Shown here in pieces: positions 1-64,000 of a stretch of DNA of 64,000 nucleotides. The notes beneath the pieces were generated by a model. The model worked only from the letters and a program-made list of their open reading frames with translations, was not told where the DNA came from and did no database searches. The stretch's first letter is position 1, and every line of letters begins with the position of its first letter. A program made the position numbers and the translations under genes. This DNA is from Pseudomonas sp. LRP2-20 (GTDB lineage Bacteria; Pseudomonadota; Gammaproteobacteria; Pseudomonadales; Pseudomonadaceae): the NCBI RefSeq assembly GCF_024349685.1, contig NZ_AP025944.1, positions 5,028,001 through 5,092,000 on the forward strand, read 5' to 3'.

Positions 1-613
1 CTATCGCTGGCAGGCCCTGTTGCTGCTCGGGCTGATCGCCACCTATCGCATGTCGGACACGGTCATGGGCGTGATGGCCAACGTGTTCTACATCGACATG
101 GGCTTCACCAAGGACGAGATCGCCAGCGTCAGCAAGGTCTTCGGCCTGATCATGACCCTGGTCGGTGCCGGTGTCGGCGGCTTGCTGATCGTGCGTTTCG
201 GCATTCTGCCGATCCTGTTCATCGGCGGTGCGGCCTCGGCGGCCACCAACATCCTGTTCCTGATGCTGGCCGACATGGGGCCGAACCTGGAGATGCTGGT
301 GGTGACCATTTCGCTGGACAACTTCAGCTCGGGCTTGGCCACCTCGGCATTCGTCGCCTACCTGTCGAGCCTGACCAACCTGAAGTTCTCGGCCACGCAA
401 TATGCCCTGCTCAGCTCGATCATGCTGTTGCTGCCGCGCCTGATCGGCGGCTATTCAGGAGTGATGGTGGAGAAGTACGGGTACCACGACTTCTTCCTGA
501 TCACTGCGTTGCTGGGCGTGCCCACGCTGATCCTGATTGCGCTGCACTGGCGCCAGGAAGTGGGCCGGGGAAAGCAGGTTCCGGTGGATAACCCGGCGGC
601 CGAGCAACCCTGA
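1..613 (+). CDS. ampG: AmpG-type muropeptide MFS permease, C-terminal part (cut by window start)
   Basis: The frame is open from base 2 and ends at TGA 611-613, giving the last 203 residues of a longer protein. The segment YRMSDTVMGVMANVFYIDMG and the hydrophobic segments after it match the second half of AmpG, an inner-membrane major facilitator permease. AmpG imports GlcNAc-anhydroMurNAc peptides for cell wall recycling and AmpC induction. The tail after the last membrane segment is short and polar. The gene converges on an MdfA-like exporter, and a REP pair holding a mini-element fills the gap between them. The assignment rests on family resemblance. The N-terminal half lies outside the window. 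Confidence 0.85.
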   Translation, partial: YRWQALLLLGLIATYRMSDTVMGVMANVFYIDMGFTKDEIASVSKVFGLIMTLVGAGVGGLLIVRFGILPILFIGGAASAATNILFLMLADMGPNLEMLVVTISLDNFSSGLATSAFVAYLSSLTNLKFSATQYALLSSIMLLLPRLIGGYSGVMVEKYGYHDFFLITALLGVPTLILIALHWRQEVGRGKQVPVDNPAAEQP

Positions 614-628
614 TAGCTCTCTGCAGCT

Positions 629-777
629 TGCACTGGCCACTTCGCGGGTAAATCGGGGCGCCGAACCGCCGCACAAAGTGGACCGCCCCCAAGGGTTGGA
701 TTGGTGTCCAACTTCTTGGGGGCAGCCCAAAGCGAGAGCCTTGTGGGAGCGGGGTTACCCGCGAAGTGGCCAGTGCA
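629..777. repeat. Inverted REP pair with a mini-element in its loop
   Basis: The 23-bp arms at 629-651 and 755-777 are exact reverse complements with a TTCGCGGGTAA core of the P. putida REP type. The pair lies between two convergent genes, where such hairpins are often placed. A palindromic element at 679-729 occupies the loop. Confidence 0.85.
679..729 (-). mobile_element. 51-bp palindromic MITE-like element related to the IS3-family element at 58785
   Basis: The ends read TGGACCGCCCCCAAGG and CTTGGGGGCAGCCCA and are nearly perfect inverted repeats. A 3-bp direct repeat AAG flanks the element (676-678 and 730-732). Read on the minus strand it corresponds to the copy at 45388-45439, with a diverged centre and a changed base at the termini. 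It has no coding capacity, so any movement would need a transposase supplied in trans. It may also work as a terminator-like hairpin between the two convergent genes. Confidence 0.75.
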
Positions 778-788
778 GGCAATGAAGC

Positions 789-2033
789 TTATTCAGCAAC
801 AGCCCCTTCCCCAGGCCGCCCACCCACCACAAACCACAATGGCCAAAGCGCCAAGGCACCTGCCACGCCCGCCGCCAGGGCAAAGTGCAGCAAGCTCGCC
901 CCTGCCCCGATCATCGCCAGTACCGCGCCACCCAGCCCCAGCAAGGCAATGGTGATCATCCCCAGCATCGCCGACACCAGCCCCTTGCTCTGCTCGCTGG
1001 CGAACAGCGTCATGCGGTACAGCACCGCATTGGCCACACCCAGCCCCAACGCATACAGCGACATGCCGGCGACCACGCTGGTCACCGTCGGCCAGCTCCA
1101 GGTCGCCAGCACCATCAGGCACAGCCCGGCCAGGTACGGCCCCAGCGCGCCACGTACCAGGGCCGGCAGCGGGTAACGATCGGCGATGCGGTTGATGATC
1201 AGGTTACCGAGGATCAGCCCACCGAACACCGGCAACTGCCACAGTGCATATTCCATCGTGCTCAGCCCCTCATCGTGGATCAGCAACACCGGCGACAGGC
1301 CGATCCAGCCAATCAACGGCAGGCCCACCAGGCCCAGCGCGGCACTGCCGGCGACGAACTTGCGGTTGGCCAGCAACTGGCCATAACCGGCGAGCAGAGG
1401 CAGCAGGTGGATCGGGGTGAACGGCAGGCGTGAGCCATCACGGCGCTCCACACCGAGGGTTTCCGGCATCAGGCGATGCAGCAGCAGCCAGCACAGCACC
1501 GCGCCGATGGCAAAGGCCACGAACAGCCAGCGCCAGTCCAGCCATTGCAGCATCAGGGTACCGACCAGCGGGCCGAGCAACGGCGACAGCAAGGCGATGT
1601 TGGCCAGCAAGGCCATCATGCGCACCGCGTCCGCTTCGCTGAACGACTCGTTCAGCGCCGGGTAGCTGACCGTCACCACGAAGCCAAGGCCGATGCCCTG
1701 CAGCAGGCGCAGCAGGTTGAACAGGCCGATATCCTGGACCCAGTAGGTGGCCAGGCAGGCGGCGCCAAAGAAGGCACAGCCAGCCAGCAGCAGCGGACGG
1801 CGGCCATAGCGGTCGGCCAGCGGGCCGATCAGCCATTGCAACACCACGCCACCGAGCAGGTACAGGTTGAGCGCATGGGGGATGTATTCGGGGCTGGCGT
1901 TGAGATGCTCGACCACCACTGGCATCGCCGGCATCACCGCGTCGCTGGCCAGGTAGGTAAGCAGCTCGAACAGGGCCAGGGTCAGGCCGAACAGCAGGGC
2001 CCGGAGGGGGGTGATGTATAACAGTGGTTTCAT
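789..2033 (-). CDS. MdfA-like multidrug efflux MFS transporter
   Basis: This 414-residue, 12-helix major facilitator protein follows E. coli MdfA closely in its N-terminal half. The acidic pair in helix 1 (Glu23 and Asp31, FELLTYLASD) has the same spacing as MdfA Glu26/Asp34. It is followed by LQWLIGPLADRYGRRPLL (motif A) and a LLGPLVG helix 5 motif C-like segment. MdfA-type proteins export cationic and neutral drugs in exchange for protons at the inner membrane. The ATG at 2033 is the natural start because the alignment begins there. The substrate range cannot be read from the sequence. Confidence 0.85.
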   Translation of the reverse strand: MKPLLYITPLRALLFGLTLALFELLTYLASDAVMPAMPVVVEHLNASPEYIPHALNLYLLGGVVLQWLIGPLADRYGRRPLLLAGCAFFGAACLATYWVQDIGLFNLLRLLQGIGLGFVVTVSYPALNESFSEADAVRMMALLANIALLSPLLGPLVGTLMLQWLDWRWLFVAFAIGAVLCWLLLHRLMPETLGVERRDGSRLPFTPIHLLPLLAGYGQLLANRKFVAGSAALGLVGLPLIGWIGLSPVLLIHDEGLSTMEYALWQLPVFGGLILGNLIINRIADRYPLPALVRGALGPYLAGLCLMVLATWSWPTVTSVVAGMSLYALGLGVANAVLYRMTLFASEQSKGLVSAMLGMITIALLGLGGAVLAMIGAGASLLHFALAAGVAGALALWPLWFVVGGRPGEGAVAE

Positions 2034-2116
2034 GATCGCGTATCGGGTGCAGGCAGGAGGGGTCAGGGTATATGCCAGAAATGGCGGGCAATTGCTGTGA
2101 ACAAGTGTAAAAACAC

Positions 2117-2234
2117 AGGGCCGCTTCGCGCCCCATCGCCGGCAAGCTCGGCTCCCACAGGATCACAGGCTTCGAGCCTTGTGCAGTACCTGTGGGAGCC
2201 GAGCTTGCCGGCGATGGGCCGCAAAGCGGCCCCA
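2117..2234. repeat. Inverted REP pair
   Basis: The 28-bp arms at 2132-2159 and 2191-2218 are perfect reverse complements built on CGCCGGCAAGC and CTCCCACA, with GGCCGCTT/AAGCGGCC outer extensions. The pair lies between the MFS gene promoter side and the 3' end of the MscS gene. Confidence 0.85.
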
Positions 2235-2249
2235 GCTTGCAACTCGGTG

Positions 2250-3098
2250 TTACTGCGTAGCCGTTTCCTGCACCACGCGAATCACCCGCTGCGGGAACGG
2301 GATATCGATTCCTTCGGCCTTCAACCGGTCACGGGCATGCTCGTTGAGCATGAACATCACGTCCCAGTAGTCGGAGGTCTTGGTCCACAGGCGCAACGAC
2401 ACAGTGATCGAACTGTCACCCAGGGTCGAGACTACCGCCTGCGGCGCCGGGTCCGGCAGCACGCGCGGGTCCTGCGCCAGTTCCAGCAGCACCTGGCGTG
2501 CCTTCTGCAGGTCGGCCTCGTAGTCCACGCCCACATCGAACACCACCTTGCGCGTCGGCTGGCGGTTGGTGTTGGTGATGATGCCGTTGGACAGGCTGCC
2601 GTTGGGCATGATCACCGTCTTGTTGTCACCGGTGCGCAGCACGGTGTGGAAGATCTGGATGCTGTCGACGGTGCCCGCCACGCCCTGCGCCTCGATCCAG
2701 TCGCCGATGCGGAACGGGCGGAACAGCAGGATCAGCACACCCCCGGCGAAGTTTGCCAGGCTGCCCTGCAAGGCCAGACCGATGGCCAGCGTGGCACCAC
2801 CGATCGCGGCCACGAACGAGGTGGTTTCAATGCCGATCATCGAGGCAACGCTGATCGCCAGCATGACCTTGAGGATGATGTTGGCCAGGGTGCGGATGAA
2901 GCCCTGCAGTGCCGGGTCTTGTACGCGCAAACCCACCAGCCTGGCGAGACGATCGCTGACCACGTTGGTAAGCCACCAGCCAATGGCCAAGGTCAGCAGT
3001 GCCAGCAGCAGGCGGCTGCCGTATTCCATGATCAAGGGGACCCAGGTCTGCGATTGGCGGACCAGCTGATCGACTTCAGCGTTCAAATCCATATTCAT
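2250..3098 (-). CDS. mscS: Small-conductance mechanosensitive channel, MscS family
   Basis: The 282-residue length is typical of MscS. Three hydrophobic helices lie at about residues 22-45, 65-90 and 93-125. The third is the glycine/alanine-rich pore helix (GGATLAIGLALQGSLANFAG), followed by the LFRPFRIGDWIE start of the beta domain and the conserved IMPNG turn. The channel opens under membrane tension to release solutes during hypo-osmotic shock. It is transcribed towards the MFS gene and follows yajQ on the same strand with a gap of about 107 bp, so it is probably a separate unit. Confidence 0.93.
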   Translation of the reverse strand: MNMDLNAEVDQLVRQSQTWVPLIMEYGSRLLLALLTLAIGWWLTNVVSDRLARLVGLRVQDPALQGFIRTLANIILKVMLAISVASMIGIETTSFVAAIGGATLAIGLALQGSLANFAGGVLILLFRPFRIGDWIEAQGVAGTVDSIQIFHTVLRTGDNKTVIMPNGSLSNGIITNTNRQPTRKVVFDVGVDYEADLQKARQVLLELAQDPRVLPDPAPQAVVSTLGDSSITVSLRLWTKTSDYWDVMFMLNEHARDRLKAEGIDIPFPQRVIRVVQETATQ

Positions 3099-3205
3099 CT
3101 CCTGATGCCGAACGGCATGTACACGTAGAGCAGGCCGCCGTCGGTTCGGCGGCCATGGACCCCATGGACATCATTACGCCATCGGGGTTCCGGACAACCC
3201 TGCGA

Positions 3206-3691
3206 TCAGTCGCGGAAGTTGTTGAACTGCAGCGGCATGTCGAATTCCTTGGTGCGCAGCAGGGCAATGGCTTCCTGCAGGTCGTCGCGCTTCTTGCCGG
3301 TGACACGTACCTGCTCGCCCTGGATGGCAGCCTGGACCTTGAGCTTGCCATCCTTGATGGTGGCGACGATCTTCTTGGCCAGGTCCTTGTCGATGCCTTC
3401 GCGGAACTTGGCTTCCTGTTTCTTTTCCTTGCCCGACGCGTACGGGTCCTTGGTTTCCAGGCACTTCACGTCGATCTTGCGCTTGACCAGCGCCAGGCGC
3501 AGGATTTCCAGCATGGCTTCGAGCTGGAACTCTTCCTCGGCGGTCAGCACCACGGTCTGCTCCTTGTCCTTGAACTCGAAGCTGCCCTTGCCCTTGAGGT
3601 CATAGCGGCGGTCGAGGTCCTTGATGGCGTTGTCGACCGCGTTCTGCACTTCGTGCTTGTCCAGTTCCGATACCACGTCGAACGAAGGCAT
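3206..3691 (-). CDS. yajQ: YajQ-family nucleotide-binding protein
   Basis: The 161-residue product starts [19 protein letters not shown] and contains RRYDLKGKG, both hallmarks of the UPF0234/YajQ family, at the usual family length. Homologues bind nucleotides, and in Xanthomonas and Pseudomonas have been reported to bind cyclic di-GMP. The fold is two ferredoxin-like halves. It has no signal peptide and is expected in the cytosol. It is divergent from the panE-like gene across a gap of about 100 bp that should hold both promoters. Confidence 0.92.
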
Positions 3692-3706
3692 GGGTATTCT
3701 CCATAA

Positions 3707-4711
<1,005 letters not shown>

Positions 4712-4741
4712 CCTCAACCCAATACGGACATTGCCTTGCCC

Positions 4742-6772
4742 ATGAGCCTGCGCCAACGCCTGGAAAACCTCCCGGTCGGGCAGAAACTGCTGGCGGCCCT
4801 GCTGGTACTGCTGGTGACCATCCTGCTGGTGGCCAACCTGACCTTCATCAGCGCCGCCTACTGGATCACCCAGGAGAGCATGGCGCCGCAAGCGTTGCAG
4901 ACCATCGGCAGACTGGTGGCCAACCCGCAGCTGTCGGCCCGTGCCGGCGATTCAGCCGAGACCGCCACTGCCCTGCTCAAGGAACTGGACAGCTACACCC
5001 CGCTTCGCGCCGCTGCCATCTACGGCGGCGACGGCAGCATGCTGGCCCAGCTGCAGCACGGTGAGCCACTGGTCCTGCCCAAGCGCTACCGCAACATCGA
5101 CGGCTGGCGCTTGATGGAGTTCCGCAGCACCCAGCTCATTCGCATCCCCCGCGATGCCAGCCCACCGGCACACCTGCTGCTGGTGGCCAGCAGCGAGCTG
5201 CCCACGGCGTTCTACACCGGCACACTCAGCGCCAGCCTGGCGATCCTGGTGTTCAGCATCCTGCTGTGGATCATCATCGCCCGGCAGATCAAACGCCTGA
5301 TCACCCAGCCGATCAACCAGCTCGAAGAACTCAGCCGCCAGGTCACTCGCGAGGAGAGCTATGCCTTGCGTGCCACCCGCGGCAACGACGACGAGATCGG
5401 CAGCCTGGCCGAAGCCTTCAACACCATGCTCTCGCGCATCGAGGCCCGCGAGCAGCAGCTCAAGCGCACCCGCGACGAGTTCCAGATGGCCTATGACCAG
5501 GCCCAGGGCCTGGCCGAAGAAACCCGCCACACCAATCGCAAGCTGGAGCTGGAAGTCCAGGTGCGCAGCAAGATCGAGAAGAAACTCACCGGTTTCCAGA
5601 ACTACCTCAACAGCATCATCGACTCCATGCCCTCGGCACTGATCGCCCTCGATGAGCAGCTCTACGTCACCCAATGGAACCACGAGGCCACGGTGCTCTC
5701 TGGCACGCCGCTGGACGAAGCGCTGAACCAGCCGATCTTCATCGCCTTCGAGCCGCTCAAGCCTTTTCTGCCGCAGCTCAAGGAAAGCGTCGAAAAACAC
5801 CGGGTAGCGAAGATCGAGCGGGTCACCTGGCCCAAGGGCGAGGAACTGCGCCATTACGCCCTGACCTTCTACCCGCTGATGGGCGGTGGCGGCCGCGGCG
5901 TGGTCATTCGTATCGATGACATCACCCAGCGCCTGTCGCTGGAGGAGATGATGGTGCAGTCGGAGAAGATGCTCTCGGTCGGAGGCCTCGCGGCCGGCAT
6001 GGCCCACGAAATCAACAACCCGCTGGGCGCGATCCTGCACAATGTGCAGAACATTCGCCGACGCCTGTCGCCGGAGCTGCCACGCAACCAGGAACAGGCC
6101 AGCGAACTGGGCATCGACCTGTCCAGCGTCAACCGCTACCTGGAAAACCGCGAAGTGCCGCAGCTGCTCGACGGCATTCAGCAGGCCGGCGCACGCGCCG
6201 CCAAGATCGTCACTCACATGCTCAGCTTCAGCCGCCGCAGCAACCGCCAGCTGGCGCCTTGCGAGCTGCCGGCGCTGATCGACCAGGCCGTGGAAATTGC
6301 CAGCAACGACTTCGACCTGACCATCGGCTTCGACTTCAAGGGCCAGGCCATCGTCCGCCAGTTCGACCCCAACCTGGGCCCGGTGCCCTGCACCGCCAAC
6401 GAGCTGGAGCAGGTGCTGCTGAACCTGCTGAAGAACGCCGCCCAGGCCATCCACCAGCGGCCGCAGCCCAGCGAGCCAGGGCGTATTACCCTGCGCACCA
6501 GGCTCAACCCGCCCTGGGCCGAGATCCAGGTCGAAGACAACGGTGTGGGCATGCCCGAAACCGTGCGCAAACGCACCTTCGAGCCGTTCTTCACCACCAA
6601 GGAAATCGGCCAGGGCACCGGGCTCGGGCTGTCGGTTTCGTACTTCATCATCACCAACAACCACAAGGGGCAGATGGAAGTGCAGTCCACGCCCGGCCAG
6701 GGCACCTGCTTCACCCTGCGCCTGCCCCTCGGCCAACCGCCGGCGGCGGTGCCGACCCACACGGAGGCATGA
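4742..6772 (+). CDS. Membrane sensor histidine kinase (HAMP-PAS-HisKA-HATPase), orphan
   Basis: The 676-residue product runs: helix at about residues 16-40, a periplasmic loop of some 120 residues, helix near 163-185, HAMP, a charged coiled coil, a PAS domain (about 290-395), then the dimerisation domain with phospho-acceptor His422 in GMAHEINNPLGAIL. The ATPase domain has an N box (ELEQVLLNLLKNAAQ, near 553), DNGVGM and GTGLGLS. The ATG at 4742 is chosen, although TTG at 4736 is in frame. No response regulator is adjacent, so the partner is unknown. The next gene begins 1 bp after its stop codon. Confidence 0.9.
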   Translation: MSLRQRLENLPVGQKLLAALLVLLVTILLVANLTFISAAYWITQESMAPQALQTIGRLVANPQLSARAGDSAETATALLKELDSYTPLRAAAIYGGDGSMLAQLQHGEPLVLPKRYRNIDGWRLMEFRSTQLIRIPRDASPPAHLLLVASSELPTAFYTGTLSASLAILVFSILLWIIIARQIKRLITQPINQLEELSRQVTREESYALRATRGNDDEIGSLAEAFNTMLSRIEAREQQLKRTRDEFQMAYDQAQGLAEETRHTNRKLELEVQVRSKIEKKLTGFQNYLNSIIDSMPSALIALDEQLYVTQWNHEATVLSGTPLDEALNQPIFIAFEPLKPFLPQLKESVEKHRVAKIERVTWPKGEELRHYALTFYPLMGGGGRGVVIRIDDITQRLSLEEMMVQSEKMLSVGGLAAGMAHEINNPLGAILHNVQNIRRRLSPELPRNQEQASELGIDLSSVNRYLENREVPQLLDGIQQAGARAAKIVTHMLSFSRRSNRQLAPCELPALIDQAVEIASNDFDLTIGFDFKGQAIVRQFDPNLGPVPCTANELEQVLLNLLKNAAQAIHQRPQPSEPGRITLRTRLNPPWAEIQVEDNGVGMPETVRKRTFEPFFTTKEIGQGTGLGLSVSYFIITNNHKGQMEVQSTPGQGTCFTLRLPLGQPPAAVPTHTEA

Positions 6773-6773
6773 C

Positions 6774-7340
6774 ATGGGCTATCGCCTGTCGAAGATCTAC
6801 ACCCGCACTGGCGACAAGGGCGAGACCGGCCTGGGCGACGGGCGGCGGGTGCCCAAGGACCACCCACGGGTCGAAGCGATCGGTGAGGTAGACAGCCTCA
6901 ACAGCCAGCTCGGGCTGTTGCTCGCCGGCCTTGCCGAGCTGGGGCTGGAGGAAGTGAGCAATGTTCTGGCGCCTTGCCAGCATCGCTTGTTCGACCTTGG
7001 CGGCGAGTTGGCGATGCCCAGCTACCAGGCCTTGAACCAGGCCGAGGTGGAGCGGCTGGAGGCGGCGATCGATGTGTGGAACGAAGAACTGGGGCCGTTG
7101 CAGAATTTCATCCTGCCCAGCGGTTCGGCGTTGGTGGCGCAGGCCCATGTATGCCGTAGCCTGGCGCGCAGTGCGGAGCGGCGCTGCCAGCAGTTGAATG
7201 CCCTGGAGCCGCTGGAGGGGGTTGGCTTGGCGTACATCAACCGGCTTTCCGATCTGCTGTTCGTGGCGGCGCGGATCATCGGGCGGCGGCAAGGGGTGGC
7301 TGAAGTGTTGTGGCAACCCGCAGAGAAGCCTCAGGCTTGA
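6774..7340 (+). CDS. Cob(I)yrinic acid a,c-diamide adenosyltransferase, PduO type
   Basis: The 188-residue product starts MGYRLSKIYTRTGDKGETGL. The YTRTGDKGETGLGDG segment is the ATP-binding motif of PduO/ATR adenosyltransferases, and CRSLARSAERRCQQLN is the second signature helix. The enzyme transfers adenosyl from ATP to cob(I)alamin to make coenzyme B12. An AGGAGG-like site inside the end of the kinase gene (CGGAGG at 6762-6767) precedes the ATG, and the genes are nearly contiguous. Co-transcription with the kinase is likely. A shared function is not implied. Confidence 0.92.
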   Translation: MGYRLSKIYTRTGDKGETGLGDGRRVPKDHPRVEAIGEVDSLNSQLGLLLAGLAELGLEEVSNVLAPCQHRLFDLGGELAMPSYQALNQAEVERLEAAIDVWNEELGPLQNFILPSGSALVAQAHVCRSLARSAERRCQQLNALEPLEGVGLAYINRLSDLLFVAARIIGRRQGVAEVLWQPAEKPQA

Positions 7341-7345
7341 TATCG

Positions 7346-7463
7346 CCGGGGGCTGCTTTGCAGCCCATTCGCGGGTGAACCCGCTCCCACAGGTACGGCG
7401 CAGCCTTCGAATCCGGCGCGGTATCTGTGGGAGCGGGTTTACCCGCGAAGGCCGCACAGCTGC
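7346..7463. repeat. Inverted REP pair
   Basis: The 24-bp arms at 7368-7391 and 7426-7449 (TTCGCGGGTGAACCCGCTCCC and its near complement) form a REP hairpin pair between two convergent genes. Confidence 0.82.
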
Positions 7464-7472
7464 ACCGGTTTC

Positions 7473-8417
7473 TCAGGCCTCAGGCCAGAAGGCGCGTATC
7501 CCGGCAACACCTTGGGCTCCAGCCTCCCAGGCCTTCTCCCGCTCACCCGGCCCGACACCACCCAGCAGGTACACCGGCTGATTGAACCCGGCAATCAGCC
7601 GCTGCGCCTCATCCCACCCCAACGGTACCGCCTCGGGGTGGGTCTGGGTCGCCTGCACCGGCGACAGGGTGACGAAATCCACGCCCATCTGCTCGGCCAG
7701 CGCCAGCTCCTCGGCGCTGTGGCACGACGCCGCCAGCCAGCGCTCCTTGGGGAACGGACGGCCTTTGGCTGCGTACTTGCGCAGCTGTGCGGCGGTCAGG
7801 TGCCAACCGGCGGACGGGAAGTCCCCCAGCCACTCCAGCGGCCCCTTGAGCATCAGCTGCGCCTTGCCGGCGCACAGCCCCACAGCGTCCACCGCCACAT
7901 CGCGGTACTTGGGGTCGTACATGTCCGGGGCGCGCAGCTGGATCAGGCGGATACCACTGGCCACGGCCTTCTGGATACCCTTGAGCATCGCCGGTACTTC
8001 CAGGCCATCCGGTGTGATCAGGTACTGATCCGGCAAGCGGGCAGCCGCGACGATCGGCTTGTTGGCCTCTGGGAATTCGTATTGCGCCAGGTCACGCGGT
8101 GCAACCCAGGCCAGAGGCTGGCCTTCTGCGCCATGGGGCTCGCCGGTAAACGCGTCGACCTCGTGAACATCCAGCAGCACCTGCTTGTCCGGGTAGTCGT
8201 GGCTGACCTTGATCAGTGCCCGTGAAGTGGTCACTTCGATGCCCAGTTCTTCACGCAGCTCACGGGCCAGCGCCGCTTCGACGCCTTCGCCTTCTTCCAC
8301 CTTGCCGCCAGGGAATTCCCACAGGCCGCCCTGGTGCTGGGTATCGGCGCGGCGCGCAATCAGAATGCGCCCGTCAGCACCGCGGATCACCGCGGCTACA
8401 ACATGAATCCGTTTCAA
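7473..8417 (-). CDS. Nudix hydrolase fused to a ThiE-like domain (MutT/TMP synthase-like)
   Basis: The first half of this 314-residue protein (about 1-130) is a MutT-like Nudix domain with the box GGKVEEGEG...RELREELGIEV, ending in the catalytic REXXEE. The second half (about 135-314) has the thiamin phosphate synthase barrel pattern: GIRLIQLRAPDM, HLTAAQL, ASCHSAEEL, VDFVTLSPVQAT and LLGGVGPGE. MutT cleans oxidised dGTP. The ThiE-like half lacks obvious confirmation of thiamin phosphate synthesis and may act on damaged thiamin-related compounds. Its stop overlaps the start region of no other gene, and its start overlaps the GST stop by 4 bp. Confidence 0.85.
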   Translation of the reverse strand: MKRIHVVAAVIRGADGRILIARRADTQHQGGLWEFPGGKVEEGEGVEAALARELREELGIEVTTSRALIKVSHDYPDKQVLLDVHEVDAFTGEPHGAEGQPLAWVAPRDLAQYEFPEANKPIVAAARLPDQYLITPDGLEVPAMLKGIQKAVASGIRLIQLRAPDMYDPKYRDVAVDAVGLCAGKAQLMLKGPLEWLGDFPSAGWHLTAAQLRKYAAKGRPFPKERWLAASCHSAEELALAEQMGVDFVTLSPVQATQTHPEAVPLGWDEAQRLIAGFNQPVYLLGGVGPGEREKAWEAGAQGVAGIRAFWPEA

Positions 8418-9046
8418 CCTTCACGCTCCGCCAGGCCAGCTTGCTGCCAGGCCTGGAAGGCCGGCCACTGATAAATGGTCTCGATATAGGTGGCGGCTTC
8501 AGCGGGCACTTCCACGCGGTAGGTGCGCAGGCGCACCGCCACCGGAGCGAAGAAGGCATCGGCCAGGGTCGGCTTGCCGAACAGGAACGGCCCGCTGTCC
8601 TTGGCGACCAGGCGGCACTCGGACCACAGCGCGACAATGCGGTCGATGTCCACCTGCACCTCCAGCGGCATGTTCTCCAGCGCCTGGTCACGGGTCAGGT
8701 CGAATGGCATGGCACCGCGCAGGGCGAAGAAGCCGCTGTGCATCTGCGCGCAGGCCGAACGAGCCTGGGCACGGGCGGCCACATCGGCCGGCCACAGTTG
8801 GGCCTCGGGGTGGCGTTCGTTGAGGTATTCGGCAATGGCCAGGGAATCGGCGATCACCCCGTGCTCGGTCTTGAGCAGCGGCACCTTGCCGGTGGCGGAG
8901 AATTCGAGGATGCGTTTGCGGGTGTCGGGCTGGTTCAGTTTGATCAGCGTTTCATCGTACGCCACGCCGGCCAGTTCGAGGGCCAGGGCGCCCCGCAGCG
9001 ACCAGGAGGAATACAGCTTGTCGCCGATGATCAGGTGATAGCTCAT
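8414..9046 (-). CDS. Glutathione S-transferase family protein
   Basis: The 210-residue protein has an N-terminal thioredoxin-like domain starting MSYHLIIGDKLYSSWSLRGA. Ser13/Ser14 of the SSWS motif sit where the glutathione thiol is activated in the serine-type (zeta/theta-like) GSTs. TGKVPLLKTEHGVIADSLAI supplies the cis-proline and the glutathione gamma-glutamyl site. The all-helical C-terminal domain follows from about residue 85. The gene lies upstream of the Nudix-ThiE gene with a 4-bp overlap, so the two are translated together. The substrate is unknown. Confidence 0.87.
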   Translation of the reverse strand: MSYHLIIGDKLYSSWSLRGALALELAGVAYDETLIKLNQPDTRKRILEFSATGKVPLLKTEHGVIADSLAIAEYLNERHPEAQLWPADVAARAQARSACAQMHSGFFALRGAMPFDLTRDQALENMPLEVQVDIDRIVALWSECRLVAKDSGPFLFGKPTLADAFFAPVAVRLRTYRVEVPAEAATYIETIYQWPAFQAWQQAGLAEREG

Positions 9047-9072
9047 GGTTCGGCTCCATGTGTTTGGAATGT

Positions 9073-9174
9073 CGGGGCTGCTTTGCAGCCCATCGCGGGT
9101 GAATCCGCGCCTGCAGGGAGCGCATGACCCCTTGTAGGAGCGGATTCATCCGCGAAAGGGCCGCAAGGCGGCCC
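9073..9174. repeat. REP pair between argJ and the GST gene
   Basis: GCTGCTTTGCAGCCCATCGCGGGTGAATCCGC and the opposing GGATTCATCCGCGAAAGGGCC form an imperfect REP pair with a short spacer. Confidence 0.7.
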
Positions 9175-9182
9175 CAGTGACA

Positions 9183-10400
9183 TCAGGTGCGATATTCGGC
9201 GTTGATCTTCACGTATTCGTGGGACAGGTCGGTGGTCCAGATGGTTTCGCTGCACTGGCCACGACCAAGTTCGATACGGATGGTGATCTCTTCCTGGGCC
9301 ATCACCGCCGAACCCTGCGCTTCGGTGTAGCTCGGGCTGCGGCCGCCCTGGCTGGCGATGCACACGTTGTCGAGGTACACGTCGATCAGGCTGACATCCA
9401 GCTCCGGCACGCCGGCACGGCCCACGGCAGCCAGAATCCGGCCCCAGTTCGGGTCGGAGGCGAACAGCGCGGTCTTGATCAGTGGCGAGTGGGCCACGGC
9501 GTAACCGACATCCAGGCACTCCTGGTGATTGCCACCACCGTTGACCTGCACGGTGACGAACTTGGTCGCGCCTTCGCCGTCACGGACGATGGCCTGGGCC
9601 ACGTCCATGCACACTTCGAACACCGCCTTCTTCAGTGCTTCGAACAGCGCGCCGCTGGCTTCGGTCACTTCCGGCAGGTTGGCCTTGCCGGTGGCGATCA
9701 GCATGCAGCAGTCGTTGGTCGAGGTGTCGCCGTCGATGGTGATGCGGTTGAACGACTTGTTGGCGCCGTCGAGCATCAGGTCCTTGAGCACCGCCGGGGC
9801 AACCTTGGCGTCGGTGGCGATGTAGCCAAGCATGGTGGCCATGTTCGGGCGAATCATGCCGGCGCCTTTGCTGATACCGGTCACGGTGACGGTCACGCCA
9901 TCGTGCTGGAACTGGCGGCTGGCACCTTTTGGCAGGGTGTCGGTGGTCATGATGCCGGTGGCGGCTTCAGCCCAGTGGTTTTCCGACAGGTTGTCCAGGG
10001 CGGCCTGCAGCGCGCCTTCGATCTTCTCGACCGGCAGTGGCTCACCGATCACACCCGTGGAGAACGGCAGCACGGATTCGGCCGGCACGCCGGTCAGCTC
10101 GGCCAGCTTGGCGCAGGTACGTTCGGCAGCGGCCAGGCCTGGCGCGCCGGTACCGGCGTTGGCATTGCCGGTGTTGGTCAGCAGGTAGCGCACGGTGCCC
10201 TGCACGCGCTGCTTGGACAGGATCACCGGAGCGGCACAGAAGGCGTTGAGGGTGAACACGCCAGCCACGCTGGAGCCTTCGGCACAGCGCATGACCACCA
10301 CGTCCTTGCGCCCGGGGCGCTTGATGCCAGCAGAAGCGATGCCGAGTTCAAAACCCGGAACCGGGTGCAGGGTGGGCAAAGGACCAAGACCAACAGCCAT
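9183..10400 (-). CDS. argJ: Bifunctional ornithine acetyltransferase / N-acetylglutamate synthase
   Basis: The product is 405 residues from the ATG at 10400. An in-frame upstream stretch to 10487 is REP-derived and is rejected as coding. The self-cleavage site is visible in [14 protein letters not shown], between Ala188 and Thr189, with Thr189 as the expected nucleophile of the beta chain. The C-terminal [21 protein letters not shown] ending (last residues VKINAEYRT) is the ArgJ tail. ArgJ transfers acetyl from N-acetylornithine to glutamate in the cyclic arginine pathway. It is followed and preceded by REP hairpins, so it is probably monocistronic. Confidence 0.95.
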
Positions 10401-10440
10401 TAGAGCGCTCCTAGAAAAACGGTGAACTGATGATGGAAGA

Positions 10441-10561
10441 GCGGGGCCGCTTCGCGCCCCATTCGCGGCACAAGGCCGCTCCCACAAGAGGCTCGCAACC
10501 TGATGCGGCGCAGTCCCTGTGGGAGCGGCCTTGTGCCGCGAATGGGCCGCACAGCGGCCCC
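10441..10561. repeat. Inverted REP pair between secA and argJ
   Basis: The 29-bp arms at 10458-10486 and 10518-10546 are exact complements (CCCATTCGCGGCACAAGG and its mate), with GGGGCCGC/GCGGCCCC outer extensions. Confidence 0.87.
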
Positions 10562-10592
10562 GGTTTTGTCACGTTACAGCGGATGGTTCAGG

Positions 10593-13328
10593 TCACTCGA
10601 TCTGACCATGGCAATGCTTGAATTTCTTGCCCGAACCACACCAGCACGGCTCGTTGCGGCCCAGCTTCAGGTCGTTGCGCACCGGGGCAGCGGCCACGGC
10701 CACTTCGGCGCCCTCCTCGCTCAGCTGCTCGCTTTCAAGGCCCGGCGCGGCGGCATGCTGGAACTGCATGCGGCTGGCCAGTTCCTCGGCTTCGCGGCGC
10801 AGACGGGCTTCTTCTTCGGCCGGGTCTTCGCGGCGTACCTGAACGTGCGACAGCACGCGGATGGTGTCGCGCTTGATCGACTCGAGCAGTTCCTGGAACA
10901 GCGAGAACGACTCGCGCTTGTACTCCTGCTTCGGGTTCTTCTGGGCGTAGCCACGCAGGTGGATACCGTGACGCAGGTGATCCATGGTCGACAGGTGGTC
11001 TTTCCACAGGTCGTCCAGCACACGCAGCAGGATCTGCTTCTCGAAGGTACGCAGGGCGTCGATACCGGCCTGGTCTTCCTTCTCGGTGTAGGCAGTGGTG
11101 ATTTCGTTCAGCAGCTTCTCGCGCAGGGTCTCCTCGTAGAGGTGATCGTCCTCGTCCAGCCACTGCTGGATCGGCAGCTTCATGGCAAAGTCGCTGGCCA
11201 GCGACGCTTCGAGGCCGGCCACGTCCCACTGCTCCGGCAGCGACTGCGGCGGAATGTGCTGGCTGATGGTGGCGTCCAGCACCTCCTGACGGAACTCGGC
11301 GATGGTGTCGCCAATGTTCTCGGCCGCCAGCAGGCTGTTGCGCATGTGGTAGATCACCTTGCGCTGTTCGTTGGCCACGTCATCGTATTCGAGCAGCTGT
11401 TTACGGATGTCGAAGTTGCGGCCTTCGACCTTGCGCTGGGCTTTCTCGATGGCGTTGGTGACCATGCGGTGCTCGATGGCCTCGCCGGACTGCATGCCCA
11501 GTGCCTTCATGAAGTTCTTCACCCGGTCAGAGGCGAAGATGCGCATCAGGCTGTCTTCCAGCGACAGGTAGAAGCGGCTCGAACCCGGGTCGCCCTGACG
11601 ACCGGAACGGCCACGCAGCTGGTTGTCGATACGGCGCGATTCGTGGCGCTCGGAGGCGATCACGTGCAGGCCACCGGCTTGAATCACCTGCTGGTGACGC
11701 TTCTGCCAATCGGCTTTGATCTGGGCGATCTGCTCGGGCGTCGGGTTTTCCAGGGCGGCCACTTCGGCTTCCCAGTTACCGCCCAGGAGGATGTCGGTAC
11801 CACGGCCAGCCATGTTGGTGGCGATGGTCAGCGCACCCGGAGCACCGGCTTGCGCGATGATCTCGGCTTCCTTCTCGTGGTACTTGGCGTTCAGTACCTT
11901 GTGGTCGATACCTTCCTTCTTCAGCAGGTTCGACATGTGCTCCGAGGTTTCGATGGTGGCGGTACCCACCAGGATCGGGCGGCCCTGGGTCATGCTTTCT
12001 TTGATGTCGGCGATGATCGCGGCGTATTTCTCGTCGGCGGTCAGGTACACCAGGTCGTTGAAGTCCTTACGCGCGAGCGGCTTGTTCGGCGGAATGACCA
12101 TCACGTTGAGGGCGTAGATCTGGGCGAACTCGAACGCCTCGGTGTCTGCCGTGCCGGTCATGCCGGACAGCTTGCTGTAAAGGCGGAAGTAGTTCTGGAA
12201 GGTGGTCGAAGCCAGGGTCTGGCTTTCGGCCTGGATGTTCAGGTTCTCTTTCGCTTCGATGGCCTGGTGCAGGCCCTCGGACAGACGACGGCCGGGCATG
12301 GTACGGCCGGTGTGCTCGTCGATCAGCAGGACCTGGCCGTCCTGGACGATGTACTCGACGTTGCGGTGGAACAGCTTGTGTGCACGCAGGCCGGCGTAGA
12401 CGTGGGTCAGCAGGCCCAGGTTGTGCGCCGAGTACAGGCTTTCGCCTTCGGCCAGCAGGCCAGCCTGGGTCAGCATCTCTTCGATGTACTGGTGACCGGC
12501 TTCGTTGAGCTCGACCTGTCGGCTCTTCTCGTCGATGGTGAAGTGGCCTTCCTGGGTGACCTGGCCTTCGACTTCTTCGATGTGCTGGGTCAGGCGCGGG
12601 ATCAGGCGGTTGATCTCGATGTACAGCTTGGAGCTGTCTTCGGCCTGGCCGGAGATGATCAGCGGGGTGCGCGCTTCGTCGATGAGGATCGAGTCGACTT
12701 CGTCGATCACGGCGAAGTTCAGTTCACGCTGGAACTTCTCTTCCTGGCTGAACGCCATGTTGTCGCGCAGGTAGTCGAAACCGAATTCGTTGTTGGTGCC
12801 GTAGGTGATGTCGGCAGCGTAGGCGGCGCGCTTTTCTTCAGGCGGCTGGAAGGCCGAGACGATGCCCACGGACAGGCCGAGGAATTCGTACAGCGGGCGC
12901 ATCCAGTTGGCGTCACGGCGGGCCAGGTAGTCGTTCACCGTGACCACGTGCACGCCCTTGCCGGACAGGGCATTGAGGTAAACGGCCAGGGTACCGACCA
13001 AGGTCTTGCCTTCACCGGTACGCATTTCTGCGATCATGCCCTCGTGCAGGGTCATGCCGCCGATCAGCTGCACGTCGAAGTGGCGCATGCCCATGACGCG
13101 CTTGCCGGCCTCACGGGCCACGGCGAAGGCTTCGGGCAACAGCTGGTCCAGGGTCTCGCCTTTGGCCAGGCGCTCCTTGAACTCTGCGGTCTTGGCGCGC
13201 AGTTGCTCGTCGGAGAGGGCCACCATCTTCTCTTCGAAGGCATTGACGATAGACACCGTCTTGAGCATGCGTTTGACTTCACGCTCGTTCTTGCTTCCAA
13301 AAAGTTTCTTTAACAAAGGCGCAAACAT
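10593..13328 (-). CDS. secA: Preprotein translocase motor ATPase SecA
   Basis: From the ATG at 13328 the product is 911 residues and begins [20 protein letters not shown]. The upstream extension to 13412 is rejected because SecA alignments begin here. Visible features are the Walker [13 protein letters not shown], the Walker [14 protein letters not shown], the [17 protein letters not shown] motif VI region and the C-terminal zinc tail ([19 protein letters not shown]). SecA drives proteins through SecYEG at the inner membrane. It is divergent from dciA. No SecM-like arrest gene is seen upstream. Confidence 0.98.
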
Positions 13329-13623
13329 ATCGGCAGGATCTTCCACACGTAGGGATGGAGGGCGGCCCCATGAGTCGCCCGTGCAGCCCTGAGGCCGCAT
13401 GCGAACGAGCATTCTACCCGGAAACGATGGTGAGGAAAGTGGTCGATTGCCACGATGCTGGCACAGCGCTTAGGCGGGGGCTTTACTAAGATAGGGGCAT
13501 TTTCCCTGAGTTCAACCCAGAGGAGGATGAAAGCTATCGAGAATGGCTCGTATCTTGTATTGCCTGTACTGGCCTCTTCGCGGGCAACAGAGGTGTTAGA
13601 CTGCCCACCTTGCTTGTCACCTC
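13329..13623. other. secA-dciA divergent intergenic region
   Basis: This 295-bp gap should carry the promoters of both divergent genes. A half-REP (CTCTTCGCGGGCAACAG) lies near 13568-13585. I see no convincing coding sequence. An in-frame extension of several frames through here has no usable ribosome site, and nothing resembling SecM is present. Confidence 0.4.
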
Positions 13624-14091
13624 ATGCATACCGCCATGGCCTTCAAACCCTCCCCCGCCCAGCCGCCCGCTACCCTGCTGCGTCAGAATCGCCCGCTGCG
13701 CCTGCTGCTGAACCAGGCCGAACGCCTGGAACACTTGCAGCGCCTGCTGGAAAGCCAGTTGCAGCCGGCTGCCCGCGAGCATTGCCATGTGGCCTCCTGG
13801 CGCGATGGCACCCTGCTGCTGGTGGTTACCGACGGCCACTGGGCTACGCGCCTGCGCTACCAGCAAAAGCGCCTGCAGCGCCAGCTGCAGGCGCTGGAAG
13901 CCTTCGGCAACCTGCAGCGCATCCTCTACAAGGTACAGCCACCACTGGTGCCGGCCAAGCGCGGCGGCAACACCACCGTGCTGTCGAACACCGCCGCCGC
14001 GAGCATCCGCGATTCCGCTGAAGGCATCGCCGACCCCAAGCTGCGCGCCGCCCTGGAGCGGTTGGCGACTCATGCGAAGGGTAAAGGCTAA
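13624..14091 (+). CDS. dciA: DciA-type replicative helicase loader (DUF721)
   Basis: The 155-residue basic protein has the DUF721 core (about residues 18-105): LLNQAERLEHLQRLLESQL, then CHVASWRDGTLLLVVTDGHW and RLRYQQKRLQRQL. DciA is the ancestral loader of the DnaB helicase in bacteria that lack DnaC, which fits Pseudomonas. The tail is disordered. The start could be ATG 13624 or ATG 13636, and neither has a strong ribosome site. In E. coli the slot between lpxC and secA holds secM, whereas here it holds this gene on the opposite strand. Confidence 0.85.
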   Translation: MHTAMAFKPSPAQPPATLLRQNRPLRLLLNQAERLEHLQRLLESQLQPAAREHCHVASWRDGTLLLVVTDGHWATRLRYQQKRLQRQLQALEAFGNLQRILYKVQPPLVPAKRGGNTTVLSNTAAASIRDSAEGIADPKLRAALERLATHAKGKG

Positions 14092-14123
14092 GGGCGCCTG
14101 CCTCGGGTTTTGTGCTGGCGCGC

Positions 14124-14348
14124 AGATCGAGCGCCGCCCGCGCGGCGCATCGCGAGCTGCGCTCGCTCCTACGTTTGTTTCTGGCCAGTAACGCCTGTGA
14201 CAGGCGCGCGCGACCGCCTTGTTTGTACGACACGATATCGCGGCATGCACCAAGGCGTTCGCGCGCAAATCCCACAGGAAAAATTGGCCCGAAACAAACG
14301 TAGGAGCGAGCGCAGCTCGCGATGCGCCGCGCGGGCGGCGCTCGATCT
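14124..14348. repeat. Long perfect 57-bp inverted repeat with a partly paired 111-bp loop
   Basis: The arms at 14124-14180 and 14292-14348 are exact reverse complements, beginning AGATCGAGCGCCGCCCGCGC on the left. The loop sequences next to each arm also pair imperfectly (CTGGCCAGTAACGCCTGTG against the region ending CCCACAGGAAAAATTGGCCC). The whole 225 bp is therefore one large palindrome. It differs from the ordinary REP pairs here, although the GGAGCGAGC stretch is REP-like. It lies between the convergent 3' ends of dciA and lpxC and has no coding capacity. Confidence 0.85.
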
Positions 14349-14384
14349 CGCAGGCGCTGAAAACCTTGAGCCAGGAACCAGCCA

Positions 14385-14412
14385 TAAAAAAGGCCACCCG
14401 AAGGTGGCCTCA
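14385..14412 (-). terminator. Rho-independent terminator of lpxC
   Basis: On the minus strand GGCCACCTTCGGGTGGCC is followed by TTTTTTAT, a stem of 7 bp with a short loop and a U-run. It is placed just after the lpxC stop and ends the dcw transcripts. Confidence 0.85.
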
Positions 14413-14434
14413 ATGAACTAGAGAGTGTTCGAAC

Positions 14435-15346
14435 TTACACGGCCGCAACAGGGCGCATGTACGAGATCGGTGCCGTGCTGGCATCTTCGAAAGTGACCAC
14501 TTCCCAGGCATCGGTTTCAGCAATGAGCTTGCGCAACAGCTGGTTGTTCAGCGCGTGGCCGGACTTGTAGCCCTTGAACTCGCCGATCAGGCTGTTGCCC
14601 AGCAGGTAAAGGTCGCCAATGGCGTCGAGGATCTTGTGCTTGACGAATTCGTCATCGGAACGAAGGCCGTCTTCGTTGAGCACACCAGTCTCGTCGACCA
14701 CGATGGCGTTCTCGACACTGCCACCCAGCGCAAGGTTGTGCTTGCGCAGGTACTCGATGTCACGCATGAAGCCGAAGGTACGGGCGCGGCTGACTTCCTT
14801 CACGAACGAGGTGCTGGAGAAGTCGACGACCGCACTCTGGGTCTGGCCCTTGAGGACCGGGTGATCGAAGTCGATCTCGAAGCTCACCTTGAACCCGTCG
14901 AATGGCAGGAAGGTGGCGCTCTTGTCGCCCTCCACCACTGTCACTTCGCGCAGGATGCGGATGAACTTCTTGGCTGCGTCCTGCTCTTCCAGGCCGGCAG
15001 ACTGAATCAGGAATACAAAGGGACCGGCGCTGCCATCCATGATCGGCACTTCCGAGGCGGAGAGCTCGACGTAGGCGTTATCGATGCCCAGGCCCGCCAT
15101 GGCGGAGAGCAGGTGCTCGACCGTATCGACCTTGACGTCACCGTTGACCAGCGTGGTGGACATGGTGGTCTCACCCACATTGGCCGCACGCGCCGGGATC
15201 TCGACCACAGGGTCAAGGTCGGCGCGACGGAAGACGATGCCGGTGTCGACAGGCGCAGGCTTGAGGGTCAGGTAGACCTTCTCCCCGGAGTGCAGGCCGA
15301 CGCCCGTGGCACGGATGGTATTCTTCAGGGTGCGTTGTCTAATCAT
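14435..15346 (-). CDS. lpxC: UDP-3-O-acyl-N-acetylglucosamine deacetylase
   Basis: The product is 303 residues from the ATG at 15346 ([20 protein letters not shown]), the canonical LpxC start. The longer frame to 15433 has no family support. The zinc ligands are visible in [16 protein letters not shown], in the [14 protein letters not shown] segment and in SGHALNN. LpxC performs the committed step of lipid A synthesis. It is the last gene of the dcw cluster and is followed by a strong terminator. In Gammaproteobacteria its level is set by proteolysis. Confidence 0.97.
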
Positions 15347-15460
15347 GGCATTGGCCGCTTCAGCGCAAATAATGCGAACAGGTATCAACAAAGGCTGGGG
15401 ATGATAACAGACCCGGCCTTTGCTGAACACCAATCACCCTTATACCCCTGATAAATTCCA

Positions 15461-16657
15461 TCAATCAGCCTGACGACGCAGGAAGGCTGGGATATCGAGG
15501 TAGTCCAGGTCATCCTGTGGGTTGAGTTTAGCCGCCGCAGCAGCCCCTGCGTGGGCCTGGTTGCGCATCACGGTCGGGCGCTCCAGATCACGGTAGTTGA
15601 CGGCTGGCTGCTCCTGACGAACCGGCGCCGGGTTGGAAGCCTCGTACACCTGCTGAGCGGTCTGCAGGGTGTTGTCGACCACTTTCACCGGTTTCTCGAT
15701 GCGCGCGCCCAGACCAGTGGCAACCACGGTCACGTGCAGTTCGTCGCGCATGTCAGGGTCGATCACGGTGCCCACCTTGACCATGGCATGGTCGGAGGCG
15801 AAGGCTTCGATGATGCTACCCACGTCGGAGTACTCACCCAGCGACAGGTCAGGACCTGCGGTGATGTTCACCAGGATGCCGCGGGCGCCCTGCAGGTTGA
15901 CGTCTTCGAGCAGCGGGTTGCGGATCGCCGCTTCGGTGGCTTCGCGAGCACGGTTCGGGCCACTGGCGCAACCAGTACCCATCATCGCCATGCCCATTTC
16001 ACCCATGACGGTGCGCACGTCGGCGAAGTCGACGTTGATCATGCCCGGGCGCTTGATGATGTCGGAGATACCGCGAACGGCACCGGCCAGTACATCGTCG
16101 GCCTTGGCAAAGGCGGACAGCAGGCTGGCATCCTTGCCCAGGATGGTCAGCAGCTTCTCGTTGGGGATGGTGATGAGCGAGTCGACGCTCTCAGCCAGCA
16201 TGCGGATGCCTTCATCGGCGATCTGCATACGTTTGCGACCCTCGAACGGGAACGGACGGGTCACCACCGCAACGGTGAGGATGCCCATTTCCTTGGCCAC
16301 TTCGGCGATGATCGGCGCCGCACCGGTACCGGTACCGCCACCCATGCCGGTGGTGATGAACACCATGTTGGTGCCCTGCAGCACCTCGGCGATGCGCTCA
16401 CGGTCTTCCAGCGCGGCCTGACGGCCGACTTCCGGATTGGCACCGGCACCCAGACCCTTGGTCACGCCGGTACCCAGTTGCAGGATGGTGCGTGCGCCAA
16501 TGTTTTTCAGCGCCTGGGCATCGGTGTTGGCGCAGATGAACTCGACGCCTTCGATGCTGCTCTTCACCATGTGGTTGACGGCGTTGCCGCCGCCACCGCC
16601 GACGCCGATCACCTTGATGACCGGACTTTGCGGGACGTTGTCTACGAGCTCGAACAT
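15461..16657 (-). CDS. ftsZ: Cell division GTPase FtsZ
   Basis: The 398-residue tubulin homologue has the GTP-binding signature GGGTGTGAAPIIAEVA and the early glycine loop GVGGGGGNAVNHM. After a linker it ends with the conserved tail DLDYLDIPAFLRRQ, which binds FtsA and ZipA. A good ribosome site (GGAGAGGG) precedes the ATG at 16657. FtsZ forms the division ring on the inner face of the membrane. It follows ftsA with a gap of about 55 bp and precedes lpxC by about 114 bp. Confidence 0.98.
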   Translation of the reverse strand: MFELVDNVPQSPVIKVIGVGGGGGNAVNHMVKSSIEGVEFICANTDAQALKNIGARTILQLGTGVTKGLGAGANPEVGRQAALEDRERIAEVLQGTNMVFITTGMGGGTGTGAAPIIAEVAKEMGILTVAVVTRPFPFEGRKRMQIADEGIRMLAESVDSLITIPNEKLLTILGKDASLLSAFAKADDVLAGAVRGISDIIKRPGMINVDFADVRTVMGEMGMAMMGTGCASGPNRAREATEAAIRNPLLEDVNLQGARGILVNITAGPDLSLGEYSDVGSIIEAFASDHAMVKVGTVIDPDMRDELHVTVVATGLGARIEKPVKVVDNTLQTAQQVYEASNPAPVRQEQPAVNYRDLERPTVMRNQAHAGAAAAAKLNPQDDLDYLDIPAFLRRQAD

Positions 16658-16712
16658 TTTCCCTCTCCTTACAGTTCTCTAGTTGTCGCGCCTACCACTA
16701 CTGCTTTGAAAC

Positions 16713-17975
16713 TTAGAAGTTGCCCTGGACCCAGCGCTTGAAGCGTTCAAGCACTGGAGCCTTCGGTTCATCGCCATAGCTGTTGCTGCTGCTGTTGCTG
16801 TTGCCGGTCAGGACCATGTCCTCGGACTGCTTGAGCAGGCCGTAGGTGAGCAAGCCCACGCCGGTGGAATAGATCGGGTTGCGCACCACGTCGCTCAGCC
16901 CCCGAACGCTGTGCGGTACGCCCAGGCGTACCGGCATGTGGAAGATTTCTTCGGCCAGTTCCACGGCGCCTTCCATCTTCGCGGTGCCGCCGGTGAGGAC
17001 GATGCCGGCTGGCACCAGGTCCTCGTAGCCGCTGCGGCGCAGCTCGGCCTGGATCAGGGTGAAGAGCTCGTCGTAACGTGGCTCCACCACCTCGGCCAGG
17101 GCCTGGCGCGACAGCTCGCGCGGTGGGCGGTCGCCCACGCTCGGCACCTTGATGGTCTCGCCGGCGCCGGCCAGTTTGGCCAGGGCGCAGGCGTAGCGAA
17201 TCTTGATTTCTTCGGCGTACTGGGTCGGCGTACGCAGGGCCATGGCGATGTCGTTGGTAACCTGGTCGCCGGCAATCGGGATCACTGCGGTGTGGCGGAT
17301 CGCGCCCTCGGTGAAGATGGCGATGTCGGTGGTGCCACCACCAATGTCCACCAGGCACACGCCCAGCTCTTTCTCGTCATCGGTCAGCACCGAGTAGGCC
17401 GAGGCCAACTGCTCGAGGATGATGTCGTCGATTTCCAGGCCGCAGCGGCGTACGCACTTCTCGATGTTCTGCGCCGCGTTGACGGCGCAGGTGACCACGT
17501 GAACCTTGGCTTCCAGACGCACGCCGGACATGCCCAGCGGCTCGCGCACGCCTTCCTGGTTGTCGATCACGTAGTCCTGCGGCAGGGTGTGCAGCACGCG
17601 CTGGTCAGCCGGAATGGCCACGGCCTGGGCGGCGTCGAGCACGCGCTCGAGGTCGGCTACGCTGACCTCGCGATCGCGGATGGCGACGATACCGTGAGAG
17701 TTCAGGCTGCGGATGTGGTTGCCGGCCACGCCGACGAACGCCGAGTGGATGCGGCAGCCGGCCATCAGCTGGGCTTCTTCCACTGCGCGCTGGATCGACT
17801 GCACGGTCGACTCGATGTTCACCACCACGCCTTTTTTCAGGCCGCGGGACGGATGGGTGCCGATGCCCACGATTTCGAGGGTGCCGTCTTCGCCCACTTC
17901 ACCCACCAGCGCCACCACCTTGGAGGTGCCGATGTCCAGCCCGACGATCATTTTGCCGCTATGCGCGTTTGCCAT
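16713..17975 (-). CDS. ftsA: Cell division actin-like protein FtsA
   Basis: The 420-residue actin-fold protein has IVGLDIGTSKVVALVGEV (phosphate 1), LVDIGGGTTDIAIF (phosphate 2) and VLTGGTAKMEG (adenosine). The C-terminal amphipathic helix LERFKRWVQGNF anchors FtsZ to the membrane. Before it is a Ser/Asn-rich linker (GNSNSSSNSYG) coded by a short CTG/TTG-type trinucleotide run. The gene follows ftsQ with a 14-bp gap. Confidence 0.97.
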   Translation of the reverse strand: MANAHSGKMIVGLDIGTSKVVALVGEVGEDGTLEIVGIGTHPSRGLKKGVVVNIESTVQSIQRAVEEAQLMAGCRIHSAFVGVAGNHIRSLNSHGIVAIRDREVSVADLERVLDAAQAVAIPADQRVLHTLPQDYVIDNQEGVREPLGMSGVRLEAKVHVVTCAVNAAQNIEKCVRRCGLEIDDIILEQLASAYSVLTDDEKELGVCLVDIGGGTTDIAIFTEGAIRHTAVIPIAGDQVTNDIAMALRTPTQYAEEIKIRYACALAKLAGAGETIKVPSVGDRPPRELSRQALAEVVEPRYDELFTLIQAELRRSGYEDLVPAGIVLTGGTAKMEGAVELAEEIFHMPVRLGVPHSVRGLSDVVRNPIYSTGVGLLTYGLLKQSEDMVLTGNSNSSSNSYGDEPKAPVLERFKRWVQGNF

Positions 17976-17989
17976 GGTCCTGCCTCTCT

Positions 17990-18859
17990 CTAATTCTTCG
18001 CAACGGCGGGTTGGGCCGTCGTCGGTGCGTTCGGTTCCCGCCAGCCAACGGCAAGTCCGTTGGCGTAACGCAGATCAATGCGGGCGATATTGGTGATCTG
18101 CTCTTTGAGTGTCTTGTCGTATATGGCAATGAAACGGCGCATCTTCTCCACCAGATGGTCGCGCCCCAACAGCAGCTCGATACCTGGCCCTGCGCTGCTC
18201 GCGCCGGTGGTCAGGAACCAGCTACCGCGCTCGCGCAGCTCCAGGCGAGCGATGGAAAAGCCCAGGGGGCGCAGCATCTGGCTCAATACCTGATATTGCT
18301 GCATGACTTGTTGCTGAGCGCGCTGCGGCCCGGCCAGCTGCGGCAGGTGCTCGTAGTTGGCCAGTTCGCGCGGGGTGAAGGCCTGGCCCTGGTTGTTGAG
18401 CAGGGCCTCGTCACCCCAGCGTGCCACCGGCAGCTGTTCTTCCAGGCGGATTACCACTTCATCCGGCCACACCCGGCGCACTTCGGCGTGGGCGATCCAC
18501 GGCATCTGCTCGAGCTCGGCACGCATCGCCGTGAGGTCAACGCTGAAGAAGCTCGCCGCCACATACGGCGCGATGCGTTGCTGCACCGACTGCTGGCTGA
18601 TGTAGCTGAGGTCGCCCTGCACGTCGATCTTGGTGATCGGCCGGTCGGCATATGGCATCAGGCGGATGGCGCCCTCATAGGCGCCGAAGCCTGCAGCCAC
18701 CAGCACGATTGGCCACAGCAGACGCTTGAGGCCGCCCAGGCTGGGCCGCGGCAGGCGCGCCGATACGGGCTCGTCGGCCACCAGTCGGCTGGCACCGCGC
18801 GGCACCGGCTTGCTGCGGCCGGTAACGGGTTGCTGCTGACGTATCATTGCGCCTTGCAT
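17990..18859 (-). CDS. ftsQ: Cell division protein FtsQ
   Basis: This 289-residue bitopic protein has a basic cytoplasmic N-terminus, one membrane helix near residues 48-66 ([19 protein letters not shown]) and a POTRA domain ([15 protein letters not shown] onward). The beta domain holds [22 protein letters not shown]. FtsQ recruits FtsL and FtsB to the divisome. The ATG at 18859 is used, with a second ATG four codons later. Its start is 5 bp from the ddlB stop. Confidence 0.95.
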
Positions 18860-18864
18860 GATGG

Positions 18865-21258
<2,394 letters not shown>

Positions 21259-21266
<8 letters not shown>

Positions 21267-22338
21267 GGGCCACCTCCAGGCAGATATCGACCACGGTGCT
21301 GGTTGCAGCAGGTTTGGCCAGGCGCCGTGCGGTGCCAGCCATGGTGTTGAGTTTCTCGGGTTGCATCAGCACCTCGTTCAGGCGTTCAGCGAGTTGCGCT
21401 GCGCCAGTTGTCGCTTGTGGCATGAGGAAGGCAGCGCCTTCCCGGGCCAGATATTGGGCATTGTGGGTCTGGTGGTCGTCGATTGCGTGGGGCAAGGGCA
21501 CCAGCATCGAAGGCAGGCCCGCCGCCGCGAGCTCGCTGACGGTCAGGGCACCGGCCCGGCAGACCACGATATCGGCCCAGCCGTAGGCATGGGCCATGTC
21601 CTTGATGAACGGTTCGACCTGGGCCTCGACACCCGCCTCGCGGTAACGCTCGGCAGTGGCCGGCGCGTGGTGCTTGCCGGCCTGGTGAAACACCTCTGGG
21701 CGCAGGTTCGCCGGCACTTCGGACAGGGCCTTAGGCAACAATTTGTTCAATGGTTCCGCACCCAGGCTGCCACCCATCACCAGCAGGCGCGCGCGGCGCT
21801 CGGCCAGGGGCGCCCGCTGGGCATCCATGAACAGCTCCGGACGCACCGGGTTGCCGGTGGTACGCAGCTTGTCGCTGGCATCGAAGGTCGCCGGGAAGGC
21901 TTCGCAGACACGCGCAGCCAGCGGCAGCAGCAGCCGGTTGGTGGTGCCGGCGCGGGCGTTCTGCTCGTGGATCACCAACGGCACGCCGCACAGCCGTGCG
22001 GCAACGCCGCCCGGGCCGGTTACATAGCCGCCGAAGCCGACCACGCACACGGGCTTGAGCTCGCGCACGATACGGCGTGCCTGGAGCACCGCCTTGACCA
22101 GGGTGAACGGCGCCTTGAGCAACGAGAGCTTGCCCTTGCCGCGCAGGCCGCTGACCTGGATCAGGTGCAAGGGCAGACCAGCTTGCGGCACCAGCTCGTT
22201 CTCGATACCGCGCGGGGTGCCCAGCCAGTGCACGGTATAACCGCGCGCCTGGAATTCACGGGCACAGGCCAGGGCCGGGAACACGTGCCCCCCAGTACCA
22301 CCGGCCATGATCAGTACGTTCTTGCCGTCAGCGGCCAT
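21259..22338 (-). CDS. murG: Lipid II synthase (UDP-GlcNAc transferase) MurG
   Basis: The product is 359 residues from the ATG at 22338 ([20 protein letters not shown]). The frame continues to 22443, but that part is antisense-free ftsW coding in another frame. Diagnostic features are [12 protein letters not shown], the [11 protein letters not shown] loop and a [11 protein letters not shown] donor-binding segment. MurG makes lipid II from lipid I at the inner face of the membrane. The start lies 11 bp inside the ftsW gene. Confidence 0.97.
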
Positions 22339-23542
22339 GACTGGTCTCCTCGGCAAAATCGCTCTCTTTGAATTCGTGTTCCTCGCTGCCCAGGTGCGTG
22401 CGACTCTCCCATTCGATGCGCAGCAACAGCCCCACACAGGCACAGCAGATCACCAGCGATGAACCGCCGTAGCTGAGGAACGGCAGGGTCAGCCCCTTGG
22501 TCGGCAGCAGGCCGACGTTCACGCCGATGTTGATCAGGAACTGGCCGATCCACAGGAACGACAGGCCGAATGCCATGTAGGCAGCGAAGAACTGCTTGGC
22601 CTTCTCCGCCCACAGGCCGATGTACAAGGCGCGGATGGTGACGAACACGAACAGCGCGATGGTCACCAGCGAACCGACCACGCCCAGCTCTTCGGCCAGC
22701 ACCGAGAACACGAAGTCGGTGTGCGCTTCGGGCAGGTAGAACTGCTTCTGCACGCTATTGCCCAGCCCAACGCCCAGCCACTCGCCACGGCCAAAGGCGA
22801 TCAACGCCTGGGTCAGCTGGTAGCCGGAGCCGAACTGGTCGGACCACGGGTCGGTGAAGGTAATCAGACGGGCCATCCGGTAAGGCTGCGCCTGCACCAG
22901 CACGAACACCGCGACCACCGCCAGCACCACCATCAGGCTGAAGCGGAACAGCCCCACCCCGCCGAGGAACAGCATGGCGGCAGCGGCCCCCATCATTACC
23001 ACGGTGGCGCCGAAGTCCGGCTCCATCAGCAGCAGGGCGGCCATCGGCAACAGCACGATGAACGGCTTGAAGAAGCCCATCCAGGTTTCGCGCACCTCGG
23101 TCTGCCGACGTACCAGGTAACCGGCCAGGTAGATGACCACGAAGACCTTGGCGATTTCCGAAGGCTGGACGTTGAAGAAGCTGAAGCCGATCCAGCGCAT
23201 CGAACCGTTCACTTCGCGCCCGATCCCCGGCACCAGCACCAGCACCAGCAGGCCGAAGGCACCGATCAGCATCATGAAGCCCATGCGCTGCCAGGTGGCG
23301 ATCGGCACCATCATGGTTGCGCCACAGGCGACCAGGCCAAGGAACACGTACACCAGGTGGCGGAACATGTGATACAGCGGGTTGCCGGACTGCACCGCGG
23401 CCACTTCCGAGGATGCCGAGGTGATCATCACCAGGCCCAGGCCGAGCAGCGCCAGGCAACCGGCCAGCATGGCGAAGTCGAGGTCGATGCCACGGCCACT
23501 GATCAGCGGCGACGGGTACGGCTTGAGGATGCCGAAGATCAT
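22328..23542 (-). CDS. ftsW: Septal peptidoglycan polymerase FtsW (SEDS family)
   Basis: The 404-residue polytopic protein has about ten hydrophobic helices. SEDS signatures include SMRWIGFSFFNVQPSEIAK, a LLLMEPDFGATVVM segment and the last loop LPTKGLTLPFLSYGGSSL. The aspartate of EPDFG corresponds to the catalytic residue of the family. FtsW works with the PBP3 product of ftsI, which is coded upstream in the same cluster. The start overlaps the murD stop. Confidence 0.97.
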   Translation of the reverse strand: MIFGILKPYPSPLISGRGIDLDFAMLAGCLALLGLGLVMITSASSEVAAVQSGNPLYHMFRHLVYVFLGLVACGATMMVPIATWQRMGFMMLIGAFGLLVLVLVPGIGREVNGSMRWIGFSFFNVQPSEIAKVFVVIYLAGYLVRRQTEVRETWMGFFKPFIVLLPMAALLLMEPDFGATVVMMGAAAAMLFLGGVGLFRFSLMVVLAVVAVFVLVQAQPYRMARLITFTDPWSDQFGSGYQLTQALIAFGRGEWLGVGLGNSVQKQFYLPEAHTDFVFSVLAEELGVVGSLVTIALFVFVTIRALYIGLWAEKAKQFFAAYMAFGLSFLWIGQFLINIGVNVGLLPTKGLTLPFLSYGGSSLVICCACVGLLLRIEWESRTHLGSEEHEFKESDFAEETSHGR

Positions 23543-24885
23543 GCCAGCCCTCCCGCCGCCTGGGCGAACAGCCGCCCGCGTTCTTCAAAGTTCTTGAACA
23601 TGTCGAGGCTGGCGCAGGCCGGCGACAGCAGCACCGCATCGCCCGCCACGGCCAGCTCGGCGCATCGCTGCACGGCGTCGTCCAGGGTCTTGACCCGTAC
23701 CAGCGGCACGTCATCGCCCAGGGCCTCGGCCAGGCGTTCGGCATCACGGCCGAGCAGCACCACGGCGCGGCAGAAGCGTTTGACCGGCTCGCGCAGGGCA
23801 GCGAAATCGGCGCCCTTGCCGTCGCCACCGGCGATCAGCACCAGCTTGCCGTCTATGTCCGCCCCCAGGCCTTCGATCGCCGCCAGTGCGGCGCCGACGT
23901 TGGTGGCCTTGGAATCGTCGTACCAGTTGACGGCGTTGCGCTCACGGATCCACTGGCAGCGATGCGCCAGGCCCTTGAACTCACGCAGCGCTTCGAGCAT
24001 CGGCGCGAACGGCAGGCCGGCGGCATGGCCGAGGGCCAGGGCCGCCAGGGCGTTGCTCTGGTTGTGGGCACCACGAATCTTCAGCTCACGCACCGGCATC
24101 AGCGTCTGGAATTCGTACGCCAGGTACTTCTCACCGTCGACTTCACGCAGGCCGAAAGCCTTGAAGTCCGGCTGGTTGAGGCCAAAGGTGAAGCACGGGC
24201 GACCTTCCACCGGCAATGGCCGGCTCAAGGCATCCTGGCGGTTGACCACCACCTGGCGGGCACCGCGGAAGATCCGGTGCTTGGCCAGGTGGTAGGCCGG
24301 CAGGCCGCTGTAGCGGTCCATGTGGTCTTCGCTGATGTTCAGCACGGTGGCGACTTCGGCGTTGAGCTGGTCGGTGGTTTCCAGCTGGAAGCTGGACAGC
24401 TCCAGCACATACAGCTCGACGTCGTCGCTCAGCAGATCCAGCGCCGGGGTGCCCAGGTTGCCACCCACGGCCACGCGCTTGCCGGCCTTGGCGGCCATTT
24501 CGCCGACCAGGGTGGTGACGGTGCTTTTCGCGTTGGAGCCGCTGATCGCCACGATCGGTGCCTTGGCATGGCGGGCGAACAGTTCGATGTCACCGGACAG
24601 TTGCACGCCACGCGCCGCCGCCTGCTGCAAGGCCGGAGTGGCCAGGGCCAGGCCCGGGCTCACGTACAGCTCGTTGGCGCGGCACAGGAAGTCCACGTCC
24701 AGCTCGCCACAGCGCACTTCCACCTGCGGGTAATCACGGCGCAGGGTTTCCAGTTCCGGCGGTTGCTCGCGGGTGTCGGCGACCGCAAAGGCAATGCCCC
24801 GGTTCGCCAGGAAGCGAACCAGGGACATGCCGCTCTTGCCGAGGCCGACAACGATGCGGAATTGGTCGGAAGCGATCAATGACAC
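23539..24885 (-). CDS. murD: UDP-N-acetylmuramoyl-L-alanine-D-glutamate ligase
   Basis: The 448-residue Mur ligase has an N-terminal nucleotide-sugar domain (IVVGLGKSGMSLVRFL), the P-loop AISGSNAKSTVTTLVGEM and a LSSFQLETTD segment typical of MurD. It adds D-Glu in the cytosol. The gene is packed between mraY (6 bp gap) and ftsW (ATGA overlap). Confidence 0.97.
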   Translation of the reverse strand: MSLIASDQFRIVVGLGKSGMSLVRFLANRGIAFAVADTREQPPELETLRRDYPQVEVRCGELDVDFLCRANELYVSPGLALATPALQQAAARGVQLSGDIELFARHAKAPIVAISGSNAKSTVTTLVGEMAAKAGKRVAVGGNLGTPALDLLSDDVELYVLELSSFQLETTDQLNAEVATVLNISEDHMDRYSGLPAYHLAKHRIFRGARQVVVNRQDALSRPLPVEGRPCFTFGLNQPDFKAFGLREVDGEKYLAYEFQTLMPVRELKIRGAHNQSNALAALALGHAAGLPFAPMLEALREFKGLAHRCQWIRERNAVNWYDDSKATNVGAALAAIEGLGADIDGKLVLIAGGDGKGADFAALREPVKRFCRAVVLLGRDAERLAEALGDDVPLVRVKTLDDAVQRCAELAVAGDAVLLSPACASLDMFKNFEERGRLFAQAAGGLA

Positions 24886-24891
24886 GCTTTT

Positions 24892-25974
24892 CTACCTCAG
24901 TTTCAGGGTTGCCAGGCCGATCAGTACCAGAATCACGGTGATGATCCAGAAGCGGACGATCACGCGTGGCTCAGGCCAGCCCTTGAGTTCAAAGTGGTGG
25001 TGAATCGGCGCCATGCGGAACACGCGCTTGCCGGTGAGCTTGAACGAGGCGACCTGGATCACCACCGACAGGGTTTCCATCACGAAGATGCCGCCCATGA
25101 TGAACAGCACGATTTCCTGGCGCACGATCACGGCGATGGTGCCCAGGGCGGCGCCCAGCGCCAGCGCGCCGACGTCACCCATGAACACCTGGGCCGGATA
25201 GGTGTTGAACCACAGGAAGCCCAGGCCGGCACCGATCAGCGCGCCGCAGAACACGATCAGCTCACCCGAGCCCGGCACGTAAGGGATCAGCAGGTATTCG
25301 GCGAACTTCACGTTACCCGACAGGTAGCAGAAGATACCCAGCGCTCCGCCGACCATCACGGTTGGCATGATCGCCAGGCCATCGAGGCCGTCGGTCAGGT
25401 TGACCGCGTTACTGGAGCCGACGATGACGAAATAGGTCAGGACTATGAAGCCGATACCCAGCGGGATGGTGACGTCCTTGAGGAACGGCACGATCAGGGT
25501 GGTTTCGACGCTGGTCGGTGCGGTCATGTACAGGAACACGGCCGCGCCCAGGCCGAACACCGACTGCCAGAAGTACTTCCAGCGGCTCGGCAGGCCCCGA
25601 GAGTTCTTTTCGATCACCTTGCGGTAGTCGTCGACCCAGCCGATGGCCCCGAACAGCAGGGTGACGATCAGCACGGTCCAGACGTAGCGGTTGGACAGGT
25701 CGGCCCACAGCAGTGTGCTGACGCCAATGGCAGACAGGATCAGTGCGCCACCCATGGTCGGGGTGCCGGACTTGGACAGGTGCGATTGCGGGCCGTCGTT
25801 ACGCACGGCCTGACCAATCTGGCGAATCTGCAGGGTACGGATCATCCACGGCCCCAGCCACAGCGCCAGCGACAACGCGGTCAGTACACCCAGAATCCCG
25901 CGCAGGGACAGGTACTGGAAGACCGCGAAGCCCTTGTGGAACTGTTGCAGATACTCGGCCAACAGCAGCAGCAT
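24892..25974 (-). CDS. mraY: Phospho-N-acetylmuramoyl-pentapeptide transferase
   Basis: The 360-residue product from the ATG at 25974 ([16 protein letters not shown]) has the normal MraY length with about ten membrane helices. Catalytic and uridine-binding motifs are [19 protein letters not shown] and the late loop [16 protein letters not shown]. MraY makes lipid I. Its start codon overlaps the murF stop (TAATG). Confidence 0.97.
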
Positions 25975-27333
25975 TAATGTTTCTCCCCGCTGGCACCGCA
26001 CAGTGCAGCCACGACGTTTTCCATCGCAGCGCTGCGCGATCCCTTGATCAAGATAGTGGTGTCGCTGGCAGTCTCGCCGCGAACGGCGTCGATCAGCTCA
26101 GCTTGAGTAGCGAAATGACGGCCATTGGCGCCGAACGCCTTGACCGCATGAATCATGTTGGAACCCGTTGCATACACGGCGTCAACCTTGCCACGTGCGT
26201 AGTCACCCACCTGCCGGTGGCCTTCTTCCGCCCACTGGCCCAGTTCGCCGATATCTCCAAGCACCAGAACGGTGCGCCCGGAAAAGCCGGCGAGTATATC
26301 AATGGCCGCACACATGGAGGTGGGATTTGCGTTGTAGCTGTCGTCGATAACCCGCACACCACTCGGGGCGATTTGCGCCACGGTGCGGCCCTTGACCGGT
26401 TGCACGGCGTTGAGGCCGGCGGCGATGCCACTCAGGCTCAGACCAACGGCATGGGCAGCGGCGGCAGCGGCCAGGGCGTTGCTGACGTTGTGGGTGCCCA
26501 GCAGGTTCAGTTGCACCGGCACACTGCCATCAGGGCCGTGCAGGGTGAAGGATGGGCAGCCACGGGCATCACGGCCAATGTCGCTGGCATGGAAGTCGGC
26601 CTGCGGGTTGTCCAGGGCAAAGCTGAAGATGCGGTGTTTGCCAGCGCGCTTGCGCCAGATCTCGAACGCCTTGTCGGCCAGGTTGAGGATGGCGGTGCCG
26701 CCCTCGCCCAGGCCTTCGAGGATCTCGCCCTTGGCTTCGACGATCTTCTCCGGGCCTCCGAACTCGCCCACATGGGCGGTGCCGGCGTTATTGATGATCA
26801 CCACCTGAGGCCGGGTGAGGCCGACGGTGTAGCGGATCTCGCCGATGCGCGAGGCGCCCAGCTCGATCACCGCAGCGCTGTGCTCCGGGGCGATTTCCAG
26901 CAAGGTCAGCGGAGCACCGAGGTCATTGTTCAGGTTGCCGCGGGTGGCATGCACCAGGCCACGGGTGCGCAGGATGCTGGCAAGCATCTCCTTGACCGTG
27001 GTCTTGCCGCTGGAACCGGTGATGGCGACCACTGGCTTGTCGAAGGCGGCGCGGTTCAGCGCACCCAGCTGGCCCAGTGCGACACGGCAGTCGGCGACCA
27101 GCAGTTGCGGCAGATCGACATCGGCGATTTCACGCTCGACCAGCGCAGCAACGGCACCCTTGGCCTTCACGTCGGTGAGGTAGTCATGGCCATCGAAGCG
27201 CGGCCCGGTCAGCGCAACGAACAACTGACCGGCGGTGACGCTGCGGCTGTCGATGCTGACCCCGCTGAAGCTGGCGTCGGCGTTGACCAGGCGCGCATTC
27301 AAGGCGCCGGTCAGTTGGCTGAGGGTCATGGGC

Positions 27334-27341
<8 letters not shown>
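25974..27341 (-). CDS. murF: UDP-MurNAc-tripeptide D-alanyl-D-alanine ligase
   Basis: The 455-residue product from ATG 27341 ([19 protein letters not shown]) has [19 protein letters not shown], the P-loop [15 protein letters not shown] and [15 protein letters not shown], all MurF signatures. ATG 27329 is an alternative start. It adds D-Ala-D-Ala to the UDP-precursor. It overlaps murE by 8 bp. Confidence 0.96.
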
Positions 27342-30843
<3,502 letters not shown>

Positions 30844-30847
<4 letters not shown>

Positions 30848-31791
30848 CGAAGCTTCTCCGCCACACGCATCACGGCGCTGCGCGACCGCGGGTTGGCCTT
30901 GAGTTCGGCTTCGGAAGCAAACTGGGCCTTGCCGATCAGCTTGATCTTCGGCTCGAAGACCTTGTGCTGCACTGGCAGGTTGCGTGGCAGGTTGTCAGCC
31001 TCGCCCTTGACCAGCTTGCGCATGAACAGTTTGACGATGCGGTCTTCCAGCGAGTGGAAGCTGATGACAGCCAGGCGGCCGCCCACTTCCAGGGCGTCGA
31101 GTGCAGCCTCAAGGCCTGTCTCGAGGTCGCCCAGCTCGTTGTTGACGTGGATGCGCAGGCCCTGGAAGGCGCGGGTCGCCGGGTTCTTGCCCTTTTCCCA
31201 GGCAGGGTTGGCGACCTTGAGCACTTCAGCCAGGTCGGCGGTACGGGTGAACGGCTGCTTCTCGCGGCGTTCGACCACGGCACGCGCCATGCGCCCGGCG
31301 AAGCGCTCTTCGCCGTACTCCTTGAAAACACGGGCAATTTCTTCGACGGGAGCGGTGGCGATGAACTCGGCGGCACTGATGCCCTGGTTCGGGTTCATGC
31401 GCATGTCCAACGGGCCATCGTTGAGGAAACTGAAGCCGCGCTCGGGGTCATCCAGCTGCGGCGAGGACACGCCCAGGTCAAGCAGGATGCCACTGACCTT
31501 GCCGTGCAGACCACGCGCGACCACTTCCGCGCCCAACTCGGCAAAGCTGCGCTGCACAATGACAAAGCGGCCGTCTTCGGCCGCCAGCGCTTGCCCGGTG
31601 GCAATCGCTTGAGGATCTTTGTCGAAGCCCAGCAGCCGCCCTTGCGGCCCGAGCTTGCTGAGGATCAGGCGGCTATGGCCGCCACGCCCGAAGGTGCCGT
31701 CCAGATAGCAACCGTCGGCGCGCAGGGCCAATGCCTCGACAGCTTCATCGAGCAGGACGGTGATGTGGTTGAAGCCGCTATCTATGGTCAC
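30844..31791 (-). CDS. rsmH: 16S rRNA (cytosine1402-N4)-methyltransferase RsmH
   Basis: The 315-residue protein opens [12 protein letters not shown] and has the SAM-binding [17 protein letters not shown] segment, the [18 protein letters not shown] motif and [13 protein letters not shown] near the C-terminus. It methylates N4 of C1402 in the ribosomal decoding site, the same nucleotide that the rsmI product methylates on the ribose. It overlaps mraZ in ATGA. Confidence 0.97.
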
Positions 31792-32243
31792 AGGATCAGG
31801 TCACGCAAATCGTCGGGCATGGCGCCCGGTTGTTGAATAGCTGCAAGGTCGGCTGCCGAAACCGCGTTCCAGGCATCCTCATCCCACAGCTGGAATTTGT
31901 TCAGTTGCCCCACCAGCATCGCCTTCTTGTCCAGCTTGGCGTACTCACGCAGGCGGGGCGGAACCAGGAAACGCCCACTGCCATCGAGCTCCAGGTCAAC
32001 CGCATTACCGATCAGCAAACGCTGCAGGCGGCGGTTTTCCTCACGCAACGACGGCAAGGCACGCAACTTGGCTTCAATCTGTTCCCACTCATCGAGGGGA
32101 TAAACACACAAGCAGGGGTCAACGGCGTCGATGGTCACGATCAGCTGACCATTGCAACGCGAATCGAGCTCGTCACGGTACCGGCTCGGCATTGCGAGAC
32201 GGCCCTTGGCATCGAGGCTGACGGCGTTGGCTCCGCGGAACAC
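31788..32243 (-). CDS. mraZ: Transcriptional regulator MraZ
   Basis: The GTG at 32243 gives a 151-residue protein starting (M)[20 protein letters not shown], which matches the conserved beginning of the family. The upstream ATG at 32261 would add six unsupported residues. Two AbrB-like halves are visible (RLAMPSRYR, and [13 protein letters not shown]). MraZ binds GTGGG repeats at its own promoter and represses the dcw cluster. Three such repeats lie upstream at 32286-32310. Confidence 0.95.
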
Positions 32244-32285
32244 GGCTGTGATTCCCCACAATGTTAGCTTTTTTGTGCCAGAAAA

Positions 32286-32310
32286 CCCACTTCATCCCAC
32301 TTTCTGCCAC
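32286..32310 (-). promoter_or_regulatory. MraZ operator: three GTGGG-type direct repeats with 5-bp spacers
   Basis: On the minus strand GTGGC-N5-GTGGG-N5-GTGGG lies at 32306-32310, 32296-32300 and 32286-32290. The 10-bp period and consensus are those described for MraZ boxes. They lie just downstream of the -10, where bound MraZ would block initiation. Confidence 0.85.
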
Positions 32311-32318
32311 TTGCGCAC

Positions 32319-32348
32319 ACTATAGGAATCCGCCCGCTGCACCGTCAA
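32319..32348 (-). promoter_or_regulatory. Sigma70-type promoter of the dcw cluster
   Basis: On the minus strand TTGACG (32343-32348) and TATAGT (32319-32324) are separated by 18 bp. They are placed about 75-105 bp upstream of the mraZ start and directly before the MraZ repeats. Confidence 0.8.
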
Positions 32349-32552
32349 GGCACGTTCATAAGGAAAACCCTTACAGGACCGAGATTTAGCGCATTAAAGG
32401 AAGGAGGAAGGTGTACCGGAGGATGAAAAAAACGTGAAAAATCAAACCGACTCAAATGAATGCAGTTCGAAGTTAAAGTGATTTATTAAGAGTAAGATCT
32501 TTTTGGTATTACCAGATTGGATCTGCTATCGATTCAAGCAGGAGGGGGGGGA
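32349..32552. other. AT-rich gap between the mra promoter and the rnpB 3' end
   Basis: About 200 bp of lower GC than the surroundings. I see no gene in it. It may supply UP-element sequence to the mra promoter and the rnpB termination or processing region. No clear hairpin-plus-U-run terminator for rnpB is visible. Confidence 0.4.
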
Positions 32553-32920
32553 GGTGGAGAGTCGATCTGTAAGCCGGGTTTTGTCGAGGACAGTCATTCC
32601 TCTACGACGGCCATCACTGGACGCCTCTAGCAACCTACCCGGTTCCGACGCGGGCCACGCCTGATGGAACCCTATTTGGTCTTGCTCCGAGTGGGGTTTA
32701 CCTAGCCACGAACTGTTGCCAGCCGTGCGGTGCGCTCTTACCGCACCTTTTCACCCTTACCGGCACCGAAGTGCTTAGGCGGTTATTTTCTGTGGCACTT
32801 TCCGTAGGCTCGCGCCTCCCAGGCGTTACCTGGCACTCTGCCCTATGGAGCCCGGACTTTCCTCCCCCATCTTTTGCGGAACAAAAGACGGCAGCGACTG
32901 TCCGATCGACTCTCCGCCGA
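32553..32920 (-). ncRNA. rnpB: RNase P catalytic RNA (type A)
   Basis: The minus strand begins near GGCGGAGAGTCGATCGGACA and continues to GGGGGAGGAAAGTCCGGGCT, the conserved P3/P4 neighbourhood. Near the 3' end it has ACAAAACCCGGCTTACAGAT followed by CGACTCTCCACC. The 5' GAGAGTCGATC pairs with the 3' GATCGACTCTC to close helix P1. The position between mraZ and rsmI is usual for Pseudomonas. The RNA processes the 5' ends of tRNAs with the RnpA protein. The exact ends are estimated. Confidence 0.95.
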
Positions 32921-32980
32921 CAAGGTTAACGGCACGCGCGCCCAAGAACAAGCGATACCGTCAATTATGTCTAATTGCCA

Positions 32981-33856
32981 CTACTGTGCTTTCTGCTTTT
33001 CCAAGGCCACCTGATAAAGCAAGTTCTTGCGCACACCGGTGATTTCCGCCGCCAGTGCCGCCGCTCTTTTCAGCGGTAGCTCGGCCAGCAACAGATCCAG
33101 TACACGCTGCGCCTCGGCACTGATCGCCTCCTCGCCCTCAGGCGCACTCCAGCCCCCGACCAGCACCACGCACTCACCCCGCTGCTGATTGCTGTCGCCG
33201 GCGACGAAAGCGCGTAACTCAGCCAGTGGCAGGCCTTTGAGGGTCTCGAAGGTTTTGGTCAGCTCACGCGCCAGCAACGCCGGGCGCTCACCCCCGAACA
33301 CCCGCTCCATGTCCTCGAGGCATTCGAGGATGCGGTGTGGCGCCTCGTAGAAGATCAGCGTGCGCGGCTCCTCCTTGACTTGCTCCAGGCGCGCCCGACG
33401 ACCGGCAGCCTTGGCCGGCAGGAAGCCTTCGAAGATGAAGCGGTCAGAAGGCAGGCCGGCAGCCGATAGCGCGGCAATCAAAGCGCAGGCGCCTGGCACT
33501 GGCACCACGCTGACGCCTGCGGCCCGGGCCTGGCGCACCAGGTGGTAGCCTGGGTCGGAAATCAGCGGTGTACCAGCATCGGACACCAGCGCCACATCCT
33601 CACCCGCCAGCAACTTGGTGATGAAGCGCCCGCCTTCGTCGCGTTCGTTGTGCTCATGGCAGGCCGCCAGCGGCGTATCGATGCCGAAGTGCTGCAGCAG
33701 ACGAACCGAATGCCGGGTGTCCTCGGCGGCGATCAGGGCGACATCGGCCAGCACCTTGAGCGCCCGGGCGCTCATGTCGTCAAGGTTGCCGATGGGGGTC
33801 GCGACCACATAAAGCGTCCCCATGGTGGATTTCGAAGTCCCGGCCACATCAGTCAC
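32981..33856 (-). CDS. rsmI: 16S rRNA (cytidine1402-2'-O)-methyltransferase RsmI
   Basis: The GTG at 33856 ([20 protein letters not shown]) has an AGGG-type ribosome site and is preferred to the internal ATG 33823, which has none, giving 291 residues. The tetrapyrrole-methylase-like fold shows [47 protein letters not shown] and [14 protein letters not shown]. The enzyme methylates the ribose of C1402, the partner modification to RsmH. It is divergent from lpoA. Confidence 0.94.
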
Positions 33857-34044
33857 TGCACACACCCTGCCTTTCGGATCAAAGGCGCCATTGTAGCCCG
33901 AGCGCCGGTAACAGGGCGCAAAGAACTTCATCAGCAGCCATCGGCGAGCCGCCTATAGTGAAGGTTCTGCTAACGGCAGATCGCGCCCCGGCCGCCGCTT
34001 GGGTACAATTGCCGGCCAACTTGATCGAGTAACAGGACCTTTAC

Positions 34045-35862
34045 ATGATCGCTTGCCTGCGGCTGTTCACAGCCCTCTGCCTCGCTGCTCTGCTGGCAGC
34101 CTGCGCCAGCTCGCCCTCATCCAGCCTGGGCGAACTGCCACGCACCCCGGACGCCAGCATCGAGCAACTGCTCGAGAAGGCCGCCACCAGCAAGTCCGCC
34201 GAAGACGCTGCCCTGCTGCGCCTGAGCGCCGCCGACCTGGCCTACAAGCAGAAGGACTTCCCACGCGCCGCACGCATCCTCGAGCAGGTGCCGATGGACA
34301 CGCTCAAGCCGGCCCAGCAAATCTTCGCTGCCACCCTCGGCGCCGAACTGGCAATGAGCCGCAACCAGCCCAAGGCCGCCCTGACTGCCTTGTCTCACCC
34401 GAGCCTGCAGCACATCGCTGAACTGCCAGAGCAACAGCAGATGCGCACCTACAGCGTCCACGCCGCCGCCCTCGAGGCCGACGGCCAGGCCCTGGCCGCC
34501 GCCCAGCAACGCGTGCTGCTGAGCCCGCTGCTCAGCGGCCAGGCCGCCAGCGCGAACAATGACGCCATCTGGGCCCTGGTCGCTTCGCTGCCGGCCGAAC
34601 AGCTGCAGCAACCTGCCAACAACGAAATCCTGGCCGGCTGGACCAGCCTGGCGCTGGCGGTGAAAAGCGCTGGCACCCTGGAGCAGCAGCAGGCCGCCAT
34701 CGAAGCCTGGCGCAAGCAGCACCCTGACCACCCAGCCGCCAAGCAACTGCCGCTGGCCCTGACCAAGCTCAAGGAACTGGCCAGCCAGCCGCTGACCAAG
34801 ATCGCCCTGCTGCTGCCTCAGGAAGGCCCGCTGGCCGGCGTTGCCCGCGCCCTGCGTGACGGCTTCATGGCTGCCCACTTCCAGGCCCAGCAGGCTGGCG
34901 GGCAAGCGCCGGCCGTGCAGGTCTATGACAGCTCGCGCATCGGTTCGCTCGACGATTTCTATCGCCAGGCCCAGGCCGACGGCGTACAGCTGGTGGTCGG
35001 CCCACTGGAAAAGCCGCTGGTGAAAAAGCTCGCGGCCAATGCGCAACTGCCTATCACCACCCTCGCCCTGAACTACGCCGACGCCGGCCAGAAGGCACCA
35101 CCGCAGCTGTTCCAGTTCGGCCTCGCCGCCGAGGACGAAGCCCGCGAAGTGGCACGCCGCGCCCGCGCCGACGGCATGGTCCGCGCTGTGGCCCTGGTAC
35201 CGAGCGGTGAGTGGGGCGACCGCGTGCTGGCCGCCTTCCGCCAGGACTGGGAAGGCAATGGCGGCACCATCATCGCTGCCGAGCGCATCGCCCAACCCGT
35301 CGCCCTGGCCCAGCAGATCGCCAACCTGTTCCAGCTGCGCCAGAGCGAAGGCCGCGCCCAAAGCCTGCAAAGCACCGTGGGCGGCAACATCGCGGCACAA
35401 CCGTCGCGCCGCCAGGACATCGATTTCATCTTCCTCGCCTCGACCCCACAGCAGGCGCAACAGATCAAACCGACCCTGAACTTCCAGTACGCCGGTGATG
35501 TACCGGTCTACGCCACCTCGAACCTGTATAGCGCCAGCGGTGACGTCAACCAGTACAACGACATGAACGGCATTCGCTTCTGCGAAACCCCGTGGCTGCT
35601 CGACACCAGCAACAGCCTGCGCCAGCAGGTGGTGCAGCAATGGCCACAAGCCGCAGGCAGCCTCGGTCGCCTGTACGCCATGGGCGTCGATGCCTACAGC
35701 CTGGCACCTCGCCTGGGCCAGCTCAAGGCACTGCCGGACAACCGCGTGCAAGGTCTGTCGGGCAGCCTGAGCATCAACGCCAACCAGCGCGTCGAGCGCC
35801 AGCTGCCGTGGGCCGAGTTCTCTGGCGGCCAGGTCAAGCGCCTGCCGGACACCGCGCACTGA
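34045..35862 (+). CDS. lpoA: Outer membrane lipoprotein LpoA/LppC-like activator of PBP1A
   Basis: The 605-residue protein has a type II signal peptide with lipobox LLAAC (Cys20). An N-terminal helical TPR-like domain (about 30-245) is followed by a periplasmic-binding-protein-like domain starting TKIALLLPQEGPLAGVARAL and including LVVGPLEKPLVKKL. This is the LpoA/LppC layout. In E. coli LpoA reaches from the outer membrane through the wall to activate PBP1A. The rsmI-lpoA-yraN-diaA-dolP order is conserved with E. coli. Pseudomonas PBP1a activators differ among species, so the partner is inferred. Confidence 0.85.
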   Translation: MIACLRLFTALCLAALLAACASSPSSSLGELPRTPDASIEQLLEKAATSKSAEDAALLRLSAADLAYKQKDFPRAARILEQVPMDTLKPAQQIFAATLGAELAMSRNQPKAALTALSHPSLQHIAELPEQQQMRTYSVHAAALEADGQALAAAQQRVLLSPLLSGQAASANNDAIWALVASLPAEQLQQPANNEILAGWTSLALAVKSAGTLEQQQAAIEAWRKQHPDHPAAKQLPLALTKLKELASQPLTKIALLLPQEGPLAGVARALRDGFMAAHFQAQQAGGQAPAVQVYDSSRIGSLDDFYRQAQADGVQLVVGPLEKPLVKKLAANAQLPITTLALNYADAGQKAPPQLFQFGLAAEDEAREVARRARADGMVRAVALVPSGEWGDRVLAAFRQDWEGNGGTIIAAERIAQPVALAQQIANLFQLRQSEGRAQSLQSTVGGNIAAQPSRRQDIDFIFLASTPQQAQQIKPTLNFQYAGDVPVYATSNLYSASGDVNQYNDMNGIRFCETPWLLDTSNSLRQQVVQQWPQAAGSLGRLYAMGVDAYSLAPRLGQLKALPDNRVQGLSGSLSINANQRVERQLPWAEFSGGQVKRLPDTAH

Positions 35863-36233
35863 TGCCCAAGGCATCGCCGAGCAGCGCCGGCCAGGCGGCA
35901 GAAACCCAAGCCCTTGAATACCTTCAAGGGCAAGGCCTGCAACTGCTGACACGCAATTGGCGATGCAAAGGCGGCGAGCTTGATCTGGTCATGCTCGACG
36001 CCGATACAGTAGTATTCGTCGAAGTCCGCTATCGGTTGCACGCGGACTTCGGTGGCGCCCTCGGCAGCATTGACGGGCGCAAGCAGAAACGGCTGGTGCT
36101 TGCCGCCACCCTGTTCCTGCAGAAGGAGTCCCGCTGGGCCGATCACCCCTGCCGCTTCGACGTTGTCGCCCTGCAGGGCAGCCACCATGCAGGCCGGCCA
36201 TTTCAATGGCTGAAAAACGCCTTCGAATGCTGA
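35862..36233 (+). CDS. yraN: YraN/UPF0102 family nuclease-like protein
   Basis: The ATG at 35862 overlaps the lpoA TGA by one base and gives 123 residues. The core ALEYLQGQGLQLLTRNWRCK, then GGELDLVMLDADTVVFVEVR, is the restriction-endonuclease-like fold of this family, with a GE-D-EV(K/R) active-site pattern in which the last basic residue is Arg. The function is unproven. Synteny with lpoA and diaA is conserved widely. Confidence 0.88.
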   Translation: MPKASPSSAGQAAETQALEYLQGQGLQLLTRNWRCKGGELDLVMLDADTVVFVEVRYRLHADFGGALGSIDGRKQKRLVLAATLFLQKESRWADHPCRFDVVALQGSHHAGRPFQWLKNAFEC

Positions 36234-36310
36234 ACCCACTCCGTTTTTTTTGCTCTATGTTTCGCGGGCTGGTCCCTGTTGCGCGTCGCGCCGGCCACCG
36301 CCCCACTTAA

Positions 36311-37488
<1,178 letters not shown>

Positions 37489-37504
37489 TCAAGCCTTGTC
37501 CCGT

Positions 37505-37536
37505 GCCGACCCTTTGCGGGCAAGCCCGCCCACACA
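37505..37536. repeat. Single REP unit
   Basis: CTTTGCGGGCAAGCCCGCCCACAC is a lone REP hairpin (GCGGGC-aa-GCCCGC) between dolP and the small lipoprotein gene. Confidence 0.6.
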
Positions 37537-37592
37537 GAGGCCGGCACAGGAAACCACCCGCTTCAACCTTCCCGATATCCAGGAAACACCGC

Positions 37593-37811
37593 ATGAAAAA
37601 GCTTCTGCTGCCCGCTCTGCTGCTCGGCACCTTCGCCACCCTGGCCGGCTGCTCCACCCCAAGCCTGATCACCCTCAACGACGGCCGCGAAATCCAGGCC
37701 GTCGACACCCCGCACTTCGAGAAGGACACCGGCTTCTACGAATTCCAGCAGCTCGACGGCAAGCGCACCCGCATCAACCGCGATCAGGTCCGCACCATCA
37801 GCGATCTGTAA
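37593..37811 (+). CDS. YgdI/YgdR-family small lipoprotein
   Basis: The 72-residue product starts MKKLLLPALLLGTFATLAGC, with a signal peptide and lipobox LAGC (Cys20). The mature part TLNDGREIQAVDTPHFEKDT, then GFYEFQQLDGKRTRINRDQV, is the DUF903 SH3-like domain. The function is unknown and it is probably attached to the outer membrane. The upstream frame to 37503 runs through a REP and is not coding. It is followed by a strong bidirectional terminator. Confidence 0.88.
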   Translation: MKKLLLPALLLGTFATLAGCSTPSLITLNDGREIQAVDTPHFEKDTGFYEFQQLDGKRTRINRDQVRTISDL

Positions 37812-37829
37812 GCGCAACGTTGCAGCAAA

Positions 37830-37862
37830 GAAAAAGGCGATCCATGCGGATCGCCTTTTTTG
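37830..37862. terminator. Bidirectional terminator between the lipoprotein gene and sspB
   Basis: AAAAAGGCGATCC-atgc-GGATCGCCTTTTTT is symmetric, with A- and T-runs on either side. It serves both converging genes. Confidence 0.88.
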
Positions 37863-38294
37863 TTACTTGACCACCTTCAGGCTGGGCCGCCCGCTTGGGC
37901 GCGGTGGCTGGCCACCCCCTTCCGGCGGACCATCGTCATCCGGCTCAACGTCTTCGTCTTCAATGTCATCGCCATCCATCATCGGCGACTCCAGCTCGAA
38001 GACCATGCCTTGGCCGTTCTCCCGGGCATAGATGCCCAGAATGGCACCAGCCGGCACGAACAGCGAATGGGAGACGCCACTGAAACGCCCCTCGAAGCTG
38101 ACCGCGTCATTGTCCATGTGCAGATTGCGCACAGCACTCGGCGAGATATTCAGGACGATCTGACCATCACTGGCAAAGCCCTGGGGCACCTGGACCGCCG
38201 GGAATTCGGCATTGACCAGCATATGGGGGGTGCAATCGTTGTCGACGATCCACTCGTACAGTGCTCGAACCAGATAGGGGCGACTGGAGTTCAT
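37863..38294 (-). CDS. sspB: ClpXP protease specificity-enhancing factor SspB
   Basis: From the ATG at 38294 (MNSSRPYLVRALYEWIVDND) the product is 143 residues. The conserved core VNAEFPAVQVPQGFASDGQI, then IVLNISPSAVRNL, binds ssrA tags. The acidic linker and the C-terminal GRPSLKVVK form the tail that docks on ClpX. SspB delivers tagged proteins to ClpXP. It follows sspA with a 10-bp gap, as in most Proteobacteria. Confidence 0.94.
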   Translation of the reverse strand: MNSSRPYLVRALYEWIVDNDCTPHMLVNAEFPAVQVPQGFASDGQIVLNISPSAVRNLHMDNDAVSFEGRFSGVSHSLFVPAGAILGIYARENGQGMVFELESPMMDGDDIEDEDVEPDDDGPPEGGGQPPRPSGRPSLKVVK

Positions 38295-38304
38295 CAACGG
38301 CTCC

Positions 38305-39024
<720 letters not shown>

Positions 39025-39045
39025 CTACCAGAAACTACTGCGTGA

Positions 39046-39825
39046 TCAGTGCACGTCCTTCCAGTATTCGCGCTTGAGCAAGTAGGCAAATACGAAGAAG
39101 AAAGCCAGGTACAGCAACACGTAGGTACCGATGCGCTGGCTTTCCAGTTTGACCGGGTTGGCCGAATAGGCCAGGAAGGTCACCAGGTTCTTGACCTTCT
39201 CGTCGAACTGCTCGGTGTTCAGGGTACCGGAATTCGGCGTAATGGTCAGCTGGTCGCAGGCCTCATGGGTCAGCGGGCTACCCGTCAATGGGTCGAATTG
39301 CTTCTTGCCATCGACCACCATCTGCACCTGCTTGCAGCCAACCACCTGATTACCTTGCAGGCCGACCAGCACATTGGGCATGCCGACGTTAGGGAATACC
39401 TTGTTATTGACCCCGTACGGGCGCGACTTGTCTTCATAGAAGCTGCGCAGGTAGGTGTACAACCAATCGGTACCGCGCACCCGGGCGACCAGGGTCAGGT
39501 CGGGCGGCGCGGCGCCAAACCAGGTCTTGGCATCGCTGGGCTGCATGCCGATCTGCATGTGGTCGCCGATCTTGGCACCGGTGAACACCAGCTTCTCGAG
39601 CATCAGCTCATGGGGGATGCCAAGGTCATCGGCCACCCGCTCGTAACGCTGGAACTTGGCGCTGTGGCAACCCATGCAATAGTTGGCGAAGGTGCGCGCA
39701 CCGTCCTGCATGGCCGCCTTGTCGGTAAGGTCGATGTCGACCTTGTCCAGTTCCAGGCCATGTTCGGCAGCGAAGGAAAAGGCAGGCATCACTGCCAGCA
39801 AAAATACTGCAATCAACTTTTTCAT
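39046..39825 (-). CDS. petC: Cytochrome c1 of the bc1 complex
   Basis: The 259-residue protein has a signal peptide (ends SFAAEHG), the heme motif CMGCH with a downstream methionine ligand candidate, and a C-terminal membrane anchor (YVLLYLAFFFVFAYLLK). It receives electrons from the Rieske protein in the periplasm and passes them to soluble cytochrome c. The operon order is petA-petB-petC, with petB overlapping its start. Confidence 0.97.
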   Translation of the reverse strand: MKKLIAVFLLAVMPAFSFAAEHGLELDKVDIDLTDKAAMQDGARTFANYCMGCHSAKFQRYERVADDLGIPHELMLEKLVFTGAKIGDHMQIGMQPSDAKTWFGAAPPDLTLVARVRGTDWLYTYLRSFYEDKSRPYGVNNKVFPNVGMPNVLVGLQGNQVVGCKQVQMVVDGKKQFDPLTGSPLTHEACDQLTITPNSGTLNTEQFDEKVKNLVTFLAYSANPVKLESQRIGTYVLLYLAFFFVFAYLLKREYWKDVH

Positions 39826-41036
39826 CAGCCAGTCACCCTTTCCGGAACCGGTTTGGTCTTCTCAAGCCTTGTGTAGAACGGCATCAACAGGAAGTAGGCG
39901 AAGTACAGCACCGTGCACACCTGTGACAGCAAGGTCCGCCCAGGCGTAGGTGCCAGGACGCCGAGAATGCCTAGGATGACGAAGGCAATGCAGAACACCA
40001 GCAGGAAGACCTTGCTGATCCAGCCCTTGTAGCGCATGGAGCGCACCGGACTGCGATCAAGCCAGGGCAGCACGAACAGCACGGCGATCGCGGCACCCAT
40101 GGCGATTACGCCCATGAGCTTGTCAGGCACCGCACGCAGGATCGCGTAGAACGGCGTGAAGTACCAGACAGGGGCGATATGCTCCGGCGTCTTGAACGCG
40201 TTCGCCTGCTCGAAGTTGGGTTTTTCCAGGAAGTAACCACCCATTTCCGGGAAGAAGAACACCACGGCGCAGAACACGAAGAGGAATACCACCACGCCGA
40301 CGATGTCCTTGACGGTGTAGTACGGGTGGAACGGAATGCCGTCGAGCGGAATGCCGTTTTCGTCCTTTTTCTTCTTGATGTCCACACCATCAGGGTTGTT
40401 CGAACCCACTTCGTGCAGGGCCAGGATGTGCAGCACGACCAGGCCGAGAATCACGATCGGCAGGGCCACCACATGCAGGGCGAAGAAGCGGTTCAGGGTG
40501 ATGCCCGAGATCAGGTAGTCCCCGCGAATCCACTGGGTCAGGTCGCCACCGATCACCGGGATGGCACCGAACAGCGAGATGATCACCTGAGCACCCCAGT
40601 ACGACATCTGCCCCCATGGCAGCAGATAGCCCATGAAGGCTTCGGCCATCAGCGCCAGGTAGATCAGCATGCCGAACAGCCATACCAGCTCACGGGGCTT
40701 CTGGTAGGAACCGTAGAGCAGGCCGCGGAACATGTGCAGATAGACCACGATGAAGAACGCCGAAGCACCGGTGGAATGCAGGTAGCGCAGGATCCAGCCG
40801 TACTCGACGTCACGCATGATGTACTCGACCGAGGCGAAGGCCTCTTCCGCCGAGGGCGTGAAGCTCATGGTCAGCCACACGCCAGTGACGATCTGGTTGA
40901 CCAGCACCAGCAGCGCCAGCGAGCCGAAGAAATACAGGAAGTTGAAGTTCTTGGGCGCGTAATACTTGCTCAGGTGGTCTTCCCACATCTTGGTGGCGGG
41001 GAAGCGAGCGTCAATCCAGTCCATGAACTTGCTCAT
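39825..41036 (-). CDS. petB: Cytochrome b of the bc1 complex
   Basis: The 403-residue polytopic protein from ATG 41036 (41039 is an equal alternative, in ATGATG) has bis-heme histidine patterns in YLHSTGASAFFIVVYLHMF and in FFALHVVALPIVILGLVVLH. The Qo motif appears as PVWYF (PEWY-like). The short spacer KKKKDENGIPLD is typical of pseudomonads. It oxidises ubiquinol and recycles one electron. It overlaps petA and petC. Confidence 0.96.
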   Translation of the reverse strand: MSKFMDWIDARFPATKMWEDHLSKYYAPKNFNFLYFFGSLALLVLVNQIVTGVWLTMSFTPSAEEAFASVEYIMRDVEYGWILRYLHSTGASAFFIVVYLHMFRGLLYGSYQKPRELVWLFGMLIYLALMAEAFMGYLLPWGQMSYWGAQVIISLFGAIPVIGGDLTQWIRGDYLISGITLNRFFALHVVALPIVILGLVVLHILALHEVGSNNPDGVDIKKKKDENGIPLDGIPFHPYYTVKDIVGVVVFLFVFCAVVFFFPEMGGYFLEKPNFEQANAFKTPEHIAPVWYFTPFYAILRAVPDKLMGVIAMGAAIAVLFVLPWLDRSPVRSMRYKGWISKVFLLVFCIAFVILGILGVLAPTPGRTLLSQVCTVLYFAYFLLMPFYTRLEKTKPVPERVTG

Positions 41037-41629
41037 CATGCTTTCTCCTGGTCGACGCCGATGACGACGATGTCGTCCGACTCATAAGAATGCGGCGGCA
41101 CTGGCAGGTTGAGAGGCGCCGGCTGCGACTTGTAGACACGACCGGCCAGGTCGTAGTGGGAGCCGTGGCAAGGGCAGAAATAGCCACCAACCCACTTCGG
41201 CCCGAGGTCTGCAGGCGCGACTTCCGGACGGAAGGTCGGCGAGCATCCCAGGTGCGTGCAAAGACCGACGAGAATGAGGATTTCCGGCTTGATCGAGCGA
41301 ACCTCAGGGTCGACATAGGCCGGCTGCACCGAGCTCTTCGATTGAGGGTCGGAGAGGTCACCTTCGATCTTCTTCAGGTTGCCAAGGATCTCCTGCGTTC
41401 GCCGCACGATGAACACCGGCTGGCCACGCCACTCGGCAACCATCTGCTGCCCCGGCTCGACCTTGGCAATATTGACCTTCACCGGTGCGCCGGCCGCCTT
41501 CGCCTTGGCACTGGGAAACCATGACCCCACGAACGGTACCGCAGCCCCCACTGCCCCCGCTGCCCCGACCACGGATGTCGCGGCTACGAGGAAGCGGCGC
41601 CGGCCTGCGTTGACGCCGTCATTGCTCAT
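41036..41629 (-). CDS. petA: Rieske iron-sulfur protein of the bc1 complex
   Basis: The 197-residue protein has a twin-arginine-type start (RRRFLVAATSVVG) and one membrane helix. The [2Fe-2S] motifs CTHLGC and CPCHGSHYD are present. It moves electrons from quinol to cytochrome c1. The RR motif fits Tat export, usual for the Rieske protein. It is the first confident gene of petABC, with the ribosome site GGAGAGGA. Confidence 0.96.
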   Translation of the reverse strand: MSNDGVNAGRRRFLVAATSVVGAAGAVGAAVPFVGSWFPSAKAKAAGAPVKVNIAKVEPGQQMVAEWRGQPVFIVRRTQEILGNLKKIEGDLSDPQSKSSVQPAYVDPEVRSIKPEILILVGLCTHLGCSPTFRPEVAPADLGPKWVGGYFCPCHGSHYDLAGRVYKSQPAPLNLPVPPHSYESDDIVVIGVDQEKA

Positions 41630-41818
41630 TCAGTCCTCTCCCATCAGCTTTGCTTGGCCAGTTGGACCTGGCCTGTACTTAGGTTGTGTCTGTGGCGCTA
41701 AAAATTGGCCGCCATGGTAAGAAACAAATCCACACAGTGACAAGGTGATTACCCCCACGGGGAGCCATAACCCGCGCTTTGCTTGATCTGCGTCTATGCG
41801 ACAAACGGTCACCGACAT
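41630..41818 (-). CDS. Candidate 62-residue single-membrane-helix protein upstream of petA
   Basis: The frame ends TGA directly against the petA ATG and would encode a protein with one hydrophobic segment (GLWLPVGVITLSLCGFVSYH) and a polar tail. It starts 23 bp after the rpsI terminator, which leaves little room for a promoter. It may simply be an open frame in the petA leader. I do not recognise a family. Its placement is suggestive but coding is unproven. Confidence 0.25.
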   Translation of the reverse strand: MSVTVCRIDADQAKRGLWLPVGVITLSLCGFVSYHGGQFLAPQTQPKYRPGPTGQAKLMGED

Positions 41819-41840
41819 GCTGACAGGTTAGTTCAAGCAC

Positions 41841-41876
41841 AAAAAAAAGCCCGGTTCCAAGGAACCGGGCTTTTTT
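41841..41876. terminator. Bidirectional terminator downstream of rpsI
   Basis: AAAAAAAAGCCCGGTTCC-aa-GGAACCGGGCTTTTTT is a near-perfect stem of 10 bp with A- and T-runs. It ends the rplM-rpsI unit and insulates petABC. Confidence 0.92.
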
Positions 41877-41893
41877 CGACTGCCGAAGCGGTA

Positions 41894-42286
41894 TTAACGC
41901 TTGGAGTACTGAGGACGCTTACGCGCTTTACGCAGACCCACTTTCTTACGCTCGACTTCACGAGCGTCGCGGGTGACGTAGCCAGCACGACGCAGAGCGC
42001 CACGCAGGGTTTCGTCGTATTCCATCAGAGCGCGGGTGATACCGTGACGGATCGCACCGGCCTGACCGCTGACACCACCACCGGAAACGGTGACGTAGAT
42101 GTCGAACTTCTCAACGGTTTCAGTCAGCTCGAGCGGCTGGCGAACAACCATGCGAGCGGTTTCGCGACCGAAGAACACGTCCAGAGAACGGTTGTTGATG
42201 GAAATGTTACCAGTACCCGGACGCAGGAAAACGCGAGCGGTTGCGGTCTTGCGACGGCCAGTGCCGTAATTTTGAGTCGCCGACAT
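41894..42286 (-). CDS. rpsI: 30S ribosomal protein S9
   Basis: The 130-residue protein starts [20 protein letters not shown] and ends [12 protein letters not shown], the exact S9 pattern, with the C-terminal basic tail reaching the P site. It follows rplM with a 14-bp gap. The pair is conserved in bacteria. Confidence 0.98.
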
Positions 42287-42300
42287 AATGAACTTTCCCG

Positions 42301-42729
42301 TTAGATCTTCAGTTCTTGAGGCTGCTGAGCAGTGTGTGGGTGAGCAGCACCCGCGTACACTTTCAGCTTGCGGTACATGTCGCGACCCAGCGGGTTCTTA
42401 GGCAGCATGCCTTTGACCGCGGTTTCGATAACACGCTCAGGGGCCTTGGCGATCAACTTCTCGAAGTTGATTTCCTTGATACCGCCTGGGAAACCGGAGT
42501 GGGAGTAGTACATTTTGTCGGAAGACTTGGCACCAGTCACACGAACCTGTTCAGCGTTGATGACGACGATGTAGTCGCCGGTGTCAACGTGAGGGGTGTA
42601 TTCTGGTTTGTGCTTGCCACGCAGACGGGTAGCGATTTCGGTAGCCAGACGACCCAGGGTCTGGCCAGCGGCGTCAACTACGAACCACTCGCGCTTTACT
42701 GTTTCCGGTTTAGCAGTAAAAGTTTTCAT
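42301..42729 (-). CDS. rplM: 50S ribosomal protein L13
   Basis: The 142-residue protein has the L13 start [40 protein letters not shown] and [19 protein letters not shown]. It is first in the operon with rpsI. In E. coli L13 represses its own mRNA through the leader. A leader of about 40 nt is available here. Confidence 0.98.
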
Positions 42730-42772
42730 TCTCTAAAGCCTCAGAGGCCGCCCAGCGAAAAATAGACGGCGA

Positions 42773-42801
42773 ATCTTACTGGATAGTGCACAGCTTGCCA
42801 A
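42773..42801 (-). promoter_or_regulatory. Probable rplM-rpsI promoter
   Basis: On the minus strand TTGGCA (42796-42801), a 17-bp spacer and TAAGAT (42773-42778) make a good sigma70 match about 45 bp before the rplM start. The -35 overlaps a small hairpin (GCTTGCCCTTGGCAAGC). Confidence 0.55.
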
Positions 42802-42986
42802 GGGCAAGCGCGCAGCCGAACGCTGACGCTTTTGGGGGCTCGGGTCGGGCACGCCAATGTTCGACGGGGTTCTTCCTGCGTGGTGGTGCATCACTTCCGC
42901 CACACGGAGAGGGGCAGAATTATCCAGATTGCACGAAAAATTTCAACCTGCTTTGATGGGCTTCTTTGCCAAGGAGTGTTTTCCCG

Positions 42987-44027
42987 ATGGAATACCGCAA
43001 GCTCGGCCGTACCGACCTCGACGTCAGCGCCCTGTGCCTGGGCACCATGACCTGGGGTGAGCAGAACACCCAGGATGAGGCCTTCGAGCAGATTGCCCTG
43101 GCCAAGGCCAGCGGCATCAACTTCATCGACACCGCCGAGATGTACCCGGTGCCGCCGCGCCCCGAGACCTACGCCGCCACGGAGCGCATCATCGGCAACT
43201 GGTTCCGCGCCAACGGCGACCGCGACGACTGGGTGCTGGCCAGCAAGGTCGCCGGCCCTGGCAACGGCATCAGCCACATCCGCGACGGCCAGCTCAAGCA
43301 CAACCGCCAGCACATCGTTGCCGCGCTGGACGAGAGCCTCAAGCGCCTGCAGACCGACCGCATCGACCTCTACCAGCTGCACTGGCCGGAGCGCAGCACC
43401 AACTTCTTCGGCAAGCTCGGGTACCAGCACCAGGCCAACGACCTGTTCACCCCACTGGAAGAAACTCTCGAAGTGCTCGACGAGCAGGTGCGTGCCGGCA
43501 AGATCCGCCACATCGGCCTGTCCAACGAAACCCCGTGGGGCACCCTGAAGTTCCTGCACCTGGCCGATACCCGTGGCTGGCCGCGGGCGGTGTCGATCCA
43601 GAACCCTTACAACCTGCTGAACCGCAGCTTCGAAGTGGGCCTGGCGGAAGTGGCGATCCGCGAGCAATGCGGCCTGCTGGCCTATTCGCCACTGGCATTC
43701 GGCATGCTCTCGGGCAAGTACGAGCACGGCGCCCGGCCAGAGAAAGGCCGCCTGACCCTGTTCAGCCGCTTCGCCCGCTACTCCAACCCGCAGACCGTGG
43801 CGGCCTGCAGCCGCTATGTGCAATTGGCCCAGGCGCACGGCCTGGACCCGGCGCAGATGGCCCTGGCGTTCGTCACCCGGCAGCCGTTCGTGACCAGCAA
43901 CATCATCGGCGCGACCGACCTTGTGCAACTGCAGAGCAACCTCGACAGCCTGCGGCTTAACCTCAGTGACGAGCTGCTCGCGGCAATCGAGGCCGTCCAT
44001 CAGGAGCAGCCGAACCCGGCGCCTTGA
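42987..44027 (+). CDS. tas: Tas-like aldo/keto reductase
   Basis: The ATG at 42987 has an AGGAG site 12 bp upstream and gives 346 residues. The sequence follows E. coli Tas throughout: LCLGTMTWGEQNTQDEA, DTAEMYPVPPRPET, NWFRANGDRDDWVLASKVAG, NPYNLLNRSFEVGLAEV and LDPAQMALAFVTRQPFV. The catalytic Asp-Tyr-Lys-His set of the superfamily is visible (Asp near DTAEMY, Lys in ASKV, His in QLHWPER). The substrate is uncertain. Tas suppresses tyrosine auxotrophy in E. coli mutants. Confidence 0.92.
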   Translation: MEYRKLGRTDLDVSALCLGTMTWGEQNTQDEAFEQIALAKASGINFIDTAEMYPVPPRPETYAATERIIGNWFRANGDRDDWVLASKVAGPGNGISHIRDGQLKHNRQHIVAALDESLKRLQTDRIDLYQLHWPERSTNFFGKLGYQHQANDLFTPLEETLEVLDEQVRAGKIRHIGLSNETPWGTLKFLHLADTRGWPRAVSIQNPYNLLNRSFEVGLAEVAIREQCGLLAYSPLAFGMLSGKYEHGARPEKGRLTLFSRFARYSNPQTVAACSRYVQLAQAHGLDPAQMALAFVTRQPFVTSNIIGATDLVQLQSNLDSLRLNLSDELLAAIEAVHQEQPNPAP

Positions 44028-44329
44028 GCTGAACCCGGTGTCGACTTCTTCGCGGGTGAACCCGCTTGTGTCCTGAGGTGGGATTAGAACCTGGCGCGAT
44101 CCCTGTGGGAGCGGGCTTGCCCGCGAACACGGGCGAAGCCCGTGCCATTCACCACGATGTCGGCTTCGCGGGCAAGCCCGCTCCCACAGGATCGCGCCAG
44201 ATTCTAGAAATTGAGCAAGACAGTTGCTCCCACAGGGTTCGGTGCAGACCTTGAGGGTGCGGGGTAGACACAATCGCCAAAAAATAAGACGATCCAGCCG
44301 GTGATTGACCACTCTACCCTATAAGAACA
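44028..44329. repeat. REP-rich intergenic region with a 37-bp inverted repeat and an inner hairpin
   Basis: A half REP at about 44049-44065 is followed by arms at 44091-44127 and 44165-44200 that match except for one bulged C. Inside the loop CACGGGC-gaa-GCCCGTG forms a second hairpin (44128-44144). A further TGCTCCCACAGGG fragment lies at 44224-44237. The last 90 bp before 44330 should hold the promoter of the AraC-type gene. I see no gene here. Confidence 0.8.
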
Positions 44330-45334
44330 ATGACAATGATGTTTACCCAACCCTCCGCGTCGTTGCGGCGCGTCAGCATCCTGGCCATTGACAAGGTGTT
44401 CGCTTCGACCTTGATGCAGGCCAAGGATTTCTTCCATCTCGCCAGCCTGCGCTACAGCAAGCAGCTGGGCCTGGGCTTGCAGCCCATGTTCGAGATCCAT
44501 CTGGTGAGCCCCGATGGCCAGCCGGTGGACAGCTTCAGCAATGTGCAGTTGCCGGTCGATGGAGGCCTCGACGATGCCGACGTGATCATCCTCCCGGCCT
44601 TCTGGGAAGATTTCGACAATCTGCAGCAACGTTATCCACAGGTGCTGCCATGGCTGCGCAAACAGCACGCCCGTGGCGCGGTGTTGTGCGCCGAAGCCAG
44701 CGGGGTATTCTGGCTGGCCGAATCCGGCTTGCTCGACGGCAAGGAGGCGACCACCTACTGGCGCTTCTTCAACAGCTTCGCCGAGCGCTTCCCGAAGATC
44801 CGCCTGAACCAGGACAAGCACCTGACCGACGCTGACAACCTGTACTGCGCTGGCGGTACCACTTCAGCCTGCGACCTGTACATCTACCTGATCGAGCGCT
44901 TCTGCGGCGCCAACGTGGCGCGTGCCGTGGCCCGCGACATCCTCTACGAAGTGCAGCGCAACTACACGCCAGGGCGCATGGGCTTCGGCGGCCAGAAGCT
45001 GCACCAGGACCTGATCATCCTGCAGATCCAGCACTGGCTGGAAGAACACTTCGCCGACAAGTTCCGCTTCGAGGACGTGGCCCGCAACCATGGCATGAGC
45101 ATCCGCAACTTCATGCGCCGCTTCCAGGGGGCGACGGGTGACAAACCGCTGCACTACCTGCAGCGGTTACGCATCGAGACGGCCAAGGGGCTGCTGTCGA
45201 GCACGCGCAAGAGCATCAAGACCATCAGTTACGAGGTCGGCTATGACGATGCGAGTTTCTTTGCGCGGTTGTTCCGCCAGCATACCGAGCTGTCGCCGAA
45301 CCAGTATCGCCAGCAGTTCATGCAAGAGGCATGA
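44330..45334 (+). CDS. GATase1-AraC (GlxA/FtrA-like) transcriptional regulator
   Basis: The 334-residue protein has an N-terminal DJ-1/PfpI-like class I glutamine amidotransferase domain (about 12-190; GAVLCAEASGVFWLAESGLLDG at the nucleophile elbow carries Cys before EASG) and a C-terminal AraC DNA-binding domain (about 235-330; ARNHGMSIRNFMRRFQGATG, then YEVGYDDASFFARLFRQH). Such proteins sense small amino compounds. The target genes are unknown. ATG 44330 is used, with ATG 44336 and 44339 close behind. Confidence 0.9.
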   Translation: MTMMFTQPSASLRRVSILAIDKVFASTLMQAKDFFHLASLRYSKQLGLGLQPMFEIHLVSPDGQPVDSFSNVQLPVDGGLDDADVIILPAFWEDFDNLQQRYPQVLPWLRKQHARGAVLCAEASGVFWLAESGLLDGKEATTYWRFFNSFAERFPKIRLNQDKHLTDADNLYCAGGTTSACDLYIYLIERFCGANVARAVARDILYEVQRNYTPGRMGFGGQKLHQDLIILQIQHWLEEHFADKFRFEDVARNHGMSIRNFMRRFQGATGDKPLHYLQRLRIETAKGLLSSTRKSIKTISYEVGYDDASFFARLFRQHTELSPNQYRQQFMQEA

Positions 45335-45344
45335 GGCCAATGGG

Positions 45345-45500
45345 GCTGCTGCGCAGCCCATCGCCGGCAAGCGCGGCTCCCACAAGGTGGACTGCCCCCA
45401 AGAAGTTGGACAAAAAATCCAACCCTTGGGGGCAGTCCAAGGTATTGCGCAATACCTTGTGGGAGCCGAGCTTGCCGGCGATGGGCCGCAAGCGGCCCCA
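45345..45500. repeat. REP pair interrupted by a mini-element
   Basis: Left REP about 45345-45384 (CAGCCCATCGCCGGCAAGCGCGG...) and right REP about 45458-45500 (TGTGGGAGCCGAGCTTGCCG...). Without the insert the spacer would read CACAAGGTATTGCGCAATACCTTGTG, itself a perfect palindrome. Confidence 0.85.
45388..45439 (+). mobile_element. 52-bp palindromic MITE, internal-deletion derivative of the IS3-family element
   Basis: The first 45 bp are identical to the left end of the IS (58785-58829), and the last bases GGGGGCAGTCCA are identical to its right end. A 3-bp direct repeat AGG flanks it (45385-45387 and 45440-45442). The whole is a palindrome with a CAAAAAAT centre, with no coding capacity. 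It lies between convergent genes, so its hairpin may also affect termination. Confidence 0.88.
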
Positions 45501-45505
45501 GGATC

Positions 45506-46600
45506 TCAGGGCTTGTGCGCGCGCGCCAGGAATTCGTGCGACTGCATTTCCAGCAAGCGGCTCAGGGTCCGCTGGAACTCGAAGCTCAGGCGCCCGCCGG
45601 TGTACAGGTCTTTGAGCTCCACCTCGGCCGAGATGATCAGCTTGACGTTGCGGTCGTAGAACTCGTCCACCATGTTGATGAAGCGGCGGGCGATGTCGTC
45701 GGTGGTGACGCCCATCTGCTCCACGTTGCTCAACAGCACGGCATGGAAGATCTTGCCCAGTTCGATGTAGTCGTTCTGGCTGCGGGGGCCGTCGCACAGG
45801 GCGCGGAAGTCGAACCAGGCCACGTCGTCACAGGTAAGCAGGGCATTGATCGGGCGATTCTCGATCATCAGCACGTCGTTCTCGACCGCCTGGGTGCACT
45901 CAGGGGTCAGCGCCTTGAAGCTGGCGCGCAGGCTCTGGTGCGCCGCGTCATCGAGCGGGTAGTGGTACAGCTCGGCCTGCTCCAGGTGACGCAGGCGGTA
46001 GTCGACCCCGCTGTCGACGTTCACCACGTCGGTGTACTGCTTGATCATGGCGATGGCCGGCAGGAAGCGCGCGCGCTGCAGGCCGTCCTTGTACAGGCCG
46101 TCCGGCACGATGTTGGAGGTAGCCACGAGCGATACGCCGTTCTTGAACAACTCTTCCATCAGAGTGCCGAGGATCATCGCGTCGGTAATGTCGGACACGA
46201 AGAATTCGTCGAAGCAGATCACCTTGGCTTCTTCGCTGAAGCGTTTGGCGATGATGGTCAGCGGGTTTTTCTCGCCCTTGAGGGTTTTCATTTCCTCATG
46301 GACGCGCTTCATGAAGCGGTGGAAGTGCGTGCGCATCTTCTGCTTGAACGGCAGTGCCTCATAGAAGGTGTCGACCAGGTAGGTCTTGCCGCGCCCTACT
46401 CCGCCCCAGAAGTACAGGCCTTTGACCGGCGTCTGCTCCTTCTTGCCGAACAGCTTGCCGAACATGCCCGGCTTGTTGTTCTGCGCGTGCACCAGGTCGT
46501 CGTACAGACGCTGCAGGTGACGAACCGCAGTTTCCTGCGCCGCATCATGGAAGAAGTCGGGACGTTTCAGATCTGCTTGATATCGTTCTAGGGGCGTCAT
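45506..46600 (-). CDS. zapE: ZapE/AFG1-type divisome ATPase
   Basis: The 364-residue P-loop protein has Walker A FWGGVGRGKTYLVDTFYEAL, Walker B VICFDEFFVSDITDAMILG, and a sensor region SLVATSNIVPDGLYKDGLQR. The start MTPLERYQADLKRPDFFHDA matches ZapE. ZapE interacts with FtsZ in E. coli under stress. It follows trpS and a terminator, so it is probably separately expressed. Confidence 0.93.
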   Translation of the reverse strand: MTPLERYQADLKRPDFFHDAAQETAVRHLQRLYDDLVHAQNNKPGMFGKLFGKKEQTPVKGLYFWGGVGRGKTYLVDTFYEALPFKQKMRTHFHRFMKRVHEEMKTLKGEKNPLTIIAKRFSEEAKVICFDEFFVSDITDAMILGTLMEELFKNGVSLVATSNIVPDGLYKDGLQRARFLPAIAMIKQYTDVVNVDSGVDYRLRHLEQAELYHYPLDDAAHQSLRASFKALTPECTQAVENDVLMIENRPINALLTCDDVAWFDFRALCDGPRSQNDYIELGKIFHAVLLSNVEQMGVTTDDIARRFINMVDEFYDRNVKLIISAEVELKDLYTGGRLSFEFQRTLSRLLEMQSHEFLARAHKP

Positions 46601-46620
46601 GATTTCGTTAGCGAGGCAAC

Positions 46621-46653
46621 AAAAAACGGGCCGTCACTGTAGCGACAGGCCCG
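46621..46653 (-). terminator. Terminator between trpS and zapE
   Basis: On the minus strand CGGGCCTGTCGC-taca-GTGACGGCCCG is followed by TTTTTTG. It lies directly before the zapE leader and ends trpS transcripts. Confidence 0.7.
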
Positions 46654-46700
46654 CTTAATGGCAATCAGACTTGCGGCGAAATGCCTCAGGCGGTGTGCAT

Positions 46701-46790
46701 TCCTGTGGCAGCGGGTTTACCCGCGAAGCAGGCAGCGCGGTGCCTGGCACCGGCTATGCCGGTGTTCGCGGATAAATCCGCTCCTACAGT
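46701..46790. repeat. REP pair beyond the trpS stop
   Basis: CTGTGGCAGCGGGTTTACCCGCGAAGCAGGC opposes a diverged GTTCGCGGATAAATCCGCTCCTACAG, with a smaller CACCGGC/GCCGGTG hairpin inside. The right edge just overlaps the end of trpS. Confidence 0.72.
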
Positions 46791-48127
46791 GGCGCAAGCG
46801 CTACACGCAGGCTTTCGATAGCCGAATCTCGGGCTTCGGCGCTGTCGAACTGCGGTCCGTCGGCCACCTGCTCGCCGTCCAGCCACAGGCTGAAGCCAAG
46901 GCCATCGACGCGTACGTCGGCTTCGCCACCCTGCTGCAGTTGCTTGCTCACGGCACCGGCGCTCTTGCCATCGGCGAAGCTGCGCGACAGCAGCAGTTGC
47001 TCGCCGTCGGCGGCCAGCAGGCGGAAGCGGAAGCTGCCGTCTTCATCACGGAAGCTGACGAAGCGCGCGCTCTTGGCGGCCTTCTTCTTCACTTCGGTGG
47101 TCGCCTGCACGCTGCTGCGGAACGAACGCAGGCCAACTGCTTCGCGCAGTTGCTCGAGGAACGGGGTGGCGATCTTGCGGGCCTTGGTGGCGCCAGCGAG
47201 GAGGATGTCTTCCAGGTCGTTCGGGCGCGAGATCAGCTGGTGGTAGTGCTCACGCTTTTCGGCCAGCTGGCCGTCGAGCAGCTGGAACAGGCGCTGCTTG
47301 GCCTCGCCCCAGCCCAGGCCCTGCAGCAGCTCTTCGCGGAACTCGGCGCACTGCGCCGGCGTCGAGAAGGCCTGGAACAGGGTGAACAGGTGCGAGTTGT
47401 CCGGATCCTTGGCTTCGCCAGGGGCACGCGAGTCGGTGACGATGCGCGAGATGGCGTCTTTCATCTCCTTGGCGCTGGTGAACAGCGGGATGGTGTTGTC
47501 GTAGCTCTTGGACATCTTGCGCCCGTCCAGGCCCGGCAGGGTTGCCACGCTCTCCTCGATCACCGCTTCGGGGAGGGCGAAGAAATCGTTGCCCTGGCCG
47601 AACAGGTGGTTGAAACGCTGGCCGATGTCACGGGCCATTTCCACGTGCTGGATCTGGTCGCGACCGACCGGAACCTTGTTGGCGTTGAACATCAGGATGT
47701 CCGCCGCCATCAGCACCGGATAGCTGAACAGGCCCATGGTCACGCCGGCATCCGGGTCTTCACCGTTTTCGACGTTCTTGTCCACCGAGGCCTTGTAGGC
47801 GTGGGCACGGTTGAGCAGGCCCTTGGCCGCGACGCAGGTCAGCAGCCAGGTCAGTTCCGGGATCTCGGGGATGTCGGACTGGCGATAGAAGGTCACCTTG
47901 TTCGGGTCCAGGCCACCGGCCAGCCAGGTGGCGGCGATTTCCAGGCGCGAGCGCTGGATGCGCAGCGGGTCGTCGCACTTGATCAGGGCGTGGTAGTCGG
48001 CCAGGAAGTAGAACGAGTCGACACCAGGCTGCTGGCTGGCGACGATCGCCGGGCGGATGGCGCCGGCGTAGTTGCCCAGGTGCGGGGTGCCGGTGGTGGT
48101 GATACCGGTGAGGATGCGCGTGGTCAT
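46784..48127 (-). CDS. trpS: Tryptophan-tRNA ligase, long Pseudomonas form
   Basis: The 447-residue class I synthetase has [17 protein letters not shown] (HIGH-like) and [14 protein letters not shown] (KMSKS). The catalytic part ends near residue 333, the normal E. coli length. About 110 extra residues follow: an Ala/Lys-rich linker, then a beta-rich domain with two similar halves ([20 protein letters not shown], then [19 protein letters not shown]). This resembles DUF1508/YegP repeats. The role of the extension is unknown. It charges tRNA-Trp. Confidence 0.94.
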
Positions 48128-48152
48128 GGGTGTTCGCTTATTCAGGCTTGGC

Positions 48153-48788
48153 TCAGTTCGAAAGGCGCGGCAGCAGCAGATCCTTCAGATCGGTCAGCTT
48201 GCCATGGAAGAAGTGTCCGCATTCTGCCACTTTCAGCAGCTCATGGGGGCGCCCCAGTGCGTCGGACCATTGGTAAACCAGCTGTGGATCGACGACTTCG
48301 TCGGCATCGGGCTGCACCACGGCGATCGGGCAGCGCTGCGGCAGCGGGAAGTCGGCGGTCAGGCGCATCACCGCCGGGGCGATCATGAACAGCTGTTGCA
48401 GCGCCACACCTTGCGCCTCCAGGCGCCCGGCCAGGCTGGTGGCGACGAAGCCGCCGAACGAGAAGCCCATCAGCACCAGCGGCAACTGCGGGTGCTTCTC
48501 GCGCAGCCACGCTGCAGCGGCCTCGGCATCGGCCACCTCGCCAGCGCCCATGTCATGGCTGCCGGCACTCTGGCCGACACCGCGGTAGTTGAAGCGCAAG
48601 GTCACATAGCCAGCGTCGCGGGCGGTGCGCTGCAGGGTCGAGACCACCTTGTTGAGCATGGTGCCGCCCTGGACCGGGTTGGGGTGGCAGATCAGCACCG
48701 CACCGCGGGCATCGGCCACATCCAGGTACAAGGCTTCCAGCTGGCCGATCGGGCCGTCGATGAACAAGGGGGTTTCGCGAACAAGCAA
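48153..48788 (-). CDS. Alpha/beta hydrolase, DUF/CocE-like family
   Basis: The 211-residue single-domain hydrolase has nucleophile elbow GFSFGGF (Ser near residue 110), oxyanion-side [25 protein letters not shown] (acid) and AECGHFFHG (His). The family is known from many Proteobacteria without a defined substrate (YpfH/dienelactone hydrolase-like). No signal peptide is present. It lies 25 bp upstream of trpS on the same strand and may be co-expressed. Confidence 0.86.
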
Positions 48789-48923
48789 GGCACTACTCCG
48801 TGACCTCGAAGGGGGTCGTTTCGTCTAGGTGAGGAATTCTGTTCTGATTTGCGATCGCTCGCGGTATACAGCGCAGGTCTGAGCCGTTAACGTAAAGCAA
48901 AGCCGTTTATAGAGGAAGGACTC

Positions 48924-49361
48924 GTGGAACTCTCGCTCCTTGTTTGGTTGTTGCCAACCCTGGCCCTGGTCATCGGTGTGGCGGTCGGTTTCATCGTGGC
49001 CCGCCTGTTGCCCAATGCGGCGCCCAGCAGCACCCAGCGTCAGCTGGACGATATCCAGCAGCGCTTCGACAGCTACCAGAACCAGGTGGTTACCCACTTC
49101 AACAGCACCGCGGTACTGGTCAAGAAGCTGACCCAGAGCTACCAGGACGTGCAGGATCACCTGGCCGACGGCGCCAACCACCTGGCGCTCGACGAGCTGA
49201 CCCGCCAGCGCCTGCTCGCCGCCCTGCACTCCGAGGGCACCCAGGGGCCGCGTGACCGCCTGACCCCGCCGAAGGATACCGCCGAAGTGCCACGCGACTA
49301 TGCACCGAAGTCGCCGAACTCGCCGGGCATGCTCGACGAGAGCTACGGGCTCAAGCGCTGA
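48924..49361 (+). CDS. zapG: YhcB/ZapG envelope protein (DUF1043)
   Basis: GTG at 48924 (GAGGAAGG ribosome site at 48912-48919) begins a 145-residue protein. One membrane helix lies near residues 5-27 (LVWLLPTLALVIGVAVGFIV), followed by a coiled coil (STQRQLDDIQQRFDSYQNQV...). The tail is disordered. YhcB/ZapG coordinates envelope growth and division in E. coli. It ends before a clear terminator. Confidence 0.92.
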   Translation: MELSLLVWLLPTLALVIGVAVGFIVARLLPNAAPSSTQRQLDDIQQRFDSYQNQVVTHFNSTAVLVKKLTQSYQDVQDHLADGANHLALDELTRQRLLAALHSEGTQGPRDRLTPPKDTAEVPRDYAPKSPNSPGMLDESYGLKR

Positions 49362-49368
49362 CATGAAC

Positions 49369-49393
49369 AAGGCCTCGAAAGAGGCCTTTTTTT
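49369..49393 (+). terminator. Terminator after zapG
   Basis: AAGGCCTC-gaaa-GAGGCCTT with a following T-run (TTTTT). Confidence 0.85.
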
Positions 49394-49410
49394 GGTCTGG
49401 ATCATGGCTT

Positions 49411-49500
49411 CTGCGGGAGCGGGCTTGACCCGCGAAGAAGGCGACTCGGTGGCAGGCACCGGCTTCGCCGGTGTTCGCGGGACAAGCCCGCTCCCACAGG
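49411..49500. repeat. Inverted REP pair between zapG and mdeA
   Basis: TGCGGGAGCGGGCTTGACCCGCGAAGAAGG faces TTCGCGGGACAAGCCCGCTCCCACAG, with an inner CACCGGC-ttc-GCCGGTG hairpin. Confidence 0.82.
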
Positions 49501-49510
49501 GCCAGGTAAC

Positions 49511-50707
49511 CTAGCTGCAAGCCTTAAGCGCCTGCCCTACGTCCGCCAACAAGTCCTCGACATCTTCCAGCCCCACCGACAACCGCACCAGGCCCTCGGA
49601 AATCCCGTGATGCGCCCGCTCTTCGGGCGTATAGCTGGAATGGGTCATGCTCGCCGGATGCTGCGCCAGCGATTCGGCATCGCCCAGGCTCACCGCCCGG
49701 GCAAACAGTTGCAGCGCATTCATGAAGCGCCGCCCGGCCTCGATCCCACCCTTGAGCTCGAAAGCGATCATTCCGCCCGGCAAGCGCATCTGCCGCTGCG
49801 CCAGTTCGTACTGGGCAAACGATGGCAGCCCCGGATACTGGATCAGCTCGACTTGCGGCTGGCGCGCAAGGAATTCGGCAACCTGCTGGGCATTCGCACA
49901 ATGGCGGTCCATGCGCAACGCGAGTGTCTTGATGCCACGCATCAACAGCGAGGCATCGTGCGGCGACAGCACCGCCCCAGTCATGTCCTTGAGGCCTTCA
50001 AGGCGGATCCGGTCCACCAGCGCCTTGCGCCCGATCACCAGCCCGGCCGTGATATCACCGTGGCCACTGAGGTACTTGGTCGCCGAATGCACCACCAGGT
50101 CGGCCCCCAGTTCCAGTGGCCGCTGCAGGTACGGCGTGCAATAGGTGTTGTCGACCACGATATGCAGGTCATGCCCCCTTGCCGCTTCGGCCACTGCGGC
50201 GATATCGACCAGTTGCATGTTCGGGTTGGCGGGGGTTTCGAAGTAGATCATCCGGGTCTTGCGGGTGATCGCTGCTTTCAGCGCCTTGGTGTCATTGAGG
50301 TCGACATGGCGCACCTTCACCCCGAACTCGCCGATGCCATGGTGCATGTAGGCAAAGGTGCAGCCATACACCGTACGCCCGACGATCAGCTCGTCGCCAG
50401 GGCGCAGCAGGGTCCACAAGGTCGAGGTGATGGCGCCCATGCCCGACGCCAGCGCCAGGCTCGCCTCGCCCCCTTCCAGCGAGGCCATGCGCTGCTCCAG
50501 CAACGCCAGGGTCGGGTTTGAGATGCGGCTGTAGAAGTGCCCGCCCTCCTCCCCGGCAAAACACGCCGCGCCGTATTCGACGTTGGGGAAGGCATAAGTT
50601 GCAGTCTGGTAAACCGGCGGCACCAGTGCGCCGCCGTGGGAAAGCGGGTCGTAACCATGGTGGATGGCGCGGGTGGAAAAACCGGTGTTGTTATGGGAGT
50701 CGCGCAT
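49511..50707 (-). CDS. mdeA: Methionine gamma-lyase (PLP-dependent)
   Basis: The 398-residue protein is very close to the well-studied P. putida MGL. Long stretches agree: RAIHHGYDPLSHGGALVPPV, HFYSRISNPTLALLE, VVHSATKYLSGHGDITAG (PLP lysine in SATKY) and HSSYTPEERAHHGISEG. Cys in YGCTF is the MGL-specific active-site cysteine near residue 116. The enzyme splits methionine to methanethiol, 2-oxobutyrate and ammonia. It is divergent from its likely regulator mdeR. Confidence 0.92.
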   Translation of the reverse strand: MRDSHNNTGFSTRAIHHGYDPLSHGGALVPPVYQTATYAFPNVEYGAACFAGEEGGHFYSRISNPTLALLEQRMASLEGGEASLALASGMGAITSTLWTLLRPGDELIVGRTVYGCTFAYMHHGIGEFGVKVRHVDLNDTKALKAAITRKTRMIYFETPANPNMQLVDIAAVAEAARGHDLHIVVDNTYCTPYLQRPLELGADLVVHSATKYLSGHGDITAGLVIGRKALVDRIRLEGLKDMTGAVLSPHDASLLMRGIKTLALRMDRHCANAQQVAEFLARQPQVELIQYPGLPSFAQYELAQRQMRLPGGMIAFELKGGIEAGRRFMNALQLFARAVSLGDAESLAQHPASMTHSSYTPEERAHHGISEGLVRLSVGLEDVEDLLADVGQALKACS

Positions 50708-50761
50708 GGCAACAGCCTCTGGTGGTTTGTTATAAGCTTATGCCACCGAGCTGCCTGAATT

Positions 50762-50800
50762 TTTCCAAAATTGCCCACGCATTTGCGCACTTTTTGGAAA
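50762..50800. promoter_or_regulatory. Inverted repeat in the mdeA-mdeR intergenic region, candidate MdeR operator
   Basis: TTTCCAAAA (50762-50770) and TTTTGGAAA (about 50792-50800) are 9-bp arms about 21 bp apart, on an AT-rich background. Lrp/AsnC proteins bind as multimers to such spaced sites. A shorter palindrome ATAAGCTTAT lies at about 50731-50740. Confidence 0.4.
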
Positions 50801-50834
50801 GAAAACAACAAATAAAATACCAGGAGGGCAAATC

Positions 50835-51314
50835 ATGCCTTCAAGCCTCGACCGCACCGACCGCGCCCTGCTCGCCGCCCTGCAGGACAACGCGCGCCTC
50901 ACTGTTTCCGAGCTTGCCGACCACGTCGCGCTGACCACCTCGCCGTGCTGGCGACGGGTCAAGTTGCTGGAGGACAACGGATATATCACCGGTTACCAGG
51001 CCATTCTTTCGCCCAAATCATTGGGGTTTGGCGTGACGGCGTTTGTCAGCATCATGATGGATTCGCATACCAAAGACATGGCTTTGGCGTTCGAGCGAAG
51101 GCTGATGGAGATTCCCGAGATAGTGGCGTGTCACAACATATCTGGACGGTATGATTTCCTGCTGGAGATTCTGGCAAGGGACTTGGAATCGTTCGGGGAG
51201 TTTACTCGGGAAGTACTGCAGCGGTTGCCGGGGGTGAAGGAGATTTACTCAAGTTTTTCCTACAAGGCGGTCAAGGAGAAACGGGTAATTCCTGTGTCTG
51301 AAACACACATCTAA
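50835..51314 (+). CDS. mdeR: Lrp/AsnC-family regulator, likely MdeR
   Basis: The 159-residue protein has an N-terminal HTH (LDRTDRALLAALQDNARLTV, then VALTTSPCWRRVKLLEDNG) and a C-terminal RAM domain (FGVTAFVSIMMDSHTKDM, GRYDFLLEILARDLESFGEF). An AGGAGG site precedes ATG 50835. P. putida MdeR, of the same family, activates mdeA in response to methionine. The neighbour mdeB known from other strains is not present. Confidence 0.88.
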   Translation: MPSSLDRTDRALLAALQDNARLTVSELADHVALTTSPCWRRVKLLEDNGYITGYQAILSPKSLGFGVTAFVSIMMDSHTKDMALAFERRLMEIPEIVACHNISGRYDFLLEILARDLESFGEFTREVLQRLPGVKEIYSSFSYKAVKEKRVIPVSETHI

Positions 51315-51423
51315 TGTAGAGCTTTCCTGTCGGTAGGAGCATTCCTACCGATTGACGCCCCCGCGCCCAGCATACAGAAAAATTCCGACAGCGCACGCTT
51401 GCCATGTAGTGATCAGGAGAACC

Positions 51424-51546
51424 CTGATCCTCCCTAACCGAGAGGACATTAAGTTCAAATTCGTCATCGAACCTTACAAGCAGGGTTGCGAAAGAATGAT
51501 GGATTACCAAGAGCATTATCGCCAAATCAAGAAACCAATGATCTGA
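51424..51546 (+). pseudogene. Truncated copy of the small lipoprotein gene at 52296
   Basis: The translation LPNREDIKFKFVIEPYKQGC, then ERMMDYQEHYRQIKKPM, aligns along its whole length with the C-terminal two thirds of the 52296 lipoprotein (LPNQQDLKFACDMDPYKPGC, then ERQSDYDRHFKSIEDSK). The signal peptide and lipobox are missing. Upstream in-frame sequence to 51352 is unrelated. It is probably a relic left by deletion of an earlier toxin-immunity-lipoprotein unit. Confidence 0.65.
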
Positions 51547-51718
51547 AGCGTTAGTCTGGGGCACTGAATTTTATGCAGGGTCTAACCTAAAAAGCCGCCA
51601 AGGATTATTCCTACAAACCAGCAAGAAAAGACTCACGCCTGACTCAGCACTGGATCTATTTCCATCACAATTGAGTAAGGCGAAGATCTCAACAACACTT
51701 CAATCAAGAAGCATTCCC

Positions 51719-52039
51719 ATGGCAGCTCTCCTCCCTGACCACATCGCAAAATCACTTTCCAGACAAACTTTCGCCAATTTCGACGATTTCTCCCAGGCAT
51801 TCTGGCTGGCAATCGCCGAAGACCCGGTCTACTCCCAGCTTTTCGTCACCTCGCAACTAAAGCGCATCAAGAAAGGCTGGCCACCCCGAGCACCATTCGC
51901 AGAAACAGCCAAGGGCCTGCGCTCGTACCAGATTTGCCACCTAGATTCACCCGAGTTCGGTGGCGCACTTTATGACGCGGACAATCTGCGGATCATGAGC
52001 GCCCTGCAATACGCGTTGTCTTCGGAGGTACAGTGGTAA
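51719..52039 (+). CDS. Orphan colicin E/pyocin S type DNase domain, catalytically degenerate
   Basis: From ATG 51719 the product is 106 residues (TTG 51671 would give 122, and the frame is open back to 51542). The domain follows the colicin E9/pyocin DNase: ALLPDHIAKSLSRQTFANFD, then FSQAFWLAIAEDPVYSQL, and the HNH region SYQICHLDSPEFGGALYDAD. Against E9 from memory, one of the tandem His is Cys, and the two late His of the motif are Tyr and Ser. One His and the Asn of DADN remain. Receptor-binding and translocation domains are absent. Activity is therefore unlikely. It lies directly before a matching immunity gene. Confidence 0.7.
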   Translation: MAALLPDHIAKSLSRQTFANFDDFSQAFWLAIAEDPVYSQLFVTSQLKRIKKGWPPRAPFAETAKGLRSYQICHLDSPEFGGALYDADNLRIMSALQYALSSEVQW

Positions 52040-52296
52040 TCAGCCAAAAACACAGCCTTGCCGACTACACCTGCGCCGAATTCGCCGCCATCGTGGAAGA
52101 ATTGCTGCATGCCGCCGGCAGTTCAGCCTGGCAGGATCGTCTGCTCGAGCACTTCATCGATATGGCCGGGCATCCGAACGGCTCGGACCTGATCTATTAC
52201 CCGGTAACCGAACAGGAGGGCTGCACCGAGAGGGTGATTGCCCGTATCATCGCCTGGCGAAAATCGCAGGGACTTCCGCTATTCAAGGATGCGTGA
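52033..52296 (+). CDS. Colicin E-type (Im2/Im7/Im9-like) bacteriocin immunity protein
   Basis: The 87-residue acidic protein matches the E-type immunity fold: LADYTCAEFAAIVEELLHAA, GHPNGSDLIYYPVTEQEG and IARIIAWRKSQGLPLFKD. GSDLIYYP with the preceding His-Pro is the hallmark of helix III, which binds the DNase. The GTG at 52033 has a GGAGG site 4-5 bp upstream and overlaps the toxin-domain stop, an ordering usual for pyocin S loci. The protein would neutralise a DNase bacteriocin in the cytosol. It seems intact although the adjacent toxin is not. Confidence 0.93.
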   Translation: MVISQKHSLADYTCAEFAAIVEELLHAAGSSAWQDRLLEHFIDMAGHPNGSDLIYYPVTEQEGCTERVIARIIAWRKSQGLPLFKDA

Positions 52297-52478
52297 TGAA
52301 AAAGACGGTATTACTATGGGTTCTGCTGCTTTCCGGGTGTGTAGACGGCAGATTCTTCCTGCTGCCGAATCAGCAGGATCTCAAGTTCGCCTGTGATATG
52401 GACCCTTACAAGCCAGGGTGCGAAAGGCAAAGCGACTATGATCGGCACTTCAAGTCTATCGAAGACAGCAAGCGCTAG
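52296..52478 (+). CDS. Small lipoprotein in the colicin 'lysis' position
   Basis: The ATG at 52296 (overlapping the immunity TGA as TGATG) gives a 60-residue protein with signal peptide MKKTVLLWVLLLSGC (Cys15). The mature part has two further cysteines (FACDMD and PGCER). It follows the immunity gene at the place where colicin operons carry the lysis lipoprotein, but its mature sequence is longer and not like known Kil/Cel proteins. Function is unknown. A truncated second copy lies at 51424-51546. Confidence 0.7.
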   Translation: MKKTVLLWVLLLSGCVDGRFFLLPNQQDLKFACDMDPYKPGCERQSDYDRHFKSIEDSKR

Positions 52479-52742
52479 ATGAGTCCCGAGAACACGATTT
52501 TCCAACAGGTTCTGGCAACCCTCGACAAGTACCCGGAGCTGGTGCGACAGATCTCTGCGGGAACACTTCTGCATCGTATTCAACCCTCTCGTTACGATGC
52601 CAACCCGGTCAACTATCGTGCCGATGCCGATACACGCTATGCCGACCCTGCCAGGCAGATCGGCGTCTATTATCTCGGCTTCAGCGAGGAAGTCGCCGTT
52701 GCCGAATCCTTCCAGTCAGGCCAAGGTGTTGCGCTGGAGTAA
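52479..52742 (+). pseudogene. N-terminal part of a RES-domain toxin-like protein
   Basis: The ATG follows the previous stop without a gap. The 87 residues include LLHRIQPSRYDANPVNYRAD, then GVYYLGFSEEVAVAESFQSG, which resembles the first half of RES-domain proteins with the Arg, Tyr and Glu positions expected. RES toxins of 150 or more residues degrade NAD+. Here the frame stops after the AESF region, and 33 bp further on the convergent gene ends. It is probably a truncated relic, although a short functional protein cannot be excluded. Confidence 0.5.
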
Positions 52743-52774
52743 ACGCTTGAACGCATCGCCCAGGAGCCAGGCTC

Positions 52775-53407
52775 TCACTGCCCCGCCATCAACGCATTCA
52801 CATAATCCCGCTTGATGATGTCCAGAGCCGCAGGATCATCCAGCAATTGGAACCGAGGCAGTTCATTACTTGGCTCACCAGGGTCCGAATAATCCATTCT
52901 GCCGACCAAATGTTGCACCAGCGTATTCATGGCTTCGGTATCGGCGGGATCGACACCGAGCGAAGTAATCAGCATCTCGACAACAGCCTTCGGCTTGTTC
53001 TCGACAAACTGAAACGACGGGTAGAACTTCCTGCGATTACCGGTATTGGTATAGGCGAGGAGCTTGCCAACCTTGGTCTTCTGACTCAGAGCTTGTTTGG
53101 TAATACCCAGGATTTCGCAGGCCGCCTTGGCATCGAGCAACTCACACCGACTGGCTACACGCTCGAAGGCCCGCGCTTTCATCCTGGCAATGGCCTCCTG
53201 ATTGCGCGTCGCAGTACTGCGCTTGGTCTCGACCTCAACCTTGGCAAGCGCAGCAAAAGCCTTATCGTCTGCAAGCGCGACAGCCTTCATGAGAACTGCT
53301 GCCGATGCACGAGCAAGGTGCTCTTCGAAGCGCTCCCGCAAAGCAGTCTTCGCCGCTTCAATGCGCGCAATCGCAGGATGAAGGGGTTCGTGGGTAAGGG
53401 TACTCAT
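52775..53407 (-). CDS. HTH protein of the RES/Xre antitoxin type (tentative)
   Basis: The 210-residue protein has a helical N-terminal half (about 10-80), an HTH (ELLDAKAACEILGITKQAL, about 88-106) and a C-terminal helical segment (VEMLITSLGVDPADTEAMNT, LLDDPAALDIIKRDYVNALM) like toxin-binding antitoxin tails. A strong AGGAGG site precedes ATG 53407, and a good promoter with an 8-bp repeat array lies upstream. It converges on the truncated RES ORF instead of preceding it, which is unusual. I do not recognise a named family. Confidence 0.6.
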   Translation of the reverse strand: MSTLTHEPLHPAIARIEAAKTALRERFEEHLARASAAVLMKAVALADDKAFAALAKVEVETKRSTATRNQEAIARMKARAFERVASRCELLDAKAACEILGITKQALSQKTKVGKLLAYTNTGNRRKFYPSFQFVENKPKAVVEMLITSLGVDPADTEAMNTLVQHLVGRMDYSDPGEPSNELPRFQLLDDPAALDIIKRDYVNALMAGQ

Positions 53408-53444
53408 GGATCCTCCTCAGGGCCTGAAAAGCCCCTCAGCCCAT

Positions 53445-53473
53445 AGACTAGGGCGCCCCCGGCAAACTGTCAA
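53445..53473 (-). promoter_or_regulatory. Strong sigma70-like promoter of the 210-residue HTH gene
   Basis: On the minus strand TTGACA (53468-53473), a 17-bp spacer and TAGTCT (53445-53450). A second TTGACA lies 8 bp upstream because of the repeat array. Confidence 0.75.
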
Positions 53474-53499
53474 CTTGTCAACCTGTCCACTTGTAAACA
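53468..53499 (-). repeat. Four tandem 8-bp repeats overlapping the -35 (candidate operator)
   Basis: On the plus strand: TGTCAACT, TGTCAACC, TGTCCACT, TGTAAACA, exactly in register at 53468-53475, 53476-53483, 53484-53491 and 53492-53499. The position over the -35 suggests autoregulation by the HTH protein. Confidence 0.75.
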
Positions 53500-53520
53500 A
53501 GCCTTTATCGCCCAAGAACA

Positions 53521-53546
53521 AAAAACCCCGCCGAAGCGGGGTTTTT
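53521..53546 (-). terminator. Terminator of the cysDN(C) operon
   Basis: AAAAACCCCGC-cgaa-GCGGGGTTTTT, 15 bp after the cysNC stop. It is symmetric and could also serve the opposite strand. Confidence 0.88.
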
Positions 53547-53561
53547 CACAAGCAGCACTAC

Positions 53562-55463
53562 TTAGATCGCGCCACGCTGACGCAGCACATCCAGCACCTG
53601 CTTCACGCCTTCTTCAACGCTGGTGTTCTGGGTATCGATCACCAGGTCGGCATCCAGCGGCACATCGTACGGGAAGCTTTCGCCCGGGATGTTGTCGCCA
53701 CCGGCAGCGTACAAGCCCTGCGGGTCACGCTCGCGGCATGCCAGCGGCGAGGCCTGCACGTAAACGGTCACCAGGCGCTCCTTGCCGATCAGCGCCTTGG
53801 CCTGCTCGCGGCCTTCGGCATCCGGGGCGACGAATGCAGCCAGGGTCAGCAGGCCGGCTTCGTTGAACTGGCGCGCCACATGGGCGGCGCGGCGCCAGTT
53901 CTCGGTGCGGCCGGCGCGGTCCTGCGGCAGGCCCTTGTTCAGGTCGTGGCGCAGGTTCTGGCCATCGAGCACGTACACCGCACGGCCCATGTCGAACAGC
54001 TTGCGCTCGACGGCATAGGCCAGGGTGCTCTTGCCAGCGCCAGACAGGCCGCTGAACAGCACGGTGGCCGGCTGCTGGCCGAAGCGCAGGGCACGCTCTT
54101 CGGTGGCCACGTGAGCGAGCTTGCCATGCTGGCCGGTGCTGCCGTGGGGCAGGACTGGCGGCGCGATGATCATGCCGGCGCCGACGGTGCCGTTGGTCAG
54201 GCGGTCGATGACGATGAACGCACCGGTGGTGCGGTTGCTGTCGTAACCGTCCAGGGCAATCGAGGCGTCCAGGGCCACCTTGACGCGGCCGATCTCGTTC
54301 AGCTGCAGCGCGCTGGCAGCGCCCTGCTCCAGGGTGTTCACATCGACCTTGTGGGTGATGCTGGCAATCGAGCCCGGCACGTAGCTGGTGGCGCGCTTGA
54401 TGTCGTATTTCTTGCCTGGGAGCATCGGTTCTTCGGCCATCCACACCAGCATGGCATCGAACTGGTCGGTCACCGGCGGCACGTTATCGGCGTGAACCAG
54501 CAGGTCACCACGGGAGATGTCGATCTCGTCTTCCATGGTCAGGGTCACGGCCTGGCCTGGGCCAGCGCTTTCCAGTTCACCTTCGTAGGTGACGATGGAC
54601 TTGACCCGGCTGCTCTTGCCCGAAGGCAGCACGACGATTTCATCGCCCTTGTGCACCACGCCGCTGGCGAGGGTGCCGGCGAAGCCGCGGAAGTTCAGGT
54701 TCGGACGGTTGACGTACTGCACCGGGAAACGCAGGTCGGTGAAGTTGCGGTCGGCCGACACTTCGACGGTTTCGAGGATTTCCATCAGCGTCGGGCCGGC
54801 ATACCACGGCGAACGCTCGCTGTGGTTGACCACGTTGTCGCCCTTGAGCGCCGACATCGGCACGAAGTGCAGGCTGCTCGGGGCCAGGTTGATGGCGTCG
54901 GCGAACTTCAGGTAATCGGCCTTGATCGACTCGAAGACTGCTTCATCGAAGCCCTTGAGGTCCATCTTGTTGATCGCGACCACGATGTGCTTGATGCCCA
55001 GCAGCGAGGCGATGTAGCTGTGGCGGCGGGTCTGGGTCTGCACGCCGTAGCGGGCATCGACCAGGATGATCGCCAGGTCACAGGTGGATGCACCGGTGGC
55101 CATGTTGCGGGTGTACTGCTCGTGGCCGGGGGTGTCGGCAATGATGAACTTGCGCTTGGCCGTGGAGAAGTAGCGGTAAGCGACATCGATGGTGATGCCC
55201 TGCTCGCGCTCGGCCTGCAGGCCGTCGACCAGCAGTGCCAGGTCGACTTCTTCGCCGGTGGTGCCGACTTTCTTCGAATCACGGGTGATGGCCTCGAGGT
55301 GGTCCTCGTAGATCATCTTCGAGTCGTGCAGCAGGCGCCCGATCAGGGTGCTCTTGCCATCGTCGACGTTGCCGCAAGTCAGGAAGCGCAGCAGTTCCTT
55401 GCGCTCGTGCTGGGCCAGGTAAGCGAGGATGTCCTCGCTGATCAGATCAGATTGGTGCGACAT
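53562..55463 (-). CDS. cysNC: Fused sulfate adenylyltransferase subunit 1 / APS kinase (CysNC)
   Basis: The 633-residue protein has an EF-Tu-like GTPase half (about 1-440): [19 protein letters not shown] (G1), [18 protein letters not shown] (G3) and NKMDLKG (G4). The C-terminal APS kinase half (about 450-633) has [20 protein letters not shown] and [20 protein letters not shown]. CysN activates ATP sulfurylation with CysD, and CysC phosphorylates APS to PAPS. The fusion is standard in pseudomonads. It follows cysD with a 15-bp gap. Confidence 0.97.
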
Positions 55464-55478
55464 GGAGTAACCCTGAAA

Positions 55479-56396
55479 TTAGAAGTAGCCTTGGCGTTTC
55501 TTGTCTTCCATGGAACCGGCGCCATCGTGGTCGATGACACGGCCCTGGCGTTCGGACGTACGGGTCAGGAGCATTTCCTGAATGATGTCCGTCAGGGTCT
55601 CGGCTTCCGACTCGACAGCGCCCGTCAGCGGGTAGCAGCCGAGGGTACGGAAACGCACCTTCTTCTTGACGATGCGCGCCTTCTCTTCCTCGGAAAGGTG
55701 CTCGAGGATGCGTTCGTCGTCGATCATGATCAGGGTGCCGTTCTTCTCGATGACTTCACGCTCGGCGGCGAAGTACAGCGGCACGATCGGGATGCCTTCG
55801 AGGTAGATGTACTGCCAGATGTCCAGCTCGGTCCAGTTCGACAGCGGGAAGACGCGGATCGACTCGCCCTTGTTGACCTTGCCGTTGTAGACGTTCCACA
55901 GCTCCGGGCGCTGGTTCTTCGGGTCCCAGCGGTGCTTGCTGTCACGGAACGAGTAAACGCGCTCCTTGGCCCGCGACTTCTCTTCGTCGCGGCGCGCGCC
56001 ACCGAAGGCGGCGTCGAAACCATGCTTGTCCAGCGCCTGCTTGAGGCCCTGGGTCTTCATGATGTCGGTGTGCTTGGAGCTGCCATGGGTGAACGGGTTG
56101 ATGCCCTGCGCCACGCCCTCGGGGTTGACGTGGGTGATCAGCTCCAGGCCCATTTCCTCGACCATCTTGTCGCGGAAGCGGTACATTTCCTGGAATTTCC
56201 ACTGGGTGTCGACGTGCATCACCGGGAACGGCAGCTTGCCCGGGAAGAAGGCCTTGCGCGCCAGGTGCAGCATCACGGCGGAATCCTTGCCGATCGAGTA
56301 CAGCATCACCGGGTTGTCGAACTCGGCGGCCACCTCGCGGATGATGTGGATGCTTTCCGCCTCCAGCTGTTTCAAGTGCGTCAGTTTGTCGACCAT
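55479..56396 (-). CDS. cysD: Sulfate adenylyltransferase subunit 2
   Basis: The 305-residue PP-loop ATP pyrophosphatase has [20 protein letters not shown], then [20 protein letters not shown] and [20 protein letters not shown], all CysD signatures. It ends in DKKRQGYF. It makes APS from sulfate and ATP with the GTPase subunit. It is first in its operon. No CysB site could be identified with confidence upstream. Confidence 0.97.
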
Positions 56397-56545
56397 GGCT
56401 ACTCACGTAAAACGATCTTATGGACGGCCTGCGGGCCGTGTTCGAGCGAGCCACTTTATCACAGCGGCTGCTTCTATTTAGGCGGCGCACTAGATCGAAA
56501 AAGTCTAACGATATGACTGGGGGTTTGGGCTGTCAGGACCGGCCT

Positions 56546-56610
56546 CTTCGCGGGCAAGCCCGCTCCCACAGGGATCGCATAATCCTGTGGGAGCGGGCTT
56601 GCCCGCGAAG
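56546..56610. repeat. Inverted REP pair between cysD and the Nif3-like gene
   Basis: The 27-bp arms at 56546-56572 and 56584-56610 (CTTCGCGGGCAAGCCCGCTC and its exact complement) face each other across 11 bp. Confidence 0.9.
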
Positions 56611-56625
56611 CAGGCGACACCGATA

Positions 56626-57384
56626 TCAGATCGGATTCGGGCAGTCGATGAACAGATGCTCCAGGGCAAACCGACGCGCCAGGTAATCGCCCAGCGCCTG
56701 CACGCCGTACCGCTCGGTGGCATGGTGGCCCGCGGCAACAAAGCTGACCCCGTTCTCCCGGGCGCTGTGATAGGTCTGCTCCGACGCCTCACCGGTGAGG
56801 TACAGGTCCACCCCGGCGGCAATCGCGGTATCGATGTAACCCTGCCCACCCCCGGTGCACCAGCCGACCCGGCGGATCATCTGCTCACCTTCCACCAGCA
56901 ATGGCTCACGCCCGAGCACTTCCTGCACCCGACGGGCGAAATCCCGTGCAGTCACCGGCTCCGCCAACGAACCGACCAGCCCCACCACTTTGGGGTTTTC
57001 CGGGTCCAGCGGGCCTTCGACGGTGATGTCGAGCTGCCGCGCCAGCTGCACGTTGTTGCCGACCTCAGGATGCACATCCAATGGCAGATGAAACGCCAAC
57101 AGGCTGATGTCGTGCTTCAGCAAGGTCTTCAGCCGGCGCTGACGGATCCCGGTAACGCACGGATTCTCGCCTTTCCAGAAGTAGCCATGGTGCACCAGAA
57201 TCAGGTCGGCCTCGGCCTCGACCGCGGCATCCAGCAGCGCCTGGCTGGCAGTGACGCCACTGACGATGCGACTGACCTGCGGCCGCCCCTCGACCTGCAG
57301 CCCGTTGGGGCAATAATCCTGGATCTTCGCGCTGCCCAGGTAGCGTTCGGCTTCCTCGACCAGGGTGTTGAGTGCGACGGCCAT
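56626..57384 (-). CDS. Nif3/YbgI-like dinuclear metal-binding protein
   Basis: The 252-residue protein has IQDYCPNGLQVEGRPQVSRI, LILVHHGYFWKGENPCV (metal His-His) and FVAAGHHATERYGVQALGDY, the Nif3 pattern with its metal-binding histidines. The E. coli homologue YbgI forms a toroidal hexamer. The function is uncertain, possibly a GTP cyclohydrolase I type 2-like enzyme. It is divergent from algW. Confidence 0.92.
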   Translation of the reverse strand: MAVALNTLVEEAERYLGSAKIQDYCPNGLQVEGRPQVSRIVSGVTASQALLDAAVEAEADLILVHHGYFWKGENPCVTGIRQRRLKTLLKHDISLLAFHLPLDVHPEVGNNVQLARQLDITVEGPLDPENPKVVGLVGSLAEPVTARDFARRVQEVLGREPLLVEGEQMIRRVGWCTGGGQGYIDTAIAAGVDLYLTGEASEQTYHSARENGVSFVAAGHHATERYGVQALGDYLARRFALEHLFIDCPNPI

Positions 57385-57553
57385 GAAAATCTCCTCGAAA
57401 TCTGCGCTTTTCTCGGACGCAACGTCTGCAGAACGCCCGTATAATGCCGGCCATTATGGGCCGTCGCCGGCATCGGGGGAACCGGTGTATGATCGCGCGC
57501 GCTCATGCCCCACTGCGCGGCCGCCGGCCCCCGCTCTTTTCCAGGACTCGTTC

Positions 57554-58714
57554 ATGTTCAAGGCTTTGCGTTACTTTGGCTGGCCCCTGCTCACCGGTAT
57601 TCTGATCGCCGTACTGATCATCCAGCGCTACCCGGAGTGGGTCGGCCTGCCCAGCCAGGACGTCAACCTGCAGCAAGCCCCGCAAACCACACGGATCATG
57701 CAGGGCCCGGTGTCCTACGCCGACGCCGTGACCCTCGCCGCCCCGGCGGTGGTCAACCTGTACACCACCAAGGTGGTGAACAAGACCGCTCACCCGCTGT
57801 TCGAAGACCCGCAGTTCCGCCGCTTCTTCGGCGACAACCTGCCCAAGCAGCGCCGTTGGGAGTCGAGCCTGGGTTCGGCGGTGATCATGAGCCCCGAAGG
57901 CTATCTGCTGACCAACAACCACGTCACCAGCGGCGCCGACCAGATCGTCGTGGCCCTGAAGGACGGCCGTGAAACCCTGGCACGGGTCATTGGCAGCGAC
58001 CCGGAAACCGACCTAGCGGTGCTGAAGATCGACCTGAAGAACCTGCCCGCCATCACCATTGGCCGCTCCGACACCATCCACATCGGCGATGTCGTGCTGG
58101 CCATCGGCAACCCGTTCGGCGTTGGCCAGACCGTGACCATGGGCATCATCAGCGCCACCGGCCGCAACCAGTTGGGCCTGAACAACTACGAAGACTTCAT
58201 CCAGACCGACGCGGCAATCAACCCGGGCAACTCCGGCGGTGCGCTGGTCGACGCCAATGGCAACCTGGTGGGCATCAACACGGCGATCTTCTCCAAGTCC
58301 GGCGGCTCCCAGGGCATCGGCTTCGCCATCCCGATCAAGCTGGCGCTGGAGGTGATGAAGTCGATCGTCGAGCACGGCCAGGTGATTCGTGGCTGGCTGG
58401 GCATCGAGGTGCAGCCGTTGAGCCAGGAACTGGCCGAGTCGTTCGGCATGCAAGGCCGCCCAGGCATCGTGGTGGCCGGTATCTTCCGCGACGGCCCGGC
58501 GCAGAAGGCCGGGTTGCAGCTGGGTGACGTGATCCTGAGCATCAACGGTGAACCTGCCGGCGACGGGCGCAAGTCGATGAACCAGGTGGCGCGGATCAAG
58601 CCGACCGACAAGATCACCATCGAGGTGATGCGCAATGGTCAGCAGTTGAAGCTGATTGCCGAAGTGGGCCTGCGCCCGCCGCCGGCACCGGCTGCCAACC
58701 CGGAAGAAAAGTAA
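57554..58714 (+). CDS. algW: AlgW (DegS-type) periplasmic serine protease
   Basis: The 386-residue protein from ATG 57554 (MFKALRYFGWPLLTGILIAV) has an N-terminal membrane anchor, a trypsin-like domain with the triad His123 (TNNHVTSG), Asp153 (TDLAVLK) and Ser227 (NPGNSGGAL), and one PDZ domain (about 290-370). AlgW cleaves MucA to start the AlgU (sigma E) envelope-stress pathway. The frame upstream to 57365 is not supported. Confidence 0.94.
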   Translation: MFKALRYFGWPLLTGILIAVLIIQRYPEWVGLPSQDVNLQQAPQTTRIMQGPVSYADAVTLAAPAVVNLYTTKVVNKTAHPLFEDPQFRRFFGDNLPKQRRWESSLGSAVIMSPEGYLLTNNHVTSGADQIVVALKDGRETLARVIGSDPETDLAVLKIDLKNLPAITIGRSDTIHIGDVVLAIGNPFGVGQTVTMGIISATGRNQLGLNNYEDFIQTDAAINPGNSGGALVDANGNLVGINTAIFSKSGGSQGIGFAIPIKLALEVMKSIVEHGQVIRGWLGIEVQPLSQELAESFGMQGRPGIVVAGIFRDGPAQKAGLQLGDVILSINGEPAGDGRKSMNQVARIKPTDKITIEVMRNGQQLKLIAEVGLRPPPAPAANPEEK

Positions 58715-58728
58715 GGCTTGAAGCGGGG

Positions 58729-58770
58729 GCTGCTTTGCAGCCCATCGCCGGCAAGCGCGGCTCCCACCTG
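58729..58770. repeat. Left REP of a pair split by the IS
   Basis: TTTGCAGCCCATCGCCGGCAAGCGCGGCTCCCAC lies after algW. Its mate (GTGGGAGCCGCGCTTGCCGG) is at 60221-60265, on the other side of the IS. Confidence 0.8.
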
Positions 58771-58784
58771 GATAGCGCAGTACT

Positions 58785-58829
58785 TGGACTGCCCCCAAGA
58801 AGTTGGACAAAAAATCCAACCCTTGGGGG
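58785..58829 (+). promoter_or_regulatory. Hairpin at the left IS end, spanning the inverted repeat
   Basis: CCCCCAAGAAGTTGGA pairs (one bulge) with TCCAACCCTTGGGGG around CAAAAAA, just before the orfA ATG at 58834. Impinging transcripts would fold here and hide the ribosome region, a known protective device in other IS. The same 45 bp form most of the mini-element at 45388. Confidence 0.65.
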
Positions 58830-58833
58830 ACCT

Positions 58834-59352
58834 ATGGGCAAGTACACAGAGCAGTTCAAGCTCACAGCCATCACCGCTTACCTGGATGGCAATAATGGCT
58901 TCCGAAAGGTAGCCCAACATTTCGGTATCGACTTCAGCCTGCTGCGCCGATGGGTTTCCAGCTATCAGCGCAATTCCAGCCTTCCTCCACGTTCGCCTGG
59001 GCGGGGTTATGACGACGGTTTTAAGCGGCAGGTGGTCAGCTACATGCACGAGCATCGTCTTTCTATGCGGCAAACCGCAGCGCATTTTGGCCTCGGCCAA
59101 TCGTCGCGGATAGGCAACTGGCAGCGGCAGTACTACAGTGGTGACCTTGTAGCTCCCGTCGACCGCCAGAAAAAGCCGATCAAAGTGCCGAAGAAGATCA
59201 AACCTGCAAAACCCACAGATACCGACGACTCGCAAAAGTCCCGAGACCAACTGATCGCGGAGCTCGAATACCTGCGCATGGAGAATGCTGTTTTAAAGGA
59301 GCTCAAGGCTTTACGGGAGGAAAAGGAACGAATATCGGGGAAAAAGCCCTGA
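58834..59352 (+). CDS. IS3-family OrfA (HTH helper protein)
   Basis: The 172-residue protein starts MGKYTEQFKLTAITAYLDGN, has two HTH-like repeats (FRKVAQHFGIDFSLLRRWVS and MRQTAAHFGLGQSSRIGNWQ) and a leucine-zipper-like tail ending in ELEYLRMENAVLKELKALRE. OrfA binds the IS ends. The ATG follows the end hairpin, and no strong ribosome site is visible, consistent with low expression. The frame ends at 59352, just after the slippery site. Confidence 0.93.
   Translation: MGKYTEQFKLTAITAYLDGNNGFRKVAQHFGIDFSLLRRWVSSYQRNSSLPPRSPGRGYDDGFKRQVVSYMHEHRLSMRQTAAHFGLGQSSRIGNWQRQYYSGDLVAPVDRQKKPIKVPKKIKPAKPTDTDDSQKSRDQLIAELEYLRMENAVLKELKALREEKERISGKKP
59341..59346 (+). other. Programmed -1 frameshift slippery site (AAAAAG)
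   Basis: AAA AAG in the orfA frame (59341-59346) lies two codons before the orfA stop. A -1 slip reads into the orfB frame as GKK-ALIVSRLKRRFPLPDLL, giving the OrfAB transposase normally made by this family. Confidence 0.75.
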
Positions 59353-59381
59353 TCGTTTCCAGGCTCAAGCGTAGATTTCCT

Positions 59382-60188
59382 TTGCCTGACCTGCTGGGGC
59401 TGGTCGGGCTGGCTCGCAGTACCTTTTATTATCAGGTGCAAAGCCAGCAGAAGCCGGACAAATATGCCGAGCTTAACGAGAAGATTCAGCAGATCTATCA
59501 CAAAGAGAAAGGGCGCTACGGCTATCGACGCGTTGCACTCGTGATTAGAAAGGAGGGGGTGCAGGTCAACAAGAAGGTCATCGAGAAACTGATGGCTGCC
59601 CTAGGGCTGAAGTCACTGGTACGCCCCAAGAAATATCAGTCCTACCGAGGTGCCGTGGGCAAGATAGCGGCGAATTTGCTGGAGCGAAATTTCGTCGCCC
59701 AGCGTCCTAACCAAAAATGGGTGAGTGACGTAACCGAGTTCAAGGTGGCTCAACAGAAGCTCTATCTTTCGCCAGTGATGGACTTGTACAACGGGGAAAT
59801 CATCGCCTATGAGACGGCTAGCCGCCCCCAGTACAGCCTGGTTGGAAATATGCTGGATAAGGCACTCAATACCTTGGGAGAAAAGCCGAAGCTAGTGCTC
59901 CACACCGACCAGGGATGGCAGTACCAGCAGGCTCAATATCGTCACAAGCTTCGCAGTCGCGGCGTGAAACAGAGCATGTCTCGTAAAGGCAATTGCCTGG
60001 ACAATGCGGCTATGGAAAGCTTCTTCGGGACGCTCAAGTCAGAGTTTTTCTACCTAAAGCGTTTCGAGAGTATTGATGAATTGAAAGCAGGCCTGGATGA
60101 GTACATTCACTACTACAACCATGACCGCATCAAGCTGAAGCTCAATGGCCTGAGCCCTGTCGAGTACAGGACCCAGGCGGCAGCTTAA
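59382..60188 (+). CDS. IS3-family OrfB (DDE transposase catalytic domain)
   Basis: The 268-residue frame (-1 to orfA, open upstream to the slippery site) has an rve-type integrase core. The DDE residues are Asp in NQKWVSDVTEF, Asp in LHTDQGWQYQ and Glu in CLDNAAMESFFGTLKSEFF, with HTH_21-like EKGRYGYRRV before them. It ends VEYRTQAAA. TTG 59382 is only a nominal start. The working product is expected to be OrfAB. Confidence 0.94.
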   Translation: MPDLLGLVGLARSTFYYQVQSQQKPDKYAELNEKIQQIYHKEKGRYGYRRVALVIRKEGVQVNKKVIEKLMAALGLKSLVRPKKYQSYRGAVGKIAANLLERNFVAQRPNQKWVSDVTEFKVAQQKLYLSPVMDLYNGEIIAYETASRPQYSLVGNMLDKALNTLGEKPKLVLHTDQGWQYQQAQYRHKLRSRGVKQSMSRKGNCLDNAAMESFFGTLKSEFFYLKRFESIDELKAGLDEYIHYYNHDRIKLKLNGLSPVEYRTQAAA

Positions 60189-60220
60189 AACTGTCCAACT
60201 TTTGGGGGGCAGTCCAACTT

Positions 60221-60265
60221 GTGGGAGCCGCGCTTGCCGGCGATGGGCCGCAAAGCGGCCCCGGT
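60221..60265. repeat. Right REP of the pair split by the IS
   Basis: GTGGGAGCCGCGCTTGCCGGCGATGGGCCGCAAAGCGGCCCC complements the left REP at 58729-58770. Without the IS the two would be about 14 bp closer than usual and form a standard pair. Confidence 0.8.
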
Positions 60266-60269
60266 TGCC

Positions 60270-61034
60270 TCAGTGCAGGATCTGGCTGAGGAACAACTTG
60301 GTCCGGTCACTGCGCGGCCGGTCGAAGAAGTCATCCGGCGCCGCTTGCTCGACGATCTCGCCCTTGTCCATGAAGATCACCCGGTTCGCCACGGTCCGGG
60401 CAAAGCCCATTTCGTGGGTTACGCAGAGCATGGTCATGCCGTCCTCGGCCAGGCCGACCATGGTGTCGAGCACTTCCTTGACCATTTCCGGGTCCAGCGC
60501 CGAAGTCGGCTCGTCGAACAGCATGATCTTCGGCTTCATGCACAGCGCCCGGGCAATTGCCACGCGCTGCTGCTGGCCACCGGACAGCTGCCCCGGGTAC
60601 TTGTGCGCCTGCTCCGGAATACGTACCCGCTCCAGGTAGTGCATGGCGATTTCCTCGGCCTTGCGCCGCGGCATCTTGCGCACCCACATCGGCGCCAAGG
60701 TGCAGTTCTCCAGGATGCTCAGGTGCGGGAACAGGTTGAAGTGCTGGAACACCATGCCCACCTCGCGGCGGATCGCCTCGATCTGCTTGAGGTCGTTGGT
60801 CAGCTCCACGCCATCGACCACGATGCGGCCCTGCTGGTGCTCTTCCAGGCGGTTGAGGCAGCGGATGGTGGTCGACTTGCCCGAACCGGACGGCCCGCAC
60901 AGGACGATACGCTCGCCCTGGCGCACGTTCAGGTTGATGTCCTTGAGCACATGGAACTGGCCGTACCACTTGTTCACGCCCTGCATCTGGATGATGCCTT
61001 CGGGGCCGGCAGGCTGCTTGATCGCTTCACTCAT
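60270..61034 (-). CDS. aapP: General L-amino acid ABC transporter ATPase
   Basis: The 254-residue ATPase from ATG 61034 ([20 protein letters not shown]) has Walker [21 protein letters not shown], signature [19 protein letters not shown], Walker [17 protein letters not shown] and the H-loop [10 protein letters not shown]. It energises uptake of polar and other L-amino acids. It is last in the aapJQMP operon, 10 bp after aapM, and its 3' flank is the REP/IS region. Confidence 0.96.
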
Positions 61035-61044
61035 TTCGAAACTC

Positions 61045-62142
61045 CTAACGCTTGTGGCCAGTGTCCAGCTTGCGCTCCAGGTGCATGGAGTAGCGGGACA
61101 TACCGAAACAGAAAATCCAGAACACCAGGGCGGCGAACACATAGCCCTCGGTGGCCATGCCCAGCCAGGCCGGGTCAGCGGCGGCTTGCTTGACGCTGTT
61201 GAGCAGGTCGAAAAGGCCGATGATGATCACCAGGCTGGTGTCCTTGAACAGGGCGATGAAGGTGTTGACGATGCCGGGGATCACCAGCTTGAGCGCTTGC
61301 GGCAGAATCACCAGGCCCATCGCGCGCCAGTAGCCCAGGCCCATGGCCGCGGCAGCTTCGTACTGGCCCTTGGGGATGGCCTGCAGGCCACCGCGCACCA
61401 CCTCGGCGACGTACGCCGACTGGAACAGGATCACCCCGATCATCGCCCGCAGCAGCTTGTCGAAGCTCATGCCTTCAGGCAGGAACAACGGCAGCATCAC
61501 CGACGACATGAACAGCACGGTGATCAGCGGCACACCACGCCAGAACTCGATGAAGGTGACGCAGACCACCTTCACCGCAGGCATCCTCGAACGCCGCCCG
61601 AGGGCCAGCAGAATGCCCAGCGGCAAGGCACCGACGATGCCCACGGTGGCGATCACCAGGGTCAGCATCAGCCCGCCCCACTGGCTGGTGGCGACGTTGC
61701 TCAGGCCCAGCAGGCCACCGTGCAGCAAGGTGTAGGCGAGCACCGGGTACAGCACCAGGAAGCCCAGGCCATAGACGGCCTTGCGCGGGAAGCGCTTGAT
61801 GAACAACGGCGCGGCACCCAGCACGGCCAGCCACACGGTGAGATCGACGCGCCAGCGCAGCTCGACCGGGTAGTAGCCGTACATGAACTGGCCAAAGCGC
61901 TGCTGCACGAACACCCAGCAGGCGCCATCCTTTGTGCAGTCGGCCCGGGTAGTGCCGACCCAGTTGGCGTCGATCAATGCCCATTGCACCAACGGTGGCA
62001 CGATCAGCCACACCAGGTACACGGCGAACAGCGTCAGCAGGGTGTTGAGCCAGCTGGAGAACAGGTTTGCACGCATCCATGCGAGCACGCCGACGGTTTT
62101 CACCGGTGGCGGCATATCGGGTTTGAAAACATGGGCATTCAC
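61045..62142 (-). CDS. aapM: General L-amino acid ABC transporter permease AapM
   Basis: The 365-residue permease has about eight membrane helices and a C-terminal His/Glu/Gln/Arg/opine-type permease domain ([40 protein letters not shown] with the EAA loop, [20 protein letters not shown]). The long N-terminal part is typical of AapM. It pairs with AapQ at the inner membrane. Confidence 0.95.
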
Positions 62143-62152
62143 GGGCGTATCC

Positions 62153-63331
62153 TCACCGCTCGATCAGCGCAATGCGCTTGTTGTACCAGTTCATCAGCAG
62201 CGAAATGCTGATGCTGATGGCGAGATAGACACTCATGGTGATGGCGATCACCTCGATGGCCTGGCCGGTCTGGTTGAGCACGGTACCGGCGAACAGCGAA
62301 ACCATCTCCGGGTAGCCGATACCGGCCGCCAGCGACGAGTTCTTCGCCAGGTTCAGGTACTGGCTGGTCAGCGGCGGAATGATCACCCGCAGTGCCTGGG
62401 GGATGATCACCTTGCGCAGGGTCGGGCCATCACGCAGGCCGAGCGAGTGGGCGGCCTCGGTCTGGCCGTGGCTCACCGAACGAATGCCCGAACGCACGAT
62501 TTCGGCAATGAACGCTGCGGTGTAGATGGTCAACGCCAGCGTCAGCGCCAGCAGCTCGGGGATCAGCACCCAGCCACCAACGAAGTTGAAGCCCTTGAGC
62601 TGCGGCACTTCCCAGTGCACCGGGCTGCCGAACAGCAATGCGCAGGCGCCAGGAATGGCGATCAGCAGCGCCAGCCCCACCCAGAACTTGTGGAACGGCT
62701 CGCCGGTCTCGTCGAAGCGTTTGTTGGCGTAACGCACCATCACCACGATCGCCACCAGCGCCAGCACCAGGGCGACGACGAACGGCCAGAAGCCCTCCGC
62801 CATGGAGGCACCGGGCATGTTCAGGCCACGGTTGCTGATGAAGAAGGTGTCGTCGATGTTGATGCTGCCCCGTGGCCCCGGCAGGGTCAGGAACACCGCG
62901 AAGTACCAGAACAGGATCTGCAGCAGCGGCGGGATGTTGCGGAAGGTTTCCACATACACGGTCGCCAGCTTGCTGATCATCCAGTTCGGCGACAGCCGCG
63001 CCACACCGATGATGAAGCCGAGCACGGTCGCCAGGATGACGCCGATGAAGGTCACCAGCAGCGTATTGAGCAGGCCGATGACGAACACCCGCGCATAGCT
63101 GTCGGACTCCACGTAGGGGATCAGGTGCTGGGCAATACCGAAGCCGGCACTGCGGTCGAGAAAGTCGAAGCCCGAGGTGATACCCCGGTGTTGCAGGTTG
63201 GTTTGCGTGTTGTGGAACAAGTACCAGCCCAGGCCGACCACGAAGACGATCGTGAGGATCTGGAACAGCCACGCGCGCACACGCGGATCGTTAAGGGACA
63301 AGCCCTTGGGTGCGCCGATTTGATTTTGCAT
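62153..63331 (-). CDS. aapQ: General L-amino acid ABC transporter permease AapQ
   Basis: The 392-residue permease has a TM1 near residues 25-45, GITSGFDFLDRSAGFGIAQH after it (typical of AapQ), and the conserved EAA region IVRSGIRSVSHGQTEAAHSL with QALRVIIPPLTSQYLNLAKN. Together with AapM it makes the channel. It is 10 bp from aapM. Confidence 0.95.
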   Translation of the reverse strand: MQNQIGAPKGLSLNDPRVRAWLFQILTIVFVVGLGWYLFHNTQTNLQHRGITSGFDFLDRSAGFGIAQHLIPYVESDSYARVFVIGLLNTLLVTFIGVILATVLGFIIGVARLSPNWMISKLATVYVETFRNIPPLLQILFWYFAVFLTLPGPRGSINIDDTFFISNRGLNMPGASMAEGFWPFVVALVLALVAIVVMVRYANKRFDETGEPFHKFWVGLALLIAIPGACALLFGSPVHWEVPQLKGFNFVGGWVLIPELLALTLALTIYTAAFIAEIVRSGIRSVSHGQTEAAHSLGLRDGPTLRKVIIPQALRVIIPPLTSQYLNLAKNSSLAAGIGYPEMVSLFAGTVLNQTGQAIEVIAITMSVYLAISISISLLMNWYNKRIALIER

Positions 63332-63398
63332 GAAGTGCCCCGGACAGTAGGGATTCGAACAGCCTGCGGCGGCGGGATGCCGCCGCAGGGTGCAGCCA

Positions 63399-64000
63399 TC
63401 AGCGCACAGGTGGCGCGTACTGGATGCCGCCGTTGTTCCACAGGGCGTTCATGCCACGGTCGATCTTCAGGTCGGTGCTCTGGCCCAGGTTCTTCTCGAA
63501 CACTTCGCCATAGTTGCCGACTTGCTTGACGATCTGCACTACCCAGTCCTTGGGCAGCTTGAGGTCCTTGCCGTACTCGCCATCCGCGCCCAGCAAGCGG
63601 GCGACGTCCGGGTTCTTGGTGGCCTTGGCCTCGGCCTCGACGTTCTTCGAGGTGATGCCGGCCTCTTCGGCGTTGAGCATGGCGAACAGGGTCCACTTGA
63701 CGATGCTGAACCAGTCTTCGTCGCCTTTACGCACCACCGGGCCCAGCGGTTCCTTGGAAATGGTTTCCGGCAGGACCACGTAGTCGGTCGGCGCAGCCAG
63801 CTTGGAGCGCTGGGCGAACAGCTGCGACTTGTCCGAGGTCAGCACGTCGCAACGGCCAGACTCCAGCGACTTGGCGCTCTCGTCAGAGGTGTCGAAGGTG
63901 ATCGGGGTGTACTTCAGGTTGTTGGCACGGAAGAAGTCCGACACGTTCAGTTCGGTGGTGGTACCGGCCTGGATGCAGATGGTCGCGCCGTCGAGCTCCT
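63399..64000 (-). CDS. aapJ: General L-amino acid ABC transporter substrate-binding protein, C-terminal part (cut by window end)
   Basis: The frame is open to the window end, giving about 200 residues of the C-terminal part. LDGATICIQAGTTTELNVSD, then RCDVLTSDKSQLFAQRSKLA and VVRKGDEDWFSIVKWTLFAM, are characteristic of the AapJ/BztA periplasmic amino acid-binding family, ending GMNALWNNGGIQYAPPVR. It binds L-amino acids in the periplasm and delivers them to AapQM. It is the first gene of the operon. Confidence 0.92.
   Translation of the reverse strand, partial: ELDGATICIQAGTTTELNVSDFFRANNLKYTPITFDTSDESAKSLESGRCDVLTSDKSQLFAQRSKLAAPTDYVVLPETISKEPLGPVVRKGDEDWFSIVKWTLFAMLNAEEAGITSKNVEAEAKATKNPDVARLLGADGEYGKDLKLPKDWVVQIVKQVGNYGEVFEKNLGQSTDLKIDRGMNALWNNGGIQYAPPVR

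Follow-up and report, generated by a model that had tools for sequence, protein, structure and literature searches.

MITEPsy1, a 100-bp element of P. syringae, has been shown by trapping to move (PMC3189936). As described there, it resembles the 52-bp element reported here in being short, in its IS-related terminal repeats and 4-bp target repeat and in belonging to Pseudomonas; it differs in being about twice as long, in having ends like those of ISPsy2 (listed, with a question mark, as IS5) and in its target, CTAG or YTAA (PMC3189936). Insertion sequences that target REPs include ISPsy8, IS1397 and ISKpn1 of the IS3 family, and ISPpu9 and ISPpu10 of the IS110 family (PMC1525189). Compared by description, ISPsy8 is like the IS resident at the present locus in being associated with REPs, which ISPsy8 interrupts at a fixed position, leaving 3-bp direct repeats; but ISPsy8, ISPpu9 and ISPpu10 are described as inserting in the REP itself, whereas the insertions analysed here lie just outside the REP head (PMC1525189). 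ISPpu9 is found in REPs and, like the resident IS, has a folded 5′ leader, which in ISPpu9 likely buries the ribosome-binding site (PMC8450116); ISPpu9 differs in its long leader, two small RNAs and IS110 family membership, and the leader of the present IS may have a comparable role.

REPINs are likewise small, palindromic and intergenic elements of Pseudomonas (PMC3116915), and other MITE-like repeat families are known from strains SBW25 and Pf0-1 (PMC2718517). Unlike REPINs, the present element is made of IS ends and sits inside a REP doublet. A literature search that covered few subscription journals returned no paper describing this element.

The 52-bp element and the resident IS

The window (the whole stretch of DNA that was analysed, 64,000 nucleotides) contains the following features:

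45388..45439, + strand: 52-bp palindromic miniature element (prefix and suffix identity to the resident IS ends; hairpin z -7.47/-8.33)
45385..45387, no strand: left target-site repeat AGG (read from the sequence)
45440..45442, no strand: right target-site repeat AGG (read from the sequence)
45342..45383, + strand: left REP arm, with terminal CTCCCAC 4 bp from the element edge (sequence and measured distance)
45459..45499, - strand: right REP arm, with initial GTGGGAG (sequence)
58785..60216, + strand: resident IS3-type element, 1432 bp, with ACT/ACT target repeat (ORFs, profile matches, end comparison)
58834..59352, + strand: orfA, 172 aa, HTH_Tnp_1 and HTH_28 (domain matches; start codon read from the sequence)
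59382..60188, + strand: orfB, 268 aa as listed from TTG, rve integrase core, NF033516 (IS3 family) above cut-off
58792..58829, + strand: IS left-end hairpin, with the end of its 3′ arm 4 nt upstream of the orfA ATG (sequence and folding)
58815..58829, + strand: left copy of an imperfect direct repeat, TCCAACCCTTGGGGG, in the hairpin 3′ arm (read from the sequence)
60194..60209, + strand: right copy of that repeat, TCCAACTTTTGGGGGG, in the right IR (read from the sequence)
679..729, - strand: second, degenerate short element of the same family, 51 bp, with AAG/AAG flanks, which an earlier note on this DNA did not include in its finding

The two arms, which we take to be REPs, enclose a near-perfect palindrome whose last 15 bases are the reverse complement of its first 15. 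The earlier note had matched the element to both ends of the resident IS and had placed each between direct repeats. Both observations are borne out: the first 45 bases are identical to the left end of the IS at 58785-60216 and the last 12 (GGGGGCAGTCCA) to its right end, with AGG/AGG at the element and ACT/ACT at the IS. The same note had the palindrome restored on excision, and removing the 52 bp and one AGG in silico does leave a perfect palindrome, CGGCTCCCACAAGGTATTGCGCAATACCTTGTGGGAGCCG, at the centre of the inverted REP pair (doublet); it is 40 bp long, and the 26 bp given previously are its core. Folded as RNA, the 52-mer gives -38.1 kcal/mol on the + strand and -42.7 kcal/mol on the - strand (z -7.47 and -8.33, respectively), and none of 200 shuffles is as good. 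The 12-base end, with ≤1 mismatch, occurs six times in the window against 0.77 expected. The element lies in the gap between two convergent genes, 44330-45334 (+) and 45506-46600 (-), presumably an AraC-type regulator gene and a zapE-like gene.

The resident IS has the two ORFs of the IS3 family, an HTH-containing OrfA (PF01527) and an rve-core OrfB (PF00665); against NF033516, OrfB scores above the cut-off and OrfA alone below it. IS3 family elements are characterized by a programmed frameshift and a circle intermediate. The earlier note had proposed counting short copies against intact IS. In the window's genome (6.03 Mb, one contig) the count is four to four: the full IS copies are two identical pairs, with five differing positions between the pairs, and the short copies, all different from each other, lie at 45388-45439 and 679-729 of the window, at 986540 (two mismatches) and at 3124256 (decayed). 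The 52-bp element is short and non-coding, has terminal inverted repeats, shares its ends with an autonomous element and is bounded by AGG/AGG, and for its family there are empty sites at other loci, as is usual for MITEs.

One observation concerns the fourth short copy (L010, ~3124256). The DNA before it matches the left flank of a full IS (L003, ~5252951) at 98% identity across 173 bp, and L010 seems to run on, with a 2-base difference, where the L003 IS sits; we take this as a likely related empty site of that IS within one genome.

Distribution and landing sites

When 84,980 species genomes were scanned for the pattern, 20 stretches were obtained, all from Pseudomonas-named genomes except five, which belong to one metagenome bin labelled Paucimonas. 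With a covariance model (E ≤0.01), matches, IS left ends included, occur in 67 of 398 genomes of the genus. Rfam gave three weak matches, all far under the gathering scores. In the plasmid collection two records match the 51-bp consensus (44 and 43 bases covered), and no near-complete IS is present there.

From part of the matches listed we assembled 77 short elements of 43-61 bp, which are a chosen set and no census. Of 81 placed elements, four (L190, L222, L219, L226) were removed, being left ends of an IS or solitary right ends. The set includes weak members (L099 and L108, for example) and counts one orthologous insertion (L074, L075, L076) three times. One of two identical tandem copies from P. 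defluvii (L103) is missing owing to overlapping stretches, and divergent-tip elements and those fetched later, among them the elements of genome G114, are outside the set. The richest genomes within the 77 are G406 (ten elements), G416 (nine), G419 and G170 (seven each), P. wayambapalatensis RW3S1 (five), and G328 and G000 (four each). At E 1e-20, OrfA has no match in G416, G328 and RW3S1, which are complete or single-contig, or in the draft G170; altogether 13 of 20 genomes have none at this threshold, where absence is weak evidence in the several drafts and firmer in single-contig genomes. Genome G103 has IS left ends at contig ends, and for G344, with its eight IS, the matches listed include no short element.

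Sites of the short elements were compared with 22 IS sites from seven genomes. A direct repeat of 3-4 bp borders 38 of the 77 short elements (2000 flank shuffles: mean 4.0, maximum 11), and the other 39 have no target repeat. A REP head, CTCCYAC/GTRGGAG, stands exactly 4 or 5 bp from the edge of 50 of the 77 (31 on the left only, 16 on the right only, three on both sides), and 27 have none at that distance. At the IS sites the REP head is at 4 or 5 bp in 21 of 22 and a target repeat of at least 3 bp is present in 21 of 22. The background for a REP head at 4-5 bp is 50 of 63,800 window positions. The REP-head distances and target repeats of both element types thus show that IS and short elements follow a common target rule: REP head, one base, a 3-4 bp target repeat, then the element.

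Empty sites point the same way for the family. At one other locus, three species have the element and a fourth (G239) has the uninterrupted spacer CACAGGTTTATCGACATGCCTGTGGGAG; the filled site in G010 is the same spacer with two base changes, 51 bp and GGCC, which as a repeat of TGCC has one mismatch. In RW3S1 (CP077096.1) one REP spacer has two filled copies and 20 unfilled matches (19 among the matches listed), and one further unfilled match occurs in the window's genome. That elements of this family were inserted is supported by the target repeats, the one orthologous empty site and the related empty sites in RW3S1.

Spacers such as those of RW3S1 bear on whether a RAYT (Y1) transposase moved the element as a REPIN-type unit. 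It is small, palindromic and intergenic and lies within REP doublets, and in RW3S1 and P. defluvii a duplicated REP spacer may have carried the element along. REPINs, however, are REP-based, being built of inverted REPs, whereas here the 52 bp consist of IS ends and the REPs lie outside; elements of the family sit inside REP spacers. The IS3-type ends and the 3-4 bp direct target repeats also contradict a RAYT origin, which we consider very improbable.

The element's own site was checked at 30 loci (L012-L041, L012 being the window's own), with both flanks placed in 25 (24 from other genomes) and the zapE side only in five (L020, L021, L022, L030, L034). The 29 orthologous regions from other genomes all lack the 12-base end, even allowing ≤1 mismatch; several of these gaps contain other REP-like pairs, none with this spacer. 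The joined-site pattern, with ≤3 mismatches, has no match in 149 genomes. The search for empty sites suggested by the earlier note therefore gave one orthologous site and related ones at other loci and in other genomes, but no clean empty site for the 45388-45439 copy among the 29 regions and 149 genomes.

The same regions bear on the host. A stable hairpin in a convergent gap, with one terminator-like pattern on the - strand against 0.5 expected, could be a hairpin or terminator of the host, placed between the regulator and zapE-like genes and without any tie to transposition. The earlier note had accepted that the same 52 bp at the orthologous loci of all relatives would mark a fixed structural terminator. 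Its absence from the 29 orthologous regions tells against this, and scattered copies with target repeats and the empty sites at other loci contradict it further; we give such a host function hardly any credence.

Origin of the short form

The IS left end carries a hairpin in which CCCCCAAG pairs with CTTGGGGG immediately upstream of the orfA start. A hairpin forms in each of the 16 IS left ends that were folded (-20.7 to -33.7 kcal/mol), and column-wise covariation is not above that of shuffles, 271 of 500 of which reach the score. We propose that the 52 bp represent a MITE of an IS3-type element, in which the left-end hairpin has become fused to the right-end tip. In this mechanism (i) the left IR and a sequence ∼15 bp further in would form the hairpin, with the 3′ arm as an inverted copy of the IR; (ii) the 3′ arm, as a mirror image of the left IR, at the same time repeats the right IR in direct orientation (TCCAACYYTTGGGGG), and from their sequences the 3′ arm and right IR are the likely deletion repeat; and (iii) a deletion between the two would drop the coding body and leave a near-palindrome of ∼51 bp. 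In the intact IS, the hairpin may mask the orfA start in read-through transcripts.

The earlier note had called the element an exact internal-deletion derivative with a junction at a TTGGGGG microhomology. Both element ends fit such a derivative, and an imperfect direct repeat does lie near both IS ends. Yet the IS right end has six G, the IS left hairpin arm five and the 52-bp element five. A TTGGGGG-paired deletion predicts six, so the junction is less simple than the earlier note says; slippage or palindrome correction may account for the missing G. Another mechanism, snap-back copying of the left end, was rejected by reasoning, as its flanking repeats would be inverted, not direct.

Variation among the short elements is consistent with more than one origin. 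Although pairing on TTGGGGG would leave six G, the commonest arm is the five-G class CCCTTGGGGG (23 of 77); eight of 77 have one G more, and about seven of 77, by reading, have an arm of the right-end type. Other deletion products are L178, which at 61 bp keeps more of the right end, and L079 and L186, with a right-end type arm. Palindromes of ∼51-53 bp also occur with the other tips TGAACTG, TGATCTG and TGAGCTG. IS left ends with TGAACTG or TGAAGTG were found in other genomes, and no IS with a TGATCTG tip was seen. Since other-tip elements are of equal size and IS ends are varied, the data point to several births of short elements, and birth by deletion would have happened more than once and in different IS lineages.

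Five palindromes of ∼51-52 bp with other tips (L310, L312, L317, L319, L323; tips TGAACTGCGCCCC, TGATCTGCACCCC and TGAGCTGCGCCCC) may be parallel miniature families. In genome G250, TGAACTGCGCCCC ends are repeated along the contig in pairs with a spacing of ∼1456 bp, a pattern resembling a multi-copy IS from a related group.

Movement in trans or collapse in place

The clearest case for movement of the short form comes from genome G114. Three 53-bp elements with TGAACTG tips (L325, L326, L308), two identical and the third one base different, occupy three sites with different flanks and the target repeats GTGA, GGT and TGA. No matching IS end was found in this genome, the only other match to that tip with ≤3 mismatches having a different tip; the assembly is a draft of about 90 contigs, and the parent IS may have been lost or missed by it. 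Near-identical copies at three sites without a matching IS end suggest spread of the short form as the best reading of G114. The short form is probably mobile now and then through transposase that the IS supplies in trans, with G114 as the best case.

Against such movement, a full IS may insert at the REP edge and collapse in place, so that every short element is a scar that never moves. In favour of scars, the short elements obey the same target rule and have the same target repeats as the IS, and the loop of the resident IS recurs in nine of ten short elements of G406 (CACAAA) and in all seven of G419 (CACCAA). No two of the 77 elements are identical, whereas IS copies form identical pairs; identical short pairs occur outside the set, in G114 and in the P. 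defluvii tandem. The several deletion products and end types also imply repeated births. Moreover, 52 bp seems too short for a stiff duplex to pair both its ends.

Scars alone do not readily explain the three G114 elements. The side that faces the REP also differs, with 5 left and 16 right for the IS against 31 left and 16 right for the short elements (Fisher p 0.0017), a difference that falls to p 0.11 once G344 is removed. Among the 159 listed of 2631 compared pairs, no site has the IS in one genome and a short element in the other. As for loops, one of four short elements in G000 has the AAAAAA loop of its IS, and three in G215 are unlike their IS in both loop and arm. That all short elements are scars is possible, but we think it rather doubtful.

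Our preferred explanation, which we hold to be probable though well short of certain, is that these are IS-derived MITEs at REP edges, which have arisen by collapse again and again and have probably been moved in trans on occasion; other short copies may be full IS reduced in situ. The earlier note had envisaged a parent IS and a derivative both mobile in this genome. Insertion of the family agrees with this and G114 suggests spread of the short form, but the four short copies in the window's genome all differ. For the copy at 45388-45439, derivation from the IS is supported, and movement as a short form and collapse in place are both candidate routes.

A more far-reaching idea, which we regard as unlikely, is that a hairpin possibly guarding transposase expression, combined with the deletion repeat, makes collapse to a ∼51-bp palindrome a built-in property of the IS, lineage after lineage. 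In its bolder form the 51-53 bp product would still move, either extruded or single-stranded, as a hairpin with a stem that is itself an end recognized by the transposase, since ordinary duplex of this length would be too short for end pairing.

The proposed origin would account in simple structural terms for the repeated production, by one IS group, of miniatures of nearly constant length, and its products could serve as natural replicates for the study of MITE birth. They also present one miniature element nested in another repeat system, the REP doublets, where the landing site is defined to within about one base. Should the 51-53 bp form move on its own, which G114 suggests, a transposase of this kind would be acting on a very short substrate.

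Two minor observations concern short elements and their REP surroundings. In P. defluvii (L103), identical short elements at 3310 and 3453, 143 bp apart in near-identical REP surroundings, are probably a local duplication. In two related species (L276/L277), an inverted-REP spacer and its short element lie in opposite orientation, as if flipped between the REP arms.
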